NCBI RefSeq assembly: GCF_034353875.1
Contig: NZ_CP133784.1
Coordinates: forward strand, 310,001-374,000
DNA: 64,000 bases
DNA from: Pseudomonas sp. MH9.2
GTDB lineage: Bacteria > Pseudomonadota > Gammaproteobacteria > Pseudomonadales > Pseudomonadaceae
Reading direction: 5' to 3'
In this document: piece after piece, positions 1 to 64,000 of the stretch
Layout: each line of letters opens with the position of its first letter
How positions within the stretch are numbered: position 1 is the first letter of the stretch
Notes under the pieces: generated by a model
What the model was told of the DNA's origin: nothing
What the model saw: the letters and a program-made list of their open reading frames with translations, nothing else
Database searches by the model: none
Made by a program: the position numbers and the translations under genes

Positions 1-13
1 TGCGTGCTGAACC

Positions 14-3000
14 ATGACTACTGACGAAGAACAGCTCTACGGACCAAAAGTGGATCGGCTCCTGCACATTAGGAAGATCGAATCCTTGGGTAATCTTGTC
101 CTGCCCGTCTTTCCGATCACCCCATTGCCGACCACAGTGGCGGGCGGCGTGGTACAGGCGGATGACGCGGTATCGATCTACGTAGCCGCTTTGGAGGGGG
201 CCTTTCCGCGGCTGACGCGAAGCGTGGAGGATGTCTGTGGGCCAGCGCCCTGGATCGTGCGTAGTGCAGGCAACGAGGATCTGGCGGATAACATCAATGC
301 CGGCAGCTACGAGAGCCTGATCTGTCCCGACCCACAAGCGCTGATGCAGTGCATTGCCGCGGTCGCCATGAGTGGTTCGACCGAGCATGCACGACGGCAG
401 CTTGCACTTTCGGGGCATTACGATCATGTCGAGGCCATTCCATGCTTCGTACAGCCACTGCTGAAGATCGATGTCTCCGATGATGTCGATTACGATCATT
501 CGCCATATCTGGAAACGGAAGTTCTTGATCGCATGGAGGCTGTATGTAACGAGCTGATGCAGACGTTTGACTTCATAGCGATCGATTGCGAATGGGGCCT
601 CGAGACGACACTTGGCTTCGTGTCCGTGACCACCGTCATGCCGAGAAACCCTCGGTTGATGAACGTCGCGCATACTATCGGCTTCGGTTTCGCCAGCGCT
701 CAGAATACTGGCTCGCTAGCGACGACTTTGGTGTTGCGTCCGGCTTGCTCAGATCTTAGGCTTTGGCGCGGGCGCCATCTGCGCGCGACGACGGTGCGAC
801 GCTTGCATCTGCTGCAGGTGCGGCCAGCGTATCCTGATGATGCCTTTCGCGACCGTGATGTGTTGACCGATGTATGCCGTGAAACGTTGCTCGGGCGCTA
901 CGATGCAGTGGACGCCGGCTTGTTGATGCTGGGTGCACAATCCTCGGGCCGCGCATTGGTGGCACCGGATATCATGAGCGCTTGGCGCCGGTATCTTGCG
1001 CTCAGCGCACGGGAGCAGGCCGACGTCGCGGTGGTAATAGTGGACGAAGGCAGTGCGGAGGAGCACGCGGGTATCATGTTCCGTCAGCAGAAAATTACCT
1101 GCGTCAGGATGGACACTCGACGCATGCCAGCCGGAGCAGACTGTGTTGTATTTGACCGCGGCACCTGCATTCTCGGCGACTCGACGATGCTGCGATCCGT
1201 TCAGAGTGAGCGTTGCCGAGAGTTGGTGTTGCCCGACAACTGTGCTCTTGTCTTCACCGATGAGGTGCTGGCACCGGGCGGCGAGCTGACGCAAGACTGT
1301 ATCGAGGTCCTTTCCCAGTTGCGTCATCTGCCGATTGCGAAAGAAGTCATGGAGCGGCTGTTCGCCTGCACAGAACAGCCGATGCCGACAAGGTGGATGC
1401 AGCGCGCCGACGGCGTAGTGGAGTCACACTCTCTGCTCGCGGCAATCTGGCGGTCACAGAATCCAGGGTATGCTGACGAATGCTGCACGCTCACTGAATT
1501 TTCGAGGCATTACAAACGTGCCGTTCAAGTGTCACAGGGTGAGTCGCAGCACGAACTACGCACACTATTTGCGCTGACTTCCGTGATACACACGTTGGTC
1601 GCGAGTGGTGACCTTCGAATCGTCATGGCATTGCTCGACTGTGAAGCGGCGACGTCTTGGGTACCGCCGCAAACGTTGCGCCGCTTGCTCGATTCGGCCG
1701 CCGTGCAACTGACGGCGCTTCGGCGCGACAACGCCGTGTTGGTTCTTGAAAGCGTGACCTTCGTCAGGATGGAATGTGCGCGACTGCCGGTTTATGCGCT
1801 GGACGACGCCGTCTCCTACCTTGACGCATTGGCGCACGATCTTGAAGACGGCTTGTTTGTCGAGGCGATGGTATCCGTACGCTCATTGGAGTTGCCGATC
1901 GCAAGCGGGATCCTGATTATGCGGCAGGCTCTCAATAATCCCTCGGTCCTTGAGCCGGTGGATGCATTCCGGCAGTCAGTAGCGTCGTTTAGAGGCATTG
2001 TGTCGGGTGGCGACGCGACGACGCGGCTTCCTCAACAACTTAACGATGCCTATCTAACGCTCCGGGGAGCGCTGTACGAGGCAGGTCTGGCTAACGTCGC
2101 TGAGCAGATCAGAGGATCGCTAGTCGAAACGTACGACGCCTCATTGAAAGGGCTGCTAGGGCGCGCGGTGGAGGAGGGCGACGCTAGCAGCTACCGTCGC
2201 TACCTCATGGTGATGCAATCGTGGATCGGATTTCTGAGCATGGGATCGCTGTCTGAGCGCGATGCTGCAGTGCTTCAGCGCTTTCAAATTTGGCTGCGTC
2301 AGTGGACTGGTGAAGCGATCCCGGAGTCATTCGAGATACAGGGCCGCAACTGGCGGTTCGAGTTTGACGCCATTGTGGTTTCCTGCGGGACGCAGCAGCG
2401 GTATGAAAATCCGCACGTTCTACACAATCTCCTCCACCAATACTCCCTAGCGGGACTACGGCTTGATACGCTGGGGCTACCACGACGCGTACAAGCGCTC
2501 GAACACTTCTGCTCGACGTTTAGTAGTCGCTCGACGAAGGTTCTGCGTTTCGAGCGAGAGTTGCTCGAGATCCAGATTCCGATGGGAACGCACAAGGCGA
2601 GCTACGTGTTCACGCCGCGGCAGATCTCGGTAGAGTGGACGGAGCCGCCTGATTGCCCCGGGGGCGAAATCGCGCGGATCCTGGCGTTTGAGGTATTCCT
2701 GGATCGATTTCGCACTTGGATGTTCCCCGCACTGACGGTCCGGCGCGAGCAAGTGCTGGGTACCTGGACACTGTTCATCCGCCTCAACGCGCAAGGATCA
2801 GATCCCTGGGATTACGAGGATCTCAGGCACTTTGTGGTCGCCACGCGTTTGCTATTCGACGCCTCTTACGATTTCTCGTATGTCGCCAACGAAGCTGTCG
2901 ACGGCTTCGCCGAACGTTTCGATGGGCTGGAGTGGAAGGCGATACTCACCACGCTGGTACGGCATCGGGCGGTGATCGAGGACGCGTCGCAGTACGTTGC

Positions 3001-3721
3001 CTTGCACGCCCTGCCGATGTCGTCTACGGTCGCCGCGATAGCGCGCAGCCGACTCGTTCGTGGTCTGCTCTTGCGTTGTCTGCGCAGGGGGTTCGATTAT
3101 TGCCGGGGCTTAATTGACGGGTATGCGCACTGGCTGAATGAGGAGTCCAAGGACGATGGGCTGTGGTCCGATCGCTATGAGTCGCTCCGGCAGGCGAGCC
3201 TCTTCGTGGCAGCTAAGTGGCCAAGAGAGGCGCTTTCTGAACTTGCCGGGCGGGGCGTCTTCAATGTCGGCGATGACCTGATCGCAGCCTGCCTGTTCAA
3301 ACGCTCAGACCTGGCGGATGACCTCCGGCAAGTCGTGGCGGCAGGATCGTCAACGCTATCAGGAATGCAGGGGATGATCGTGCGGCATGCTCCCGAAATT
3401 GCTATGTCGGGCCGTGGCGCATTGCCCTTGGCTGCGCAACTGATCGGCACCGGAATTCGATTTCGCCGCGCGAAACATTTTTTAGTCGCTCGATTCGGCG
3501 ATTGCCTTGATCAGGACATATTGGCGGGTCTACTACGAGACTTGGACGCGGTTCCGTGGGGACATACCGCCGACGCTGAGCAGGCCATCCAGACGCAGAT
3601 ATTGATACGCGGGCCTGTCTGTCGATTTGAGCTAGAAAAAGGCATCGATTGGACGACGTTGGATTCCTGGTCGACGCTTGTGCAGAGGCGTCCCGCCTCC
3701 TTGGGGCCGACCGAGTGTTGA
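14..3721 (+). CDS. Large protein with PEP-synthase-like N-terminus and swivel domain, unknown C-terminus
   Basis: The protein has 1235 residues. Residues about 80-100 (VRSAGNED, then a GSYES-like stretch) match the nucleotide-binding loop of PEP synthase / pyruvate phosphate dikinase N-terminal domains. Residues 266-271 (LLQVRP) match the end of that domain. Residues 339-385 resemble the phosphohistidine swivel domain, with a GSAEEHAGI block that places the likely phosphorylated histidine at H351. The PEP/pyruvate TIM barrel that normally follows is not visible. Instead about 840 residues follow that I cannot assign, apparently mostly helical. The start lies 3 bases after a possible TGA of an upstream gene outside the window and has no clear ribosome site, which suggests translational coupling. 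I infer an ATP-dependent phosphotransfer role, but the acceptor is unknown. Its placement at the edge of an otherwise core-like region would fit an accessory gene. I am sure it is a gene and moderately sure of the N-terminal fold. Confidence 0.8.
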   Translation: MTTDEEQLYGPKVDRLLHIRKIESLGNLVLPVFPITPLPTTVAGGVVQADDAVSIYVAALEGAFPRLTRSVEDVCGPAPWIVRSAGNEDLADNINAGSYESLICPDPQALMQCIAAVAMSGSTEHARRQLALSGHYDHVEAIPCFVQPLLKIDVSDDVDYDHSPYLETEVLDRMEAVCNELMQTFDFIAIDCEWGLETTLGFVSVTTVMPRNPRLMNVAHTIGFGFASAQNTGSLATTLVLRPACSDLRLWRGRHLRATTVRRLHLLQVRPAYPDDAFRDRDVLTDVCRETLLGRYDAVDAGLLMLGAQSSGRALVAPDIMSAWRRYLALSAREQADVAVVIVDEGSAEEHAGIMFRQQKITCVRMDTRRMPAGADCVVFDRGTCILGDSTMLRSVQSERCRELVLPDNCALVFTDEVLAPGGELTQDCIEVLSQLRHLPIAKEVMERLFACTEQPMPTRWMQRADGVVESHSLLAAIWRSQNPGYADECCTLTEFSRHYKRAVQVSQGESQHELRTLFALTSVIHTLVASGDLRIVMALLDCEAATSWVPPQTLRRLLDSAAVQLTALRRDNAVLVLESVTFVRMECARLPVYALDDAVSYLDALAHDLEDGLFVEAMVSVRSLELPIASGILIMRQALNNPSVLEPVDAFRQSVASFRGIVSGGDATTRLPQQLNDAYLTLRGALYEAGLANVAEQIRGSLVETYDASLKGLLGRAVEEGDASSYRRYLMVMQSWIGFLSMGSLSERDAAVLQRFQIWLRQWTGEAIPESFEIQGRNWRFEFDAIVVSCGTQQRYENPHVLHNLLHQYSLAGLRLDTLGLPRRVQALEHFCSTFSSRSTKVLRFERELLEIQIPMGTHKASYVFTPRQISVEWTEPPDCPGGEIARILAFEVFLDRFRTWMFPALTVRREQVLGTWTLFIRLNAQGSDPWDYEDLRHFVVATRLLFDASYDFSYVANEAVDGFAERFDGLEWKAILTTLVRHRAVIEDASQYVALHALPMSSTVAAIARSRLVRGLLLRCLRRGFDYCRGLIDGYAHWLNEESKDDGLWSDRYESLRQASLFVAAKWPREALSELAGRGVFNVGDDLIAACLFKRSDLADDLRQVVAAGSSTLSGMQGMIVRHAPEIAMSGRGALPLAAQLIGTGIRFRRAKHFLVARFGDCLDQDILAGLLRDLDAVPWGHTADAEQAIQTQILIRGPVCRFELEKGIDWTTLDSWSTLVQRRPASLGPTEC

Positions 3722-4008
3722 TTTACCGTGCGGACCCGAGACCCTGTGCCGAAATTCGTCTTGGTCTGAAATGGAGATTTCCGGCTTAGCGAATCGAGTT
3801 CTCGTTTGCAAGTTGGCCGTACCGTCGCGAATGACGGCAATGTCTTGCTTGTCTCATGTTTGCACTGCGGGTGGACCGTGGGAACGACTGCACCTTGCAG
3901 CCATTGATTCGACAATGTTCACACGCAACCTCACATAAGCCGGGATCGAAGACATTGCAGAACCTCCTACAGGGTTCTGCAGTGTTTTCGGAGACACGTT
4001 ATTTCATG
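3722..4008. other. Non-coding spacer between the large gene and the fap region
   Basis: Apart from the hairpin listed separately, no convincing gene is present. Small ORFs cross this stretch on both strands, but they lack ribosome sites and look like chance readings. It may be the edge of an accessory segment. I see no direct repeats or attachment site that would prove it. Confidence 0.4.
3952..3985. terminator. Hairpin downstream of the large PEP-synthase-like gene
   Basis: A perfect 9-bp stem (3956-3964 with 3973-3981) extends to 12 pairs if one G-U pair is allowed, around an 8-base loop. GTGTTTTC follows on the plus strand. It may end transcription from either side, but the T-run is short. 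Confidence 0.45.
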
Positions 4009-4275
4009 TTACTCAGGCATGGTCCAAGGCATCAGGCGGTAGCCTTCCTGACTGATTTCTGCCCGGGCTTGCTCCAGCAGACTTTCCAGTTGAACAGGGT
4101 CACTATAGGTGCTGCTTGGGATCTGTTTGCGCCCGATTCGGGTATTGGTGCGGTCGATGACGGTCAGGCTCAGCTCGCCGTTACCGTCTTGCGGTGCCCA
4201 AGCGACGCATTGAAAGGGTTCGAAGGCATGACCCGCGATCAAAAGAGCTTCGTTAAAGCGCAGTGGGGTGTTCAT
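4009..4275 (-). CDS. Hypothetical protein, 88 aa
   Basis: A small soluble protein with no signal peptide or membrane segment and no motif I recognise. It reads as normal coding sequence (balanced composition, a complete ORF from ATG to stop). GAGAAACGCTC precedes the ATG and can serve as a ribosome site. It is transcribed away from the sigma-54 regulator gene, so the two share the spacer at 4276-4655. Function unknown. Confidence 0.6.
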   Translation of the reverse strand: MNTPLRFNEALLIAGHAFEPFQCVAWAPQDGNGELSLTVIDRTNTRIGRKQIPSSTYSDPVQLESLLEQARAEISQEGYRLMPWTMPE

Positions 4276-4655
4276 GAGCGTTTCTCTCCGTGCCCAAATA
4301 AATTCAATCGCCGCCGAGGGGTGGGCTTACCGTTCGGCTGGTTACTTGTACTGATGATGCAAGAGGTCAGATAAGTCACAATAGTCTGTCGATAATTTAA
4401 TAATTCCCTACCAACGGTACCCCTTGCCGCTTGCGGCCTGCCGCGCATCGCCGACGACTGTGTGGAGCAAAGTCAGTGCGCATAATTAGTAGACTGAATA
4501 ATTGAATGAACCACCTGATTTTTTTAGTTCTTTTTGGAATGACGCTTATAGTTAAACGGTACAAGCGTGTGTCAAATTTTTGCTAATGTAACAGCCAGCT
4601 TTGCCAACTTACTGTTTATAAAACGATTTCTAAATATTGGCGCCAAGGAACCTCT
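4276..4655. promoter_or_regulatory. Divergent, AT-rich spacer upstream of the sigma-54 regulator
   Basis: About 380 bases without a gene, clearly richer in A+T than its surroundings from about 4480 onward. It should hold the promoters of the small minus-strand gene and the plus-strand regulator. I cannot fix a specific -35/-10 pair by eye. AAGGA about 8 bases before 4656 is the regulator's ribosome site. Confidence 0.4.
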
Positions 4656-5981
4656 ATGCATGAATCGGCTCCACTACGTCGCCTATTGGTCGTCGACCCT
4701 TGCGATGATTGCCATCGTTTGATTCCCGCACTCCGTGAGGCTGGCTGGGACGTGCACAGCAGTACCCTTGAGTTAGCCGCAGAGCAAACCTGCGACGTTG
4801 GTTTGATCCGTCTGATGCCTTACCACGTTGAACACCCTGAAGCAGTCAAGGAGTTGATCAGCCGCAGTAATACTGAATGGATTGCGGTGCTCAGTCCCGA
4901 TGAGTTACGTCTGCAAAAGGTGGGTGATTTTGTTTGTGAGTGGTTTTTCGACTTCCATACCCTGCCGTTCGATGTTTCAAGGGTGCAAGTAACCCTCGGC
5001 CGCGCGTATGGCATGGCGAGACTTCGCGGGCAGGGAGCGGCCCATGTCCATGAGCCTGAACATGAGCTGTTGGGCGAAAGCCGCCCGATTCGTGAATTAC
5101 GCAAGTTATTGAGCAAGCTGGCGCCGACCGAGTCTCCAGTTCTGATTCGGGGGGAGAGTGGCACCGGCAAAGAACTGGTAGCCCGGACCTTGCACCAGCA
5201 GTCCCAACGCAAAGGCAAGCCGTTCGTTGCGATCAACTGCGGCGCCATTCCTGAACATTTGATTCAGTCCGAGCTGTTCGGTCATGAGAAAGGCGCTTTT
5301 ACGGGCGCCCATCAGCGCAAGATCGGACGAATCGAAGCCGCCAATGGCGGGACTCTGTTCCTTGATGAGATCGGCGACCTGCCACTGGAATTACAGGCCA
5401 ATCTGCTGCGGTTTCTCCAGGAAAAACATATCGAGAGAGTCGGCGGGCGTGATCCGATCGCCGTTGACGTTCGTGTGTTGGCCGCCACCCACGTCGACCT
5501 TGAAGCGGCTATTCGCCAAGGGCGGTTTCGTGAAGATCTGTATTACCGCCTGAATGTCTTGCAAGTGGTCACCGCACCTTTGCGTGAGCGGTACGGAGAT
5601 CTGGCGATGTTGGCCAATCATTTCGCCCACGTCTACAGTCAGGAAACCGGCCGTCGCCCACGTAGTTTCAGTCAGGATGCGCTGGTCGCGATGGGCAAGC
5701 ATGACTGGCCCGGTAACGTTCGCGAGTTGGCTAATCGGGTACGGCGTGGCTTGGTATTGGCCGAGGGGCGACAAATCGAGGCCGCCGACCTGGGGCTGGT
5801 CGGCAACCAGGAGGTCACTGCCGCCATGGGCACCCTTGATGATTATAAGTCCCGTGCGGAGCGTCAGGCATTGTGTGATGTGTTGACTCGTCACAGCGAT
5901 AACCTGAGTGTTGCCGCCAAAGTATTGGGTGTGTCGCGGCCGACTTTTTACAGATTGCTGCACAAACATCAGATTCGCTGA
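4656..5981 (+). CDS. Sigma-54-dependent transcriptional activator, VpsR-like, linked to fap
   Basis: A 441-residue enhancer-binding protein in three parts. Residues 1-125 form a receiver-like domain that lacks the usual phospho-acceptor Asp (the equivalent strand reads GLIRLMP). Residues about 138-370 are the AAA+ sigma-54 interaction domain, with Walker A GESGTGKE at 166-173, the sigma-54 contact loop GAFTGA at 213-218 and Walker B LFLDEIG at 234-240. Residues 400-441 are a Fis-type helix-turn-helix. The degenerate receiver is typical of VpsR/FleQ-like activators, which respond to cyclic-di-GMP or protein partners rather than a kinase; that mode is inferred here. It converges on the fap operon, whose upstream region carries a sigma-54 promoter, so activation of fap is the obvious hypothesis. 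Confidence 0.9.
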   Translation: MHESAPLRRLLVVDPCDDCHRLIPALREAGWDVHSSTLELAAEQTCDVGLIRLMPYHVEHPEAVKELISRSNTEWIAVLSPDELRLQKVGDFVCEWFFDFHTLPFDVSRVQVTLGRAYGMARLRGQGAAHVHEPEHELLGESRPIRELRKLLSKLAPTESPVLIRGESGTGKELVARTLHQQSQRKGKPFVAINCGAIPEHLIQSELFGHEKGAFTGAHQRKIGRIEAANGGTLFLDEIGDLPLELQANLLRFLQEKHIERVGGRDPIAVDVRVLAATHVDLEAAIRQGRFREDLYYRLNVLQVVTAPLRERYGDLAMLANHFAHVYSQETGRRPRSFSQDALVAMGKHDWPGNVRELANRVRRGLVLAEGRQIEAADLGLVGNQEVTAAMGTLDDYKSRAERQALCDVLTRHSDNLSVAAKVLGVSRPTFYRLLHKHQIR

Positions 5982-6000
5982 TGTGTTCAACTCCCTCCTA

Positions 6001-6028
6001 AAAAACCCGCGATCATCGCGGGTTTTTT
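6001..6028. terminator. Bidirectional terminator between the sigma-54 regulator and fapF
   Basis: CCCGCGA and TCGCGGG form a perfect 7-bp stem with a TCA loop, flanked by five A on the left and six T on the right. It works in both directions and separates the convergent regulator gene from the end of the fap operon. Confidence 0.93.
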
Positions 6029-6051
6029 AGTTGAGGCGGCGGACAAAGGGA

Positions 6052-7362
6052 TCAGAAGTAGTACGGGAATTTCAGGCTGAAGGTAAAGTTCGGCGCATCG
6101 TTGGTCAGGCCAATGGAAAGATTGGGCACGATGGTCAGTTTGTCTGATACAGCCATGGTCATGCCAATGTTGAAGTACCCCGCATTGGCATCACTGTTGC
6201 TGACTGTTTGCCATCCCTGGCCTTGCTGCTGGATCTTGCTTTTCATCGCGATGAGATCAGACACCGAAAACGACATGCTCATTTTCTCGTTCAGGGCGAA
6301 GGCAATACCGGCCCCCACTTGGAACGTATCGCCCAGTTTGACGTTGCCTGGGACCTTAGTGCCTTGAGTGGGGCTGATATCGCCGAATGACTCTTCCATG
6401 TTGTAGGTATAAGCGATGCTGCCGAACAGGACCGCAGGGTCGATGGTTTTGATCAGAGAGAGGCCCGGTGTCAATGACCATACGCCATTGCCGGTTGGTA
6501 GACTTTCAGGTGTCGAGAGGTTGTCGTTCTGACTGGACGTATGCAACTTGATGCCATAGGGCTCTTTGCCGGTAGGCGCCTTTAGACGCAGGGTAAAGAT
6601 CGCATCCGGCGTGTCGGCGGTTTCATCAAGAAACTTATAGGCGATCCCGGCGTTGATATCACCCAAGGTCGGATCACGTTTTTCGCTGACTTCGGATATC
6701 TGACTTGTCGAGTTGCCAGCACCGGATGAAGAGTAGGTGGTATCCCGGTAAATAACGGGTACGTTGAGATCGACTTGCCAACGCTGGTCGAAGTTGTAGC
6801 GTCCGGTCAAGTCCAGGGTCCAGTTGTCGGCCTTGATCTTGTCGATACCGATATTGCCCAGAAAAATCGAATCCAGTGCCAGAAAACCATTAAGGATCAG
6901 TTGATTAGTGTCGTAGTGGGCATAGGTTATGCCGGTTTCCAGGCTGAACTTACCCCCACCAAAAAAACCGCTGGCTTCGTCGTACAGGTTGCTCACGCTT
7001 TGTGCCGGTTGCGAGTCATCTTTAAGTGCCTGACCGTAAGAGCTGCCTGTCCCCGTCGCACGGCCATCGCTGCTGGCAACGGCAACACCGCTGCCCTTAT
7101 TTGCAGGATTTGCAGGGGTCGCCGGCGAGCGCACCAGTCGTTTGGGCTGAGGCGTCGCTGGCTGATCTTCAACTTGGCGGACCCGCTGTTCAAGCACCAT
7201 CAGTGCCTTTTGTTGCACATCGTAGCGTTGTTTCAACTCAAGAAGTTCTTGCTTCAATGTCTCGACATCAGTGTCTGCTGCCTGGGTAAATGTCGCGGGC
7301 AACAGCGCACTCAAACAAACAACCGCGCGAAACGAGAACGAACGATACATAAGAGTAGCCAT
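6052..7362 (-). CDS. fapF: FapF, outer-membrane secretion pore for functional amyloid
   Basis: The last gene of the operon, 436 residues. Residues 1-28 form a signal peptide. Residues about 33-68 are a heptad-rich coiled coil ([15 protein letters not shown]...), as in the periplasmic plug of FapF. A Pro/Ala/Ser linker follows, then a beta-rich C-terminal barrel of about 270 residues ending in a terminal aromatic (FPYYF), the outer-membrane assembly signal. FapF family proteins form trimeric barrels that export FapB, FapC and FapE. The start is uncertain: Met5 (7350) is an alternative, because AGGG abuts the first ATG. It ends 24 bases from a strong bidirectional terminator. Confidence 0.93.
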
Positions 7363-7395
7363 CCCTGTGAGCTGTTTTATGAATCAGAGCGTAGA

Positions 7396-8142
7396 TCAAT
7401 AACCCGCAGACCGGAGGTTCTTTAATTGATCCAGATTACAATTCAGCGTACCAGTGGAGGGTAAGTCGTTGCGTAGCACAATATTCAATTGCGTCAAGTT
7501 TTGAACTTGATTACTCGTCCCTATTAGATTGGTCGCCTGCAGAACACCGCCTGCGGCAATACGTTGCATCGAGTCGCCCTGGTTATTGCCGGCCTGAATG
7601 GCCAATTGCACGCCACCATTGCTGGACGAAATCGTCAGGTTGCCAGCGCGGTTGGCCTCCGTGATCGTTGCGCCGCTGGTCAATACCTGACCCTGGTTTG
7701 CGGTTAGAGCTGGCGCCAGGCCGTTCTGCTGGACGTTGATAGCAACGTTGTTACTGGCACTGTTACCGTCGCCAGCAGTGCGTGTACTTTGCGTCACGCC
7801 CTGATTAGCGGTGAGTCCTCCACCCCCAGTGATTGAGCCGGTACCGTCAGTAGACGTTGACCCATTCCCCTTTTGGTTGATGAGTGACACATAAAATTGC
7901 GGCTTTATCGTGTTTTGTTGCATGTGCAGTGTGGTTTGTGCGCCGAGTACATCGCCCGCGGCATTTTGCCAAGTACTGGTCATGGTCATGCCGAAATAAA
8001 CAATGCGGTCCGGCATCACATAACGACCGCGTAACTGGGCCAATTCTTGATCCTTGAGTTCTATGGGCTTTAAGACCGACGTGGCATACGTCGGCAGGCT
8101 AGCAACCATGCAGGCAGCAGCCAGCCAGTGGTGGATTTTCAT
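7396..8142 (-). CDS. fapE: FapE, minor amyloid component / export-associated protein
   Basis: A 248-residue secreted protein with a signal peptide at residues 1-20 (cleavage near TYA). Its N-terminal part carries LKPIELKDQELAQLRGRY. The middle and C-terminal parts are Gln/Asn/Gly/Thr-rich, with repeated NQG and NNQGD patterns resembling the amyloid subunits. Position between fapD and fapF, length and composition all fit FapE, a minor component found on mature fibrils. A ribosome site, GGGAG, lies about 8 bases before the ATG. The precise function is not evident from sequence. Confidence 0.9.
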   Translation of the reverse strand: MKIHHWLAAACMVASLPTYATSVLKPIELKDQELAQLRGRYVMPDRIVYFGMTMTSTWQNAAGDVLGAQTTLHMQQNTIKPQFYVSLINQKGNGSTSTDGTGSITGGGGLTANQGVTQSTRTAGDGNSASNNVAINVQQNGLAPALTANQGQVLTSGATITEANRAGNLTISSSNGGVQLAIQAGNNQGDSMQRIAAGGVLQATNLIGTSNQVQNLTQLNIVLRNDLPSTGTLNCNLDQLKNLRSAGY

Positions 8143-8169
8143 GTGCGGCTCCCTTTTGCCCTTTTATTA

Positions 8170-8856
8170 TTAGAAGAAATCACTTTGCAAAAAGCCAAAC
8201 TCCATTAACTCCGCATCCTTGACCGGGTTAAAGGTATCCACGCGACCTCTGGCAGTTAATGGCAACGGCGGATCCAGCAGGGCATTATGTTTGTCATACC
8301 CAGGCCCGATGATCGCGAAAATGATGCCGTTCCAGCCTTTGGTGAAGTCTTCACGGGAATAGCGTTTGTGGCCGAGCACGGGATCACCGATGTACACCCA
8401 ATTCTTCTCAGTCTTTTGCAGCACGACGAAATGCTTATAGCCGCGAATGTCCATCAGCACCACGACCGGAATGGTCAGGCGGTCCAGGCTTTCCGAAGGA
8501 ATTCGGTAGCCACGGGCACGCATGCCGATGCTTTCGACGTAGCGTTTCATATCGAGCATGGAGAAACCCTGTGTACGCACAAGGTCCTGGTCCGCAGTGA
8601 GCAGCATGCCTTCGATAAGCTGGTTCTCGGTCACGTCCAGCCAGTAGGCCTGACGCAACACTGTCGCCAGCGCGGCAGCGCCACAGCTGAAGTCAGTTTT
8701 TTGTTCCACCAGATCGCTAAAACGCCGTTCGCGCATGCTCTGAACGTGCTTGTAGACTAGATTGGCACCCGGCAAACCGGGAACCGCCATTTGACCTGCT
8801 TGTGACAGGCCGGCAATCAATAACAGGCAGAAGAGGGCGATACTGCGCATGATCAT
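8170..8856 (-). CDS. fapD: FapD, periplasmic C39-family cysteine peptidase
   Basis: A 228-residue exported protein with a signal peptide (residues 1-20) and a C39 peptidase-like fold. The expected catalytic set is present: Gln52 and Cys58 in EQKTDFSCG, His142 in GYKHFVVL and Asp158 in IGDPVLG. C39 domains usually cleave double-glycine leaders in ABC exporters, but here the domain stands alone, as in other fap operons. It is thought to process or quality-control Fap proteins. Met3 (8850) is an alternative start with better spacing from AAGG. A stem-loop lies between fapC and this gene. Confidence 0.92.
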   Translation of the reverse strand: MIMRSIALFCLLLIAGLSQAGQMAVPGLPGANLVYKHVQSMRERRFSDLVEQKTDFSCGAAALATVLRQAYWLDVTENQLIEGMLLTADQDLVRTQGFSMLDMKRYVESIGMRARGYRIPSESLDRLTIPVVVLMDIRGYKHFVVLQKTEKNWVYIGDPVLGHKRYSREDFTKGWNGIIFAIIGPGYDKHNALLDPPLPLTARGRVDTFNPVKDAELMEFGFLQSDFF

Positions 8857-8915
8857 TACGCCTTGGACGTTTGAGTCTCTTTAGCAAAGTAAGACTTCCA
8901 ACAACGCTTGGGAAA

Positions 8916-8939
8916 AGGGGTTCTCTTGCGAGAACCCCT
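8916..8939 (-). terminator. Intra-operon stem-loop between fapC and fapD
   Basis: A perfect 10-bp stem AGGGGTTCTC / GAGAACCCCT with a 4-base loop lies between the fapC stop and the fapD start. On the transcribed strand it is followed by TTTTCCC. It could act as a partial terminator, or shield the 3' end of the fapABC message, so that the major fibril subunit is made in excess of the export and processing proteins. Confidence 0.8.
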
Positions 8940-8953
8940 GATTACCGTCGCGC

Positions 8954-9922
8954 TTACATGCAGGCTTTGCAGCCTGCGGCGATGGACAGCGAGTTGCTTT
9001 GTTGGTTGCCGATGCCCGAGGAAACGTTGGCGCCGACGTTACCCGACACATTGTTCAGCGAGTTGCTCAGGGTCGCGCTGTTGGTCACAGGGTTTGCCCA
9101 ACCGGTAGGGGTCAACACCTGATAAGTCGCTACGCCGCTCAACTCCACAGTGCCACTTTCAGTGAAGGCCAATTTGTTTTTGTCATTGTTACTGCGGCTG
9201 TCATTGTGGCCCCAACCACCACCATGGCTGTCGTTGTCGTACACGTAGCCTTCCCCTGTACCTTTATAGCTGCCTTTCACATCGACAGTGGATTTGAGGG
9301 TGGTTTTTTCATAACTACGATCAGCATAGTTATTAACCGAGGTGCCGCTAGAAGTTTGGTTGGCCGACGCCGAAGCTGTTGCCACCCGACCACCGGACAC
9401 TGCAATCGCCAGATTGTTTTTCTGTTGGTTGTAGTCGCCAGACGTCACGTTGATACCAATGTTGCCGGAGCTGCCATTGGCCGAGTTCGAGAGGGTGGTG
9501 GTGGTCTGGGTGGAGTAGTTGGCAGCAGTGTTACCACTGTTGGTCTGGGTGGCACTGGATGCAGAGATCGCGCTACCGAAAATGAAAGTTTGATCGGCCG
9601 TGGCGATGGCGGCAGCGTTATCCTGTTGGTTAGCGTCGCCGCCCGCAACGTTAATCCCCAAATTGCCATTGGCGTTGGAACCCGAGCTATCGACCGTGGC
9701 ACTGTTACGAGTGCCTTGGTTGAGGGTCGTGTTGTCATGGCTGCTTTGTGAATCCATCACCGTTGCGGCAGAGCCTGCATTGATCAGAAGCCCGAGCAGG
9801 GGGCTAGGATCATTGTTGTCATGGCCGTTGTTGTTGCCACCGCGCCCGTCGGCTTGTGCTGCTACAGCCATGATTGCTGCCAGTGCGAAGACCAGAGGCT
9901 TGATTGCCATTGTAGGTTTCAT
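8954..9922 (-). CDS. fapC: FapC, major functional-amyloid fibril subunit
   Basis: A 322-residue secreted protein with a signal peptide at residues 1-24. Three imperfect amyloid repeats of about 28-30 residues lie at about 82-109, 146-175 and 287-316, each with an INV/ANV-x-GG/SG-x-x-NQQ core (GDANQQ, GDYNQQ, GIGNQQ). The second linker (about 176-286) is long, Asp/Gly/His-rich and the most variable part. The protein ends in C318-K-A-C321, the C-x-x-C motif typical of this subunit. GGAG precedes the start by about 7 bases. The order fapA-B-C and these repeats make the call secure. The fibrils form extracellular matrix in biofilms. Confidence 0.96.
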   Translation of the reverse strand: MKPTMAIKPLVFALAAIMAVAAQADGRGGNNNGHDNNDPSPLLGLLINAGSAATVMDSQSSHDNTTLNQGTRNSATVDSSGSNANGNLGINVAGGDANQQDNAAAIATADQTFIFGSAISASSATQTNSGNTAANYSTQTTTTLSNSANGSSGNIGINVTSGDYNQQKNNLAIAVSGGRVATASASANQTSSGTSVNNYADRSYEKTTLKSTVDVKGSYKGTGEGYVYDNDSHGGGWGHNDSRSNNDKNKLAFTESGTVELSGVATYQVLTPTGWANPVTNSATLSNSLNNVSGNVGANVSSGIGNQQSNSLSIAAGCKACM

Positions 9923-9964
9923 GGTGTTTCTCCATTCTTATGGGATTGCTAAGTGTTGGAACGT

Positions 9965-9988
9965 TGTATTGCTGTATTGCTGTATTGC
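9965..9988. repeat. Three tandem copies of the octamer TGTATTGC
   Basis: Three exact head-to-tail copies (9965-9972, 9973-9980, 9981-9988) lie in the short spacer between the fapB stop and the fapC start. The unit is 8 bases, not a multiple of three. Because it lies outside both reading frames, slippage would alter spacer length rather than protein sequence. Confidence 0.95.
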
Positions 9989-9994
9989 TTTGGG

Positions 9995-10573
9995 TCAGTT
10001 GGAGACCCTTACGCTCAGGGTGTTGACCGATTGGTTCCCCACCCCAGCGCTCTGGTTCAACTGAACAACCCCTCGACTACCGGTGAAGGCCTGATCGCTG
10101 GTAGCGACCTGGCGGTTGCCAGGGGAGTGCTCGGTTGTGCCGGAGCCTTGCAACAGCGCCACGTTTTGCTGTGACAGGACGCTGTCGTCGATGCTTTGCG
10201 CCTGGGCACTGATGCTCAGGCGCACTGCGTTAATTTGTTGGTTATTGGCGCCGGAAGACTGGTTGACCCCCAGGATCCCGCTGCCATTGCTGAAGGCGTT
10301 GCCTTCGATGGCTGATCGCGGGTTTCGTAGCGGATCGATCCGGGTATTGAGTTGTTGATGATATTGGCCAGTGGCCTGTGCTTCAGTGCCAATGGCGATG
10401 GCCCGACCGTTGATTTGTTGCTGTTGATCGCCAGCGGCCTGGTTTACGGAAAAGTTGCCTTGATAATTCTGCCCAACACTGCCGATGACCGCCTGATCAA
10501 CCACCGGGGCGTTCGAGTCGGCCAAAACCGCACAAGAGCAGAACATGGCTACTATGAGGAATGAGCGGGTCAT
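9995..10573 (-). CDS. fapB: FapB, amyloid nucleator / minor subunit
   Basis: A 192-residue secreted protein with a signal peptide (residues 1-18). It has three repeats homologous in pattern to those of FapC, at about 40-62 (NQAAGDQQQQIN), 98-121 (NQSSGANNQQIN) and 167-190 (NQSAGVGNQSVN). The linkers are short. There is no C-terminal C-x-x-C, unlike FapC. FapB is generally regarded as the nucleator for FapC fibrils. It starts 1 base after the fapA stop codon with GGGAG upstream, so translation is coupled to fapA. Confidence 0.93.
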   Translation of the reverse strand: MTRSFLIVAMFCSCAVLADSNAPVVDQAVIGSVGQNYQGNFSVNQAAGDQQQQINGRAIAIGTEAQATGQYHQQLNTRIDPLRNPRSAIEGNAFSNGSGILGVNQSSGANNQQINAVRLSISAQAQSIDDSVLSQQNVALLQGSGTTEHSPGNRQVATSDQAFTGSRGVVQLNQSAGVGNQSVNTLSVRVSN

Positions 10574-10574
10574 C

Positions 10575-11018
10575 TCAGTGGTCTCCCGTCATCATGCGCA
10601 ATGGAGCAAGACCTTGCTGGACGGCACCGGTGACCTGACCGCCTATACCGCTGGTGGCACCGCCTGAATGACCGGCACCCAAGCCTGCGGTTACCCCTCG
10701 ATCGACAGTATTCAAGCCGCGGAGGGTGCCGTTGGGCATAAGCATGTGATTGATAGTTGCGCCGCTGGTGACAGTGGCGAAGTCACCGTCTGACAACTCA
10801 CCATTGTTCAGTGCCCCCGTGACCCGGCTGGAAACGTTAGTGTTAACCGTGGTGGGATTCGGGTCTGGACGCATCAGTGAGCGGGTGGCGACGTGGGGCT
10901 GAACTGTGCGCTCCAGAACAATAACGCCATCGCCTGCATGTGCTGAAGGAATAAGGGACGCGCCGCTGACGCACCCGATGAATACGAGGCCAAACATGCC
11001 CTTTTCTAAACGCCCCAT
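10575..11018 (-). CDS. fapA: FapA, first gene of the amyloid operon
   Basis: A 147-residue exported protein with a signal peptide of about 28 residues (cleavage after SAHA). The mature part is Gly/Thr/Asn-rich and looks flexible. It has no catalytic motif. Position at the head of the operon and size match FapA, a periplasmic protein believed to influence the FapB:FapC ratio and to chaperone FapC. AAGGA lies about 10 bases before the ATG. The likely sigma-54 promoter is about 55-70 bases upstream. Confidence 0.9.
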   Translation of the reverse strand: MGRLEKGMFGLVFIGCVSGASLIPSAHAGDGVIVLERTVQPHVATRSLMRPDPNPTTVNTNVSSRVTGALNNGELSDGDFATVTSGATINHMLMPNGTLRGLNTVDRGVTAGLGAGHSGGATSGIGGQVTGAVQQGLAPLRMMTGDH

Positions 11019-11071
11019 GACTGTTCTTCCTTAGTTGATGCGCTGGCCCTAATCAGCGATGCAAGAAAGAG

Positions 11072-11088
11072 AGCAGGAGCTGTGCCGC
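11072..11088 (-). promoter_or_regulatory. Predicted sigma-54 (-24/-12) promoter of the fap operon
   Basis: Read on the minus strand, the site is GCGGCACAGCTCCTGCT. GG and GC are separated by the exact spacing required for sigma-54, and GGCAC and TGC match the two consensus halves (one mismatch is the base before GG; TTGC is CTGC). Transcription would begin about 45 bases before the fapA ATG. The presence of a sigma-54 activator gene at the other end of the operon supports it. Confidence 0.75.
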
Positions 11089-11116
11089 TTTTAATAGTGT
11101 TAGATAAATCAAAGGG

Positions 11117-11134
11117 TTGAGCGTGATAGCTCAA
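11117..11134. promoter_or_regulatory. Inverted repeat upstream of the fap promoter, candidate activator site
   Basis: TTGAGC and GCTCAA form a perfect 6-bp dyad separated by 6 bases, about 40 bases upstream of the -24 element. An enhancer-binding protein such as the linked VpsR-like activator could bind here, but no known consensus is matched. Confidence 0.4.
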
Positions 11135-11248
11135 AGACTTTCAATGTCAGTGTAATGATTGTGAAACAGATTCAATTGGATAGAAGAAGCTGTGCATGAG
11201 GGCTTGAAGGCGATTACTCTCGTTGCCTGTTGTATCAGCGGCTTAACA

Positions 11249-11264
11249 GATTTATCGTTAAATC
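11249..11264. promoter_or_regulatory. Second inverted repeat in the fap upstream region
   Basis: GATTTA-TCGT-TAAATC is a perfect dyad about 165-180 bases upstream of the -24 element, a usual distance for upstream activator sites of sigma-54 promoters. It could also belong to the end of the neighbouring kinase gene, since it is short. Confidence 0.35.
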
Positions 11265-11350
11265 GCTGAACCGCTCTGGCTCGGGCTTTTAACGTGAGCG
11301 GGGTGTTTCATAAATGGACAATCAATACGGCGTATTGATCCTGGCGTAGC

Positions 11351-11878
11351 TTATTGCACCCTCAATAAGGCACTAACGGCGGCAAATACCTGTTCGCGCC
11401 GACTGTTCTGCTCGCCATTGATTACGCAGTACGGTTGTTGATTGAGATTCAGCCAATGCTGGCTGGCTGCAAAAAACGCCTGGCGTTCACTCAAGGTCGG
11501 CTGGCAGCGCTGACCGTCGCTGATCCAGTCGACTCCTTCTGGCGCCAATAGCACGTGTAAATCGTAATGGCGGGCTAATAGCTGTTGTTCGACCCAGCCA
11601 GGGCAATCGCCGAATAAAGTTTTGCTCCAGAGCATATTGCTCAGCAGATGGGTGTCGAGAATAAGCAACTCAGGCTGCCTCGCTCGAGCAGCGTCTTCCC
11701 AAGCCAACTGACCTTCTGCAATGCGCTGGATATCGGCGTAGCAAGTATCCCGGGCCTGTTGCTCGATGAAGTAGCGAACATATTCACCCACCCATTCACC
11801 GCCGAAGCTGGCTTGTATCTGGGCCGCGAACCAGCTTTTGCCACTGGACTCAGGTCCCGTCAGCACCAGCACTTTCAT
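11351..11878 (-). CDS. NadR-type nicotinamide riboside kinase (P-loop ATPase)
   Basis: A 175-residue P-loop kinase. Residues 8-15 are the Walker A loop (GPESSGKS). It lacks the nicotinamide-nucleotide adenylyltransferase and repressor domains of full-length NadR. It is expected to phosphorylate imported nicotinamide riboside to NMN in the cytoplasm, trapping it for NAD synthesis. The chosen ATG (11878) overlaps the stop of pnuC as ATGA; a longer reading from 11908 lies inside pnuC and is less likely. Co-transcription with the transporter gene supports the substrate. Confidence 0.85.
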   Translation of the reverse strand: MKVLVLTGPESSGKSWFAAQIQASFGGEWVGEYVRYFIEQQARDTCYADIQRIAEGQLAWEDAARARQPELLILDTHLLSNMLWSKTLFGDCPGWVEQQLLARHYDLHVLLAPEGVDWISDGQRCQPTLSERQAFFAASQHWLNLNQQPYCVINGEQNSRREQVFAAVSALLRVQ

Positions 11879-12441
11879 CGGGCTGCCACAGCCTGATGAT
11901 TGCGCCATTCGCGCCAGCCCAGTAAGGCGATCAGCATAAATAGCGCATACAGTGCCGCAGTGAGGTACAGGCTCTTATAAAGGAACAGGCCAACGAAAAT
12001 CACATCCAGCACCATCCACAGAGGCCAGCACTGGATGCGTTTTTGCGCCATCCATACCTGGGCCACCAAACTGAAACCGGTCAGCGCGGCGTCCAGCCAG
12101 GGTTGTGCTGCGTCGGTAAAGTGGGCCATTGCAGCGCCTAACGCCAGGCTGAGCAACGCGCCCAGTGCCAGACTGAACAACAGCGGACCGGTTCCCAGAT
12201 ACGTGATGACGCGACCCTGTTGCACTTCGCTTCGCCGGGTCCATTGCCACCAACCGTAAAGCTGCAACACGGCATAGATCATTTGCAAAAGCATGTCCGA
12301 GTACAGCTTCACCTCGAAGAAAACCCAAGAATAAAGCAGCACCATGACCAGGCCGATGGGCCAGCCCCAGGCATTCTGTTTCACTGTCAGCCAGACGGCG
12401 ATCACGCCTAGTGCAGCCGCGAACAGTTCAAGCCCGGACAT
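11875..12441 (-). CDS. pnuC: PnuC-family nicotinamide riboside transporter
   Basis: A 188-residue inner-membrane protein with about seven hydrophobic segments. It contains the family signatures YGWWQW (about residues 62-67) and the WMAQKRIQCWPLW stretch (from about residue 129) followed by the membrane Asp. PnuC proteins are facilitators: uptake is driven by phosphorylation of the substrate inside the cell, here by the kinase whose ATG overlaps the pnuC stop. AAGGAG lies about 8 bases upstream of the start. No riboswitch is evident in the short leader, so thiamine specificity (PnuT) is less likely. Confidence 0.88.
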   Translation of the reverse strand: MSGLELFAAALGVIAVWLTVKQNAWGWPIGLVMVLLYSWVFFEVKLYSDMLLQMIYAVLQLYGWWQWTRRSEVQQGRVITYLGTGPLLFSLALGALLSLALGAAMAHFTDAAQPWLDAALTGFSLVAQVWMAQKRIQCWPLWMVLDVIFVGLFLYKSLYLTAALYALFMLIALLGWREWRNHQAVAAR

Positions 12442-12550
12442 GACTACTCCTTAGGGGGCAACGAGTGGGAATCGGAGGGCGATTGTAAGCGGATAAGCGC
12501 AAGGCAAGGGGGATGGTTGTACAACAACGGGTGTGAGGGGGTGTGAGGCA

Positions 12551-12571
12551 GGGCACTTATAACAAGTGCCC
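12551..12571. terminator. Hairpin between the chemoreceptor and pnuC
   Basis: GGGCACTT and AAGTGCCC form a perfect 8-bp stem with a 5-base loop just beyond the chemoreceptor stop. There is no T-run on either strand, so it is a weak terminator at best. Confidence 0.4.
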
Positions 12572-12594
12572 TCATACATCCTGTGAGATAAGGT

Positions 12595-14229
12595 CTATAC
12601 CCGGAACTGCCCCAGCAATCGATTCAACTGATTGCTCAGGTCCCGCAGGTGCACACTGGCTTCGCTGGAACGTTCCGCAGCGTAGGTGGTGTTCTGTGAC
12701 AGACCAGCCGCCTGAGTGACGTTTTGATTGATGTCCTCGACCACGTGCGCCTGTTGTAGGGTCGCGCTGGCGATCGAGGCGTTCAGGCCATTGAGGTTGC
12801 GCAATGCCTGAGCGATCGAGTTCAGGCTTTCACCAGCCTGGCTGGCTTGCTCGATGGTTAACTGCGAAGCGTGACTGCTGTCGCCGATGACTTTGACTGC
12901 CGCATCGGAATGGTGTTGGAGGCGCTCAATCATCGACTGAATTTCAGCCGTCGATTTTTGCGTGCGTTGTGCCAACAGGCGCACCTCATCGGCTACCACA
13001 GCAAAGCCGCGCCCTTGTTCGCCGGCGCGGGCGGCTTCAATGGCAGCATTCAACGCCAGCAGGTTGGTCTGGTCGGCGATAGAACGAATCACCTCCAGGA
13101 CACTGCCGATCTGTGTGCTTTCTGCCGCGAGGGTTTGAATAACGGTCACCGCCTGGGTGATGGTGCTAGACAATTGATCGATCTGGCGCAGGCTGCTGTC
13201 GATATTGATCTGCCCTTGTTTGGCCTGGGCTTCGGCGTCGCGCATTTCGCTGGCGGCCTGTTCGGCGTTTTTCGCGACATCCTGTACGCCATAGGTCACT
13301 TCATTGATGGCCGTGGCCACCAATTCCATTTGTTGCGACTGTTGCTGACTGTGAGATTGAGCCTGGCTTGCATTGCTGCCCAGTTCAGTAGCTGCCTGGC
13401 CCAATGCCGCAGCAGCTTCCAGCAATTGGCGAACGACCGTATGCATTTTTGTGGTGAAGGCGTTGAAGTGGGTCGCGAGCTGCGTGACTTCGTCATGACC
13501 GTGAGTATCCAGACTCCGCGTCAGATCACTTTCACCACTGGCGATGTTGGCCATGGCGTCGACGGCATCCTGTAATGGCCGGACAATGCTTCGGGAAATC
13601 ATGACCACCAGCAGCGCCATGACCAGTGCAATGCTCAGGCCAGCTATGGATGCTTTCCATACTTGGCCGTAGAACTCGGCCTGCATATCGTCGATGTATA
13701 CGCCGGAACCGAGTATCCAGCCCCAAGGCTCGAACAATTTCACGTAAGAGGTTTTCTCCACGGGTTCGCTGGAGCCAGGTTTCGGCCAGCGATAGCCGAT
13801 GTGACCTGCACCTTTGGTTTTGGCGACAGTCACCATCTCGTTAAATAGAGCAATGCCATCCGGATCTTTGATGCCAGACAGGTCCTGGCCCTCAAGCTTC
13901 TGATTGACCGGGTGCATGATCATCACCGGTCGCAGATCGTTGATCCAAAAATATTCGTTCTGGTTGTAACGCAACCCGCGTACCGCAGCCTGGGCTTGTT
14001 GCTGAGCTTGTTCACGAGTGAGCTTGCCGGAGGTTTCCTGGTCGTGGAAGTACGAGAGGATGCCACCGGCGGCCTCTACAATCTGCTGGGTTTTTTCCGC
14101 TTTGGCGGCATACAGGTCAGTGTGGATCTGCTTGAGCATCAAAGCCCCAAGCGTCAACAGCATCAGCACAGAGACCACTAGGATCAGCCACAACCGACGG
14201 CTGATCGACAAACTGCGCAAGCTATTCAT
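12595..14229 (-). CDS. Methyl-accepting chemotaxis protein with single Cache domain
   Basis: A 544-residue receptor. The first membrane segment is at about residues 13-35 and the second at about 192-211. Between them is a single Cache domain of the sCache_2 type ([24 protein letters not shown]...), a family that often binds short carboxylic acids such as acetate, pyruvate or propionate. A HAMP domain follows. The cytoplasmic signalling hairpin has the conserved tip ([20 protein letters not shown]). The start at 14229 is chosen over 14247 because GGAG sits 5-6 bases upstream. The ligand cannot be named from sequence alone. Confidence 0.93.
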
Positions 14230-14486
14230 GAAACTCCACTCCTTCAAATATTGTTCTTTTTTTGCCGTGCAGCCGGATCAAAGTATGCACCACACGGGTC
14301 ACGCTAGAGCGTTAATTCATCATGTCTGATAGGCTTTCGGCATTGTTCGACTAAACATGAGTGGCTCACGTGTTTTTCACGTTATGGCAATCATCATGTT
14401 GGTCCTGCGCACATAGCATGTCTTGTCTGCAATCGTATTGAAAATACTAAAGGGGCATGCCCAGAGCATTGCTTCATGGGGGAATG

Positions 14487-15317
14487 ATGGATATTTGGAC
14501 TGCCGCACAGGCGTTAATTCTTGGGGTTGTAGAAGGGTTGACCGAGTTTTTGCCGGTCTCCAGCACTGGCCACCAGATTATTGTTGCGGACTTGATCAAT
14601 TTTGGTGGTGAGAGGGCGATGGCCTTCAACATCATTATCCAGTTGGGGGCGATTCTGGCGGTGGTCTGGGAGTTCCGACGCAAGATTATCGATGTGGTTA
14701 TCGGGCTGCCTAAACAGTCGGAAGCGCAACGTTTCACGGTCAACCTGATTATTGGTGTCCTCCCGGCCATTGTACTTGGGGTGTTGTTTGCCGATTTGAT
14801 TCACAAATACCTGTTCAATCCGATCACCGTCGCGACAGCTTTGGTGGTGGGCGGGGTGATTATGTTGTGGGCCGAGCGCCGCCAACATGTCGTGCGCGCT
14901 GAAACCGTCGATGAAATGACCAGGGTCGATGCCCTGAAAGTGGGTTGTGCTCAGTGTCTGGCGATGATTCCCGGCACCTCGCGTTCTGGCGCAACCATCA
15001 TCGGTGGGCTGCTGTTCGGCCTGTCACGCAAGGCGGCTACCGAGTTCTCGTTCTTCCTCGCCATGCCAACCATGGTCGGTGCGGCGGTCTATTCGGCCTA
15101 TAAATATCGCACGTTGTTTCAGCACGATGATTTGCCGGTGATTGCCATTGGTTTTGTGACCTCGTTTATTTTCGCCATGATCGCGGTTCGCGCGCTGCTC
15201 AAGTTCATCTCCACCCATACCTATGCGGTATTTGCCTGGTATCGGATCGCTTTCGGTCTGGTGATTCTGGCGACCTGGCAGTTTGGCTGGATCGACTGGT
15301 CCTCCGCGGCCGCTTAA
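14487..15317 (+). CDS. uppP: Undecaprenyl-diphosphatase
   Basis: A 276-residue inner-membrane enzyme that recycles undecaprenyl pyrophosphate to the monophosphate lipid carrier for peptidoglycan and other envelope polymers; high dosage gives bacitracin resistance. Both family motifs are present: [14 protein letters not shown] near the N-terminus (Glu, Ser and His of the active site) and [10 protein letters not shown] near residue 165. Eight or so hydrophobic segments are visible. GGGGGA directly precedes ATGATGG, so the start could be 14484 or 14487. The next gene begins 11 bases after the stop. Confidence 0.95.
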
Positions 15318-15328
15318 GGATCAGACCT

Positions 15329-15790
15329 ATGGAGCAACGCACGCAGTCTCAAGGAACGTCTGGACAGGGCAAGCCGGGCGCCGATGCACGCCGGCCTAAA
15401 CAGTCGGTACAGCATGTTCGGCTCAAGCTCTTCATCCTCTTGGGATTGTGCGCGTTGCCAGGCTTCGGCGCACTGTCGATGGCAATCAGGGGCGTTTCGG
15501 CGATCCCGGCCAGCGGTTACGCAGTGATGAGCTTGCTGGCGTTCTTTCTCTATTGGCACGATAAAAACAGGGCCCGCAATGACGGCTGGCGCACGCCGGA
15601 GAAAGTCCTGCATGGCGTCGAGTTGCTGGGCGGCTGGCCGGGAGCCCTGCTGGCACAGCAACGCTTTCGGCACAAAACCCGCAAACTCTCTTATCAAGCC
15701 GTGTTCTGGCTGATCGTCATGCTGCATCAGGTATTCTGGATCGACCTCTTGTTTCTGCAAGGCAACTTCCTGGCCCGCCATTTCTCATGA
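15329..15790 (+). CDS. DUF1294 membrane protein
   Basis: A 153-residue protein with a polar, disordered N-terminus (residues 1-30) and about four hydrophobic segments. The family signature is the block YWHDKNRARNDGWRTPEKVLH, followed by the GGWPGALLAQQRFRHK motif. Many DUF1294 proteins carry a cold-shock domain in front; this one does not. It is probably co-transcribed with uppP. Its 3' end overlaps the convergent YjbR gene by 6 bases. The function of the family is unknown. Confidence 0.85.
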   Translation: MEQRTQSQGTSGQGKPGADARRPKQSVQHVRLKLFILLGLCALPGFGALSMAIRGVSAIPASGYAVMSLLAFFLYWHDKNRARNDGWRTPEKVLHGVELLGGWPGALLAQQRFRHKTRKLSYQAVFWLIVMLHQVFWIDLLFLQGNFLARHFS

Positions 15791-16132
15791 CACCTTCAAA
15801 CCAACCTGTCGGATTTTGGCCAATTTGCTCACCACTGACTGATGCGAGCGTGTCAGCAGATCGCGCAACTCGTTGTCGCTCAGGGGGTAGGGTGGTGCCA
15901 CGCTGATCCAGTATGCACGCGCCAGATAGGGCGCGGGGCGGATACCCGGCCGATCGACATAACCTAGAAAGAGCTCGGCACCTATCTTGAACGACAGCCC
16001 GGCGCCTGCCAGATCAAGCACGGCGAACATCTTGTTTGTGGCCACTGAAAACACTCGGGTGCCCCCCCATTTGTAATCCTCGCGAGCACCGGGCAGTTGC
16101 AGGCAAAACTGTGCAACTTGTTCAGGATTCAT
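15785..16132 (-). CDS. MmcQ/YjbR family protein
   Basis: A 115-residue cytoplasmic protein of the YjbR/MmcQ fold. The characteristic features are the N-terminal LPGAREDYKWG, the central FAVLDL and SFKIG strands, and the ARAYWISV block near residue 75. The family has a CyaY-like double-wing fold and is often labelled DNA-binding without strong proof. It is convergent with the DUF1294 gene. The role is unknown. Confidence 0.85.
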   Translation of the reverse strand: MNPEQVAQFCLQLPGAREDYKWGGTRVFSVATNKMFAVLDLAGAGLSFKIGAELFLGYVDRPGIRPAPYLARAYWISVAPPYPLSDNELRDLLTRSHQSVVSKLAKIRQVGLKVS

Positions 16133-16159
16133 CCTCGCCTTCCTCTCTATCGGTGGCAG

Positions 16160-17068
16160 TCAATCATGACCGTGCAAGTCATCAGTGAACGCGCTGCTGA
16201 TGTGATCAATCCACGCCCTCACCGCCGGAAGCATGCCGCGCCGCTGAGTATAAGCCGCTTGCAGGTGTCCTCCCGGCAGTGACCAATCGGGCAGCAACTG
16301 AATCAGACGACCGTCAGCCAATTCTTCACGGCAGTTCATCATCGGCAACATGGTTAGACCCAGGCCACTCAAGGCGGCGCTTTTGCGGATAGGGAAATCA
16401 TCGATGGCCAGGCGCGCCTCAATCGCGACTTCACATCGCTCGCCGCTGCTGTGGACCAGATCGTAGTGAACCATCCGATCAGCCTCGATAGCGCCCAGTA
16501 CCGGCAGGCTTGCCAGGTCCCGAGGTGTACTGATGACACGGCCGGCCAGCAACGTGGGTGACGCTACCAGAGCGGCGAGAGCCGGTGCCAGCTGGCGTAC
16601 GATCAGGCTGGGGTCTTCATCGCCGATGTCGCGCACCCGTAGCGCGACATCAATGCCCTCATTCACCAGATCGACACGTCGATTGACCAGCAACATTTCC
16701 AGCTGGACCTGTGGGTGACTTGCCAGAAACGAGCTGATCACGTTGGCGAGATTCCAATGGGTCAAACCGACCGGGCAGGACACCCGCAGCCGCCCGCGAG
16801 GTTCGGCCGACAGTGATGCGACCGCTTCATCGGCCATTTCCGCTTCCAGCAACATAGCTTGGCAATGCTGCAGATAACGCTCGCCAACCGCCGTCAGCGA
16901 CAGCTTGCGTGTTGTGCGTTGCAGCAGGCTCGCGTTGAGGCGGGTTTCCAGCTCGGCGATACGTCGAGACAGGCGGGACTTGGGAATGCCAAGCAAACGC
17001 CCCGCAGCCGCGAAACCTCCAGCCTCAACGACTTTTGCGAAGTAATAAAGATCGTTAAGGTCTTGCAT
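16160..17068 (-). CDS. LysR-family regulator divergent from the azoreductase gene
   Basis: A 302-residue protein with the standard LysR layout: winged helix-turn-helix at residues 1-65 (FAAAGRLLGIPKSRLSRRIAELE) and an effector-binding domain from about 90. It is transcribed divergently from azoR with a 128-base spacer that carries an imperfect palindrome, so it probably controls azoR and itself. The inducer is likely a quinone, azo or other electrophilic compound, by analogy with related pairs; this is inference. Confidence 0.92.
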   Translation of the reverse strand: MQDLNDLYYFAKVVEAGGFAAAGRLLGIPKSRLSRRIAELETRLNASLLQRTTRKLSLTAVGERYLQHCQAMLLEAEMADEAVASLSAEPRGRLRVSCPVGLTHWNLANVISSFLASHPQVQLEMLLVNRRVDLVNEGIDVALRVRDIGDEDPSLIVRQLAPALAALVASPTLLAGRVISTPRDLASLPVLGAIEADRMVHYDLVHSSGERCEVAIEARLAIDDFPIRKSAALSGLGLTMLPMMNCREELADGRLIQLLPDWSLPGGHLQAAYTQRRGMLPAVRAWIDHISSAFTDDLHGHD

Positions 17069-17083
17069 ACAGATGCCTCGACT

Positions 17084-17099
17084 GTTCTATACATAGGAC
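17084..17099. promoter_or_regulatory. Candidate LysR operator between lysR and azoR
   Basis: GTTCTAT-AC-ATAGGAC is an inverted repeat with one mismatch in 7 bp, located 15 bases before the regulator start codon and about 100 bases before azoR. Position and shape suit a LysR recognition site that overlaps the regulator's own promoter. Confidence 0.5.
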
Positions 17100-17196
17100 A
17101 ATCTATCGCATTTACGCTGACTAATCAGGAATTGGTTTGCCCTGTAGGATTATCCGCACTTGATCGCCCGGCGGCGATCCCTACTTGGAGAGCCCT

Positions 17197-17808
17197 ATGA
17201 AACTTCTGCACCTCGATTCCAGCATCCTTGGTGACCACTCTGCTTCTCGCCAACTCAGCCAAAGCGTCGTTCAGGCCTGGCAGGCAGTCGAAACTGACGG
17301 CCAAGTGACTTACCACGATCTGGCCAGTGATGCGTTGGGCCATTTTTCCGCTGCCAGTCTTGCCGCTGCCGGCACGCCAAGTGAAGCTCGCAATGCTGCG
17401 CAGCAGGCTGACGTCGACCTGAACGAAGCCACTCTGCAGGAGTTCCTGGCCGCTGACGTGGTAGTGATCGGCGCGCCGATGTACAACTTCACCATTCCAA
17501 GCCAACTCAAGGCCTGGATCGACCGGGTGACTGTCGCTGGCCGTACCTTCCGCTACAGTGAAACCGGGCCTGAAGGCCTGTGCGGCGGCAAAAAAGTTAT
17601 CATCGTCTCCACTGCCGGTGGCTTGCACGTTGGCCAGCCGACCAGCGTTGGTCACGAGGACCTGCTCAAGGTACTGTTTGGCTTCATCGGTGTGACTGAT
17701 CTGCAATTCGTGTTCGCCCATGGCCTGGCGTACGGTGACGAACCACGCGCCAACGCAATGGCTTCAGCCCGTATGCACATCAGCGAAGCGTTGTTCGCCA
17801 CCGCTTGA
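17197..17808 (+). CDS. azoR: FMN-dependent NADH:azo/quinone oxidoreductase
   Basis: A 203-residue flavodoxin-like enzyme of the AzoR family, which transfers two electrons from NAD(P)H to quinones and azo compounds through FMN. Visible signatures are [18 protein letters not shown] (phosphate-binding loop), [19 protein letters not shown] and the TAGGLH motif. The ATG at 17197 has GGAG 6 bases upstream; the longer reading from 17185 is unlikely. It is divergent from a LysR gene and ends in a strong terminator. Confidence 0.93.
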
Positions 17809-17847
17809 TCGTTGCCCTGAACGGGGCAACACCGCACACCAGAAACT

Positions 17848-17889
17848 CTGCAGCCCTGCGTCATGACGTAAGGGCTGCAGGTTTTTTTG
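17848..17889 (+). terminator. Rho-independent terminator of azoR
   Basis: CTGCAGCCCT and AGGGCTGCAG form a perfect 10-bp stem with a 13-base loop, followed by seven T. Confidence 0.93.
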
Positions 17890-18183
17890 CGTTTGGCGCC
17901 AATCACGAGCGTCATTGCGACAAACCTTCATCTTTGACGATTTCCTTACGGGTAAGCGGACTGCAATCAAAGTAAGATTGCACTTATTAGTTATTGAACA
18001 GGCAAAAGGTCATTTTAGATCTCGTTTCATGTTTTTTAGTATGTGGCTCGGCTTATGCACTAGTTTGTCGAGCAGCTACTCTTATAGCTATCGGCGCCGG
18101 GAGCGCGGATCGGTGTAGAGCGCTGCAACCCGCAGCGGACTTCACCGTTCGCTTACTCGGATCTACAAAGGTGGGGCCTTGCG
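17890..18183. other. Spacer before the exported hydrolase gene
   Basis: About 290 bases without a supported gene. Short ORFs run through it but have no ribosome site and poor composition. The promoter of the hydrolase gene presumably lies here. Confidence 0.4.
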
Positions 18184-19218
18184 ATGGTGCGTCTTTGTGC
18201 GGTTATGTTGGTATGTCTGCTTGGGAGCCTGATTTCGGTGCAAGTCGAAGCAGGTACTCACTGGAGCGCGGGATTTCATCGCCTGACGTTTCTTGATCCG
18301 CTGGATTTGCAGCCGATGAGCGCGATTGCGTTCTATCCATCGACTGACTCAAAAAAAATCAGCAAAGTCGATGGCTATCAGATTGCTGCCGGTGAAGATG
18401 CGACGATCGCCATGGGGCGTTTTCCCCTGCTAATGCTATCCCACGGCAACACCGGTACCCCGTTGGCGCTGCATGACCTGGCAACTTCTCTGGCGCGTAA
18501 AGGCTTTGTTGTGGTTGCAGTGATTCACCCTGGTGACAACTATAAGGACCACAGCCGTCTCGGTAGTCTTAGCAATTTATATGGACGGCCATTGCAAATA
18601 TCCGAAGCCATCAGTGCTGCGCTCATGGACCCCATGCTTTCTGCTTATGTAGATGGGCGGCACGTTGGCGTGATTGGTTACTCCGCCGGTGGTGAAACCG
18701 CGTTGATCCTGGCGGGTGCTCAACCTGATCTGCAACGCCTGCGTAAATATTGTGCTGAACGTCCAATGGACCGCGATGCTTGTACGAGGCAGGGCGAGCT
18801 GATTGCTGATCGGGACGATTTACGTGCGGAAGCGGACCCACGTGTAGGGGCGTTGATGCTAATGGCGCCATTGAGCTTGATGTTTGGCCGCCATACCTTG
18901 GCTGACGTCCATGTACCCGTGCTGCTCTACAGCGGTGACGGGGATCAATTGCTGGCCCTGGACAAAAATGCCGAAGCCCTGGCGCGCAAACTGCCTCAGG
19001 CACCGAGTTTCAAGCTGTTGCCCGGGGCAGGGCATTTCGTGTTCCTGGCACCGTGTACGGATGAGCAACAAGTGACTACTCCAGGCCTGTGTACCGATGC
19101 CGAAGGTGTCGATCGAGTCGATATTCACCGCAGCCTGAGCGCCGACGCCGTGCGCTTTTTCAGTGACACACTGAGTCAGCCGAGTCCTGCAGGGCTGCAA
19201 ACGGCGCATCAGGAGTGA
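18184..19218 (+). CDS. Exported alpha/beta hydrolase (dienelactone hydrolase / PAF-acetylhydrolase-like)
   Basis: A 344-residue protein with a signal peptide (residues 1-23, cleavage near VEA). The alpha/beta hydrolase core shows LLMLSHGNTG (oxyanion hole region, about residue 92), the nucleophile elbow GYSAGG (Ser about residue 168) and a C-terminal GAGHF block with the catalytic His. Cysteines in the insert (KYCAERPMDRDACTRQ) and near LAPCTDEQQVTTPGLC could form disulfides in the periplasm. The substrate is unknown; secretion and fold suggest an ester or lactone. Confidence 0.82.
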   Translation: MVRLCAVMLVCLLGSLISVQVEAGTHWSAGFHRLTFLDPLDLQPMSAIAFYPSTDSKKISKVDGYQIAAGEDATIAMGRFPLLMLSHGNTGTPLALHDLATSLARKGFVVVAVIHPGDNYKDHSRLGSLSNLYGRPLQISEAISAALMDPMLSAYVDGRHVGVIGYSAGGETALILAGAQPDLQRLRKYCAERPMDRDACTRQGELIADRDDLRAEADPRVGALMLMAPLSLMFGRHTLADVHVPVLLYSGDGDQLLALDKNAEALARKLPQAPSFKLLPGAGHFVFLAPCTDEQQVTTPGLCTDAEGVDRVDIHRSLSADAVRFFSDTLSQPSPAGLQTAHQE

Positions 19219-19254
19219 CGCGTAAGCGGCGAGGGTGATAGCGCTCGTCGCAAC

Positions 19255-20022
19255 TCATAGAAACACTACTTCGAAAGGTCGCAGCAGGCGCTCCAGCACC
19301 GGGGTAGCTAACTCTGGTACCAGGCCCGTCTCGGGATCATCTTGCAGTTGGCTGGCGAATGCGTGCGCGGCATGCCGTTTACGGGCCACCGTCGCAGGGT
19401 CCAGCAAAATCTTGCGCGCACGTTGCCAAGGGATAAGGTCGTCCTCCGGTTGCGCCCAGTGCCAGGCCCAGATCGGTACTTCGTGGCATCGTGCTCCTGC
19501 GGACTCAACCGCTTTAGCAGTCGCGCGGCCCACCGCATCATGGTCGCAATGGCCGTCGTGATCCCATGGGGTGAACACCACGTCAGTTGTGCGCAGATAG
19601 CGTCGAATGAAATCGGTGAGTGCGTCCTCCTGTTTAGCGACAGCGTTATCGGTAAAACCGCCACGAATCCATTGCAAACTGTGCAGTGGCAGGTCCAGGC
19701 GATGCAGGGCTTCGGCGCTTTCTTGCGGGCGGATCACACGTAAACGCGCCACTGGCCAACTGCTTGACCCAGGGTGACTGGCGCTGCCGTCGGTCACCGA
19801 AATCAACTGAAGTGGCCTTCCCAACTGCGCCAGTTGTTGCATCAGGCCGCCAAAGCCCAGCACTTCGTCTATGGGATGAGGCGCAATGATCACGGCGCGA
19901 GAACCGGGCGGCACCAGCATGTGGGTGCTGATGACGGGCAGTTCGGCCAAGTGTTTAGAATGTTTCCAGGCATGGCGAGAGGCACCACTGCCCACGATCA
20001 GATTTTCGCTCACAGGTTTCAC
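19255..20022 (-). CDS. PIG-L (LmbE-like) family protein with altered catalytic motif
   Basis: A 255-residue member of the PIG-L / LmbE deacetylase superfamily, whose enzymes remove N-acetyl groups from glycans and thiols with a zinc ion. The hallmark AHPDDE reads APHPIDEVLGFGG here, so the first Asp, the general base in MshB-type enzymes, is Ile (codon ATA). The zinc ligands remain: His and the second Asp of that motif, and His of GHCDH. The start is taken as GTG at 20022 with AAGGA just upstream and an N-terminus (SENLIVGSGASRHAW) that fits relatives; ATG at 20058 is an alternative. The activity may be changed or lost. It lies downstream of glgX, 130 bases away. Confidence 0.8.
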   Translation of the reverse strand: MKPVSENLIVGSGASRHAWKHSKHLAELPVISTHMLVPPGSRAVIIAPHPIDEVLGFGGLMQQLAQLGRPLQLISVTDGSASHPGSSSWPVARLRVIRPQESAEALHRLDLPLHSLQWIRGGFTDNAVAKQEDALTDFIRRYLRTTDVVFTPWDHDGHCDHDAVGRATAKAVESAGARCHEVPIWAWHWAQPEDDLIPWQRARKILLDPATVARKRHAAHAFASQLQDDPETGLVPELATPVLERLLRPFEVVFL

Positions 20023-20152
20023 ATCCTTGTCGGCGGATGGCCAACGCCTTGACTGCATGCTGGTTGCCCGAGCGCGGCCAGTAGAGGCCGCCCGGGTACA
20101 GCGTTCGTCTATGATTGTCAGCGCGTCTGTACGTCCTTGCCCAACGCCTGGC

Positions 20153-22384
20153 TCATGGTTGCTCTTCGCGTTGCAGTTCGAACAGCAGCAGGGAGCGCCC
20201 CGTGATTGTGTATTCCGTGCCGAATGGCAACTCCCCATGGCTATGGTTGTCGGGCTGATTGGTGTCTATCAGGCATGTCCAGGAGATGCCCTCGGGCACT
20301 TTGGGTAGTGTGAAATTGACTCCGTCGTGGTGCGCATTGACCACTAACAGCAGCGTGGCGTCCTGGCCGGGGCGACGAATGCCTGAGACTTGTGCGCGGC
20401 CGTCCATCAACATGCCAAGGCAGCGACCGTTACCGTCTTCCCATTGTTCAACGGACATCTCAGAGCCGTTTGGAGACAGCCAAGTGACATCCTTCACGCC
20501 GATTTCTTCATTGTAATTGCCGACCAGAAAACGACCACGGCGCAGGATCGGATAAGCTTGGCGCAGCTTGATCAGGCGCCGTACGAATTTCAGCAGCGAC
20601 TTGCCGTCGTCATCCAGTTCCCAGTTGACCCAGCCAATTTCGCTGTCCTGGCAATAGGCGTTGTTATTGCCGTGCTGGGTGCGGGCGAATTCGTCCCCGG
20701 CAACCACCATTGGAGTGCCCTGAGCGAACAGGAGTGTAGAGAAGAAATTACGCATCTGCCGCAAGCGTAGCTCGTTGATTTCCGCATTATCGGTGGGGCC
20801 TTCGACGCCATGGTTCCAGGACAGGTTGTTGTTGCTGCCGTCCTGATTGTCCTCGTCGTTGTCTTCATTGTGCTTTTCGTTGTAAGACACCAGATCGTGC
20901 AGGGTAAAACCGTCGTGGGCGGTGATGAAGTTGACGGACACATAAGGTCGACGCCCGCGTTGGTTGAACATCTCGCCCGAGGCAGTCATGCGGCCAGCGA
21001 AGTCGGCCAACTGGCCGTCGTCGCCTTTCCAGAACGCACGTACGGTGTCACGGAACTTGTCGTTCCATTCCACCCAACCAGGTGGAAAACCACCGACCTG
21101 ATAACCACCGGGACCACAGTCCCACGGCTCGGCGATCATCTTCACCTGACGCAGCACGGGGTCTTGGCGGCAGGCCACCAGGAAGCTGTGGCGTTCATCA
21201 AATCCGTTGTGATAACGGCCAAGAATCGTCGCCAGGTCAAAACGGAAGCCATCGACGTGCATCTCTGTCGCCCAATAACGCAACGAGTCGGTCACCATCT
21301 GCAACACGCAGGGGTGGCTGAGGTCGAGGGTGTTACCGGTGCCGGAATCATTGATATAGAGGCGTTTGTCGTCGGGCATCAAACGGTAGTAGGAGGCGTT
21401 GTCGATACCGCGCATCGACAGAGTCGGGCCTAGCTCGTTGCCTTCCGCAGTGTGGTTGTAAACCACGTCGAGGATCACTTCAAGGCCGGCATGGTGCATG
21501 TGAGCGACCATTTCCTTAAACTCGGCGATCTTATCGTGGGCCAGGTAGCGTGGGTCAGGGGCAAAGAAGGCGATGCTGTTATAGCCCCAATAGTTGGTCA
21601 TGCCTTTCTGTAGCAGATGCTGGTCATTGACGAACGCGTGAATCGGCAGCAATTCCACCGATGAGACGCCAAGCTTGCGAATGTGCTCGATGACTTCATT
21701 GACCATGAGCCCGGAGAAGGTGCCGCGCAACTCCTCAGGCACCGCAGGATGGCGCATGGTGAAGCCACGCACGTGGGTTTCGTAAATGATGGTTCGGTCC
21801 CACGGCACACTGACCCTCTGGTCGCGACCCCAAGTATAGGCAGGGTCGATTACCTTACTTTTCGGCACGAAAGGCGCACTGTCACGCTCGTCAAAGCTCA
21901 GGTCGCCATCCGGGTGGCCGATGGTGTAACCAAACAGCGACTCAGACCATTTCAGTTTGCCAACCAGTTGTTTGGCATAGGGGTCGATCAGCAGTTTGTT
22001 GTGGTTGAAACGATGACCGTTCTGCGGGTCATACGGGCCATACACGCGGTAGCCGTAGATCAGCCCTGGGTGGGCGTCGGGCAGATAACCGTGAAAAATT
22101 TCGTCGGTATACTCGGGAAGCTCGATGCGTTCCAGTTCGACTTCGCCAGCGGCATCGAACAGGCACAGCTCAACCTTGGTGGCGTTGGCCGAGAACAGCG
22201 CAAAGTTTACGCCCAGACCATCCCAGTTGGCGCCGAGCGGGAAGGGCAGCCCTTCACGGATTCGCGACACAACAGTTTCTGGCTTTACGTCTTCTGGCTT
22301 TACGTCACTTTCATGGGCTTTTTGATTAGGGGCGTGTTGAACGTTCTCTTTCGGGGTCTTGGCGTGCGGTGTACTCATATTCAT
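20153..22384 (-). CDS. glgX: Glycogen debranching enzyme
   Basis: A 743-residue GH13 isoamylase-type enzyme that hydrolyses alpha-1,6 branches of glycogen limit dextrins. It has an N-terminal CBM48-like domain, then the four GH13 regions: DVVYNH, GFRFDLA with the nucleophile Asp, IAEPWD with the acid Glu, and FITAHDGFTLHD. The first 45 residues are polar and repetitive (VKPEDVKPE) and probably disordered. It is the last gene of the glucan/trehalose series, 153 bases downstream of the DUF2934 gene, so it may also have its own promoter. Confidence 0.95.
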   Translation of the reverse strand: MNMSTPHAKTPKENVQHAPNQKAHESDVKPEDVKPETVVSRIREGLPFPLGANWDGLGVNFALFSANATKVELCLFDAAGEVELERIELPEYTDEIFHGYLPDAHPGLIYGYRVYGPYDPQNGHRFNHNKLLIDPYAKQLVGKLKWSESLFGYTIGHPDGDLSFDERDSAPFVPKSKVIDPAYTWGRDQRVSVPWDRTIIYETHVRGFTMRHPAVPEELRGTFSGLMVNEVIEHIRKLGVSSVELLPIHAFVNDQHLLQKGMTNYWGYNSIAFFAPDPRYLAHDKIAEFKEMVAHMHHAGLEVILDVVYNHTAEGNELGPTLSMRGIDNASYYRLMPDDKRLYINDSGTGNTLDLSHPCVLQMVTDSLRYWATEMHVDGFRFDLATILGRYHNGFDERHSFLVACRQDPVLRQVKMIAEPWDCGPGGYQVGGFPPGWVEWNDKFRDTVRAFWKGDDGQLADFAGRMTASGEMFNQRGRRPYVSVNFITAHDGFTLHDLVSYNEKHNEDNDEDNQDGSNNNLSWNHGVEGPTDNAEINELRLRQMRNFFSTLLFAQGTPMVVAGDEFARTQHGNNNAYCQDSEIGWVNWELDDDGKSLLKFVRRLIKLRQAYPILRRGRFLVGNYNEEIGVKDVTWLSPNGSEMSVEQWEDGNGRCLGMLMDGRAQVSGIRRPGQDATLLLVVNAHHDGVNFTLPKVPEGISWTCLIDTNQPDNHSHGELPFGTEYTITGRSLLLFELQREEQP

Positions 22385-22537
22385 TCCTGACGTCGGATGA
22401 TTTCTTGAAAGCGGTCAAAGCCGCCACCGCAGCTTAGAGCGCTCCGATGTATGTAGGTCACCTGTTAGAGCTACCGCAGTCAATGGCCGGGTTTAAAGCG
22501 ACTGCTGCGGTAGTACACGTTGCGGCACCCAGGAATA

Positions 22538-22852
22538 TCAGGCCCCAGCGGGCTTGCCCGGCGATTTTGGTTTCTTCGCGGGCGTGGTTTTCGGTGTCGG
22601 GGGTGAGGTAGGCTTGGCCGCTGATTTAGAGGCGGCTTTGGGCGCAGCAGGCTTGGCATCGCCCGGACCGTCAACTTTTGGCAGCTTGGGCTTAACCGTC
22701 TTGCTCACGTCTTTTTTGTTCGGCGACAACGCCTCGGCCTCGGCCAGTTTGCGGGCCATTTCCCAATGCCGTGCTTCCTGACCGTGAGGTTTACCCTCGG
22801 ACTCCCAGATTTGATAGGCAAAATCGCGGATTCGTTTTTCGTCGGCACTCAT
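22538..22852 (-). CDS. DUF2934 protein with Lys/Pro/Ala-rich tail
   Basis: A 104-residue protein. Residues 1-40 form the DUF2934 helix pair (RIRDFAYQIWESEGKPHGQEARHWEMARKL). The remaining 60 residues are a low-complexity Lys/Pro/Ala tail, resembling histone H1-like tails. It lies between treY and glgX, 17 bases after the treY stop, as in other pseudomonads. The function is unknown. The basic tail suggests binding to nucleic acid or an anionic polymer, which is speculation. Confidence 0.88.
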   Translation of the reverse strand: MSADEKRIRDFAYQIWESEGKPHGQEARHWEMARKLAEAEALSPNKKDVSKTVKPKLPKVDGPGDAKPAAPKAASKSAAKPTSPPTPKTTPAKKPKSPGKPAGA

Positions 22853-22869
22853 CTCGACACTCCTAGGTA

Positions 22870-25653
22870 TTACGCAGTTTGAATAAACAGGTTTACAGAA
22901 AAACTCTTGAGCGCTGCGCTGAGCATCAGCGCGTTGTTAGTTGTAACTACTGTCCCTGAAAAAAGTCCCTTCCAGCAATGATCTGAGCCCTTGAACGGCA
23001 ACATGACCTGCGTGTCGCCCCAACTGCTCGCATTGATCAATGGAGTTTGGGCAGTGCCTAATAGTTCACTGCTCACTCTGGGGACTACAACGATGGCACG
23101 GTGTCCGTCGATAACTCGAGCAAACGCCAAGACCTGATCGGCACACAGACCGACCACGCGCAAAGGAATATAGCTCCCCCGGCTGAAAAGCGCTGAGTGT
23201 TCAGCGCGCACATTCAGTACCTTGGTGATCAGGGCTTGTTTGATTCGCCCATCCTGCCAGTTTGCCAACAGTGCATCGGCGTTCAGGGTGTGTTCGAGAG
23301 CGTTTACCCGAGCGGCGTAATCCACGGGGCGACGGTTGTCAGGGTCGACCAGGCTGAAGTCCCAGAACTCAGTGCCCTGGTACAGATCAGGTACGCCGGG
23401 GACCGTCATGCGCAACAGCGTTTGCGTCAGGCTGTTAAGCGCGCCAGCGGTTGCGATACGGTTCGCAGTGGCGCCGACCGACTGGCGTAAGGCCAGACCC
23501 TCCGGTGCCAACAGCACGCGATTGAGAAAGCTCCGGCATGCGTTTTCATAAGGCTCGTTCGGCGCGCTCCAACTGCTCTGCAATTTGGCTTCACGCAGGG
23601 CTTTTTCCTGCCATGTCACCAACCGTTCGGCGTAGTCTTCGAATGCGTGCTCGGCTTCCATATTCAGCGGCCAACTGCCGAGCAGCGTCTGATAAAGCAT
23701 CAACTCATCACCGGCGCTGATGCTGATATCTTCATCCTTGAGGGGGATCGCCAATTGTCGCCAACGCTCAACCTGTTCGGCATACCAGCCCGCGCATTCG
23801 CTCAACACTGCCAAGCGGGCGCGGCTGTCTTCGCCGCGCTTGTGGTCATGGGTGGCGGTCGCCAGAAGATTGTCCGGGAACGTCTCGGCGCGGCGGGTAC
23901 AGGCTTCATGAAAACGGGTGGCCGGGGCACTGAAGTGCTGCGGGTGGAAACCTACGTCATTACGTGAGAGCAGTACCGCCGAGCGGTAGAAGGCGGTGTC
24001 TTCCACTGACTTGGCTGCCACGGGCGACGTCAGTTGCTGGAAGCGCACGCAGGCATGGCGATGAATCTTGCGTAAGCGGCCCAGTGGCAGTGCACGCCAT
24101 GATTGACCCCCGAGCCAGCATTGCAGGTAATCAAGTACAGGCCAGTCGGCTTCGCTGAGGTTGAGTCGGGCACCTTCAAGGGCTTGCTGGAAGAATCGAT
24201 CGTCTTCGGCCGAGCGTCCGCATGCGCTGATATAGGTGCGGTAAATCGGGAAGTTGACCACCAATGCCAATAACGCTCGACGAATAGCACCGTAGGTCAA
24301 ATCACGGCTCATCAGGTCGCTACGGGCCACTTGCAGCATGGCTTGAGCAACGCTTTCGAAGTCCCCTGCCAGACTGCCCTGTAACACCAGGTTGCGCGCT
24401 TCCAGCACTTCCAGGTTGAAGTCGGCGCTACGTCCACTGAGACGACTCCACAACTCGCCTAGAGGGGCTTCACCTTTGGCGTCGTGCTGCAATAACGACA
24501 CCTGATTCATGAACTCGTAACCGGTGGTGCCGTCAACGGTCCAATCCTCGGGCAGTTGTTCATCGGGACCGAGAATCTTCTCGACGAAGATGGGCAGGTG
24601 ACTCAACGGCGCAGCAGGCGGACGCTGAGCCAGCAAGCCTTCTACCCGGCGCCGCAACTTGCGGCAGTAACCGCGCGGGTCGGCCAGCCCATCAATGTGA
24701 TCAATCCGCAGCCCATCCACCAGACCCTCGCTGATCAGTTCGAAAATTTTGCCGTGGGTGGCTTCGAACACGGTAGGGCGCTCGACGCGCAGTCCGCCAA
24801 GTTCGTTGATATCGAAAAAACGCCGCCAATTGATGTCGTCTCCCGCAGTACGCCAACTGGCCAGCCGGTAGTGCTGGCGTTCCAGCAGCTCATGCAGGCG
24901 TTCAAAGCCCTCTGGCGTGCGCGAATCGAACTGTTTCAGCCCGTGGTCGATGGCCCGCTGGATACCCGTCTGTTGCGCCAGCGTCGCCAATTCTGCGCGC
25001 GCCTGTCGGGCTCGTTCGTACGCTTGCGGGTAGTGATCGAGTACCGCAAAGCGCTGCGCCAGTTCGCTCAGTTCAGGGTCATTGGCCGCGTTGAGCAACG
25101 GCGCATAGGTCGCCGGGTTGATGGGAAAGTAATGCTGATAATGCTCGACGTAAAACGCACCCTGCCCGGCATCGAAACGCAGGGGTATTTCGCCCGCCTT
25201 AAGTACGGTGCCGTAATCGCTGCTGAGAAAGGGCAGCAATAATTGACCTTCCAGCAATGGGTCCGGGGAGTGCCACTGGATGTCGAAAAAGTCGGCATAC
25301 GGGCTGCGACGTCCCCATTCCAGAAGGTCGAGCCACCAGGGGTTGTCCGCACCGCCGACCGCCATGTGATTGGACACGATATCGAGGATCAGACCCATGC
25401 CCTGCGCACGCAGGGCACTGACCAGGCGCCGCAACGCCGGTTCGCCGCCCAGCTCCGGGTTGATGACGCGCGGATCGACCACGTCGTAGCCGTGCATCGA
25501 ACCGGCGCGCGCTTTGAGCAGCGGCGAAGCATAGAGGTGACTAATGCCCAGTCTGGCGAAGTAGGGCACCAGCGGCACGGCGTCATCAAGGGTGAAGCCC
25601 TTGTGAAATTGCAGGCGCTGTGTGGCTCTCAGTGGTTTGAGTGGAGCGTTCAT
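22870..25653 (-). CDS. treY: Maltooligosyltrehalose synthase
   Basis: A 927-residue GH13 enzyme that converts the reducing-end alpha-1,4 bond of maltodextrins into the alpha-1,1 bond of trehalose. GH13 regions are DIVSNH (residues 91-96), GLRIDHIDG with the nucleophile D318, FVEKI with E358, and ATHDHKRGED. Length is normal for TreY. Its ATG overlaps the malQ stop (ATGA), giving coupled translation. It works with TreZ, which then releases trehalose. Confidence 0.96.
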   Translation of the reverse strand: MNAPLKPLRATQRLQFHKGFTLDDAVPLVPYFARLGISHLYASPLLKARAGSMHGYDVVDPRVINPELGGEPALRRLVSALRAQGMGLILDIVSNHMAVGGADNPWWLDLLEWGRRSPYADFFDIQWHSPDPLLEGQLLLPFLSSDYGTVLKAGEIPLRFDAGQGAFYVEHYQHYFPINPATYAPLLNAANDPELSELAQRFAVLDHYPQAYERARQARAELATLAQQTGIQRAIDHGLKQFDSRTPEGFERLHELLERQHYRLASWRTAGDDINWRRFFDINELGGLRVERPTVFEATHGKIFELISEGLVDGLRIDHIDGLADPRGYCRKLRRRVEGLLAQRPPAAPLSHLPIFVEKILGPDEQLPEDWTVDGTTGYEFMNQVSLLQHDAKGEAPLGELWSRLSGRSADFNLEVLEARNLVLQGSLAGDFESVAQAMLQVARSDLMSRDLTYGAIRRALLALVVNFPIYRTYISACGRSAEDDRFFQQALEGARLNLSEADWPVLDYLQCWLGGQSWRALPLGRLRKIHRHACVRFQQLTSPVAAKSVEDTAFYRSAVLLSRNDVGFHPQHFSAPATRFHEACTRRAETFPDNLLATATHDHKRGEDSRARLAVLSECAGWYAEQVERWRQLAIPLKDEDISISAGDELMLYQTLLGSWPLNMEAEHAFEDYAERLVTWQEKALREAKLQSSWSAPNEPYENACRSFLNRVLLAPEGLALRQSVGATANRIATAGALNSLTQTLLRMTVPGVPDLYQGTEFWDFSLVDPDNRRPVDYAARVNALEHTLNADALLANWQDGRIKQALITKVLNVRAEHSALFSRGSYIPLRVVGLCADQVLAFARVIDGHRAIVVVPRVSSELLGTAQTPLINASSWGDTQVMLPFKGSDHCWKGLFSGTVVTTNNALMLSAALKSFSVNLFIQTA

Positions 25654-27728
25654 CGGTCCCGCTCCGCCGCTTCCTGGCGTGCTTGTGCCAGCAATGCCAG
25701 GCGTCGGATGGCACTGTCGCCCTCAAGCAGCGTGGCGCAGCCACCGGGTAGACGCCGACGCCAGTTGGGATGGCTATCGATGGTGCCTGGCAGATTGAAC
25801 TGCTCCTCGACGCCCAGCAGATCCTCCATGGGCAGCAATACAAGCGGGGCACGGGTGTGACCAAGGTAGCGAACGCTGGCATCAATGATTTGATCGCTTT
25901 CGCTGAAGTCATCGCGGAAATTGGCTGCATCCTGACTCAAGGCCTGCCGCAGGCCTCGGCGTTCGCGTTGCCGGCTTTCGCGCCAGTTGCGTTCGGTCTG
26001 TTCGTCAATATGACCAAGCTTGCTGTTCCAGTCGATATCACGCTCGCGCCACCAGCCCGCAAGGGTGGGCAAATCGTGGGTGCTGGTAATCGCAAGCGCC
26101 TGATCGGACCATTGCAGAATGGGTTTGAAGTGGGCGTTGTCTTGTTCAAACAGCAGCACGCGCATGCCAAGAATTGCCCGCGCCGACAATCTGTCGTGCA
26201 AGCCGTCCGGAACGGTGCCGAGGTCTTCGCCCAGCACAATGACCTTGTGCCGCCAGGATTCCAGGGTCAACAAGCGCAGCAGGTCGTCGAACGGGTAGTT
26301 GAGGTACGCCCCTTCGCTGGGTGGCGAACCTACAGGTACCACCCAGAGCCGTTGCAGGCCCAGGACATGGTCGATGCGCAAGCCTCCGGCGTGGGCCAGG
26401 TTGGCTTGGAGCATCTCGATAAATGCGCGAAAGCCGTTGCGTTTCAAGCCATCCGGCGAGAACGCTGAAATGCCCCAACTTTGCCCGGAGCGATTGAGAA
26501 TGTCGGGCGGAGCGCCAACGCTAAGCGCCGAAAGCAGCTCATCCTGCCGGCTCCAGGCTTGACTGCCGCCACCGTCTGCGCCTACCGCCAGATCGGCGAT
26601 CAGGCCGACGCGCATTCCACTGCTGCGGGCCGCCACCTGCGCACGCTCCAGACTGCGCGCGATGAGCCATTGGGCAAATGCATGGAAGCTGATTTGCGCC
26701 CCATGACATGCGGCGAACTCCGTAATGGCGCCGCTCTGGGGATTTTTGAATTCGTCCGGCCATTCGCGCCAATCCTGACTCATGCCAAGCTTGGGGCATT
26801 CGGCCTGCAAGGCTTCGAAGCGGCAATGGTTCTCCAGTGCTTCGCCACCGCAATGGCGGAAGTGGGTGAAGTCGTCATACAGCGGGTGCGCTCCGCTGCA
26901 AAAGCTTTTATACAATGCATGCAGTAACGTCCACTTGGCTTGAGCTGCCCTTGGCCAGTCAATTAGTGGCAATGCCTCGAGACGCTCAAGCTCTGCGCCC
27001 AGTCCGGTCTCGTTGATGGCCATGCGCAGTGCTTGTTCGCCAAGAATGGTCTCGGGTGATGCATATAACGCATTGAGAAACAACCGGCTGGAAGGTGAGT
27101 AAGGGCTGTAGCGCAGGGTGTCGCAGGCAAACATGGCGTGAACCGGGCTGATAGCCAATGCATCGGCACCGCGTTCACCGGCCGCGCGGGCCAGGGCTTC
27201 CAGTGCCTGGATGTCGCCAAAACCACCATCGCCCCGACGACGTAGCCCATACAGCTGTACGGTCAGTCCCCAGGCGCGAGGGACGTCAGTGTTGGTCGCC
27301 ATGGCCATGCTGTAGCAGGTTGCAGGCGCGACGGCCAAGGTCACATGTTGACCGGCAATGCGCAGTTGCTGATACCCCACAGGTGCCACGGCGGGCAGAT
27401 GGGCTGTATCCGTCAGCGTTGCAGTGACGGTGGTGCCGTCTTCGAGGTTTAACACGAAAGGTGTTTTTGGCGCGAACCATGTCGACAAATCCAGCAGGCT
27501 GCCATGATCCAGCGTCAGCAGCGGCGGGACCGCGCTTGGCGTACTGGACTTGTGCAGGCGTTGCAGGCTGATGCAAATATCCTCGGCACTTTCGGCGGGG
27601 TAGCCCAGGCCGTCGAGTACCTTGCGTAGCGCCTCAGGGCTGACAGTTTGCAGCCGCCCGTTGGCATCGATCCAATCCACAGACAGCCCGGCCCGGGCAG
27701 CCAAAATATGCAGTTGCTCATTACTCAT
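25650..27728 (-). CDS. malQ: 4-alpha-glucanotransferase (amylomaltase)
   Basis: A 692-residue GH77 enzyme that moves maltosyl or longer units between alpha-1,4 glucans, supplying chains of useful length to TreY and recycling short ones. Motifs are ISPVHAMF, GGLRIDHVLGLQRLW with the catalytic Asp, LGEDLGTVP with the Glu, and STHDLPTLAGWW. The start at 27728 (ATGAGTAAT) overlaps the treZ stop by 8 bases; a longer reading from 27746 would lie further inside treZ. Confidence 0.95.
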   Translation of the reverse strand: MSNEQLHILAARAGLSVDWIDANGRLQTVSPEALRKVLDGLGYPAESAEDICISLQRLHKSSTPSAVPPLLTLDHGSLLDLSTWFAPKTPFVLNLEDGTTVTATLTDTAHLPAVAPVGYQQLRIAGQHVTLAVAPATCYSMAMATNTDVPRAWGLTVQLYGLRRRGDGGFGDIQALEALARAAGERGADALAISPVHAMFACDTLRYSPYSPSSRLFLNALYASPETILGEQALRMAINETGLGAELERLEALPLIDWPRAAQAKWTLLHALYKSFCSGAHPLYDDFTHFRHCGGEALENHCRFEALQAECPKLGMSQDWREWPDEFKNPQSGAITEFAACHGAQISFHAFAQWLIARSLERAQVAARSSGMRVGLIADLAVGADGGGSQAWSRQDELLSALSVGAPPDILNRSGQSWGISAFSPDGLKRNGFRAFIEMLQANLAHAGGLRIDHVLGLQRLWVVPVGSPPSEGAYLNYPFDDLLRLLTLESWRHKVIVLGEDLGTVPDGLHDRLSARAILGMRVLLFEQDNAHFKPILQWSDQALAITSTHDLPTLAGWWRERDIDWNSKLGHIDEQTERNWRESRQRERRGLRQALSQDAANFRDDFSESDQIIDASVRYLGHTRAPLVLLPMEDLLGVEEQFNLPGTIDSHPNWRRRLPGGCATLLEGDSAIRRLALLAQARQEAAERDR

Positions 27729-29532
27729 CCTGTTCCTCCAAAACATCAGTCGTTATCAGGCTGACAATGGCCGTGTAGGGGTTGAGGGTTCCCCGCCGGG
27801 AAAGTTCGGCCGCCCCAGGCAGGGTTTCATACAAAAGAGTGTCCCGATGAGCTGCGGCCAGCTTGACCGGGCGCTCGCCGAGGTTTAGGTCGATGCGCAA
27901 GACACTGCCGTCACCCATACGCCAGCGAGCCGTAAGGGCTCCTTCGTCCAGCACGTGAGTGTCCAGCGCCTGCGCACCTGACAGGCGTGGAATGATTTCG
28001 CGATGGCGAATGCTCAACAATTGTTGGTATAGCGCTAGCCAGCGTTGATGATCAATGCCTTTGTCCGTGTTCAGGTGCATTGTCTCGTAGGCGGGGCGCG
28101 ATGCCTCGAACGTGCTGTGGGCATTTGGGTCGGGGATGCACTCACGCTGCTCTTCATCGGCAAATGCCGGGAAGTCGGCAAACTCGGCGCGACGGCCCTC
28201 ACGCACGGCATCGGCCAACTCGTCATGGTGGCTGGTGAAAAAAAGGAAGGGTTCACTTGCGGCCCATTCATCGCCCATGAACATCAACGGAATCATGGGC
28301 GAGAGCAGGAGCAATACCGTGGCGGCCCGCAATGCGGGACCGGCGCTCAGTTGCGGCAGACGCTCGCCGAAGGCACGGTTGCCAACCTGATCGTGATTCT
28401 GCAGGAACAGCACGAAGGCGCTAGGGGGTAAATGCCCACTGGAGTGCCCTCTGCTATTGCCGTGGCGATTACTCTCGCCCTGGTAAACGAAGCCCTGGCT
28501 CAAGCAGCGGGCCAGCTTTTGGGTAGGTTCATGGGCGAAGTCGGCGTAGTAGGCATCGCTTTCTCCTGTCAGCAGAACGTGTAAGGCGTTATGACCGTCA
28601 TCGTTCCACTGCGCATCGAAGGCTTGTTCCAGCAAGCTGGCTTCGTTGAATTCATTTTCCAGTGTCAACCAGACCTGTCGGGACGGGGCAATCTGCTCGC
28701 GAACTCGTCGGGCGAAGTCCTGGAGGAAGGTGGGATCATTGATTGCGTGTGCCGCGTCCAGACGCAGACCATCGAAGCGATAGTCGAGTAACCACATCAA
28801 GGCGTTATCAATGAAAAAGTCGCGCACTTCCTCGCGTAGGAAGTCGATGGCTGGGCCCCAAGGGGTTTTCACATCATCGCGGAAAAAGCCTTTGGCATAC
28901 TGGCCCAGGTAATTGCCATCCGGCCCGAAGTGGTTGTAGACCACGTCAAGTATCACCATCAGGCCATAACCGTGCGCGGCGTCGATCAAGTGTTTGAGCT
29001 GGTCGGGTTTGCCGTAGGTCGATTGCGGTGCATAAGGCAACACACCGTCGTAGCCCCAGTTACGCCCGCCAGGAAACTGTGCCAGGGGCATCAACTCAAT
29101 CGCGGTAACACCCAGTGCCGCCAAACGGGGTAAATGTTTTTCGACTTCGGCGTAGCCACCCAGTACCCCCACGTGCAGTTCATAAATAACAGCTTCCCGC
29201 CACGGCCGTCCTAGCCAATCAGTGTGCAACCAGCAATAGGCCAAAGGATCGACGACAACGCTGGCGGAATGCACATCGGACACCTGGGCACGGGAAGCTG
29301 GATCAGGGACTTTCATTTCTCCATCGATGTTGTAGTAATAGCGACTGCCCGCAGAGCAGCGAGTCTCCAACACAAACCAGCCATTGTCCTGCGGCAACAT
29401 GGTCAGCGACTGCCCGCTTTCGAACTCGACACTGACGTAATAGGCATCCGGTGCCCAGAGGGCAAACCGGGTGTGTTCAGGGTCCAGTAATACGGCGCCG
29501 TGGCGCCAGTTTTTATCCGTGCGCAGAGGCAT
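27721..29532 (-). CDS. treZ: Maltooligosyltrehalose trehalohydrolase
   Basis: A 603-residue GH13 enzyme that cleaves trehalose from maltooligosyl-trehalose made by TreY. It has an N-terminal E-set domain (residues 1-95) and the catalytic regions DVVYNHFG, FDGLRLDAAHAI, LTLENEFNE and LQNHDQVGNRAFGERL. It starts 12 bases after glgA and overlaps malQ. The set glgA-treZ-malQ-treY makes trehalose from alpha-glucan, an osmo- and desiccation-protectant route. Confidence 0.96.
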   Translation of the reverse strand: MPLRTDKNWRHGAVLLDPEHTRFALWAPDAYYVSVEFESGQSLTMLPQDNGWFVLETRCSAGSRYYYNIDGEMKVPDPASRAQVSDVHSASVVVDPLAYCWLHTDWLGRPWREAVIYELHVGVLGGYAEVEKHLPRLAALGVTAIELMPLAQFPGGRNWGYDGVLPYAPQSTYGKPDQLKHLIDAAHGYGLMVILDVVYNHFGPDGNYLGQYAKGFFRDDVKTPWGPAIDFLREEVRDFFIDNALMWLLDYRFDGLRLDAAHAINDPTFLQDFARRVREQIAPSRQVWLTLENEFNEASLLEQAFDAQWNDDGHNALHVLLTGESDAYYADFAHEPTQKLARCLSQGFVYQGESNRHGNSRGHSSGHLPPSAFVLFLQNHDQVGNRAFGERLPQLSAGPALRAATVLLLLSPMIPLMFMGDEWAASEPFLFFTSHHDELADAVREGRRAEFADFPAFADEEQRECIPDPNAHSTFEASRPAYETMHLNTDKGIDHQRWLALYQQLLSIRHREIIPRLSGAQALDTHVLDEGALTARWRMGDGSVLRIDLNLGERPVKLAAAHRDTLLYETLPGAAELSRRGTLNPYTAIVSLITTDVLEEQDE

Positions 29533-29544
29533 CCGTTAACCCCT

Positions 29545-31131
29545 TTAATAGTGAACAGAAGCACCTACATTTTTTTTCAGCAGGTCTTGGTACAGATCGG
29601 CGTAAGGCTCCACGGCCTTATGCCAATTGAACGGAGCGGCCATGGCGCGGCAACGCATGGCATTGAGCAGCTCAGGATTGGCGAAGACCTTGATCGCCCG
29701 CGTCAGCGCTTCGGCGTAGCTTTCCACAGTCGATTCTTCGAACAGAAAACCAGTCACGCCATCTTCAATGGTGTCGGCCAACCCCCCTGTTTTACGGGCC
29801 ACCGGCAAGGAGCCAAAACGCTGGGCATACATCTGGCTCAAGCCACAAGGCTCATAACGCGAAGGCATCAGCAAGAAATCGCTGCCGGCAAACATGCGTC
29901 GGGCATCCGTTTCGTTGAACCCGATGCGCACCCCGATCTGGCCCGGGAAACGCAGGGCCAGTGCGCGCATGGCATCCTCTTCCTCCGGTTCGCCGCGACC
30001 GATGATCGCAATTTGCCCGCCTTGATTGACGATATGCTCGGCAACACCGATGGTCAGGTCCAGGCCTTTCTGGAAGACCAGGCGCGATACCACAGCGAAC
30101 AAAGGACCCGTGGAAGGCTCAAGCTCGAACAACTCGCGTACATGGTCGGCGTTGATTTCCTTGCGCTGCCATTCGTTTGGGGCAAACCGGCAAATCAAGT
30201 GTTCATCGGTTTCCGAATCCCAACTGGCGTCGATGCCATTTGGAATCCCGCTGAGCAGTCCTTGCCTGGCCTTGCTTTGCAGAAAGCCTTCCAGACCACA
30301 GCCAAAGGCCGGCGTGGTGATTTCCTTGGCGTAAGTCGCACTCACGGTGGTGATGTGGCTGGCATAAGCCATGCCTGCCTTGATGAATGAGAGCTTGCCG
30401 TAGAACTCCATGCCGTCGGCGCCCAACGCCTGGTCAGGAATACCCAGTTCGCGGCTGGAGCCGGTGCTGACCGTGCCTTGATACGCCAGGTTGTGGATGG
30501 TGAAGATGCTCGGTGTGGCCTGACCCCGCCAGCGCATATACGCCGGCGCCAATCCGGCAGGCCAATCGTGGGCATGCACCAGTTCCGGGCACCACTGGGT
30601 TTTTACCGCGCCGGCGGCGAAGTCGGCTGCGGCCAGGCCGAGGCGGGCAAAGCGGATATGGTTGTCAGGCCAGTCACGGCCGTTGTTATCACCGTATGGC
30701 GTGCCTTCACGTTCGTACAGTTCGGGGCAGATCAGCACGTAAATGACCAGACCGTCTTTCATGTCCATGCGCCCGATCTTGCACGGTGGCAGGGCTGCAT
30801 GACCGCCCAGCTCGCTGATGACATGGATCGGGTTACCACTGTTGAGCACTTGCGGGTAGCCGGGAATCAGCACGCGTACATCGTGCAGGTGGCGCATGGC
30901 TCGCGGCAGTGCGGCAGACACATCGCCCAAACCTCCGGTTTTCACCAGATCAGCCAACTCTGAGGTCACGAACAGAACTTTTCTTCTGTGGGTCAGGGTA
31001 ATACTTGGCTGTGAAGTCGGCAGTTGCAGCAGTGGAACGCTAGTCGAAGCGAAGACCGGCAGATGGGTCAGCTCGCTGGCCGGCTGGTTAAAACTCTCTC
31101 CCTTCTGGGTTTTGGCAGCGGCGCTAATCAT
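29545..31131 (-). CDS. glgA: Glycogen (alpha-glucan) synthase
   Basis: A 528-residue GT5 glycosyltransferase. The N-terminal domain begins after a 48-residue extension with VLFVTSELADLVKTGGLGDV, containing the KTGGL nucleotide-sugar motif. The C-terminal domain has LLMPSRYEPCGLSQMYAQRFG, with the donor-site Glu, and the TGGLADTI loop. It elongates alpha-1,4 glucan from an NDP-glucose donor. No glgC or glgB is in the window, while galU (UDP-glucose) is. It is first in the operon and its promoter must lie in the 31132-31734 spacer. Confidence 0.95.
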   Translation of the reverse strand: MISAAAKTQKGESFNQPASELTHLPVFASTSVPLLQLPTSQPSITLTHRRKVLFVTSELADLVKTGGLGDVSAALPRAMRHLHDVRVLIPGYPQVLNSGNPIHVISELGGHAALPPCKIGRMDMKDGLVIYVLICPELYEREGTPYGDNNGRDWPDNHIRFARLGLAAADFAAGAVKTQWCPELVHAHDWPAGLAPAYMRWRGQATPSIFTIHNLAYQGTVSTGSSRELGIPDQALGADGMEFYGKLSFIKAGMAYASHITTVSATYAKEITTPAFGCGLEGFLQSKARQGLLSGIPNGIDASWDSETDEHLICRFAPNEWQRKEINADHVRELFELEPSTGPLFAVVSRLVFQKGLDLTIGVAEHIVNQGGQIAIIGRGEPEEEDAMRALALRFPGQIGVRIGFNETDARRMFAGSDFLLMPSRYEPCGLSQMYAQRFGSLPVARKTGGLADTIEDGVTGFLFEESTVESYAEALTRAIKVFANPELLNAMRCRAMAAPFNWHKAVEPYADLYQDLLKKNVGASVHY

Positions 31132-31734
31132 CTTTTTCTCCCATTCAATTCAGTGTTGGTGCAGCACTTGAGTTGTTATGGGCCATGTCCTATGGCCGGG
31201 CACACAAGCACTACGCAAGATCGGTACCTATTTACCGGTTGCGTGGTAGTAGGACGGGTGGTAATGCCCAAACTCGGGTTACGCCAATAGCTTAGGCTCT
31301 CTTTAATGATGACCCCATGGCAGAGGGCAAAGTTTCGACTTTTTTTTTACGCAGGTGTCTGGATTGCGGATCAGCGGCATTTGATTAACCACTCAAAGTG
31401 GCAGATAACAACGCATTTAACCGTCGAATCGCGCTTTTATGGGGCACGCAAACGTACAAAATCGACGCCATACCGTCCGTCTGATTGTTCGACAATCTAT
31501 CCACGCGGTTCGGTTTCCAGACAAAATCACTCGATTTCAAGGACATTTAACCCAGGAAAATAGAAGTGCCTGCGCCATTTCTCGGTGCGCCGTGGGTGCT
31601 TATTGGGGCGGATATGGTTTGTTTTTTGAGCGCGGAAGATTATTTCGCTCGTGACTCAGGTCGAGCCGGCAAGGAAATGAGCGTGTATGGGGAATATAGA
31701 ATTGCCTGCCGGATTGGCAGGCCTTTGGACAGTA
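31132..31734. other. Spacer upstream of glgA
   Basis: About 600 bases containing the promoter region of the glucan/trehalose operon. No ORF here has a convincing ribosome site or composition. A perfect 7-bp hairpin at 31704-31722 (GCCTGCC / GGCAGGC) sits just past the end of the decayed gene at 31735. Confidence 0.45.
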
Positions 31735-31947
31735 TTACTGCTGGACCACTTTAGGTACGATCGACGCAGGGGGATTGCCCCGCATCAGGCTGAAATCGTT
31801 CAAGCCTTTTAGGGGGCGCCGATGAGCCGAGGGCGCTCTTTGAAATCGAAACTGACCAGGCTTTTAGTGCAGTACAACTCATCGAAGCTCTGACCTGCCA
31901 GGTGAGTATCAAACCAGCGCTTCAATCGGGTGGTGCGTGGCTTACGG
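31735..31947 (-). pseudogene. Frameshifted gene remnant, unidentified
   Basis: Reading the minus strand, one frame gives a protein-like stretch (RLKRWFDTHLAGQSFDELYC, then KSLVSFDFKERPRLIGAP) ending in TAA. A second frame continues sensibly from the same point (LKGLNDFSLMRGNPPASIVP, then KVVQQ and stop). One extra C in the run of five C (G-run at 31812-31816 on the plus strand) would join them into a single reading. No start codon is visible upstream. It therefore looks like the C-terminal remnant of a gene broken by a homopolymer deletion, with the N-terminus lost. I do not recognise the family. A sequencing error at the run would explain the frameshift but not the missing start. Confidence 0.45.
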
Positions 31948-31965
31948 CGAGCCTGCAAAGTGATG

Positions 31966-32151
31966 TCATTTGCAGGCTTGCAGACCGTGAGTGGGTCCAG
32001 CCAGCAGAGGCTGAGACTCTTGCAGCAGCAAGATCAAATGGGCGACTTTATTCTGCAGTTGATCGCGTTCATCTTTCAGCTGCTTGAGCTCATCACGACG
32101 GATGCTGACATACAGGGTCTGGGGTGGACGTGCTGCTAGTAATGTACCCAT
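31966..32151 (-). CDS. Small coiled-coil protein, 61 aa
   Basis: A small ORF with a good ribosome site (GAGGTGAGCA before the ATG). Residues about 15-45 (SIRRDELKQLKDERDQLQNK) form a strong amphipathic helix with heptad leucines, so it probably dimerises. There is no signal peptide. Its stop codon lies in the loop of a 9-bp hairpin (31951-31959 with 31969-31977). Another ORF (32093-32299) overlaps its start in a different frame and is less credible. Function unknown. Confidence 0.55.
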   Translation of the reverse strand: MGTLLAARPPQTLYVSIRRDELKQLKDERDQLQNKVAHLILLLQESQPLLAGPTHGLQACK

Positions 32152-32459
32152 TGCTCACCTCGCAAATGGTGTGTTTCAACAACGTTAGCGGGAGGGGGGC
32201 GGTAATCATCCAAGCCTTAGCCACCTTTGCCAACCACTCTCGCTGCCGATTCTGATTTATTTTTCGCAAGAATGGAACTTTTTTATTTTTTATTGTCATG
32301 AGTGTTTCCTGATCGCGGAAGCGCGCGTTATCAGGCAGGCTCATCCCGACACCCCAGCCTGTTGCGAACTATGTCCGAGCCCTCTGGACTAACCTTTTAT
32401 GTACTGCCGGGTTATCAGGTGAGGCATTCCCTTTTCTTTGCATTAAGGAGCACCACCAC
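32152..32459. promoter_or_regulatory. Spacer upstream of gnd
   Basis: Roughly 300 bases between the small coiled-coil gene and gnd. It should hold promoters for both. AAGGAG at about 32445 is the gnd ribosome site. A minus-strand ORF beginning at 32299 has a ribosome-like AGGAAA, but overlaps the coiled-coil gene out of frame and is not accepted as a gene. Confidence 0.4.
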
Positions 32460-33437
32460 ATGCAACTTGGAATTATTGGACTGGGCCGCATGGGCGGCAA
32501 TATTGCTAGACGGTTGATGCTCAAGGGCCATTCAACCGTGGTTTACGACTGGGATGAAGCCTCCCGCACCACCCTTGCCAAAGAAGGCGCTACCGCTGTT
32601 GCAGATATTGCCGCGCTGGTGGCCGCTCTGGAGAAACCGCGCGCAGTGTGGGTCATGCTGCCAGCCGGCGAGCCGACGGAAGAGACCATCGACGTCCTCA
32701 GCCAACTGCTCGAAGCGGGTGATGTGATTATTGATGGCGGTAACACGTTCTATAAAGACGATATTCGCCGGGCCCAGGCCCTCACGCAAAAGCATTTGCA
32801 CTATATCGACGTGGGTACGTCCGGCGGCGTCTGGGGCCTCGATCGTGGTTACTGCATGATGATCGGCGGCGACAGTGCGGTGGTCCAACGTCTCGATCCA
32901 TTATTCGACAGCCTCGCCCCTGGCTATGGCTCGGTGGCGCGGACCAAAGGCCGCGACGCTCCCGATGATCGGGCTGAACGTGGCTACATTCACGCCGGCC
33001 CCGCAGGCTCCGGGCATTTTGTGAAGATGATTCACAATGGCATCGAGTACGGGATGATGCAGGCGTTTGCCGAAGGTTTTGACATTCTCAAAACGAAAGG
33101 CTCCGACAACCTTGCGCCTGAACAGCGCTTTGATCTGAATGTGGCTGATATCGCCGAAGTCTGGCGCCGCGGCAGCGTTGTATCCTCCTGGTTGCTGGAC
33201 CTGACCGCCGATGCGCTGGTTAGCGATCCGCAACTCGAGGCCTATTCCGGTTCAGTGGCTGATAGCGGCGAAGGACGCTGGACCATTGATGCGGCCATGG
33301 AGCAGTCGGTGCCTGTGCCCGTATTGTCCGGCGCGCTGTTTGCACGTTTCCGCTCACGCCAGCAGAGTACCTATGGTGACAAACTGCTTTCTGCCATGCG
33401 CTTTGGTTTTGGCGGACATAAAGAAGGACCAAAATAA
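32460..33437 (+). CDS. gnd: 6-phosphogluconate dehydrogenase, decarboxylating (short form)
   Basis: A 325-residue enzyme that oxidises 6-phosphogluconate to ribulose-5-phosphate and CO2. It starts with the Rossmann motif [12 protein letters not shown]. The substrate-binding and catalytic segment [19 protein letters not shown] (Lys and the HNGIEY block) lies near residue 181. It is about 140 residues shorter than the classical NADP enzyme, matching the GndA-like class that often prefers NAD. The stop overlaps the zwf start as TAATG, so the two are co-translated. AAGGAG precedes the ATG. Confidence 0.93.
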
Positions 33438-34966
33438 TGGGGCTGCTGCACTCCAAGTCAAAACAAAAGCCTGAGGTTGCACCACCTACGACCTTGTTTC
33501 TGTTGGGCGCTCACGGTGATCTTGTCAAACGTTTATTGATGCCCGCGCTCTACAATTTGAGCCGGGACGGGTTGCTGGGCAGTGGCATTCACATCGTCGG
33601 CGTGGACCACAACGCAATCAGTGACATCGACTTCGCCAAAAAACTCGAAGACTTTATCCGCCAGGAAGCATCGGGCAAGGTCGCCGAGGGTGGGGCTGAG
33701 CCACTGGACCCGGAACTGTGGCGTCAACTCGCCTCGCGGATCAGCTACGTGCAGGGAGACTTCCTCGACGACTCCACCTATAGCGATATGGCCGAGAAGA
33801 TCAAAGACACTAACACAGGGAATGCGGTGTTCTACCTGGCCACGGCACCCCGTTTTTTCAGCGAAGTCGCCAAGCGCCTGGGCTCGTCCGGGTTGCTGGA
33901 GGAGCCCGATGGTTATTTCAGGCGTGTGGTGATTGAAAAGCCATTTGGCTCCGATCTGCGTAGCGCTGAAGCCCTGAACGCCTGCCTGCTCAAGGTCATG
34001 ACGGAAAAACAGATTTATCGAATCGATCACTACCTTGGCAAGGAAACGGTGCAGAACATTCTGGTCAGCCGTTTCTCCAACGGCTTATTCGAAGCCTTCT
34101 GGAATAACCACTACATCGACCACGTACAGATCACCGCTGCGGAAACCGTAGGCGTGGAAACCCGGGGCAGTTTTTACGAACATACCGGGGCGCTGCGGGA
34201 CATGGTGCCCAATCACTTGTTCCAACTGTTGGCGATGATCGCCATGGAGCCACCGGCCGCCTTTGGTGCTGACGCGGTGCGTGGGGAAAAGGCCAAGGTC
34301 ATCGGTGCGATTCGCCCATGGTCCGAGGAGGAGGCATTGGCTAATTCGGTGCGCGGTCAGTACACCGAAAGCACGATCGGCGACAAAAGCATTGCTGGCT
34401 ACCGGGAAGAGCCCAACGTGGCAGCTGACAGCACTACGGAAACCTTTGTTGCCTTAAAAGTCATGATCGACAATTGGCGCTGGGTTGGCGTGCCATTCTA
34501 TCTGCGTACAGGCAAACGCATGAGCGTCCGCGACACCGAAATAGCCATCTGCTTCAAGCCGGCGCCTTACGCACAATTTCGCGACACCGACATCGAAAGG
34601 CTCAAACCCAATTACCTGAAAATCCAGATTCAGCCTAACGAAGGCATGGGTTTCGATTTACTGGCGAAACGCCCGGGTCCGACGCTAGAACTGGAAAGCA
34701 TCCGGCTTGGCTTTGCCTACAAGGATTTCTTCGAAATGCTGCCCTCCACAGGTTATGAAACGCTGATCTTTGATTGCCTTGCGGGGGATCAAACCTTGTT
34801 CCAGCGCGCCGACAACATTGAAAATGGCTGGCGTGCGGTGCAGCCGTTTCTGGATGCATGGAGCAAAAACAGCAACGTCGAGCTGTACAAGGCCGGTGAG
34901 GATGGGCCCTCTGGTGCCGATGACTTGTTGACCCGCGACGGACGTGAATGGCACAGCATCGGATGA
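33437..34966 (+). CDS. zwf: Glucose-6-phosphate 1-dehydrogenase
   Basis: A 509-residue enzyme catalysing the first oxidative step of glucose-6-phosphate. The nucleotide loop GAHGDLVKRL is at about residue 24. The active-site signature RIDHYLGKETVQN, with Asp, His and Lys, is near residue 195. The coenzyme loop differs slightly from the canonical G-x-S-G-D-L. This copy sits with gnd rather than with hexR, pgl and edd as in the usual pseudomonad glucose locus, so it is probably a second zwf paralogue. It overlaps gnd by 1 base and the HAD gene by 4. Confidence 0.95.
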   Translation: MGLLHSKSKQKPEVAPPTTLFLLGAHGDLVKRLLMPALYNLSRDGLLGSGIHIVGVDHNAISDIDFAKKLEDFIRQEASGKVAEGGAEPLDPELWRQLASRISYVQGDFLDDSTYSDMAEKIKDTNTGNAVFYLATAPRFFSEVAKRLGSSGLLEEPDGYFRRVVIEKPFGSDLRSAEALNACLLKVMTEKQIYRIDHYLGKETVQNILVSRFSNGLFEAFWNNHYIDHVQITAAETVGVETRGSFYEHTGALRDMVPNHLFQLLAMIAMEPPAAFGADAVRGEKAKVIGAIRPWSEEEALANSVRGQYTESTIGDKSIAGYREEPNVAADSTTETFVALKVMIDNWRWVGVPFYLRTGKRMSVRDTEIAICFKPAPYAQFRDTDIERLKPNYLKIQIQPNEGMGFDLLAKRPGPTLELESIRLGFAYKDFFEMLPSTGYETLIFDCLAGDQTLFQRADNIENGWRAVQPFLDAWSKNSNVELYKAGEDGPSGADDLLTRDGREWHSIG

Positions 34967-35781
34967 ACAGTCAACGACGACCCCTCATCCAGTTTGTGTT
35001 GTGCGATATCGACGGCACCTTGTTGCGCCCCGATCACAGTTTGAGCCCGGCAAATATCGAGGCCATCGGGCAATTACGAGCGGCTGGTATCCAGTTCACC
35101 CTGGCCAGCAGCCGTCCGCCCAGGGCGATGCGTCAGCAGGTTGAAGCATTGGGTATCGATCTGCCGACCGTGGCGTTCAACGGAGGTTTGATTACCCACC
35201 CCGATGGCCGTGTGATGTCGGCCCACCGCATTCCGCAGGCGGCAGCTATCGCCAGCCTGGCAATGTTTGCCGATCACGCGTGTGCCGTTTGGGTATTCGC
35301 CGACGATGAGTGGTTATTGCTCGATCCGAATGGCGCTTACGTTGATCACGAACGTCGTACGCTGGGCTACGACCCAATCCTCGTGCCCAGTTTCGAACCC
35401 TACCTGGACCGGATAGACAAAATCGTCGCCGCCAGTGCCGATCACGCGTTACTCAAACGTCTCGAAGCACAAGTGAATCCACACATCGCCGGGCTCGCGC
35501 TGGCCTCGCGCTCACAAGTGTATTACCTGGATGTCAACGCCGTGGCGGCGAACAAAGGCGCGGCGCTGGTGACATTGGCTGAGTATGTGGGTGTATCGCT
35601 GGCACACACGGCCGCCATCGGAGACGGGGGCAACGATGTCGCGATGTTTCATAAGGCGGGACTGTCGATTGCCATGGGCCAGGGCGAGGAAAGCGTGCGC
35701 AGCCAAGCTGACTACGTCACCGGCAGCAACTTGGAGGACGGCGTGGCGACGGCAATCAAACGCTACATTCTGCCAGCCTGA
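34963..35781 (+). CDS. HAD-superfamily (Cof-type) phosphatase
   Basis: A 272-residue HAD hydrolase with a type IIB cap. Motif I is VLCDIDGTLL (nucleophile Asp and acid Asp), motif II is the Ser of ASSRPP, and motif IV is IGDGGNDVAMF near residue 215. Members dephosphorylate sugar phosphates and related metabolites. The start at 34963 overlaps the zwf stop as ATGA. In this operon a sugar phosphate such as glucose-6-P or trehalose-6-P is a reasonable substrate, but this is inference. Confidence 0.9.
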   Translation: MNSQRRPLIQFVLCDIDGTLLRPDHSLSPANIEAIGQLRAAGIQFTLASSRPPRAMRQQVEALGIDLPTVAFNGGLITHPDGRVMSAHRIPQAAAIASLAMFADHACAVWVFADDEWLLLDPNGAYVDHERRTLGYDPILVPSFEPYLDRIDKIVAASADHALLKRLEAQVNPHIAGLALASRSQVYYLDVNAVAANKGAALVTLAEYVGVSLAHTAAIGDGGNDVAMFHKAGLSIAMGQGEESVRSQADYVTGSNLEDGVATAIKRYILPA

Positions 35782-35798
35782 ATTTTTGGATACCTACT

Positions 35799-37622
35799 AT
35801 GGCCGCACTGATTGAAGACTATGCATTGCTCGGCAATTGCAGGACTGCTGCGCTAGTCACAAAGGACGGTTCGCTGGACTGGCTGTGCTTCCCTCGATTC
35901 GATGCGCCAGCCTGTTTCGCCGCTTTGCTGGGTGATAGCGATAACGGCCGCTGGAAAATCAGCCCGAAAGATCCGATCAAGCACACCGAAAGGCACTACC
36001 GCGAGGGCACGTTGATTCTCGAAACCTTGTTCGAGACCGACACCGGGCGCGCCATGCTGATCGACTTCATGCCCACGGAAACCGCCAGCAACGTGGTACG
36101 CATCGTGGTGGGACTGGAAGGGTGCGTGGGGTTCGAGCTGGACCTGTCCATACGTTTTGATTACGGCAGCAGTGTGCCGTGGGTTGAAATGCGCGATCCG
36201 CATACCCTGACGGCTGTTGCCGGGCCTGAAATGTTGGTGCTGCGCACGCCGACAGCATTGCATGCGCTGGATCACCGCACTGGCAGCGACTTTCTGGTCG
36301 AGGCTGGACAGCGCAAGGTGTTCGTCCTCAGTCATCAAGCGTCGAATCATCCAGTCCATACCGTTATCGACGGCGAAAAAGCGCTGAAAACAACTGAGCA
36401 ATTCTGGCGGAAGTTTTCTGATCGATGCCCGGAGGTCGGCCAGTGGTCAGCTCAGGTCAAGCGTTCGCTGATCACCCTCAAAGCACTCACGTATGAGCCT
36501 ACCGGCGGCATCGTCGCGGCGGTGACAACGTCACTGCCAGAGCAGTTGGGCGGAGAACGGAATTGGGATTACCGTTATTGCTGGCTGCGAGACGCAACAA
36601 TGACCCTCCTGGCATTCATGAACCTGGGTTATTACGAAGAGGCCAGCGCATGGCGGGAATGGCTGTTGCGCTCCGTGGCCGGCAATCCGGAACAGATACA
36701 GATTATGTACGGCCTGGGCGGCGAACGGCGTCTGCCGGAATACGAGCTGCCTTGGCTCGGAGGCTACGAAAACTCACGTCCGGTGCGAATCGGCAACGCT
36801 GCGGCGACGCAAATGCAACTGGATGTGTATGGCGAGGTCGCCGATGCCATGACTCAGGCCAGTAAAGGTGGTTTGCCAAGGCCGCCACGCAGCACGGCCA
36901 TCATCAAGGTGATCATGCCGTTTCTGGAAAATGTCTGGCACCTGCCTGACAAGGGCATATGGGAAATTCGTTCTGAGCCAAGGCACTTCACCCATTCCAA
37001 GGTCATGGCTTGGGTTGCCTTCGACCGCAACGCGCACTTCGCTGCCCAAGTGGCTGAAACCGAAGAGGACCACGCATTGGCGCGCCATTGCCGTGCGGTT
37101 GCCGATGAAATTCATGCGGACGTGTGCCTCAATGGCTTCGATCCGCAACTGGGCAGTTTTGTACAGACCTATGGTTCGACAGCGCTGGATGCCAGCCTGT
37201 TGCAGATCGCCTTGACCGGATTTTTGCCGGCAAATGACCCTCGGGTAATCGGCACCGTTGCCGCGATAGAAAAGGCCCTGATGCAAGAGGGTCTGCTGCT
37301 GCGCTACGACAGTGATCGGACGCAGGATGGGGTCTCCGGTAGCGAGGGGACCTTCCTGGTGTGTTCGTTCTGGCTTGCCGATGTATATGTGCTGCTGGGC
37401 CGTCATGCTGAGGCCCGCGCGTTGTTTGATCGATTGTGCGGCTTGTGCAATGACGTTGGGTTGCTGGCTGAGCAATATGACGTCTTGGGGAAGCGCATGC
37501 TCGGCAACTTCCCTCAGGCGTTCAGTCACATCGGCATTATCAACACGGCGCTGAACCTGCACCGCACGGCGTGCCCGGCCAAGGCACGAGCCAGCGGTTG
37601 TGCTGCTACAACCAATAGCTGA
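35799..37622 (+). CDS. GH15 family glycoside hydrolase (glucoamylase/trehalase-like)
   Basis: A 607-residue cytoplasmic protein without a signal peptide. The N-terminus ([20 protein letters not shown], then [11 protein letters not shown]) is typical of bacterial GH15 proteins. The catalytic toroid contains the YRYCWLRDA block and a second acidic region near [17 protein letters not shown]. Characterised relatives include glucoamylases and some trehalases. It begins 17 bases after the HAD gene and probably completes the gnd-zwf-HAD-GH15 operon. Its 3' end overlaps nhaB, on the opposite strand, by 17 bases. Confidence 0.9.
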
Positions 37623-39108
37623 CCGCGTACCAACCCAAAAGGCCCATGACCACGGTGTAGGGCAGGGCCATCCAGACCATGCGCCCGTAGGACAGGCGTA
37701 TCAGGGGGGCAATCGCCGAAGTCAGCAGAAACAAAAACGCTGCCTGACCATTCGGTGTGGCAACGCTGGGCAGGTTGGTCCCGGTGTTGATTGCAATAGC
37801 CAGTGCCTCGAAGTGTTCACGGCTCATGTGCCCGGAAATAAACGCCTGCTTCACTTCGGTGATGTAAATGGTGGCAACGAACACGTTATCGCTGATAGCC
37901 GACAGCAGGCCATTGGCAATGAATAGCATGCCTGGCTGTTGCTCGGGCGGCAGGCTCAGCACCCAGTGGATCAGCGGCGTGAACAGTTGCTGATCGTGAA
38001 TCACCGCGACGACAGCAAAGAACGTGACGAGCAGGGCCGTGAAGGGCATTGCATCCTTGAATGCCTCGCCGATGCGGCTGTCTTCGGTGATCCCGGTAAA
38101 CGCCGTGATCAGCACAATTACCAGCAGGCCGATCAGTCCCACTTCGGCGATATGGAACGCCAGCCCGCCAATCAGAATCAGCGCTGACAGCCCCTGCACG
38201 ATCAAGGCTGCGCGTTGGTCGTTGGTTCGTTCGGCATTATCTTGAGCTGCGTAGTCAGCCAGCACCTTGCGCACGCTGACGGGCAACAAGGCGCCGTAGC
38301 CGAACCAGCCCAGTTTTTCCAGCAACACACAGGTCACGAGTCCGGCCACCAACACTGGCAGTGAAACAGGTGCGACATACAGGAAAAACTGGCTGAAATT
38401 CCAGCCCATTTCATGCCCGATCAATAGATTCTGTGGCTCGCCAACCAGGGTGCAGACACCGCCGAGTGCCGTACCGACTGCGCCGTGCATTAACAAACTG
38501 CGCAGGAACGAGCGGAATTGGTCCAAGTCGGCATGGTGATCGGTGTGCAGGCTCTGATCATCGTTGAATGCAATCGGTTCGCGTGGATTGTTGCCCGAGG
38601 CGACCCGGTGATAGACCGAATAGAAGCCAACCCCAGCGCTGATGATGACTGCCGTCACGGTCAGCGCATCCAGAAATGCCGAGAGAAACGCTGACAAGAA
38701 GCAAAACATCAACGCGAGGATGCTTTTCGAGCGCACACCGAGCAAGAGACGGGAAAATAGGAACAACAACAGGTCTTTCATGAAGTAGATGCCTGCGACC
38801 ATGAACATCAACAGCAGGATCACCGGGAAATTGTGCAGCAGTTCGTCATACAGTGCCTGCGGGCTGGTCATCTTCATCAGCAAGGCTTCGATCATCAATA
38901 ACCCGCCGGGCAGCAGCGGGTAACACTTGAGCGCCATCGCCAAGGTGAAAATAAACTCACCCACCAGCAGCCATCCTGCTGCAACCGGGCCAGCCACCCA
39001 CAGTAACAGTGGGTTGACGACCAAAAACAGCAGCAGACAAAGCTTGTACCAGCGCGGTGAATGTCCGAGAAAATTGTGCGCGAAGGCGCTGGCCAAAGAG
39101 CGGAGCAT
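37606..39108 (-). CDS. nhaB: Na+/H+ antiporter NhaB
   Basis: A 500-residue inner-membrane protein with about twelve hydrophobic segments. It matches the NhaB family in length and in the stretches SALIDALT-like ([13 protein letters not shown]), [13 protein letters not shown] and [17 protein letters not shown]. It exports Na+ in exchange for protons and contributes to salt and alkali tolerance. AAGGA is 6 bases upstream of the ATG. It is convergent with the GH15 gene. Confidence 0.95.
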
Positions 39109-39205
39109 GGAAAGTCCTTGAGGTAAGACGTGCCGGCAAAGTGCCGTATGCGATGGTCAAGATCAAGCGCGGGGTTTAGTTACAGTCTTTCGGGGGCGGC
39201 GCGCT

Positions 39206-39886
39206 TTACCCGGCCTTGCGAAAGGTAAAGTTGATACGCTGTTCACCCAGCAGCGGATGCTCAGCGTGTTTGAGTGGCAAGACGCCATGGTAGCGCAGTC
39301 GGTCTTCTCCGCCCCACACCACCACGTCGCCATGAAACAGCGGGACGCGTTGGGCTTTGTCGCTACGCGCCATGCCGCCAAACAAGAACATGGCCGGGAT
39401 GCCCAAGGACACCGAGACGACCGGCCACTCATAGTCGAGTTCGTTTTTGTCCTGATGCAAGGACATTTTTGCCCCAGGTGCATAGCGGTTGATCAGGCAG
39501 ACATCGGGCACGAAGCCTGCAAATCCGGTCTTGCTCGCCGCCGCCTGGGCCAGTTGCATGAACACATCAGGCAAGCCTGGCCATGGGTTGCCGGAGCCTG
39601 GATCGATTGGGGTATAGCGGTAGCCGCTGCGGTCAGTGACCCAGCCGAGACTGCCGCAATTGCTCAAGGCCGCCGACATAGTGAAACCACCAGGGGTGAC
39701 CATATGCCTGAAAGGGGCCTCGCTGAGAACACGCTCCAGCGCAGGCAATAGGTGTTCGCCCCGCGACAGAGCGAATCCCCTGAGGACAAACGAGCGCGGG
39801 CCGATGTGTTCAATGCAGGGCGCCGGCAGAGTGTCATCGGCGAACAAGTCAAGGGTGGCAGGCACCGAACGCTCACGTCGAATCAT
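39206..39886 (-). CDS. alkB: AlkB, alpha-ketoglutarate-dependent DNA repair dioxygenase
   Basis: A 226-residue Fe(II)/2-oxoglutarate dioxygenase that oxidatively removes alkyl groups from 1-methyladenine and 3-methylcytosine. Iron ligands H144 and D146 (HQDKNE) and H200 (RYHGV), and the 2-oxoglutarate Arg in RINFTFR (217-223), are all present. The nucleotide-lid segment (GYRYTPIDP) is also visible. The ribosome site is weak. No ada or alkA lies nearby. Confidence 0.94.
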   Translation of the reverse strand: MIRRERSVPATLDLFADDTLPAPCIEHIGPRSFVLRGFALSRGEHLLPALERVLSEAPFRHMVTPGGFTMSAALSNCGSLGWVTDRSGYRYTPIDPGSGNPWPGLPDVFMQLAQAAASKTGFAGFVPDVCLINRYAPGAKMSLHQDKNELDYEWPVVSVSLGIPAMFLFGGMARSDKAQRVPLFHGDVVVWGGEDRLRYHGVLPLKHAEHPLLGEQRINFTFRKAG

Positions 39887-39933
39887 GGGAAGTCTCTGCT
39901 GATTCGTCTGTGTGCCCGTCGCTCAAGCGCGAC

Positions 39934-40113
39934 TCAGAGCGCCTTACTGACTTTGACGTCGGTCACTTTATCGTCGCTGCCGTTGTGCATTTTTTCGAGA
40001 GTCGCCTTAGCTTCCTCGGAGGAGGCTGATTGCAGCTGAGCAAACTCAAACCGGCGTTCGCCGTTGAGTTTGTAGCTGATAGCGTATTTGGTGGTAGCGG
40101 TGGGAGTGCTCAC
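39934..40113 (-). CDS. Small conserved protein, 59 aa
   Basis: A short soluble protein (TTKYAISYKLNGERRFEFAQ near its N-terminus) ending DKVTDVKVSKAL. It has alternating beta strand and helix character and no known motif. The start is taken as GTG at 40113, with AAGGA 6-7 bases upstream, rather than the ATG at 40134, which has no ribosome site. Function unknown. Confidence 0.65.
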   Translation of the reverse strand: MSTPTATTKYAISYKLNGERRFEFAQLQSASSEEAKATLEKMHNGSDDKVTDVKVSKAL

Positions 40114-40147
40114 AAGGGATTCCTTTTCTGACACGATTCAAGCGTTA

Positions 40148-40453
40148 TCAGCTCAGCCGGGTTGCCGAACGACGAACAATCTTGATGGTGTGAGTGAACG
40201 ACGGCTTGCGGCCACCGCCCGTATCGACTTTTCGCCCCGCGGTATCAATGGTGATGTTCCAGAAACCGGTGCTGGGTGCCACAATCTTCGCCGGGAATCT
40301 GTCGAAAGCACCGCCGTGGTAAGTGTGGCGGCCGCCGTTCTTGAAACTGCGGAAATTCGCGTCATTCATCAAGCGGATATTGCAGAGCTGGGAACACTCA
40401 ATGACGACGATGTCGTCTTCGTTGAGATGCTCGCGCTGGTGTACAAATTTCAT
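40148..40453 (-). CDS. DUF1883 domain protein
   Basis: A 101-residue protein with the DUF1883 pattern: MKFVHQREHLNEDDIVVIEC at the N-terminus, then RLMNDANFRSFKNGGRHTYH and a GFWNITID segment. Eukaryote-like TIR-associated versions exist, but this one is the free-standing form. The start at 40453 has GGAGA 5 bases upstream; the longer reading from 40513 does not. Function unknown. Confidence 0.85.
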   Translation of the reverse strand: MKFVHQREHLNEDDIVVIECSQLCNIRLMNDANFRSFKNGGRHTYHGGAFDRFPAKIVAPSTGFWNITIDTAGRKVDTGGGRKPSFTHTIKIVRRSATRLS

Positions 40454-40619
40454 GGTGTCTCCGAAAAAGGCTTTTTCTGCAAAATCAAAACGATAGCATG
40501 AGCGCGCAGGCATTTAATCGCCGATACCCATTTTATTACGTTAATACTCGATAAAAAGTGCCTAAACCCGGATCTAATCGTTCTCAGGCTTGTCGTAGGA
40601 TTCTAACTGGAGGGATTGT

Positions 40620-40970
40620 ATGAAATTGGCAGTAGTTTTTTTGGCTCTCGCGATGACCGGCTGCGCGACTCTTGAAGAGATTGAGCATACCCCACCTACC
40701 ATGAGCGTAATTTCCGGCAAGAGCCCGAAAGCCTATGCCGATTGCTTGGTGGGTAAGCTAGCCAATAGCCGCAAGCCGCCGTTGATCGAGGCAAACAATG
40801 ATGGCTTGCGCGTCATCATTGCGCAAAAATTCAGCTCGGACCCCGCAGCAGTGGTGATGATCGAAAACCGTTCCAGTGGCAGCTCAATCAAGGTCTACGA
40901 ACGTATCGCGAACATGCCGCTGCGGCCCATGGATGTCCAGAAAGCCGCCACAGATTGCATCTCCGGCTGA
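40620..40970 (+). CDS. Small lipoprotein, 116 aa
   Basis: A signal peptide ends in a lipobox at residues 12-15 (MTGC), so the mature protein should be lipid-anchored at Cys15. The mature part has no recognised domain. It contains a second and a third Cys (YADCLVGK, ATDCISG) that could form a disulfide. GGAG lies about 7 bases upstream. Function unknown. Confidence 0.78.
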   Translation: MKLAVVFLALAMTGCATLEEIEHTPPTMSVISGKSPKAYADCLVGKLANSRKPPLIEANNDGLRVIIAQKFSSDPAAVVMIENRSSGSSIKVYERIANMPLRPMDVQKAATDCISG

Positions 40971-41021
40971 AGCCGGAAGCAGGTCTGACGGGGTGGAGAG
41001 TTTCGATTGTTTGAGGGATGT

Positions 41022-41252
41022 ATGAAGCGAGAGTTGGTGACGCTGCGGCATGCAGAAGGGAATATTTCGACCACTCACATCATTCAGAATCCGGCCACTG
41101 CGGGGGAGTGGATCGTATTTTTCAAGACAAGCGCGGGCACAAGCTTTTTTCTGGTAGATGATGACGACGAAGTCGAGTCTTTCTACCAGTTGGACGAGTT
41201 GGTGGTAACCATCCGCGGGCTGGGTATCAAGTTTGCGGAAATTCACCTGTAA
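41022..41252 (+). CDS. Hypothetical protein, 76 aa
   Basis: A small acidic cytoplasmic protein with a run of aspartates (LVDDDDEVESF) and beta-rich ends. The start at 41022 is preferred to 41007 because GAGGG lies about 7 bases upstream. It lies 51 bases after the lipoprotein gene on the same strand and may share its transcript. I do not recognise the family. Confidence 0.65.
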   Translation: MKRELVTLRHAEGNISTTHIIQNPATAGEWIVFFKTSAGTSFFLVDDDDEVESFYQLDELVVTIRGLGIKFAEIHL

Positions 41253-41313
41253 AAGCCCTGTCAGTTCAAAAAAACAGTCGACGGGGCATTTTCTGGTGGA
41301 CGTGAAGTCAGTG

Positions 41314-41595
41314 CTACTTACAGGTCACGATTACGTTGCGGCTTTTGTAGTTGCCTACGTCGACGCCTAGCGTTTTGTCGCTTTCTTTAGGTTGCGCCGT
41401 CCCATTAGTCGCAACAATGTTGTAGCCCGTGCCTGCGCAGGAGGCGTCCGCTTTCTCGTAGCAACTGCTCCAAGACATGGCTTCTCCTGAACAGTCGATG
41501 CTCAGGCCCTGCTGGCCGTTGTTCAAGTAGGTATTAGACGCGGTCGCACAGCCGGTGAGCCCCAGTACAGCGATAACTGATAAAAGTTTGTTCAT
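41314..41595 (-). CDS. Small lipoprotein with extra cysteines, 93 aa
   Basis: A signal peptide ends in a lipobox LTGC at residues 13-16. The mature region has four further cysteines (IDCSG, SSCYEKADASC, VTCK), which suggests two disulfides in the periplasm. It is convergent with the 76-residue gene. No function can be assigned. Confidence 0.78.
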   Translation of the reverse strand: MNKLLSVIAVLGLTGCATASNTYLNNGQQGLSIDCSGEAMSWSSCYEKADASCAGTGYNIVATNGTAQPKESDKTLGVDVGNYKSRNVIVTCK

Positions 41596-41726
41596 GGTTT
41601 CATGCTTCGTGATGAGCGCTATCGAGGAGTGTCTGCCATTTTTTCGACCGACTGATGGCGTAATAGTTGCACGCGAATCATGCGAGATTTACGTCCCGCA
41701 CACATCGGCATCGCGACCATCGACGA

Positions 41727-41918
41727 TCAGGGTTTAGGGTTGGAGCGGCGGCGCGGGGCTTTGGGTTGGTCTTGCAGGACTGCGGCGACTTCGATGGCTG
41801 CGCTTTCCGAGGCGAACGGACCCGCAATAGCTTCGCCAAGGGCATCAGACACCCACCATTGGCCGTCCTGCAATTTGTTGATCAGGTATCCATTAACGCT
41901 TTTCACTTCCGACATCAT
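41727..41918 (-). CDS. Hypothetical protein, 63 aa
   Basis: A small protein whose core (VNGYLINKLQDGQWWVSDAL, then GEAIAGPFASESAAIEVAA) reads as a compact alpha/beta unit, with a basic tail (PRRRSNPKP). The start at 41918 (or 41915, ATGATG) has AGAGA upstream; the longer reading from 42023 adds sequence with poor composition. Function unknown. Confidence 0.6.
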   Translation of the reverse strand: MMSEVKSVNGYLINKLQDGQWWVSDALGEAIAGPFASESAAIEVAAVLQDQPKAPRRRSNPKP

Positions 41919-42007
41919 CAATCTCTTTGGATGTTCCAGGCCGTGCATGATAAAGCGCATGTCCACACGCTGCACTTTATTCCCGCACAACCAAGCGGGG
42001 TCAACTA

Positions 42008-42079
42008 CGCTTGAGCGAGTCACGGCGCACCGTGTTCAAGGTGTAGGGGCCTTGGCTCAAGTGATTGAATGTGCGCCGT
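42008..42079. other. Interleaved double-stem (pseudoknot-like) sequence upstream of galU
   Basis: Two long complementary pairs are interleaved: CTTGAGC (42010-42016) with GCTCAAG (42055-42061), and ACGGCGCAC (42022-42030) with GTGCGCCGT (42071-42079). The order 1-2-1'-2' is the topology of an RNA pseudoknot. The first stem extends to 9 pairs with one G-U. Strand and transcription are unknown. Confidence 0.45.
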
Positions 42080-42286
42080 CCGGCAGACAGATTTCGATCA
42101 TATATGTGATTTGAAGCGTGGACCAACAGTCTTTGAAGCGTGCAATATCTACGATGTTGCGGAACTATATGTGCTGAAATTCCTCTACCAAAGCAGCGGA
42201 CGGCCAGTGACGGGGCATTGTAAGGTTGCCGCCGCCTGATTAGACTGCGCCGCAAACAGCCACAGCCTTTTTTATTAGGGACTTAT

Positions 42287-43120
42287 ATGATCAAGAAATG
42301 CTTGTTCCCAGCAGCCGGTTACGGCACTCGCTTTCTGCCAGCGACAAAAGCCATGCCCAAGGAAATGCTGCCGGTGGTCAACAAGCCACTGATCCAATAC
42401 GGCGTGGAAGAAGCACTTGATGCAGGTCTGAATGAAATCTCCATCGTCACGGGTCGTGGCAAACGAGCTCTGGAAGACCACTTTGACATCAGCTATGAGC
42501 TGGAAAACCAGATCAAGGGTACCGACAAGGAAAAATACCTGGTCGGTATTCGTCGCCTGATCGACGAATGCAGCTTCTCCTACACGCGCCAGACCGAAAT
42601 GAAAGGCCTAGGCCACGCAATCCTCAGTGGTCGCCCTTTGATCGGCAACGAAGCGTTTGCTGTCGTACTGGCCGATGACCTGTGTGTGAACCTTGAAGGT
42701 GAGGGCGTTCTGGCTCAGATGGTCAAGCTGCATAAGCACTATGGCTGCTCGATCATTGCGATTCAGGAAGTCGATCCACAGGAAACCAACAAGTATGGTG
42801 TGATCGCTGGTGATGAAATCAAGGACGGTCTCTACCGCGTCACTAACATGGTAGAAAAGCCGGCTCCTGAGGACGCACCGTCCAATCTCGCGATTATCGG
42901 CCGCTATATCCTGACCCCTGACATCTTCAAATTGATCGAAGAGACTCCGCCGGGCAAAGGCGGTGAAATCCAGATCACCGACGCCCTGATGAAACAGGCC
43001 GAGCAAGGCAACGTGCTGGCCTACAAGTTCAAGGGCAAGCGTTTTGACTGCGGTGGCGCTGAAGGCTACATCGAAGCGACCAACTTCTGCTTCGAGCACT
43101 TCTACAAGAAGGGCAGCTAA
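42287..43120 (+). CDS. galU: UTP-glucose-1-phosphate uridylyltransferase
   Basis: A 277-residue nucleotidyltransferase that makes UDP-glucose from glucose-1-phosphate and UTP for LPS, exopolysaccharide and trehalose/glucan precursors. It contains the N-terminal nucleotide loop AAGYGTRFLPATKAMPKEMLP and the conserved Lys in VEKPAPEDAPSN near residue 190. AGGGA lies about 6 bases upstream. It is monocistronic, ending in a strong terminator. Confidence 0.97.
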   Translation: MIKKCLFPAAGYGTRFLPATKAMPKEMLPVVNKPLIQYGVEEALDAGLNEISIVTGRGKRALEDHFDISYELENQIKGTDKEKYLVGIRRLIDECSFSYTRQTEMKGLGHAILSGRPLIGNEAFAVVLADDLCVNLEGEGVLAQMVKLHKHYGCSIIAIQEVDPQETNKYGVIAGDEIKDGLYRVTNMVEKPAPEDAPSNLAIIGRYILTPDIFKLIEETPPGKGGEIQITDALMKQAEQGNVLAYKFKGKRFDCGGAEGYIEATNFCFEHFYKKGS

Positions 43121-43152
43121 GCATCTGAGTTTCTTTCAGGCTTGCTTATAGG

Positions 43153-43178
43153 ACAAAGCCACCTTCGGGTGGCTTTGT
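43153..43178 (+). terminator. Rho-independent terminator of galU
   Basis: An 11-bp perfect stem (ACAAAGCCACC / GGTGGCTTTGT) with a TTCG tetraloop lies 30 bases after the galU stop. Confidence 0.9.
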
Positions 43179-43248
43179 CGTTTCTGGCCAACAGCGCTGA
43201 CCGACAATGCCGAAGCGGTTATGCTGTTGGCCTGCTAAGGAGACAGCA

Positions 43249-44607
43249 ATGGCCTACGACTTCGACCTTTTTGTGATTGGTGCCGGTTCCGGCGGTGTAC
43301 GAGCGGCACGTTTTGCCGCCGGTTTTGGTGCGCGCGTAGCGGTTGCGGAAAGCCGATACCTGGGTGGTACCTGTGTCAACGTGGGTTGTGTGCCGAAAAA
43401 ATTGCTGGTCTACGGCGCTCACTATTCTGAAGATTTTGAGCAAGCCAAAGGCTTTGGCTGGTCGGTCGGTGAGGCCAGGTTCGATTGGCCGACCTTGATT
43501 GCCAACAAAGACCGTGAAATCCACCGCCTTAATGACATCTATCGCAACCTGCTGGTTAACAGTGGCGTGACTCTGCTTGAGGGGCACGCCAAGCTGCGCG
43601 ATCCGCATCAGGTTGAAATCGGCGGTCAGATTTACAGCGCCGAACACATTTTGATCGCGACCGGCGGCTGGCCACAGGTCCCGGAATTCCCTGGAAGCGA
43701 ACTCGCGATTACCTCTCAGGAGGCTTTTTTCCTCAAACAGCTGCCAAAACGTATCGTAGTGGTTGGCGGTGGCTATATCGCCGTGGAGTTTGCGTCGATC
43801 TTCAACGGTCTTGGCGCTGAGGTCACTCAGCTGTATCGCGGCGAATTATTCCTGCGCGGTTTCGATGGTGCCGTTCGGACGCATCTGCAGCAAGAACTGA
43901 CCAAGCGCGGCATTGATCTGCAATTCAATTCCGATATCGCGCGAATCGACAAACAAGACGACGGTAGTTTGCAGTTGTCGCTCAAGGACGGTCGTCAATT
44001 GACCGCCGACTGCGTGTTTTACGCCACCGGGCGGCGGCCGATGCTGGATAATCTGGGGCTGGAAAATACCCGGATCAAGCTCGACAAGGCTGGCTATATC
44101 GAAGTCGACGAGCGCTATCAAAGCAGCGAACCGTCGATTCTGGCGATTGGCGACGTCATCGGTGGGGTGCAGCTGACGCCAGTCGCGCTGGCCGAAGGCA
44201 TGGCGGTTGCTCGGCGCCTGTTCAAGCCTGAGCAGTATCGTCCGGTTGACTACACTCATATTCCAACGGCGGTTTTCAGTCTGCCGAACATTGGTACCGT
44301 GGGCCTGAGCGAGGAAGATGCCAGGAAAGCAGGGCACGAGGTTCAGATTTTTGAAAGCCGTTTCCGCCCAATGAAGCTGTCGCTCACCGACAATCAGGAG
44401 CGCACGCTGATGAAGCTGGTGGTCGACGTCAAAACGGATAAGGTGCTCGGTTGCCACATGGTCGGGCCAGATGCCGGCGAAATCATCCAGGGCTTGGCCA
44501 TCGCGTTGAAAGCCGGCGCCACCAAACAGATATTCGATGAAACCATTGGTGTACACCCGACGGCAGCCGAGGAATTTGTCACGTTGCGTACGCCCGTCGC
44601 CAGCTAA
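43249..44607 (+). CDS. gor: Glutathione reductase
   Basis: A 452-residue FAD- and NADPH-dependent disulfide oxidoreductase that keeps glutathione reduced. The FAD loop [11 protein letters not shown] is at the N-terminus and the redox-active pair is in [14 protein letters not shown] (about residues 40-53). The NADPH loop is [12 protein letters not shown] and the C-terminal HPTAAEE motif supplies the catalytic His. The start at 43249 has AAGGAG 6 bases upstream; the longer reading from 43207 does not. Confidence 0.96.
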
Positions 44608-44652
44608 GCTGGTTAAATATCGCCAGTCATCACTCGAGCTGCAGGATGAGGA

Positions 44653-46476
44653 TTGAGCCATGCAGAAGAAATTTTCAGGACGTGGGTCAGTTTCTTGAGT
44701 AGCCACAACCTTTGGGGCGCTGTGCCCTGGAGCGAGGAGGCGCGGTTAGCTGCGCTTGCTCACTTCAACATCCTCGACACGTTACCAGAGCAGGCATTCG
44801 ACGATATTGCCTGTCTCGCGGCCCAACTGTGCGAGGTGCCGATGGCGCAGATCAATCTGATCGATGCCGGGCGCCAGTGGCCAAAGGCTCAGGCCGGGCT
44901 GGCGTTGCCGGAAGTGCTCTTCGCAGATTCCATTTGCGTTCAGACGATTCGTCAGCCCGGCGTGATGATGGTCGCCGATCTGCGAGTGGATCCACGTTTC
45001 GCCGATAACCCTCTGGTCGCCAATGCCCCAAACCTGCGTTTTTATGCCGGGACCGCGCTACTCACCGCTGAAGGGCTGCCGCTGGGTACGCTCTGTGTCT
45101 ACGATGTAGAGCCTCGACATCTTTCCGAGTCGAAGCTTGCCGCTCTGGTCGCCTTGGCACGACAGGTGGTCAGCCAGTTGGAGTTGCGTCGGGCTTTGTA
45201 CGATCAGCAAGAAGCGCTGCGTGATCTCAATGAGGGTCTGGAGCGGCGGGTGGCAGAGCGCACCCTGGAAATGCTTCGGATCAACGAATTGCTTCAAGTC
45301 GAAATGAGAGAGCGTGAAAACGCTGAAGAGGCGTTGCGCCATGCACAAAAAATGGACGCTATCGGGCAACTGACTGGCGGTATTGCCCACGACTTCAACA
45401 ACATGCTGACGGGCGTACTTGGCGCGCTTGAGTTGATTCAGCGACGCGTCGCCGCCGGGCGCGTAGGGGAAATCGGTCGCTATATTGATGCGGCGATGAC
45501 CTCGGCCAACCGTGCGGCCTCGTTGACGCACCGACTACTGGCGTTTGCCCGGCGTCAGTCGCTGAACCCGAAGGCGGTGGACGTGAATCGGATGGTGATC
45601 TCCATGGAGGAGTTGCTGCGGCGCACGCTTGGCGAAAGTATCGTATTGCGCACTGACCTTCAGGCTCGCTTGTGGCAAGCCAACACCGACGAACATCAGT
45701 TGGAAAACGCCTTGTTGAACCTGGTGATCAATGCCCGCGACGCGATGCCTGGCGGTGGACAGCTGACGATCAGAACAGCCGTCGCGCGCATCGATATCCA
45801 GCAGGACACGCTGGCGCCCGGTGAGTACGTGCTGCTGAGCGTTGAGGACAGCGGTAGCGGAATGTCGGCCGAGGTGCTCGGTCGTGCCTTCGATCCCTTT
45901 TTTACCACCAAGCCGATCGGGCAGGGCACCGGGCTAGGGTTGTCCATGGTTTACGGGTTCATCAAGCAAACCGGTGGTCATGTGCACATCGACAGCGCCG
46001 AGGGGCAGGGTGCGCGTATTCATTTGTATTTGCCTTGCCATCTGGAGCGGGGTGAGCGGCATATCGCCGAACACGAAAACCCGAGCCCGCCGCGGGCGCT
46101 AAAGGGCGAGCGAGTGCTGGTGGTCGAGGGCGAGGTGGCAGTGCGCACGCTGGTGGTCGATGAATTGCGTGAGCTAGGTTACGCGACGCTTGAGGCTGGC
46201 GACGGTGAAGCCGCACTCATTGTGTTGCAAGGCCAGGAGCGTATTGATCTGCTGGTCAGTGATGTCGTGCTGCCAGGGCTTGACGGGCAACAACTGGCAG
46301 ACACTGCCCGACAGCATCGTCCTGATCTGAGTGTGTTGTTCATGACGGGTTATGCGAGTAGTGCTGAAATGTGCGCGGGGTTTCTTGATCAAGGCATGGA
46401 TATGTTGATCAAACCATTCAGCATCGATGAGCTGGCACTCAAAGTGCGCAAAATGATCGAGCGCGCACGACCTTGA
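44653..46476 (+). CDS. GAF-domain hybrid sensor histidine kinase
   Basis: A 607-residue cytoplasmic kinase with no membrane segment. Residues about 30-175 are a GAF domain, followed by a coiled coil (180-230). The HisKA box GGIAHDFNN has the phosphorylated H246. A HATPase domain follows ([14 protein letters not shown]; the G-boxes near [12 protein letters not shown]). The C-terminal receiver (about 480-605) keeps the phospho-acceptor Asp ([11 protein letters not shown]), but its metal-binding acidic pair reads VVEGE instead of the usual DD or ED. The start is TTG at 44653 with AGGATGAGGA upstream; the nearby ATG at 44660 is out of frame and closes quickly. The partner regulator is not in view. 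Confidence 0.88.
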
Positions 46477-46497
46477 GCGCGAGGGCCTGAGTGTTGA

Positions 46498-47511
46498 TTA
46501 CAGTTGCGGTGTTGGTGTTTCGGACACTTCGTTGATAGCTGAATGAGATGTGCGCAGGTTTTCCAGGGCTAACTCAGCCTTGATCAACTCGAGCTGAAGT
46601 GTTTGGTTTGACTGTTGTTGCTCGGTCAGAACCTGTTTTAGCAGATCACTTTCGCTCTGTGCTGCACTCAGGCGTTCTTGCAGTAATGCGCATTGAGTGT
46701 GCGTGTGTTGGTACTGCTCGCTCAGACGTGCCGATTGGTTCGTCGCCTTATTCAATTGCTCTTGCCGCGCGCTCAGCTCGCGCAGGGTGCTGCGGGTTTC
46801 GGCCAGCAAGCGCTCATTGTCACGGTTCAGTTGGGTGATCTCATCCTGGCGCATCATCGCGCTTTGTTGTGCCTGACGCAGCTCCATCTGCACCTGTTGC
46901 AACTGCCCCTCGTGACGACGCTGTTCCTGCTCACGCTGTTCCTTGACTGAGTTGCGATAGTGCTCAAGAGCGTCACGCGCATGCAGGTGTTTTTCCTCCA
47001 GCGACCGTATTTGTCCCTCCTTGTCCTGCACGCGAAGCTCAAGATCCTGATGGGCTTGAAAGAGGCGGGCGGTAGTTGTTTGCTCGGTATGCAGCAACTG
47101 GCGAGTGGCGTCCAGCGCTGCGTTTTGTACGCGAAGATCATCGCTTTGGGCGGTGAACTGGATTTGTAGCTCGCTCAGCTGGTGCTGTGCTGCCATCAAT
47201 TCCTGTCGCAGTTCATCCTGTTTAGCTGTAAAGGCGTTTTGCGCCTGGTCGACAAGCGCTTGCGCCTGTTCCTGTAATCGCTGCGCCAGTCGACTCACCA
47301 GCTCAGTCAACTCGTCCCCGATCTCGGCCTGTGGCGCATTGCTGCGGGCATCAGTTTCGTCCAATTCCTTCAAATAACGGTGAATGGTCGTCTTCGAGCC
47401 GGTGTTACCCATTTCGATACGTACTGCGTCGATGCTCGGGTGCTCGCCGCGGGCAAGCAGCGCGGTGCGTGCCATTTGAACGACTGCCTTGTTTACACCG
47501 CCGCGTGCCAT
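46498..47511 (-). CDS. KfrA-like DNA-binding coiled-coil protein
   Basis: A 337-residue protein. Residues 1-60 resemble the KfrA N-terminal DNA-binding domain (VQMARTALLARGEHPSIDAV, then SKTTIHRYLKEL). The remaining 260 residues are an almost continuous coiled coil, rich in Gln, Glu and Leu. KfrA proteins come from plasmids, where they autoregulate and aid stability. Chromosomal relatives sit beside tyrosine recombinase genes in pseudomonads. It is divergent from such a gene with a 177-base spacer that carries two palindromes. It probably represses its own promoter. Confidence 0.88.
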   Translation of the reverse strand: MARGGVNKAVVQMARTALLARGEHPSIDAVRIEMGNTGSKTTIHRYLKELDETDARSNAPQAEIGDELTELVSRLAQRLQEQAQALVDQAQNAFTAKQDELRQELMAAQHQLSELQIQFTAQSDDLRVQNAALDATRQLLHTEQTTTARLFQAHQDLELRVQDKEGQIRSLEEKHLHARDALEHYRNSVKEQREQEQRRHEGQLQQVQMELRQAQQSAMMRQDEITQLNRDNERLLAETRSTLRELSARQEQLNKATNQSARLSEQYQHTHTQCALLQERLSAAQSESDLLKQVLTEQQQSNQTLQLELIKAELALENLRTSHSAINEVSETPTPQL

Positions 47512-47538
47512 GTCGAACTCCTACGATTTCGTACTGTG

Positions 47539-47561
47539 GTATGTACTCTGTAATTACATAC
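47539..47561. promoter_or_regulatory. Palindrome in the kfrA-like/recombinase spacer, candidate operator 1
   Basis: GTATGTA and TACATAC form a perfect 7-bp inverted repeat with a 9-base AT-rich centre, 27 bases from the start codon of the KfrA-like gene. KfrA proteins bind dyads in their own promoters, so this is the likeliest target. Confidence 0.55.
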
Positions 47562-47584
47562 TATATTAATGTGAATTATGCTGC

Positions 47585-47602
47585 TGTATTTATAAAAATA
47601 CA
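47585..47602. promoter_or_regulatory. Palindrome in the kfrA-like/recombinase spacer, candidate operator 2
   Basis: TGTATTT-ATAA-AAATACA is a perfect 7-bp dyad, distinct in sequence from the first and about 85 bases before the recombinase ATG. It may be an operator or a recombination/cleavage site. Confidence 0.5.
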
Positions 47603-47688
47603 CATGGGATATTAAGGTATTATCCAATCCGATCCGCAAAAAACGCGTTTCAACCGCGCTTTTCAGTACACAAACGGAATCTCCAACC

Positions 47689-48648
47689 ATGAATAATCTC
47701 GATCGCTACTTATCAGCTGCGATCCGTGACAACACGCGGCGCAGCTACCGGGCGGCCATCGAGCATTTCGAAGTGACGTGGGGCGGGTTTCTGCCCGCGA
47801 CCAGCGACAGCGTGGCGCGCTACCTGGTGGCGTATGCCGGCGTGCTGTCGATCAACACGCTGAAGTTGCGTTTGTCTGCATTGGCGCAATGGCACAACAG
47901 CCAAGGATTTGTAGACCCGACCAAAGCGCCCGTCGTACGAAAGGTGTTCAAGGGTATTCGCGCCCTGCATCCCGCTCAGGAGAAACAGGCTGAGCCACTG
48001 CAACTGCAACAGCTGGAACACGTGGTGGCGTGGCTCGATCAAGAAGCCGTACAGGCGCTGGCCGATAACAATCAGCCTGAGCTTTTGCGTTGTCGTCGCG
48101 ATGCGGCGCTGATCCTGCTGGGATTCTGGCGAGGTTTTCGCAGCGACGAACTGTGTCGCCTGGACATCGAACATGTTCAAGCCGTCGCGGGCTCGGGGAT
48201 CAGTCTGTACCTGCCACGCAGCAAAAGTGATCGGGACAATCTGGGCAAAACCTACCAGACTCCGGCACTTCAGCGTTTATGCCCGGTACAGGCCTACATC
48301 GAGTGGATCAATTGCGCAGCTCTGGTGCGCGGCCCGGTATTCAGAGCCATTGATCGCTGGGGCAATCTGGGCGAAGAGGGCTTGCACGCCAACAGCATCA
48401 TTCCGTTGCTGCGTCAGGCGTTGGAGCGTGCGGGCATTCCCGCCGAGCAGTACACCAGTCACTCATTACGCCGGGGTTTTGCCACGTGGGCGCACCGCAG
48501 CGGTTGGGACCTGAAGTCGCTGATGAGCTATGTCGGCTGGAAAGACATGAAGTCGGCTTTGCGCTACATCGAAGCCACGCCATTCATGTCAATGAGTGGC
48601 GGCGCAGAGGCTCCAGTGATTTCTTCTATTAATAAACATCTCTTATAG
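47689..48648 (+). CDS. Lone tyrosine site-specific recombinase
   Basis: A 319-residue tyrosine recombinase. Residues 1-85 form a SAM-like core-binding domain. The catalytic residues are visible: Arg in FWRGFRSDELCRL, Lys in RSKSDRDN, H-x-x-R in SHSLRRGF, Trp in the usual His/Trp position of YVGWKDM, and the nucleophile Tyr in ALRYIEAT. It has no excisionase, no att-like direct repeats and no phage or transposon genes around it. It is divergent from the KfrA-like gene. It may be a domesticated recombinase acting on a chromosomal or plasmid site. Confidence 0.9.
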   Translation: MNNLDRYLSAAIRDNTRRSYRAAIEHFEVTWGGFLPATSDSVARYLVAYAGVLSINTLKLRLSALAQWHNSQGFVDPTKAPVVRKVFKGIRALHPAQEKQAEPLQLQQLEHVVAWLDQEAVQALADNNQPELLRCRRDAALILLGFWRGFRSDELCRLDIEHVQAVAGSGISLYLPRSKSDRDNLGKTYQTPALQRLCPVQAYIEWINCAALVRGPVFRAIDRWGNLGEEGLHANSIIPLLRQALERAGIPAEQYTSHSLRRGFATWAHRSGWDLKSLMSYVGWKDMKSALRYIEATPFMSMSGGAEAPVISSINKHLL

Positions 48649-48749
48649 TGAAAACCAATCAGCGGCATGAGGTTTGCCAATGAGCCCATGCAGCCGGTTG
48701 TGCGTAAGATCCGTCTCATAGATTTTTCCAACCACCAGGAGATTCATCG

Positions 48750-49313
48750 ATGCCTATCATCAACAGCCAAGTCAAGCCATTCAAAGCCACTGCGTTCGCC
48801 AACAACGCATTCGTCGACGTCTCTGAAGCCGACCTGAAAGGCAAATGGTCTGTCGTATTCTTCTACCCAGCTGACTTCACCTTCGTTTGCCCTACCGAAC
48901 TGGGCGATCTGGCTGATAACTATGCTGAGTTCAAGAAACTGGGCGTTGAAATCTACGGCGTGTCGACTGACACCCATTTCGCTCACAAAGCTTGGCACGA
49001 CACGTCCGAGGTGATCAGCAAAGTCCAGTTCCCATTGATCGGCGACCCGACTCACGTGATCTCGCGTAACTTTGATGTGCTGATCGAAGAAGCAGGTCTG
49101 GCTGACCGTGGCACCTTCGTGATCAACCCTGAAGGTCAGATCAAAATCGTTGAACTCAACGATGGTGGCGTAGGCCGTGATGCTTCCGAGCTGCTGCGCA
49201 AGGTCAAAGCTGCTCAGTACGTTGCTGCTCACCCAGGCGAAGTTTGCCCTGCCAAATGGAAAGAAGGCGAAGCCACTCTGGCCCCGTCTCTTGATCTGGT
49301 CGGCAAGATCTAA
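48750..49313 (+). CDS. ahpC: Alkyl hydroperoxide reductase subunit C (2-Cys peroxiredoxin)
   Basis: A 187-residue peroxiredoxin that reduces hydrogen peroxide and organic hydroperoxides. The peroxidatic Cys lies in [11 protein letters not shown] (about residue 47) and the resolving Cys in [10 protein letters not shown] (about 166). AGGAG lies 8 bases upstream. It is followed by a strong hairpin and then ahpF, so the reductase subunit is probably made at a lower level. OxyR control is expected for the family, but no OxyR site can be identified confidently in the 100-base leader. Confidence 0.97.
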
Positions 49314-49374
49314 GTCGACATGCATCGGCTGGGGGCCATGAGCTCTTAAGCACGTAATCCGCATCGCCCCCAAA

Positions 49375-49410
49375 AACGCCCGGGCGACCATCGCCTGGGC
49401 GTTGTTTTTT
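49375..49410 (+). terminator. Strong hairpin between ahpC and ahpF
   Basis: A 13-bp stem (49375-49387 with 49391-49403, one G-U pair) with a CCA loop is followed by GTTTTTTCT. It should end most ahpC transcripts and leave part to read into ahpF. Confidence 0.9.
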
Positions 49411-49439
49411 CTAGCGTACAAAAAAAGGAAGTCGCCCTC

Positions 49440-51002
49440 ATGTTGGACGCCACTCTTAAAGCCCAGCTGAAGTCATACCTGGAGCGGGTTACCCTGCCGT
49501 TCGAGATCGTTGCATCCCTTGATGACGGCGCGAAATCCGAAGAAATGCTCGCGCTGCTCAAAGACGTCGTCAGTCTGACGCCGCACATCACCTTGCTCGA
49601 CAGCGGGACTGATGCGCGCACGCCGTCGTTCTCGTTGAACCGCCCGGGAGCCGATATCAGCCTGCGCTTTGCCGGCATCCCAATGGGCCACGAATTCACC
49701 TCGCTGGTGTTGGCGCTGTTGCAAGTTGGCGGCCATCCGTCCAAAGCCAGCGCAGACGTTATCGAACAGATTCGCTCGCTCAAGGGCGAATTCAATTTTG
49801 AAACCTATTTTTCCCAGTCTTGCCAGAACTGCCCGGACGTCGTTCAAGCCTTGAACTTGATGGCCGTACTCAACCCTGGCATCCGTCACGTCGCCATCGA
49901 CGGTGCATTGTTCCAGGCTGAAGTCACTGACCGGCAGATCATGTCCGTGCCGAGCGTTTACCTGAACGGTGAATTGTTTGGTCAGGGTCGCATGGGGCTG
50001 GAGGAAATTCTGGCCAAGATCGACACAAGCGCAGGTGATAGGCAAGCTGAAAAGCTCAATGCCAAAGACGCCTTTGATGTGCTGATAGTCGGTGGTGGCC
50101 CTGCCGGTGCGGCGGCTGCGGTCTACGCGGCACGCAAAGGCATTCGTACCGGTGTTGCGGCTGAGCGTTTTGGCGGTCAGGTGCTTGATACCATGGCCAT
50201 CGAGAACTTCATCTCTGTTCAGCACACCGAGGGCCCTAAACTGGCCGTTGCGCTGGAAGAGCACGTCAAGCAATACGACGTCGACATTATGAACCTGCAG
50301 CGCGCGGATCAGCTGATTCCGGGCAAGGCCGGAGCGTTGCACGAAGTGAAGTTCGCCAGCGGCGCCTCGCTCAAATCCAGGACCGTTATTCTCGCGACTG
50401 GCGCAAGGTGGCGCGAAATGAACGTCCCCGGCGAGCAGCAATACCGCAACCGTGGCGTGGCGTACTGCCCACACTGCGATGGCCCGCTGTTCAAGGGTAA
50501 ACGTGTCGCCGTGATTGGTGGTGGCAACTCGGGTGTAGAAGCAGCTATCGACCTGGCGGGTGTCGTCAGTCATGTCACCTTGCTGGAGTTTGATGTCCAG
50601 CTGCGCGCCGACGCAGTGTTGCAGCGCAAGCTCAACAGCCTGCCGAACGTCACGGTGATCACCAGCGCGCAGACCACGGAAGTGACGGGCGACGGCCAAA
50701 AGGTCAACGGCTTGCTCTACAAAAATCGCCAATCCGGCGAAACATTGACCATCGAGCTAGAAGGGATCTTCGTCCAGATCGGCTTGCTGCCTAACACTGA
50801 CTGGCTCAAAGGCACCCTCGAGTTGTCACCGCGCGGCGAGATCGTTGTTGATTCACGTGGCGAAACCTCTATTCCCGGGATTTTCGCCGCCGGTGACGTC
50901 ACCACCGCGCCCTACAAGCAGATCATCATCGCGCTGGGCGAAGGTGCCAAAGCATCGTTGAGTGCGTTCGATCACTTGATCCGTACTTCTGCACCGGAGT
51001 GA
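49440..51002 (+). CDS. ahpF: Alkyl hydroperoxide reductase subunit F
   Basis: A 520-residue flavoprotein that passes electrons from NADH to AhpC. The N-terminal 200 residues hold two thioredoxin-like folds, with C-x-x-C in [11 protein letters not shown] (about residue 129). The C-terminal thioredoxin-reductase-like part has the FAD loop [10 protein letters not shown] (about 217), the redox pair in AYCPHCDG (about 345) and the NADH loop [10 protein letters not shown]. The hairpin and 126-base spacer behind ahpC suggest lower expression than AhpC. Confidence 0.97.
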
Positions 51003-51023
51003 TTCAGGCGCTTGCGATTAAGG

Positions 51024-51050
51024 AGCCTCCTGCATGCAGGGGGCTTTTTG
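51024..51050. terminator. Terminator between ahpF and gloA
   Basis: A 10-bp stem (AGCCTCCTGC / GCAGGGGGCT, one G-U pair) with a 2-base gap is followed by TTTTT on the plus strand. It ends ahpF and separates it from the convergent gloA. Confidence 0.85.
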
Positions 51051-51070
51051 ATAACAATCGTACTTAGAGG

Positions 51071-51592
51071 TCAGAGCGGCGTCGGCTGAATGATTTCGAC
51101 CCAATAGCCATCCGGGTCTTTGATGAAGGCCAGGCTGTTCATGCGGCCATCGGCCAGGCGCTTCTGAAACGGGACGCCCAGGCTTTCGAAGCGTACGCAC
51201 GCCACGTGAACATCCGGGACTGAGAGGCAGATATGGCCGAAACCGCGCGGGTCGGTGTTGCCGTTGTGGTAGGTGAAGGCCGTGTCGTTCTCGGTACCGT
51301 GGTTGTGAGTCAGCTCCAGAATCCCGGGAATGGATTTCATCCACTGGTTGCGAGCGGCTTCACCTGCAGGGATCTGGGCTTTATCCACCAGCGCAAGGAA
51401 ATACAGGCTGAATTCGGCTTCAGGGAAATCACGTTTTTCAACCAGGCTGAAGCCTAATACGCGGGTGTAGAAATCCAGGGAAGCCGTAATGTCCTTGACC
51501 CGCAGCATGGTGTGGTTGAACACAAAGCCCAGTGTCGCGACATCCGGGGTGGCGGTGACGCCGGCAAAGGTGTTCAGTTCGTGCAAGCTCAT
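51071..51592 (-). CDS. gloA: Lactoylglutathione lyase (glyoxalase I)
   Basis: A 173-residue metalloenzyme that converts the hemithioacetal of methylglyoxal and glutathione into S-lactoylglutathione. Metal-ligand positions are in FNHTMLRVKD (His), LELTHN (Glu), FGHICLSV (His) and YWVEIIQ (Glu). The length fits the longer, zinc-type class found in pseudomonads and eukaryotes. Nearby gor supplies reduced glutathione. Confidence 0.96.
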   Translation of the reverse strand: MSLHELNTFAGVTATPDVATLGFVFNHTMLRVKDITASLDFYTRVLGFSLVEKRDFPEAEFSLYFLALVDKAQIPAGEAARNQWMKSIPGILELTHNHGTENDTAFTYHNGNTDPRGFGHICLSVPDVHVACVRFESLGVPFQKRLADGRMNSLAFIKDPDGYWVEIIQPTPL

Positions 51593-51745
51593 GGGTATCT
51601 CCCGTTAAAAAATCTGTAATCGCCAAATGATACGGGGCAGGGCAGTCGGTGCCAAACCCGGGCGGTGATAAAAAGACGGCAAAGCCTTGTCCGTTGGCGG
51701 TGACAGGCTCAAACTTTCCGGCTCATTGTCCTGGTAGTACCGATC

Positions 51746-52297
51746 ATGATTTACCTGCAACGCAGATCATCCTTGATAAGCCTGTGCCTGCTGCTCGGTC
51801 TGAGCGGTGTGCATGCGGCCGATGTGATGATCACCTGGCCGAGCGGTTGGGAAGTAGAGCCTTTGCCCCCAGTCGCTGATGCGGCAGCTCAGCCGTCAGT
51901 GCAGATGAGACAACGCGCAGTGAAGAATGATCAGAATGGCGACCCGATCATGGTCATGGAGTTGACTCAATCGCGGCTTCAGCCGGGGCATGATGTCAAC
52001 GTGCAGAGCGTATTGCTGGAAATGCGCAAATCAGTCCAGATCGACTTTGCCCGTGGTGGATTTCAGAGCGTTTGCAGCAAGATCCATAAAAGCACCCTGA
52101 GTGATCTTCCGGCGCTGGAAACCACCTGCACCATCACTCAGAACGGCGGGCACGTCATGACTCAGACCCTGGTCGCGGCCGCAAGCCACGACATGGCCTG
52201 GTCACTTTCCTACGCGGGCTCTGCCGATGGCTACGTCGCGAGCAAGGAGGAGGTGCAACGCATTAGGGACAGCCTGCACTTGGTGGTTGCGCCGTAA
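51746..52297 (+). CDS. Exported DUF4946 protein
   Basis: A 183-residue protein with a signal peptide (residues 1-24, cleavage after VHA). The mature part begins DVMITWPSGW and resembles the DUF4946 family. Two cysteines (FQSVCSKIH, ETTCTIT) could pair. It has no catalytic motif. It stands alone on the plus strand. Function unknown; probably periplasmic. Confidence 0.8.
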   Translation: MIYLQRRSSLISLCLLLGLSGVHAADVMITWPSGWEVEPLPPVADAAAQPSVQMRQRAVKNDQNGDPIMVMELTQSRLQPGHDVNVQSVLLEMRKSVQIDFARGGFQSVCSKIHKSTLSDLPALETTCTITQNGGHVMTQTLVAAASHDMAWSLSYAGSADGYVASKEEVQRIRDSLHLVVAP

Positions 52298-52335
52298 ACG
52301 TAAAGGCGCGAGCCATCGCTGGCGCCAAATAACAG

Positions 52336-52361
52336 ACAAAAAGAAACCCGCCGAAGCGGGT
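52336..52361 (-). terminator. Hairpin with T-run on the minus strand
   Basis: ACCCGC-CGAA-GCGGGT is a perfect 6-bp stem. Read on the minus strand it is followed by TTCTTTTTGTC, the form of an intrinsic terminator, yet the nearest minus-strand gene (mvaT) already has its own terminator 430 bases upstream. Confidence 0.65.
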
Positions 52362-52792
52362 ATTGGGGCGCTAATCCTTTAGCAGTGCTCATCCTGTAAG
52401 AATCGATGTGAAAAATGTGTGAAGTGAAAAGTCAGCCCGACTAGTGAGCGCGATGGTGCCGGGCGGGTGCGACTCCCACAATCGGGGTTGAGCTTCTCGG
52501 TGCATCGCAGGGCTGACCATTATTAGATGCGCGCAGATGCAGTATCGAATGGCCACTACATGAACTCTCTTCAAGTAAACTGTCTGTTATTATTTTGTTA
52601 CATTGCCGACTTCTGCGACGAAAGAGAACAGTCAAGTCGAGACCTGAAGGAAAAGTCTGAAATACCTGTATGAATAGGCATCTGTATGAATATGTACCTG
52701 ATTGAACTACTAGCGACACTCTTCGTGACTATTTTCCTGTCGGAAAGCTGAACCAGTGACTCATTGCCATAGCGGTGAAGTTGACAGGCAAT
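52362..52792. other. Spacer between the DUF4946 gene and mvaT
   Basis: About 430 bases lie between two minus-strand terminators. ORFs on the minus strand (52389-52574 and 52441-52719) have cysteine- and serine-rich, gene-unlike translations and no clear ribosome site. A small RNA ending at the 52336-52361 terminator is possible but unproven. Confidence 0.4.
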
Positions 52793-52819
52793 AAAAAGCC
52801 CTGCACGGCAGGGCTTTTT
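52793..52819. terminator. Terminator of mvaT (bidirectional form)
   Basis: AAAAAGCCCTGC and GCAGGGCTTTTT form a perfect 12-bp palindrome with an ACG loop, 17 bases past the mvaT stop. Runs of A and T on both sides allow function in both directions. Confidence 0.93.
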
Positions 52820-52836
52820 AAGTTCGATGATTTGGA

Positions 52837-53199
52837 TCAAGTGCGAAGCCATGAATCTACGGTATCGACACCGTATTGCTCTTTCCAGGCTTTCAGACCA
52901 CGGTGATTACCACCTTTTGTTTCAATCAACTCACCTGTGTGCGGGTTCTGATAAACCTTCACGACACGTGCCCTGCGGCGTTTTGGACCTGTAGGCGCGA
53001 CCTGAGACGACGAGCTGTTGGGGTCGAGGATGGCGACGATGTCGCGCAGGCTCTTGCCGTAGCTGCTCATCAAGCCCTGAAGCTTCTGTTCGAATTCGAT
53101 CTCCTTCTTTAGTCCAGCGTCATTCTTCAAGGACTCCAGCTGTGCCAGCTGTTCTTGAAGGGCTTTTTCTGCTGCGCGAAACTCGGCGAGTCTAGACAA
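52837..53199 (-). CDS. mvaT: MvaT/MvaU-family H-NS-like DNA-binding protein
   Basis: A 120-residue protein. Residues 1-60 form an oligomerising coiled coil (LAEFRAAEKALQEQLAQLES). After a linker, the C-terminal domain holds RRARVVKVYQNPHTGELIET and NHRGLKAWKEQYG, the minor-groove AT-hook-like region of MvaT. Such proteins silence AT-rich, often horizontally acquired DNA in pseudomonads and repress fimbrial and biofilm genes. Assignment to MvaT rather than MvaU is not certain. The AT-rich leader (53390-53460) suggests autoregulation. Confidence 0.95.
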   Translation of the reverse strand: MSRLAEFRAAEKALQEQLAQLESLKNDAGLKKEIEFEQKLQGLMSSYGKSLRDIVAILDPNSSSSQVAPTGPKRRRARVVKVYQNPHTGELIETKGGNHRGLKAWKEQYGVDTVDSWLRT

Positions 53200-53573
53200 A
53201 TATGTTACTCCGACAGTGTAGTTGGCTGTTCCCAGCCCGACAAAGCTATAAGCAAGAGCTTCTGGCCGACGCTTTCGTTCAATTCTCTACCACAACCCCT
53301 GAGCGAGTTCCTTCTGTGAAGAAACTAACGGCTTGCGGTCAGTCGCGCCCAAGTGAAAAAGGGTAGTTGATAACCCGTTGCGGGTAAATAATGCACTTTT
53401 TTTTCGAGTTAGAAAATAGTCTTTATGCAAATGATTATAGTGAGCGCGGAATTTCACTTTGCCGACGCCCTAATTCTTTGTGGTATCAGATGAAGGACCG
53501 TGTAAGTAATTTCCGATATTAGCCGCGCGTCGGAAAACCAGGAACATTGGCTTCCGGCGCGTATATCAGAGCA
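53200..53573. promoter_or_regulatory. AT-rich upstream region of mvaT
   Basis: About 370 bases without a gene. An AT-rich block at about 53385-53450 (including a run of T at 53399) is the type of DNA that MvaT itself binds. It also separates mvaT from the TPR gene on the same strand. Confidence 0.5.
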
Positions 53574-54674
53574 CTAGAGGCCCTGTTGAAGCGCAGGGTC
53601 ATCCGGGTTCTGCTGCTCCAGTTCTGCAAGCAATACCTGAACCTTTTGTAGTTGCCCACTTTCTTGCCAGTAACGAATCAGCAGGACCCGTGCTGCACGA
53701 TTGGCGGGGTGACGCTGGACGATTTCTTCGAGCTGCTTCTGTGCCGCCTCCAGTTGATCGAGGTCGTGCAAGGCAACGGCCAGGTCATAGCGGTAGCCAT
53801 TATTTTCCGGCTCAAGCTCCAGCGCTTTTGCCAACGCAAGCAGGGCGTATTCGCTTTGCCCGTGGTGCAGCAGCCATATACCCAATACGTGTTGCAGCGT
53901 CGCGGATTTGGGGTTGCGCTCTAGCTGTTGACCCAGCAGCTGCCGAGCCTTGTCAACCTGGCCCTGCTTATCGAATGCGGCAATCTGGGCCAGTCCGGCT
54001 TGCAGGTTATTCGGGTCCAGCACGATCGACTGTTCCAGCGCCTTCATGGCCGGAATCTGATCACCGCTGTGCAGATAAAGGGTGGCCAGTTGCAGTTGGC
54101 TCTGACTGGTCGGCGGCTGGTCAGCGAGGATGTGCTCATACTCTTCAACGACCTGCTCCAACGGGCCAAAGTACAGTCCCAACTCGTCGGGTGTCAGTCC
54201 CAGCAGGGCTTTCGCCGCACTGAAGCGTGTGGCCTGGTCGGTTTCATCGAGCAGAGGCCCCAGCAACACACTGCGCTGACTGCCGGAAACCAGCTTGACG
54301 ATGGCATCAATCGCCGCCTGTCGGACCGTTAGCGCGCTGTGGTGTAAATCACCATTTGCCAGTTTCAATGCCTGTGGGCTCGGGTAGTTAGGCAACTCTA
54401 CCAGCAAGTTGACGCGGCGGATGTCAGACAGGTCGGTACGTGACAACTGTTGATAAAGTACCCGAGCGGCTCCTGGCTTACCGTTGTGCGCTTGTTCCAG
54501 GGCTTGGGAGTAACCGTGCGGGGTAGCAAAGGTCGGCGGAGTGGAAGGAGGGCTGCGAAACAACAGGAAACCCGCGCCAAAAACTATGATTGATAGCGTG
54601 ATCGTGTAACCGAGGCGCCACTGACGGCCGGTTTTTGGCTCAGTGGAGGAACCTTTAAAAGGCGGTTTTGGCAT
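53574..54674 (-). CDS. Membrane-anchored TPR protein
   Basis: A 366-residue protein with one N-terminal membrane segment at about residues 22-40 (YTITLSIIVFGAGFLLF) and no cleavage site. The C-terminal half contains several tandem TPR units (for example LYLHSGDQIPAMKALEQSIV and the following repeats), so it should act as a protein-binding scaffold in the periplasm. The region at about 110-150 resembles HEAT repeats (VRQAAIDAIVKL). It is not linked to an obvious partner. Function unknown. Confidence 0.82.
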   Translation of the reverse strand: MPKPPFKGSSTEPKTGRQWRLGYTITLSIIVFGAGFLLFRSPPSTPPTFATPHGYSQALEQAHNGKPGAARVLYQQLSRTDLSDIRRVNLLVELPNYPSPQALKLANGDLHHSALTVRQAAIDAIVKLVSGSQRSVLLGPLLDETDQATRFSAAKALLGLTPDELGLYFGPLEQVVEEYEHILADQPPTSQSQLQLATLYLHSGDQIPAMKALEQSIVLDPNNLQAGLAQIAAFDKQGQVDKARQLLGQQLERNPKSATLQHVLGIWLLHHGQSEYALLALAKALELEPENNGYRYDLAVALHDLDQLEAAQKQLEEIVQRHPANRAARVLLIRYWQESGQLQKVQVLLAELEQQNPDDPALQQGL

Positions 54675-54776
54675 ACCTGTATCCAGACCATGACGGCTTG
54701 CAGCTTCACGGAGTGACTGTCAGCTGTCAAATGACAATCATCCCGACATCCCCGACAGCGTGTTCGGAGGGAGCAC

Positions 54777-54808
54777 AAAAAGCCCCGCGACCGTAAGGAG
54801 GCGAGGCT
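54777..54808 (-). terminator. Terminator of the mexEF-oprN operon
   Basis: On the minus strand, AGCCTCGC and GCGGGGCT form an 8-bp stem with one mismatch around a 12-base loop, followed by TTTTTGTG. It lies about 45 bases after the outer-membrane component stop codon. Confidence 0.8.
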
Positions 54809-54852
54809 GAAAGGTTAACCGATGAAGTCCATCACTAGAGGAGTTACGGGTA

Positions 54853-56247
54853 TCAGGCCTGTGGCTGCCAGCCACCACCCAACGCCTTGTAAATGGCAAC
54901 AATTCCCCGATACATCTCGACCTCGGCCTGAGCCTGAGAATCTTCGGCGGCCAATCGCTCACGCTCGGCGTCGAGTAGCACAAGGAAGTCCACTGTGCCT
55001 TCGCGGTACTGAATAGACGCCAAGTCAGCAGCGGAACGACTCGCTTCGCTTTGACGCAACAGCGAGATCAGCCGTTGTTGCCGCTTACCATAGTCACTGA
55101 AGGCATTTTCCGACTCTTCCAGGGCCAGCAGCACCTGCTGTTCATAGGTGGCCAACGCGCCGTCGGCTTGAGCATCGGCGCCACGAATCCGTGCACGCAC
55201 GCTGCCGAGGTCAAACGCGGCCCAGGTAATGCTTGGGCCAAGCGCCCAGGCTTGCGCGGCTGATGAGCCGAGTTGCGAACCGCGTGCGGCGGTGAAGCCC
55301 AGGAACCCACTGAGGCTGACGCGTGGGAACAGGTCTGCAGTCGCGACACCGATGCGCGCCGTCGCAGCCGCCAGTTGGCGCTCGGCACTGCGCACGTCGG
55401 GACGATGGCGCAGCAGCTCAGTCGGATCGCCGATGGGCAAGGCTTTGGCGATGGCCGGCAATTTAGCCGGGCTCAGGTCGATGGTCAGGGCCTCTGGACG
55501 CTCGCCCAACAGCGTGGCGATGCGATTGCGCTGGCGCACTTGTTCTGCTTGCAGTTGCGGCACAGTGGCCTCGACGGCCGCCAGTCGTGCATCGGACCGC
55601 ACTACGTCGAGCTCATTGCCCACACCGGCTTCACGCAGGTTCACGGTAATGGTGCGCGAGTCCTCTTGGTTCTTCAGGTTGGCCCGAGCAATGCCTTCGC
55701 GCAGTTGTGCGCCGCGCAGTTGCCCGTAAGCATCGACCAACTCGGCAGTCATGGTGACCTGAAGTTGGTAAAGATTGGCTTCGGCCACCTCCTGATCGGC
55801 GGTGCTGGCTTCCAGTTCACGCTGGATCCGTCCGAACAGGTCGAGCTCCCAGGCCATGTCCAGTCCCAGGTCATAGCGCTCGGTGTTGACTCGTTGGGTC
55901 GTGGTCCCCGGTTGCTGACCTTTGCCCAGATCGCTGCTGACGCGGCTGGTGATCACCGGCATGGCATCGTTGCTGATGTCGTCGCGAATCGCACGGGCTG
56001 CGCGCAAACGGGCAAAGGCGACGCGCAATTCACGGTTGCCGGTCAATGACTGAGCCACTAGCTGGTTGAGAATAGGGTCATCGAACTGCTGCCACCAGAC
56101 GGTTTCAAGGTGACTGCGGTCGTAGTGACCTTGTGCCGCTGATTCGACCTTGGCCGGTGCGGTGTCCGGGGTTTTATAGTCCGGGCCGACGGCGCAGGCC
56201 GCGAGGGCAAGGACCAGAAGGCTCGGGAGAAAGAGTTTTACGCTCAT
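54853..56247 (-). CDS. oprN: RND efflux outer-membrane lipoprotein (OprN-like)
   Basis: A 464-residue TolC-family channel of the NodT/OprM type. A signal peptide ends in the lipobox LAAC, so Cys18 should carry lipid. Two repeats of the outer-membrane efflux domain follow (residues about 60-250 and 270-455). It forms the trimeric exit duct with the pump and adaptor encoded just upstream. Its ATG overlaps the pump gene's stop (ATGA). The OprN name rests on the operon and the mexT/mexS context. Confidence 0.93.
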   Translation of the reverse strand: MSVKLFLPSLLVLALAACAVGPDYKTPDTAPAKVESAAQGHYDRSHLETVWWQQFDDPILNQLVAQSLTGNRELRVAFARLRAARAIRDDISNDAMPVITSRVSSDLGKGQQPGTTTQRVNTERYDLGLDMAWELDLFGRIQRELEASTADQEVAEANLYQLQVTMTAELVDAYGQLRGAQLREGIARANLKNQEDSRTITVNLREAGVGNELDVVRSDARLAAVEATVPQLQAEQVRQRNRIATLLGERPEALTIDLSPAKLPAIAKALPIGDPTELLRHRPDVRSAERQLAAATARIGVATADLFPRVSLSGFLGFTAARGSQLGSSAAQAWALGPSITWAAFDLGSVRARIRGADAQADGALATYEQQVLLALEESENAFSDYGKRQQRLISLLRQSEASRSAADLASIQYREGTVDFLVLLDAERERLAAEDSQAQAEVEMYRGIVAIYKALGGGWQPQA

Positions 56248-59200
56248 TGTTGCGCCTCCAGCGTCAGGGCCTTGTCAGCGTTGCGAGCCTGCTTGCGTCC
56301 CACATAGTTACGGATCAATACGTAGAACACCGGTGTCAGCAGCAGGCCGAAGAAGGTCACCCCGAGCATCCCGGAGAACACCGCCACGCCCATGGCATGA
56401 CGCATCTCTGCACCGGCACCGCTGGACAAGACCAGAGGCACAACACCCATGATGAACGCGAAGGAGGTCATCAGGATTGGACGCAGACGCAGACGGCACG
56501 CTTCGAGTACCGCAGCCAGCGGGGTCATACCTTCATCTTGTTTGTCTTTGGCAAACTCGACGATCAGGATCGCGTTCTTACACGCCAGGCCCACCAATAC
56601 GATCAAGCCAATCTGGGTGAAAATGTTGTTGTCGCTACCGGCAATGATCACCCCGACGATGGCTGACAGCAGCGTCATCGGTACGATCAGAATCACCGCC
56701 AGAGGCAGGCTCCAGCTTTCATACAGCGCGGCCAACACCAGGAACGCCAGCAGCACACAGAGCGGAAACACCAGCAGTGCAGTGTTGCCGGACAAAATCT
56801 GCTGATACGTCAGGTCAGTCCACTCGTAGGTCATGCCGTTGGGCAGTTCTTCCTTGAGCAGTTTTTCAACGGCGCTCTGCGCTTGCCCGGAGCTGTAGCC
56901 GGGCGCGGCTGCACCGTTGATTTCAGCCGTGATGAAGCCGTTATAGTGCATGACGCGATCAGGCCCTGAGGTATCGCTGACCTTGATGAACGTCGCCAGG
57001 GGGATCATTTCGCCCACGTTGTTGCGCACTTTCAGTTGACCGATCTGCTCAGCCTCCAGACGGAATTGTTGTTCAGCCTGAACGTTGACTTGATAGGTAC
57101 GGCCAAAACGGTTGAAGTCGTTGGCATACAACGAACCCAGATAGACTTGCAGGGTGTCGAAGATGTCCGAGATAGCTACACCGTGGGTTTTAGCCTTTTC
57201 ACGGTCGATAGCGGCATCGACCTGTGGCACGTTGACCGTGTAGCTGGTGAATAACCCGGCCAGTTCAGGCACGCCATGGCTCTTGTTGATGACGTTCTGG
57301 GTTTCTTTGTACAGCTCTTCGTAACCCAGGTTGCCACGGTCTTCGATTTGCAAGCGGAAGCCGCCAATAGTGCCGAGTCCCTGCACCGGTGGTGGCGGGA
57401 AGATCGCCATGTAGGCTTCCTGGATCACACCGAACTTACCGTTCAAGGCACCGGCAATCGCGCCCGCCGATTCGCTCTTGTCCTTGCGCTCGTCGAATGG
57501 CTTCAAGGTCACGAAGACGATGCCCGCGTTAGGGCTGTTGGTGAAGCCGTTGATCGACAGGCCAGGGAAGGCGACCGCACTTTCTACACCAGGCTGTTTG
57601 AGCGCGATGTCAGACATGCGTTTGATCACATCTTCGGTACGGTCCAGGCTTGACGCATCCGGCAGTTGAGCAAAGGCCACCAGATACTGTTTGTCTTGTG
57701 CAGGCACGAAACCGGTCGGCGTGTTGGCGAAGCCGAACCAGGTCATCACGATCAAACCCGCGTAGACAAACAAGGCGATGCCGCTGCCACGGATAACCCG
57801 GCCTACGGTTCCTACATAGCCACGGCTGGCTTTGTCGAAGAATCTGTTGAACGGCCGGAACAACCAGACACCGAACAATTTATCGAGAAATCTGGAAAAG
57901 GCATCCTTCGGCGCATCGTGGCTTCTAAGTAACACGGCGGCCAGGGCTGGCGACAAGGTCAAGGAGTTGAACGCGGAGATCACTGTAGAGATCGCAATCG
58001 TCAGGGCGAACTGTTTATAGAACTGCCCGGTCAACCCGGAGATGAATCCCGCCGGGATGAACACTGCGCACAACACCAGCGCGGTGGCGATGATCGGTCC
58101 GGTGACTTCACGCATGGCGCGTTTGGTCGCTTCGACCGGCGTCAGTCCCAGCTCGATATTACGTTCGACGTTCTCCACCACGACGATGGCATCGTCTACC
58201 ACGATACCAATGGCCAGTACCAATCCGAACAGCGACAGCGCATTGAGCGAGAAACCGAACATGTGCATCACGGCAAAGGTGCCGATCAGTGAGACCGGAA
58301 CAGCCACCAATGGAATGATCGAGGCGCGCCAGGTCTGCAGGAACAGGATCACCACGAGCACGACCAGGATCAGTGCTTCGAACAGCGTGTGGACCACTGC
58401 TTCGATGGAGCCGCGGACGAAGATCGTCGGGTCATAGACAATCGAGAAGTCCATGCCTTCCGGGAAGTTCTTCTTCAGTTCGGCCATTTTGGCGCGAACT
58501 TCGTTGGAGATATCGATGGCATTGGAGCCGGGGCGCTGGAAGATCGGGATAGCCACCGCAGGCTGGTTATTCAGCAGAGAACGTAATGCATACTGGCTGG
58601 AGCCAAGCTCGATCCGCGCAATGTCCTTGAGGCGAGTGATTTCCCCTCCGGCGCCGGAGCGGATAATGATGTTTTCGAACTCTTCCTCACTGACCAGGCG
58701 ACCCTGAGTATTCACCGACATCTGGAAGCTGGTGGCACCCGGCGCAGGTGGCGAACCAAGGGACCCGGCAGCGACCTGACGGTTCTGTTCACGTATCGCA
58801 GCCACGACGTCGGTCGCGGTCAGGTTGCGTGAAGCGACCTTGTTCGGATCAAGCCAGACACGTAGCGAATAGTCGCCCATACCAAACAGTTGGACATCAC
58901 CGACACCGCCCAGACGCGCCAATTCATCCTTGATATTGAGCAAGGCATAGTTGGACAGGTAGAGCATGTCGTAGCGTTTGTCCGGCGAGGTCAAGTGCAC
59001 GACCATGGTCAGGTCGGGGGATGCCTTGTCCACGGTGATACCAATGCGCGTCACTTCTTCGGGCAGTTTGGGGGTGGTCCGGGTCACACGGTTTTGCACC
59101 TGCACCTGAGCGTTGTCCAGGTCAGTACCCAGGGCGAAGGTGATGGTCAGGGTGATTTTGCCGTCAGCGGTGGACTGCGAGGACATGTAAAGCATGTTCT

Positions 59201-59423
59201 CGACGCCGGTGATCGCCTGTTCCAGCGGTGCAGCCACGGTTTCACCGATGACCTTAGGGTTGGCACCCGGGAAGTTTGCACGCACCACGACGGTGGGGGG
59301 CACGACTTCCGGGTATTCACTGATCGGCAGCTGGAACAGTGAAATCGCGCCTGCGATCAGGATCAGCAGTGATAACACCGCTGCAAAGATCGGCCGCGTA
59401 ATAAAGAATTGAGAGAAGTTCAT
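56244..59423 (-). CDS. mexF: RND multidrug efflux pump (MexF-like)
   Basis: A 1059-residue inner-membrane proton-driven exporter with 12 membrane segments and two large periplasmic loops, typical of the HAE1 family. Visible are the N-terminal FFITRPIFAAVLSLLILIAG, the conserved VVDDAIVVVENVERN region of TM4 with the proton-relay Asp pair, and the second-half GLACKNAILIVEFAKD. Family substrates include chloramphenicol, quinolones and quorum-sensing precursors. It begins 12 bases after mexE. Confidence 0.95.
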   Translation of the reverse strand: MNFSQFFITRPIFAAVLSLLILIAGAISLFQLPISEYPEVVPPTVVVRANFPGANPKVIGETVAAPLEQAITGVENMLYMSSQSTADGKITLTITFALGTDLDNAQVQVQNRVTRTTPKLPEEVTRIGITVDKASPDLTMVVHLTSPDKRYDMLYLSNYALLNIKDELARLGGVGDVQLFGMGDYSLRVWLDPNKVASRNLTATDVVAAIREQNRQVAAGSLGSPPAPGATSFQMSVNTQGRLVSEEEFENIIIRSGAGGEITRLKDIARIELGSSQYALRSLLNNQPAVAIPIFQRPGSNAIDISNEVRAKMAELKKNFPEGMDFSIVYDPTIFVRGSIEAVVHTLFEALILVVLVVILFLQTWRASIIPLVAVPVSLIGTFAVMHMFGFSLNALSLFGLVLAIGIVVDDAIVVVENVERNIELGLTPVEATKRAMREVTGPIIATALVLCAVFIPAGFISGLTGQFYKQFALTIAISTVISAFNSLTLSPALAAVLLRSHDAPKDAFSRFLDKLFGVWLFRPFNRFFDKASRGYVGTVGRVIRGSGIALFVYAGLIVMTWFGFANTPTGFVPAQDKQYLVAFAQLPDASSLDRTEDVIKRMSDIALKQPGVESAVAFPGLSINGFTNSPNAGIVFVTLKPFDERKDKSESAGAIAGALNGKFGVIQEAYMAIFPPPPVQGLGTIGGFRLQIEDRGNLGYEELYKETQNVINKSHGVPELAGLFTSYTVNVPQVDAAIDREKAKTHGVAISDIFDTLQVYLGSLYANDFNRFGRTYQVNVQAEQQFRLEAEQIGQLKVRNNVGEMIPLATFIKVSDTSGPDRVMHYNGFITAEINGAAAPGYSSGQAQSAVEKLLKEELPNGMTYEWTDLTYQQILSGNTALLVFPLCVLLAFLVLAALYESWSLPLAVILIVPMTLLSAIVGVIIAGSDNNIFTQIGLIVLVGLACKNAILIVEFAKDKQDEGMTPLAAVLEACRLRLRPILMTSFAFIMGVVPLVLSSGAGAEMRHAMGVAVFSGMLGVTFFGLLLTPVFYVLIRNYVGRKQARNADKALTLEAQQ

Positions 59424-59435
59424 TATGGTTATCCC

Positions 59436-60677
59436 TTAACCGCGCGGCGAAGCAGTGCTGGCAAGTTTGGCCGCAAGCTTGGGCTCGACGGGCTTCAGGT
59501 TGCTGGCTTCGAGTGCTTGACGTTGCTTGTGCAGGGCGGCTAGGGTTTCGGCGCTGGCCATCATGGCTGTTTCAGGGTCTACCGCTTGCCCCGGGCGAAC
59601 CCGTTGCAGGCCCTTGACCACGATGGTGTCGTCTTTGCTCAGGCCGCTGCGCACAATGCGTAAACCTTCGAGTTTCGGACCGAGTTCCACGCTGCGGTAG
59701 GCCGGTTTATTGTCGGCGCCCATGACCAGCACGAATTTCTTGCCAAGATCAGTGCCGACTGCTTCGTCATTGATTAGCACGGCAGAGTAAGTACCGCTGC
59801 CTACCAGCTTGAGACGGGCGTACAAGCCCGGAGTGAATTGGCCGTCGGTGTTATCGAAAACCGCACGGCCTCGGATGGTCCCGGTTTTCGGGTTGACCTG
59901 ATTGTCGACGAAATTCATCTGGCCCTGATGCGGGTTGTCGCTTTCGTTCGACAGACCGAGGAATACCGGCGTGCTTTGGCCGCGCTGGCCTTTGCGAGCA
60001 AGCTCGGTGTATTTCAGATAAACCCGCTCATCGGCATCGAAATACGCGTAAACCTTATCGGTGGACACCACGCTTGTCAGCGGCGTGACATCCGCAGTCA
60101 CAATGTTGCCAGCGGTGATTTCGGCGCGGCTGACGCGGCCACTGATCGGCGAAGTTACGCGGGTAAAGCTCAGGTTCAACCGAGCCAGATCGAGTTGCGC
60201 CTGGATGGCATCGGCGCCGGCTTTCGCTTCTTGGGCGGCGCTGTTGCGCGAGTCGGCGAGTTCGGCGGAAATAGCATTGCTGGTCAGCAGGCGTTGGCCA
60301 CGCTGGGCTTCATTGCCACTGCGTGTCAAATTGGCGCGAGCTTGTTGCAGTTGGGCTTCGAGGCGACGAACTTCAGCCTGGAAAGGACGAGGATCGATCT
60401 GGAATAGCAGGTCGCCTTTCTTGACCAACGCACCTTCAGTGAAAGCAACTTGATCAATCTGGCCAGAAACCCGTGGGCGGATTTCAACGGTTTCCGGCGC
60501 CTCAAGGCGCCCGGTGAATTCATCCCATTCATTGACGGGCTGTTCCAGTACCTTGGCCACGGTGACTTTTGCAGCTGCCGGAGCCACAGTCGCAGCGGGA
60601 TCGCGACCACAGGCGCTGATCACGACCAAGGCCAGGGCCGCAAGAGGGTAGCGCACGTATTTGAATGACTGTGCCAT
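59436..60677 (-). CDS. mexE: RND efflux periplasmic adaptor (MexE-like)
   Basis: A 413-residue membrane-fusion protein. The signal peptide ends in the lipobox ISAC, so it should be a lipoprotein anchored at Cys23. The order is a first lipoyl half (IRPRVSGQIDQVAFTEGALV, then KKGDLLFQID), an alpha-hairpin (about 95-165), the second lipoyl half (VTSPISGRVSRAEITAGN), then beta-barrel and membrane-proximal domains. It links MexF to OprN. A MexT-box-like palindrome lies about 75-100 bases upstream. Confidence 0.95.
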   Translation of the reverse strand: MAQSFKYVRYPLAALALVVISACGRDPAATVAPAAAKVTVAKVLEQPVNEWDEFTGRLEAPETVEIRPRVSGQIDQVAFTEGALVKKGDLLFQIDPRPFQAEVRRLEAQLQQARANLTRSGNEAQRGQRLLTSNAISAELADSRNSAAQEAKAGADAIQAQLDLARLNLSFTRVTSPISGRVSRAEITAGNIVTADVTPLTSVVSTDKVYAYFDADERVYLKYTELARKGQRGQSTPVFLGLSNESDNPHQGQMNFVDNQVNPKTGTIRGRAVFDNTDGQFTPGLYARLKLVGSGTYSAVLINDEAVGTDLGKKFVLVMGADNKPAYRSVELGPKLEGLRIVRSGLSKDDTIVVKGLQRVRPGQAVDPETAMMASAETLAALHKQRQALEASNLKPVEPKLAAKLASTASPRG

Positions 60678-60751
60678 GGGAATAATCCGTCAAATTGTTA
60701 AGTTGGCGGATTTTGTTCTGGCGGGTTGTATTGCACGAATCGAATGGGTTG

Positions 60752-60775
60752 AAGGTCAGTATCATTCAGAATGAT
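60752..60775 (-). promoter_or_regulatory. MexT-box-like LysR site upstream of mexE
   Basis: The minus strand reads ATCA-N5-AATGAT-N4-ACCTT, close to the published MexT pattern ATCA-N5-GTCGAT-N4-ACYAT. It contains the perfect palindrome ATCATTCAGAATGAT (60761-60775), a T-N11-A LysR motif, between mexT and mexE. Confidence 0.65.
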
Positions 60776-60795
60776 ATAGATCCGTCGATGAGGCT

Positions 60796-61713
60796 CTAGT
60801 TCAGGCTATCAGGGTCACCAAAGAACATCTGAATACGCGAACGCAGCCATCGTTCCCCTGGGTCATTGTCCTGGGAGCCACGCCACGCCATGTGCAGCTC
60901 AAAGCTACGCGTTTCAATCGGTACCTCTTCAGCGCGTACGCCTCCGGCGGCGGCCAGTACATCAGCGGCATAGTCCGGAACGGTCGCCACGATATCGGTA
61001 CCGGCCAGCAGCGAGGCCAAGCCATTGAACTGTGGCACGGCCAGCACAACATGACGCTTGCGCCCGATTTTTTCCAGGTACTCGTCGATAAATCCGCTTA
61101 AATCACCCGAGAACGAGACCAGGGCATGAGGCCGTGTGCAGAAGTCATCCAGGCTGAGTGGGCCTGGTACCGTGTCCGCGCGCAACAACTTGGCCCGGCT
61201 AAGGCGCAGCACTTTTCGTTTGGCATTGGCGGGCAGATCCATGGTGTAGCTGACGCCAATGGAGATTTCGCCAGAAGCGAGCATCGCGGGCATCAGGATG
61301 TAGTTGACCCGTCGTACCACCAGCACAATGCCTGGGGCCTCGGAGCGCAGACGCTTGAGCAACGAAGGCAAGAGTGCGAACTCCGCGTCGTCGGACAAGC
61401 CGATGCGGAATACGGCTGTGCTGGTTGCAGGGTCGAATTCTGCCGCACGACTGACGGCCGTGGAGATCGAGTCGAGCGCGGGGGAGAGCAGCGCGAAAAT
61501 GTCCACCGCGCGGGCAGTTGGTTCCATGCTGCGTCCGGTGCGCACGAACAAAGGATCATCGAACAGCCCGCGCAGACGTGAGAGCGCCGCACTGATCGCG
61601 GGTTGGCCCAGAAACAGTTTTTCTGCCGCACGAGTAACGCTCCGCTCATGCATCAATGTCTCGAAGACAATAAGGAGATTGAGGTCAACGCGACGCAGGT
61701 CATTGCGATTCAT
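60796..61713 (-). CDS. mexT: MexT-like LysR activator of the efflux operon
   Basis: A 305-residue LysR protein beginning MNRNDLRRVDLNLLIVFETL, the MexT/NodD-type N-terminus, with the helix-turn-helix at about residues 18-65. The effector domain spans about 90-300. It sits directly upstream of mexE on the same strand and is divergent from mexS, the same arrangement as in Pseudomonas aeruginosa. It should activate mexEF-oprN and mexS in response to redox or electrophile stress. The start at 61713 matches MexT; a longer reading from 61761 is possible. The reading frame is intact. Confidence 0.9.
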   Translation of the reverse strand: MNRNDLRRVDLNLLIVFETLMHERSVTRAAEKLFLGQPAISAALSRLRGLFDDPLFVRTGRSMEPTARAVDIFALLSPALDSISTAVSRAAEFDPATSTAVFRIGLSDDAEFALLPSLLKRLRSEAPGIVLVVRRVNYILMPAMLASGEISIGVSYTMDLPANAKRKVLRLSRAKLLRADTVPGPLSLDDFCTRPHALVSFSGDLSGFIDEYLEKIGRKRHVVLAVPQFNGLASLLAGTDIVATVPDYAADVLAAAGGVRAEEVPIETRSFELHMAWRGSQDNDPGERWLRSRIQMFFGDPDSLN

Positions 61714-62187
61714 GAAAGATGATCTCGGGCCATTTGTCGATGCGAGAGGCCATGCCAGCACTCAGGTGTGCGGCCTATCCGCTCAAACACAGTGGCTCGG
61801 ATAGGCAAACGCGACGTGAATAGTACGAGGAATCAGTAGCGTTCTGCAGTGATAAATTCAACGCCGGTACATTAATCATCAAAATCATAGTGGATCGCGA
61901 TATAAAGCGGCTGCAAGACGCAAGAAGGCGTTACACCGGGCATTATCGGGTGCCCCGCGAAAGCACTTGTTCGGTCGACGTGTACGGGTGGGTTGCAATG
62001 TCGCGATTAGGTGCGAACAATGCCCCCCATAAAAGCTGATTTTTTTGTTTTCTGCAGCCAGATTTGCGCCACACCGGCGCAGCAGAATCAATGACATGCA
62101 TGTCGACTATTAATAGCCACTGATAGTGTTCCCGGTAAAGCCCGGATAAAGTTCATGGCATTAAAGGTTCATAAGGCGAGGTTCGAA
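61714..62187. promoter_or_regulatory. mexT-mexS divergent spacer
   Basis: About 470 bases between divergent genes. No gene is supported. GTCGAC followed by AATAG at about 62102-62116 partly resembles a MexT box, but ATCA is missing, so I do not call a site. Confidence 0.4.
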
Positions 62188-63210
62188 ATGTCCCGCACGA
62201 TCCGTTTTCATCAGTTTGGTCCAGCCGAGGTCCTCAAGCTTGAGGAGCACCCTGCTGCGCTGCCAGCACCCGGTGAGGTGCAAGTGCGCGTAGAAGCGAT
62301 TGGTATCAGCTGGTATGACGTGCTCTGGCGGCAAAATCTGGCGCCATCGCACGCTCGGCTGCCCGCCGGCATGGGTCATGAAATGGCCGGTGTGGTGTCG
62401 GCAGTAGGCGAAGGGGTTGATGATTTGGCCGTGGGTGACAAGGTCGCCAGTTTTCCTGCGGTCAGTCCCAATGAATACCCGGTGTATGGCGAATTGATTG
62501 TGCTGCCACGCCTGGCCTTGACCCGTTATCCGGATGTGCTGAGCCCGATTGAAGCATGCGTTCATTACACGCCACTGCTGATGGCTTACTTTGCGTACAT
62601 CGACCTGGCACACATCAAGCCAGGGCAGACCGCGCTGGTAACCGACGCCAGTCACTGTGCCGGTCCGGCATTCGTGCAATTGGGTAAAGCCCTGGGTGCA
62701 AAGGTCATTGCTGCGACCAAATCTGCTGAACAGCGTGATTACCTGCTGTCGCTGGGCGCGGACAAAGTCATCGTCACGGAGGAACAGGACCTGTTGATGT
62801 CCGTCAACAAGTACACCGACAACCGGGGTGCCGATGTGGTGCTCGATGGTTTGGGGGGGCCGCAGATGTCGATCCTCGGCGATGTTCTGGCTCCGCGTGG
62901 CAGCTTGGTACTTTACGGTTTACAGGGCGGGAATCAGACGCCATTCCCGGCGTGTGCAGCGTTCCAGAAAAACATTCAGTTCTTTGTACATTGCCTGGGC
63001 AACTTCACCGGCAAGCCGGAGCTGGGCATCACTCAGGACGAAGCCGCCGTGCAGCGGGCGTTGCGTGACATCAACCAGCTCACGGCTGATCGGGTTTTGC
63101 TGCCGCAGCCTACGCGGGTATTTCCCTTTGCCGAGGTTGTTCAGGCTCATCGTTACATGGACGGTTGTCCCATCGGCGGTCGTGCCGTGCTGCACATCGA
63201 ACAGGTTTAA
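62188..63210 (+). CDS. mexS: MexS-like zinc-independent medium-chain oxidoreductase
   Basis: A 340-residue quinone-oxidoreductase-like member of the medium-chain dehydrogenase family. The GroES-like N-terminal half contains GHEMAGVVSAVGEGVDDLAVG and the Rossmann half starts near LVTDASHCAGPAFVQLGKAL. Cys ligands of the structural zinc site are absent. Length and divergent position to mexT match MexS, whose loss in P. aeruginosa switches on MexT and the pump, presumably because a toxic electrophile accumulates. The start at 62188 has GAGG upstream; the longer reading from 62155 is less likely. Confidence 0.87.
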   Translation: MSRTIRFHQFGPAEVLKLEEHPAALPAPGEVQVRVEAIGISWYDVLWRQNLAPSHARLPAGMGHEMAGVVSAVGEGVDDLAVGDKVASFPAVSPNEYPVYGELIVLPRLALTRYPDVLSPIEACVHYTPLLMAYFAYIDLAHIKPGQTALVTDASHCAGPAFVQLGKALGAKVIAATKSAEQRDYLLSLGADKVIVTEEQDLLMSVNKYTDNRGADVVLDGLGGPQMSILGDVLAPRGSLVLYGLQGGNQTPFPACAAFQKNIQFFVHCLGNFTGKPELGITQDEAAVQRALRDINQLTADRVLLPQPTRVFPFAEVVQAHRYMDGCPIGGRAVLHIEQV

Positions 63211-63670
63211 ATACGGACGTTTATCAACGCCACTGTGCGGGCGCCTCTCAGAGAGTGGTTGCCCTTAAGCGTTCGAACGCGTCACTGGGTAAAAATTGAA
63301 GTCTTCCCGTGACGCAAGAGGGTTTTTTTTGTTGTACCTGCTGCACACCCGGTAACGAAGTAACTTCTTGTATCACTGTGCCGTACGTTTAATGCGCTAC
63401 AACCCATCGTTATAAAATATATACACGCCGTTTAGTGTCGTTTAAATAACGCGCGTCAATCCTGCAACTGTAGATTCGACCTACAATGCACGCGTACTCA
63501 GTGGGCTCGGTAATTGCCGGTACATCACTGAAGTATTAAACACGTGTGTTTGTTATTTAGTCGCGTTTGTCAGCCTCTGAACTGCGCTGCTTTTTACTGC
63601 GTATCTGTACCTTGCAAACACCTTGGAGACATTGATAATACGTCGGTAATTATTGCTCAGGGAATGAGTC
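63211..63670. promoter_or_regulatory. Long spacer before the terminal gene pair
   Basis: About 460 bases with no supported gene. It becomes AT-rich around 63400-63450, including a TATAAAATATATAC stretch that could be a promoter -10 region. A run of eight T at 63323-63330 follows the mexS end, but I see no good stem before it. Confidence 0.4.
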
Positions 63671-63805
63671 ATGGTCGAACAACAATATTTTTCCAGCCCT
63701 TCATCGAATCAACGGCCTCAGGCCGACAGCTGGGCGGGCGTGCTTATCAGTCCACTCCGAGGGGCTGCCGATGTGGTTATTCGTCTGTCAGGTGCCGCGC
63801 TATGA
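63671..63805 (+). CDS. 44-residue ORF coupled to a PP-loop protein
   Basis: A short ORF starting at an ATG with AGGGA about 8 bases upstream, beginning MVEQQYFSSPSSNQRPQADS and ending in a hydrophobic tail (VVIRLSGAAL). Its stop overlaps the next start as ATGA, a strong sign of translational coupling. There is no signal peptide. It may be a leader that controls translation of the next gene, a small accessory protein or a peptide substrate for modification. I recognise no family. Confidence 0.55.
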   Translation: MVEQQYFSSPSSNQRPQADSWAGVLISPLRGAADVVIRLSGAAL

Positions 63806-64000
63806 GTTCTATCCATGAGCAGGCAATGAATTATGTTTACCAACAAGTATTGCAGCGCGTACTCAGTTACTTCACCCGCGCCGAGCGAACAGCGCTTCAG
63901 TTACTGATCCAGCGTTTGATCGTGGCGGCCGGGGGAATTGAACGCATCGGAAGTTTCAAAGTAATGATCGCGTTCGGCGGCGGTAAAGACAGCGCCTACA
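63802..64000 (+). CDS. PP-loop ATPase-like protein, N-terminal part (runs off the window)
   Basis: The first 66 codons are present. An N-terminal helical region (residues 1-50, with LQRVLSYFTRAERTALQLLI) leads into MIAFGGGKDSAY at 55-66. GGGKDS matches the SGG-x-DS pyrophosphate-binding loop of N-type ATP pyrophosphatases, the fold used by amide, thiol and nucleotide-modifying enzymes. The first Ser is replaced by Gly. The protein is translated from an ATG overlapping the stop of the 44-residue ORF. The long N-terminal helical region is unusual for tRNA-modifying PP-loop enzymes, which suggests a specialised, perhaps biosynthetic, role. The rest is outside the window. Confidence 0.75.
   Translation, partial: MSSIHEQAMNYVYQQVLQRVLSYFTRAERTALQLLIQRLIVAAGGIERIGSFKVMIAFGGGKDSAY

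Follow-up and report, generated by a model that had tools for sequence, protein, structure and literature searches.

Gene content of the locus

The window analysed here, a 64-kb stretch of DNA (C1:310001-374000) of a one-contig genome of 5.58 Mb, ends within the gene for a PP-loop protein, which we call PPL, and the sequence past the window end was also read. Of the named relatives found, Pseudomonas sp. UMAB-08 stands closest (98%). Genes for MexE, an RND permease, an outer-membrane channel, a LysR regulator and an oxidoreductase are arranged in the order expected of mexT-mexS-mexEF-oprN (Table 1). They are followed by a short leader ORF, whose TGA stop, inside CTATGAG, overlaps the ATG of PPL at 63802.

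Table 1. Features at the right-hand end of the window.
Feature	Position	Strand	Basis and remarks
Sigma-70-like promoter, TTGCAA (63612-63617), 16 nt, GATAAT (63634-63639)	63612..63639	+	Sequence
Hairpin CTC-AGGGAAT-GAG, whose loop holds the leader Shine-Dalgarno; candidate site for RsmA/RsmE (CsrA family)	63656..63668	+	Fold of 63645-63690; motif in relatives
Leader ORF, ATG, 44 codons, AGGGA just 5'	63671..63805	+	Sequence, ORF list
PPL (PP-loop protein, 498 aa), first part	63802..64000	+	Whole gene G000:C1:373802-375298
MexS-like quinone/alcohol oxidoreductase	62155..63210	+	Pfam/NCBIfam families; name by position; alternative start ATG at 62188
MexT-like LysR regulator	60796..61761	-	Pfam and LysR-oxidoreductase-PPL order at related loci; name by position
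mexE	59436..60677	-	NCBIfam equivalog NF045904, 739.8 bits, cut-off 714
mexF-like RND permease	56244..59423	-	Name by position
oprN-like outer-membrane channel	54853..56247	-	Name by position

The original prediction had described a 44-codon ORF with a ribosome site (AGGGA) and a stop overlapping the next start (ATGA), followed by an uncharacterised protein with a GGGKDS PP-loop and adjoining an efflux block, and had suggested the head of a biosynthetic operon. The layout is indeed present in the sequence, all scored motifs of the PP-loop protein are intact, the protein has no family match, and the efflux block is mexEF-oprN, with MexE above the NCBIfam cut-off. The operon, on the other hand, was not found at this locus. 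PPL is followed after about 110 nt by a gene for a MocR-type regulator (GntR plus aminotransferase) and then by genes for a DinG-like helicase and a phosphoglucomutase, so no biosynthetic operon is hidden among the genes read past the window end. Likewise, no peptide-modifying or export genes were found immediately 3' of PPL.

Fold and family of PPL

In N-type PP-loop ATP pyrophosphatases, strand 1 of the ATP-binding domain leads into a characteristic SGGxDS or GGGKDS loop, and in PPL this loop reads IAFGGGKDSAY. An AF2 model (mean pLDDT 80.2) places helices at residues 3-21, 26-43, and 46-51 before the first strand, so the helical region of about 50 residues noted earlier is real. Searches with PPL gave no Pfam, NCBIfam or PDB sequence match. 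In the structural comparison PP-loop folds ranked at the top of the list, with several subfamilies (amidotransferase, thiolase, FAD synthase) scoring alike, and Foldseek returned nothing at an E-value of 0.001 or better. Compared with the N-acetyl sugar amidotransferase (8wex), the FAD synthase (8ron) and the NcsA/TtuA thiolases, PPL shows no detected sequence relation, has a C-terminal helical domain of its own that gave no fold match, and no longer keeps its active site in most of the members examined.

From its motifs and fold, PPL of this genome appears to have the active site of an ATP pyrophosphatase in full. Its probable reaction is the adenylation of a small substrate, which would then be amidated or thiolated. 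PPL was detected in one of 274 genomes of the class, namely the genome under study, and in 12 of 148 genomes of the family, two of them outside the genus; by this sequence survey the family is nearly genus-restricted.

Loss of the active site in relatives

To compare relatives, 149 loci were drawn from the PPL matches listed, to which the set is confined. Three were dropped, two with products below 420 aa (L147, L233) and one (L033) at the same place as L136, leaving 146 members, of which 140 lie at the mexS place and six are paralogues. Among these listed matches, mexS is found 5' of PPL in 139 of the 140 loci. Four motifs (GGxDS, CxxC (168/171), GDSxxEQ, and ESDCANP) were scored with our own patterns.

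In the alignment of 147 members, which includes one duplicate paralogue, 25 carry all motifs, 10 all but an altered third one, 107 none, and four are mixed; one more (L031), whose frame is without the PP-loop part, was scored as intact on its remaining motifs. Thus, among the matches listed, all four motifs, the PP-loop included, are lost in 107 of the 146 members. Besides our genome, members of the P. syringae and gingeri groups have intact motifs, as do the six paralogues. On quick trees built without the motif columns and rooted on the paralogues, the fewest changes of state were two (four if mixed members are counted as intact), or one without five long-branch members, and a single lost clade was not rejected (p-AU 0.22). 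GGxDS alone requires four changes, or two without the same five members. Two mixed members keep GGKDS without CxxC, which suggests a stepwise decay of the active site.

The lost members have open frames, and their pN/pS is 0.23 in one aligned group, the other groups having been compared without alignment; PPL without its active site is under purifying selection. When lost members are compared with each other, similarity is 73% in the N-terminal helices and 43% in what used to be the CxxC-GDSxxEQ region; among the six paralogues this second region is 95% alike. Judging from its motifs, the enzyme thus seems to have turned into a pseudoenzyme in the majority of the pseudomonads examined. Against this stands the PP-loop/sheet region, whose similarity among the lost members (61%) equals that of the C-terminal core (60%).

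A PPL paralogue in a metabolite-type cluster

Among the matches listed, six genomes (L136-L141) carry an intact PPL copy with 52-54% identity to PPL. The cluster was annotated in L141 (L141:3087-14728) and its layout compared in L139-L141. It contains genes for an AsnA-like ligase, a luciferase-like monooxygenase, the S and E subunits of glutamate mutase, two ATP-grasp proteins, PanB and an MFS transporter. The paralogues resemble the mexS locus in having intact motifs and a related MocR gene nearby, which is divergent and whose product is 47-54% identical to the MocR of our locus; this suggests that PPL and MocR travel together. They differ in being embedded among biosynthetic genes and in lacking the leader hairpin. 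The cluster fits, by analogy, an adenylating biosynthetic role for intact PPL. The biosynthetic genes anticipated by the original prediction, ATP-grasp and transporter genes among them, are therefore present beside the paralogue in six genomes and absent beside PPL itself. A literature search found no description of this cluster. A protein of the paralogue type was also noticed in L274, where the paralogue itself is all that lies in view.

A conserved promoter and hairpin before the leader

The 140 loci at the mexS place were searched with the pattern CTCANGGANNGAG, in which loop position 2 was left free. Among the matches listed, the hairpin motif CUC-ARGGANN-GAG was found in 110 of the 140 loci and in none of the six paralogues; the 110 comprise 27 of the 29 loci whose PPL is intact, 80 of the 107 whose PPL is degenerate and three of the four mixed ones. 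In the 110 loci, loop position 2 is always a purine (A in 92 loci, G in the other 18); a purine at this position is also required by a Shine-Dalgarno sequence. An ATG follows two nt past the hairpin in 104 of the 110, and GATAAT lies 22-24 nt 5' of it in 105. As for the 30 loci without the motif, L027 keeps the stem as CUC/GGG through a G-U pair, and in L144-L146, which form one clade, the stem is rewritten as CGC-AAGGA-GCG with an exact AAGGA pentaloop at an unchanged distance from GATAAT. Nine related loci retain the promoter and AAGGA with the stem gone, and the start device is absent from the other 17. Even by a relaxed count, 26 of the 140 loci have no such hairpin. The rewritten hairpin of L144, L145, and L146 lies at about -240 from PPL.

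In 75 fluorescens-type leaders, which were chosen for carrying the motif, RNAalifold (542 columns) predicted the hairpin as the sole structure, at -1.2 kcal/mol. The hairpin of our genome (63645-63690) is not unusually stable (z -0.92). Since CUC/GAG is nearly invariant and was fixed by the search, covariation is slight. The same alignment shows further conserved islands, TTCTTTATT..., GTnGGannnTGTcgGAnntTTCCTAGGA, and GTGCTAGCATTT, in the stretch that runs from the leader start to PPL; they may mark a MocR operator or another promoter.

The pattern followed by ATG gave 49 matches in 59 genomes, 35 of them at the PPL leader by coordinates, and one match with the reversed control; in our genome it was found at the PPL leader alone. 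Five of the 14 matches elsewhere (L248, L256, L283, L286, L289) open long, similar ORFs, and a ToxA_N domain was present in all three of these that were scanned (L256, L286, L289), which makes ORFs of this type another candidate family of Rsm-controlled genes. One further match opens a SnoaL-like ORF.

The leader peptide is not conserved

The behaviour of the leader as a coding sequence was assessed by pN/pS, pooled and uncorrected, from related sequences. For 21 leaders of equal length the value was 0.83 (0.87 without the first three codons) and in the wrong frames 0.90 and 0.81; for PPL in 15 of those 21 loci, where PPL is of one length, it was 0.21. Similarly, 15 leaders of 82 codons gave 0.88 in frame and 0.80 and 0.74 out of frame, and PPL of the same loci 0.23. 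Between our genome and UMAB-08, 489 of 498 residues are the same in PPL and 34 of 44 in the leader, as are 47 of the 48 nt from the -10 box to the ATG.

A separate set of 81 loci, consisting of 80 named relatives and our locus, contained the strict motif with a start codon in 79. Here both the length and the sequence of the leader vary between clades behind the same type of start signal. In the 110 hairpin loci at the mexS place, the ORFs after the hairpin are mostly 20-90 codons long, one being a single codon. A protein search with the 44-mer returned nothing except an identical sequence, which came without a source. A conserved precursor peptide beside the enzyme, as in RiPP-type systems, was thus not found, and the leader appears to evolve like non-coding sequence, so that a peptide gene is not supported. 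The layout itself is more than a chance arrangement: the majority of relatives have the start signal and some of them the overlap as well, but the peptide sequence does not recur.

Candidate Rsm control and translational coupling

Targets of CsrA/Rsm proteins are recognised by A(N)GGA in the loop of a hairpin that covers the ribosome site. The PPL leader shares this feature with the Pseudomonas RsmA/RsmE targets hcnA, aprA, and massAR, and pltA is likewise such a hairpin target. It differs from hcnA, aprA, and massAR in having two nt past GGA (CANGGANNG) and in that the controlled start codon is that of a short leader ORF. The motif of a published scan, CANGGANG, would miss the PPL leader because of these two nt (PMC4353343). 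The optimal loop for RsmE-type proteins is the hexaloop ANGGAX, and AGGGA and AAGGA pentaloops are also stated to bind RsmE well (PMC4005645, citing Lapouge 2013); the PPL leader offers a loop of 7 nt or a pentaloop closed by A-U. Three CsrA-family genes and RsmZ are encoded in our genome. PP_2828 goes unmentioned in the main text of the paper on Rsm targets in P. putida.

Repression of iraD by CsrA in E. coli works through an ORF of 27 codons, whose stop lies over the iraD start and whose Shine-Dalgarno lies over a CsrA site (PMC5574718). The PPL leader has the same architecture: a short ORF ends across the start codon of the main gene and has a GGA site over its own Shine-Dalgarno, with a CsrA-family protein as the presumed switch, and we therefore infer an Rsm-gated translation that is coupled to PPL. 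The two systems differ in that gene and genus are unrelated, in that the PPL leader shows one site near its presumed 5' end and iraD four, and in that the coupling is kept in part of the genus and Rsm binding is a prediction for PPL. Among the matches listed that have a leader, stop and start overlap in 14 of the 27 loci with intact PPL, in none of the 80 with degenerate PPL and in none of the three mixed ones, and in the 81-locus set the overlap is found in 38 of 79; tight coupling of leader and PPL is clade-limited. In degenerate loci the leader ends, by the lengths listed, 99-307 nt 5' of PPL, so Rsm control, if it acts, would need a different route to PPL, or a second promoter is used.

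By analogy with these systems, transcription would start just past GATAAT, and the hairpin would be the first structure of the mRNA, with the leader Shine-Dalgarno in its loop; many species also have part of the start codon paired in a lower stem. RsmA/RsmE-type protein bound to the hairpin would block translation of the leader, and RsmZ-type sRNAs would titrate the protein away and let ribosomes translate it. In the clade of our genome, ribosomes would then restart at the overlapping ATGA, so that PPL is made by coupling in vivo.

We hold with slightly better than even confidence that the 44-codon ORF is a regulatory leader with an Rsm hairpin and coupling to PPL, and that PPL is an enzyme here and a pseudoenzyme in most pseudomonads. 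It is very improbable that the ORF instead encodes a precursor or carrier peptide modified by the PP-loop enzyme in a RiPP- or PEARL-like manner. Such a peptide would suit the coupling to an intact adenylating-type enzyme and the similar first residues that recur in some leaders, but leader sequence and length are unconserved, pN/pS is the same as out of frame, and 10 of the 44 residues differ from a strain with a 98%-identical PPL. Furthermore, the paralogues in the biosynthetic cluster have no leader hairpin, modifying and export genes are absent directly 3', and the 44-mer matched just its identical sequence. The hairpin might also act without Rsm, either as an operator at the DNA level or as a ribosome site with little structure, with the leader coupling translation or tuning mRNA stability. 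We regard this as possible, if rather unlikely: AAGGA and AGGGA are normal Shine-Dalgarno sequences, the spacing to GATAAT is nearly fixed, as for an operator or a +1 region, CUC/GAG is nearly invariant, the predicted energies are weak, and nine related loci have promoter and AAGGA without a stem. However, a different stem surrounds AAGGA in L144-L146, G-U maintains the stem in L027, RNAalifold recovers the hairpin, and the pattern precedes other ORFs as well (14 matches), compared with one control match of any kind.

As to the protein, degenerate PPLs could still catalyse with a rebuilt site, as their open frames under selection and the 61% alikeness of their PP-loop/sheet region would allow, or the intact form could be an ordinary tRNA or sulfur enzyme, given that the structural list includes hits to NcsA/TtuA thiolases and to TilS. 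Both appear unlikely, since P-loop, CxxC, GDSxxEQ, and ESDCANP are all missing in 107 of 146 members, and the family has no family match and is almost confined to one genus, unlike tRNA and sulfur housekeeping genes.

Association with MexS, MexT and MocR

A multidrug efflux pump is switched by MexS and MexT, both of which have been studied intensively. If the active site is lost as the motifs indicate, degenerate PPL is presumably a binding or regulatory partner linked to the adjoining mexS/mexT and MocR genes. More tentatively, and with considerable doubt on our part, we propose a near genus-wide passage from enzyme to regulator, in which PPL, kin to the enzyme of a metabolite cluster, was set by mexS-mexT under an Rsm hairpin, lost its site once or several times through intermediates, kept its N-terminal helices and C-terminal domain, and now serves, in most pseudomonads, as an Rsm-gated partner in the MexS/MexT/MocR circuit. 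When turB was deleted in P. putida KT2440, PP_2827 (mexS), PP_2828, mexE, mexF, and oprN rose together (PMC7273181); PP_2827 is mexS (PMC7697342), and PP_2828 is taken as the PPL orthologue by position only. How MexS acts on MexT is not known according to the same source (PMC7697342). PPL, kept beside mexS and mexT in most of the genus, behind a probable Gac/Rsm switch and with its site lost in most species examined, is a candidate for the missing part. Its leader would in turn represent a class of Rsm targets, an unannotated short ORF with a CANGGANNG loop, that a published motif scan would overlook.

Among the matches listed, and in stretches of limited length, a MocR gene lies 3' of PPL on the same strand in 25 of the 29 intact loci, 89 of the 107 lost ones and three of the four mixed ones. 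The lysine that we presume, from the aminotransferase fold, to bind PLP is replaced in seven of the 25 MocR proteins at intact loci, in nine of the 89 at lost loci and in all three at mixed loci, and the Asp presumed on the same grounds to bind PLP is kept in all. Some PPL-linked MocR proteins may thus not bind PLP as usual.
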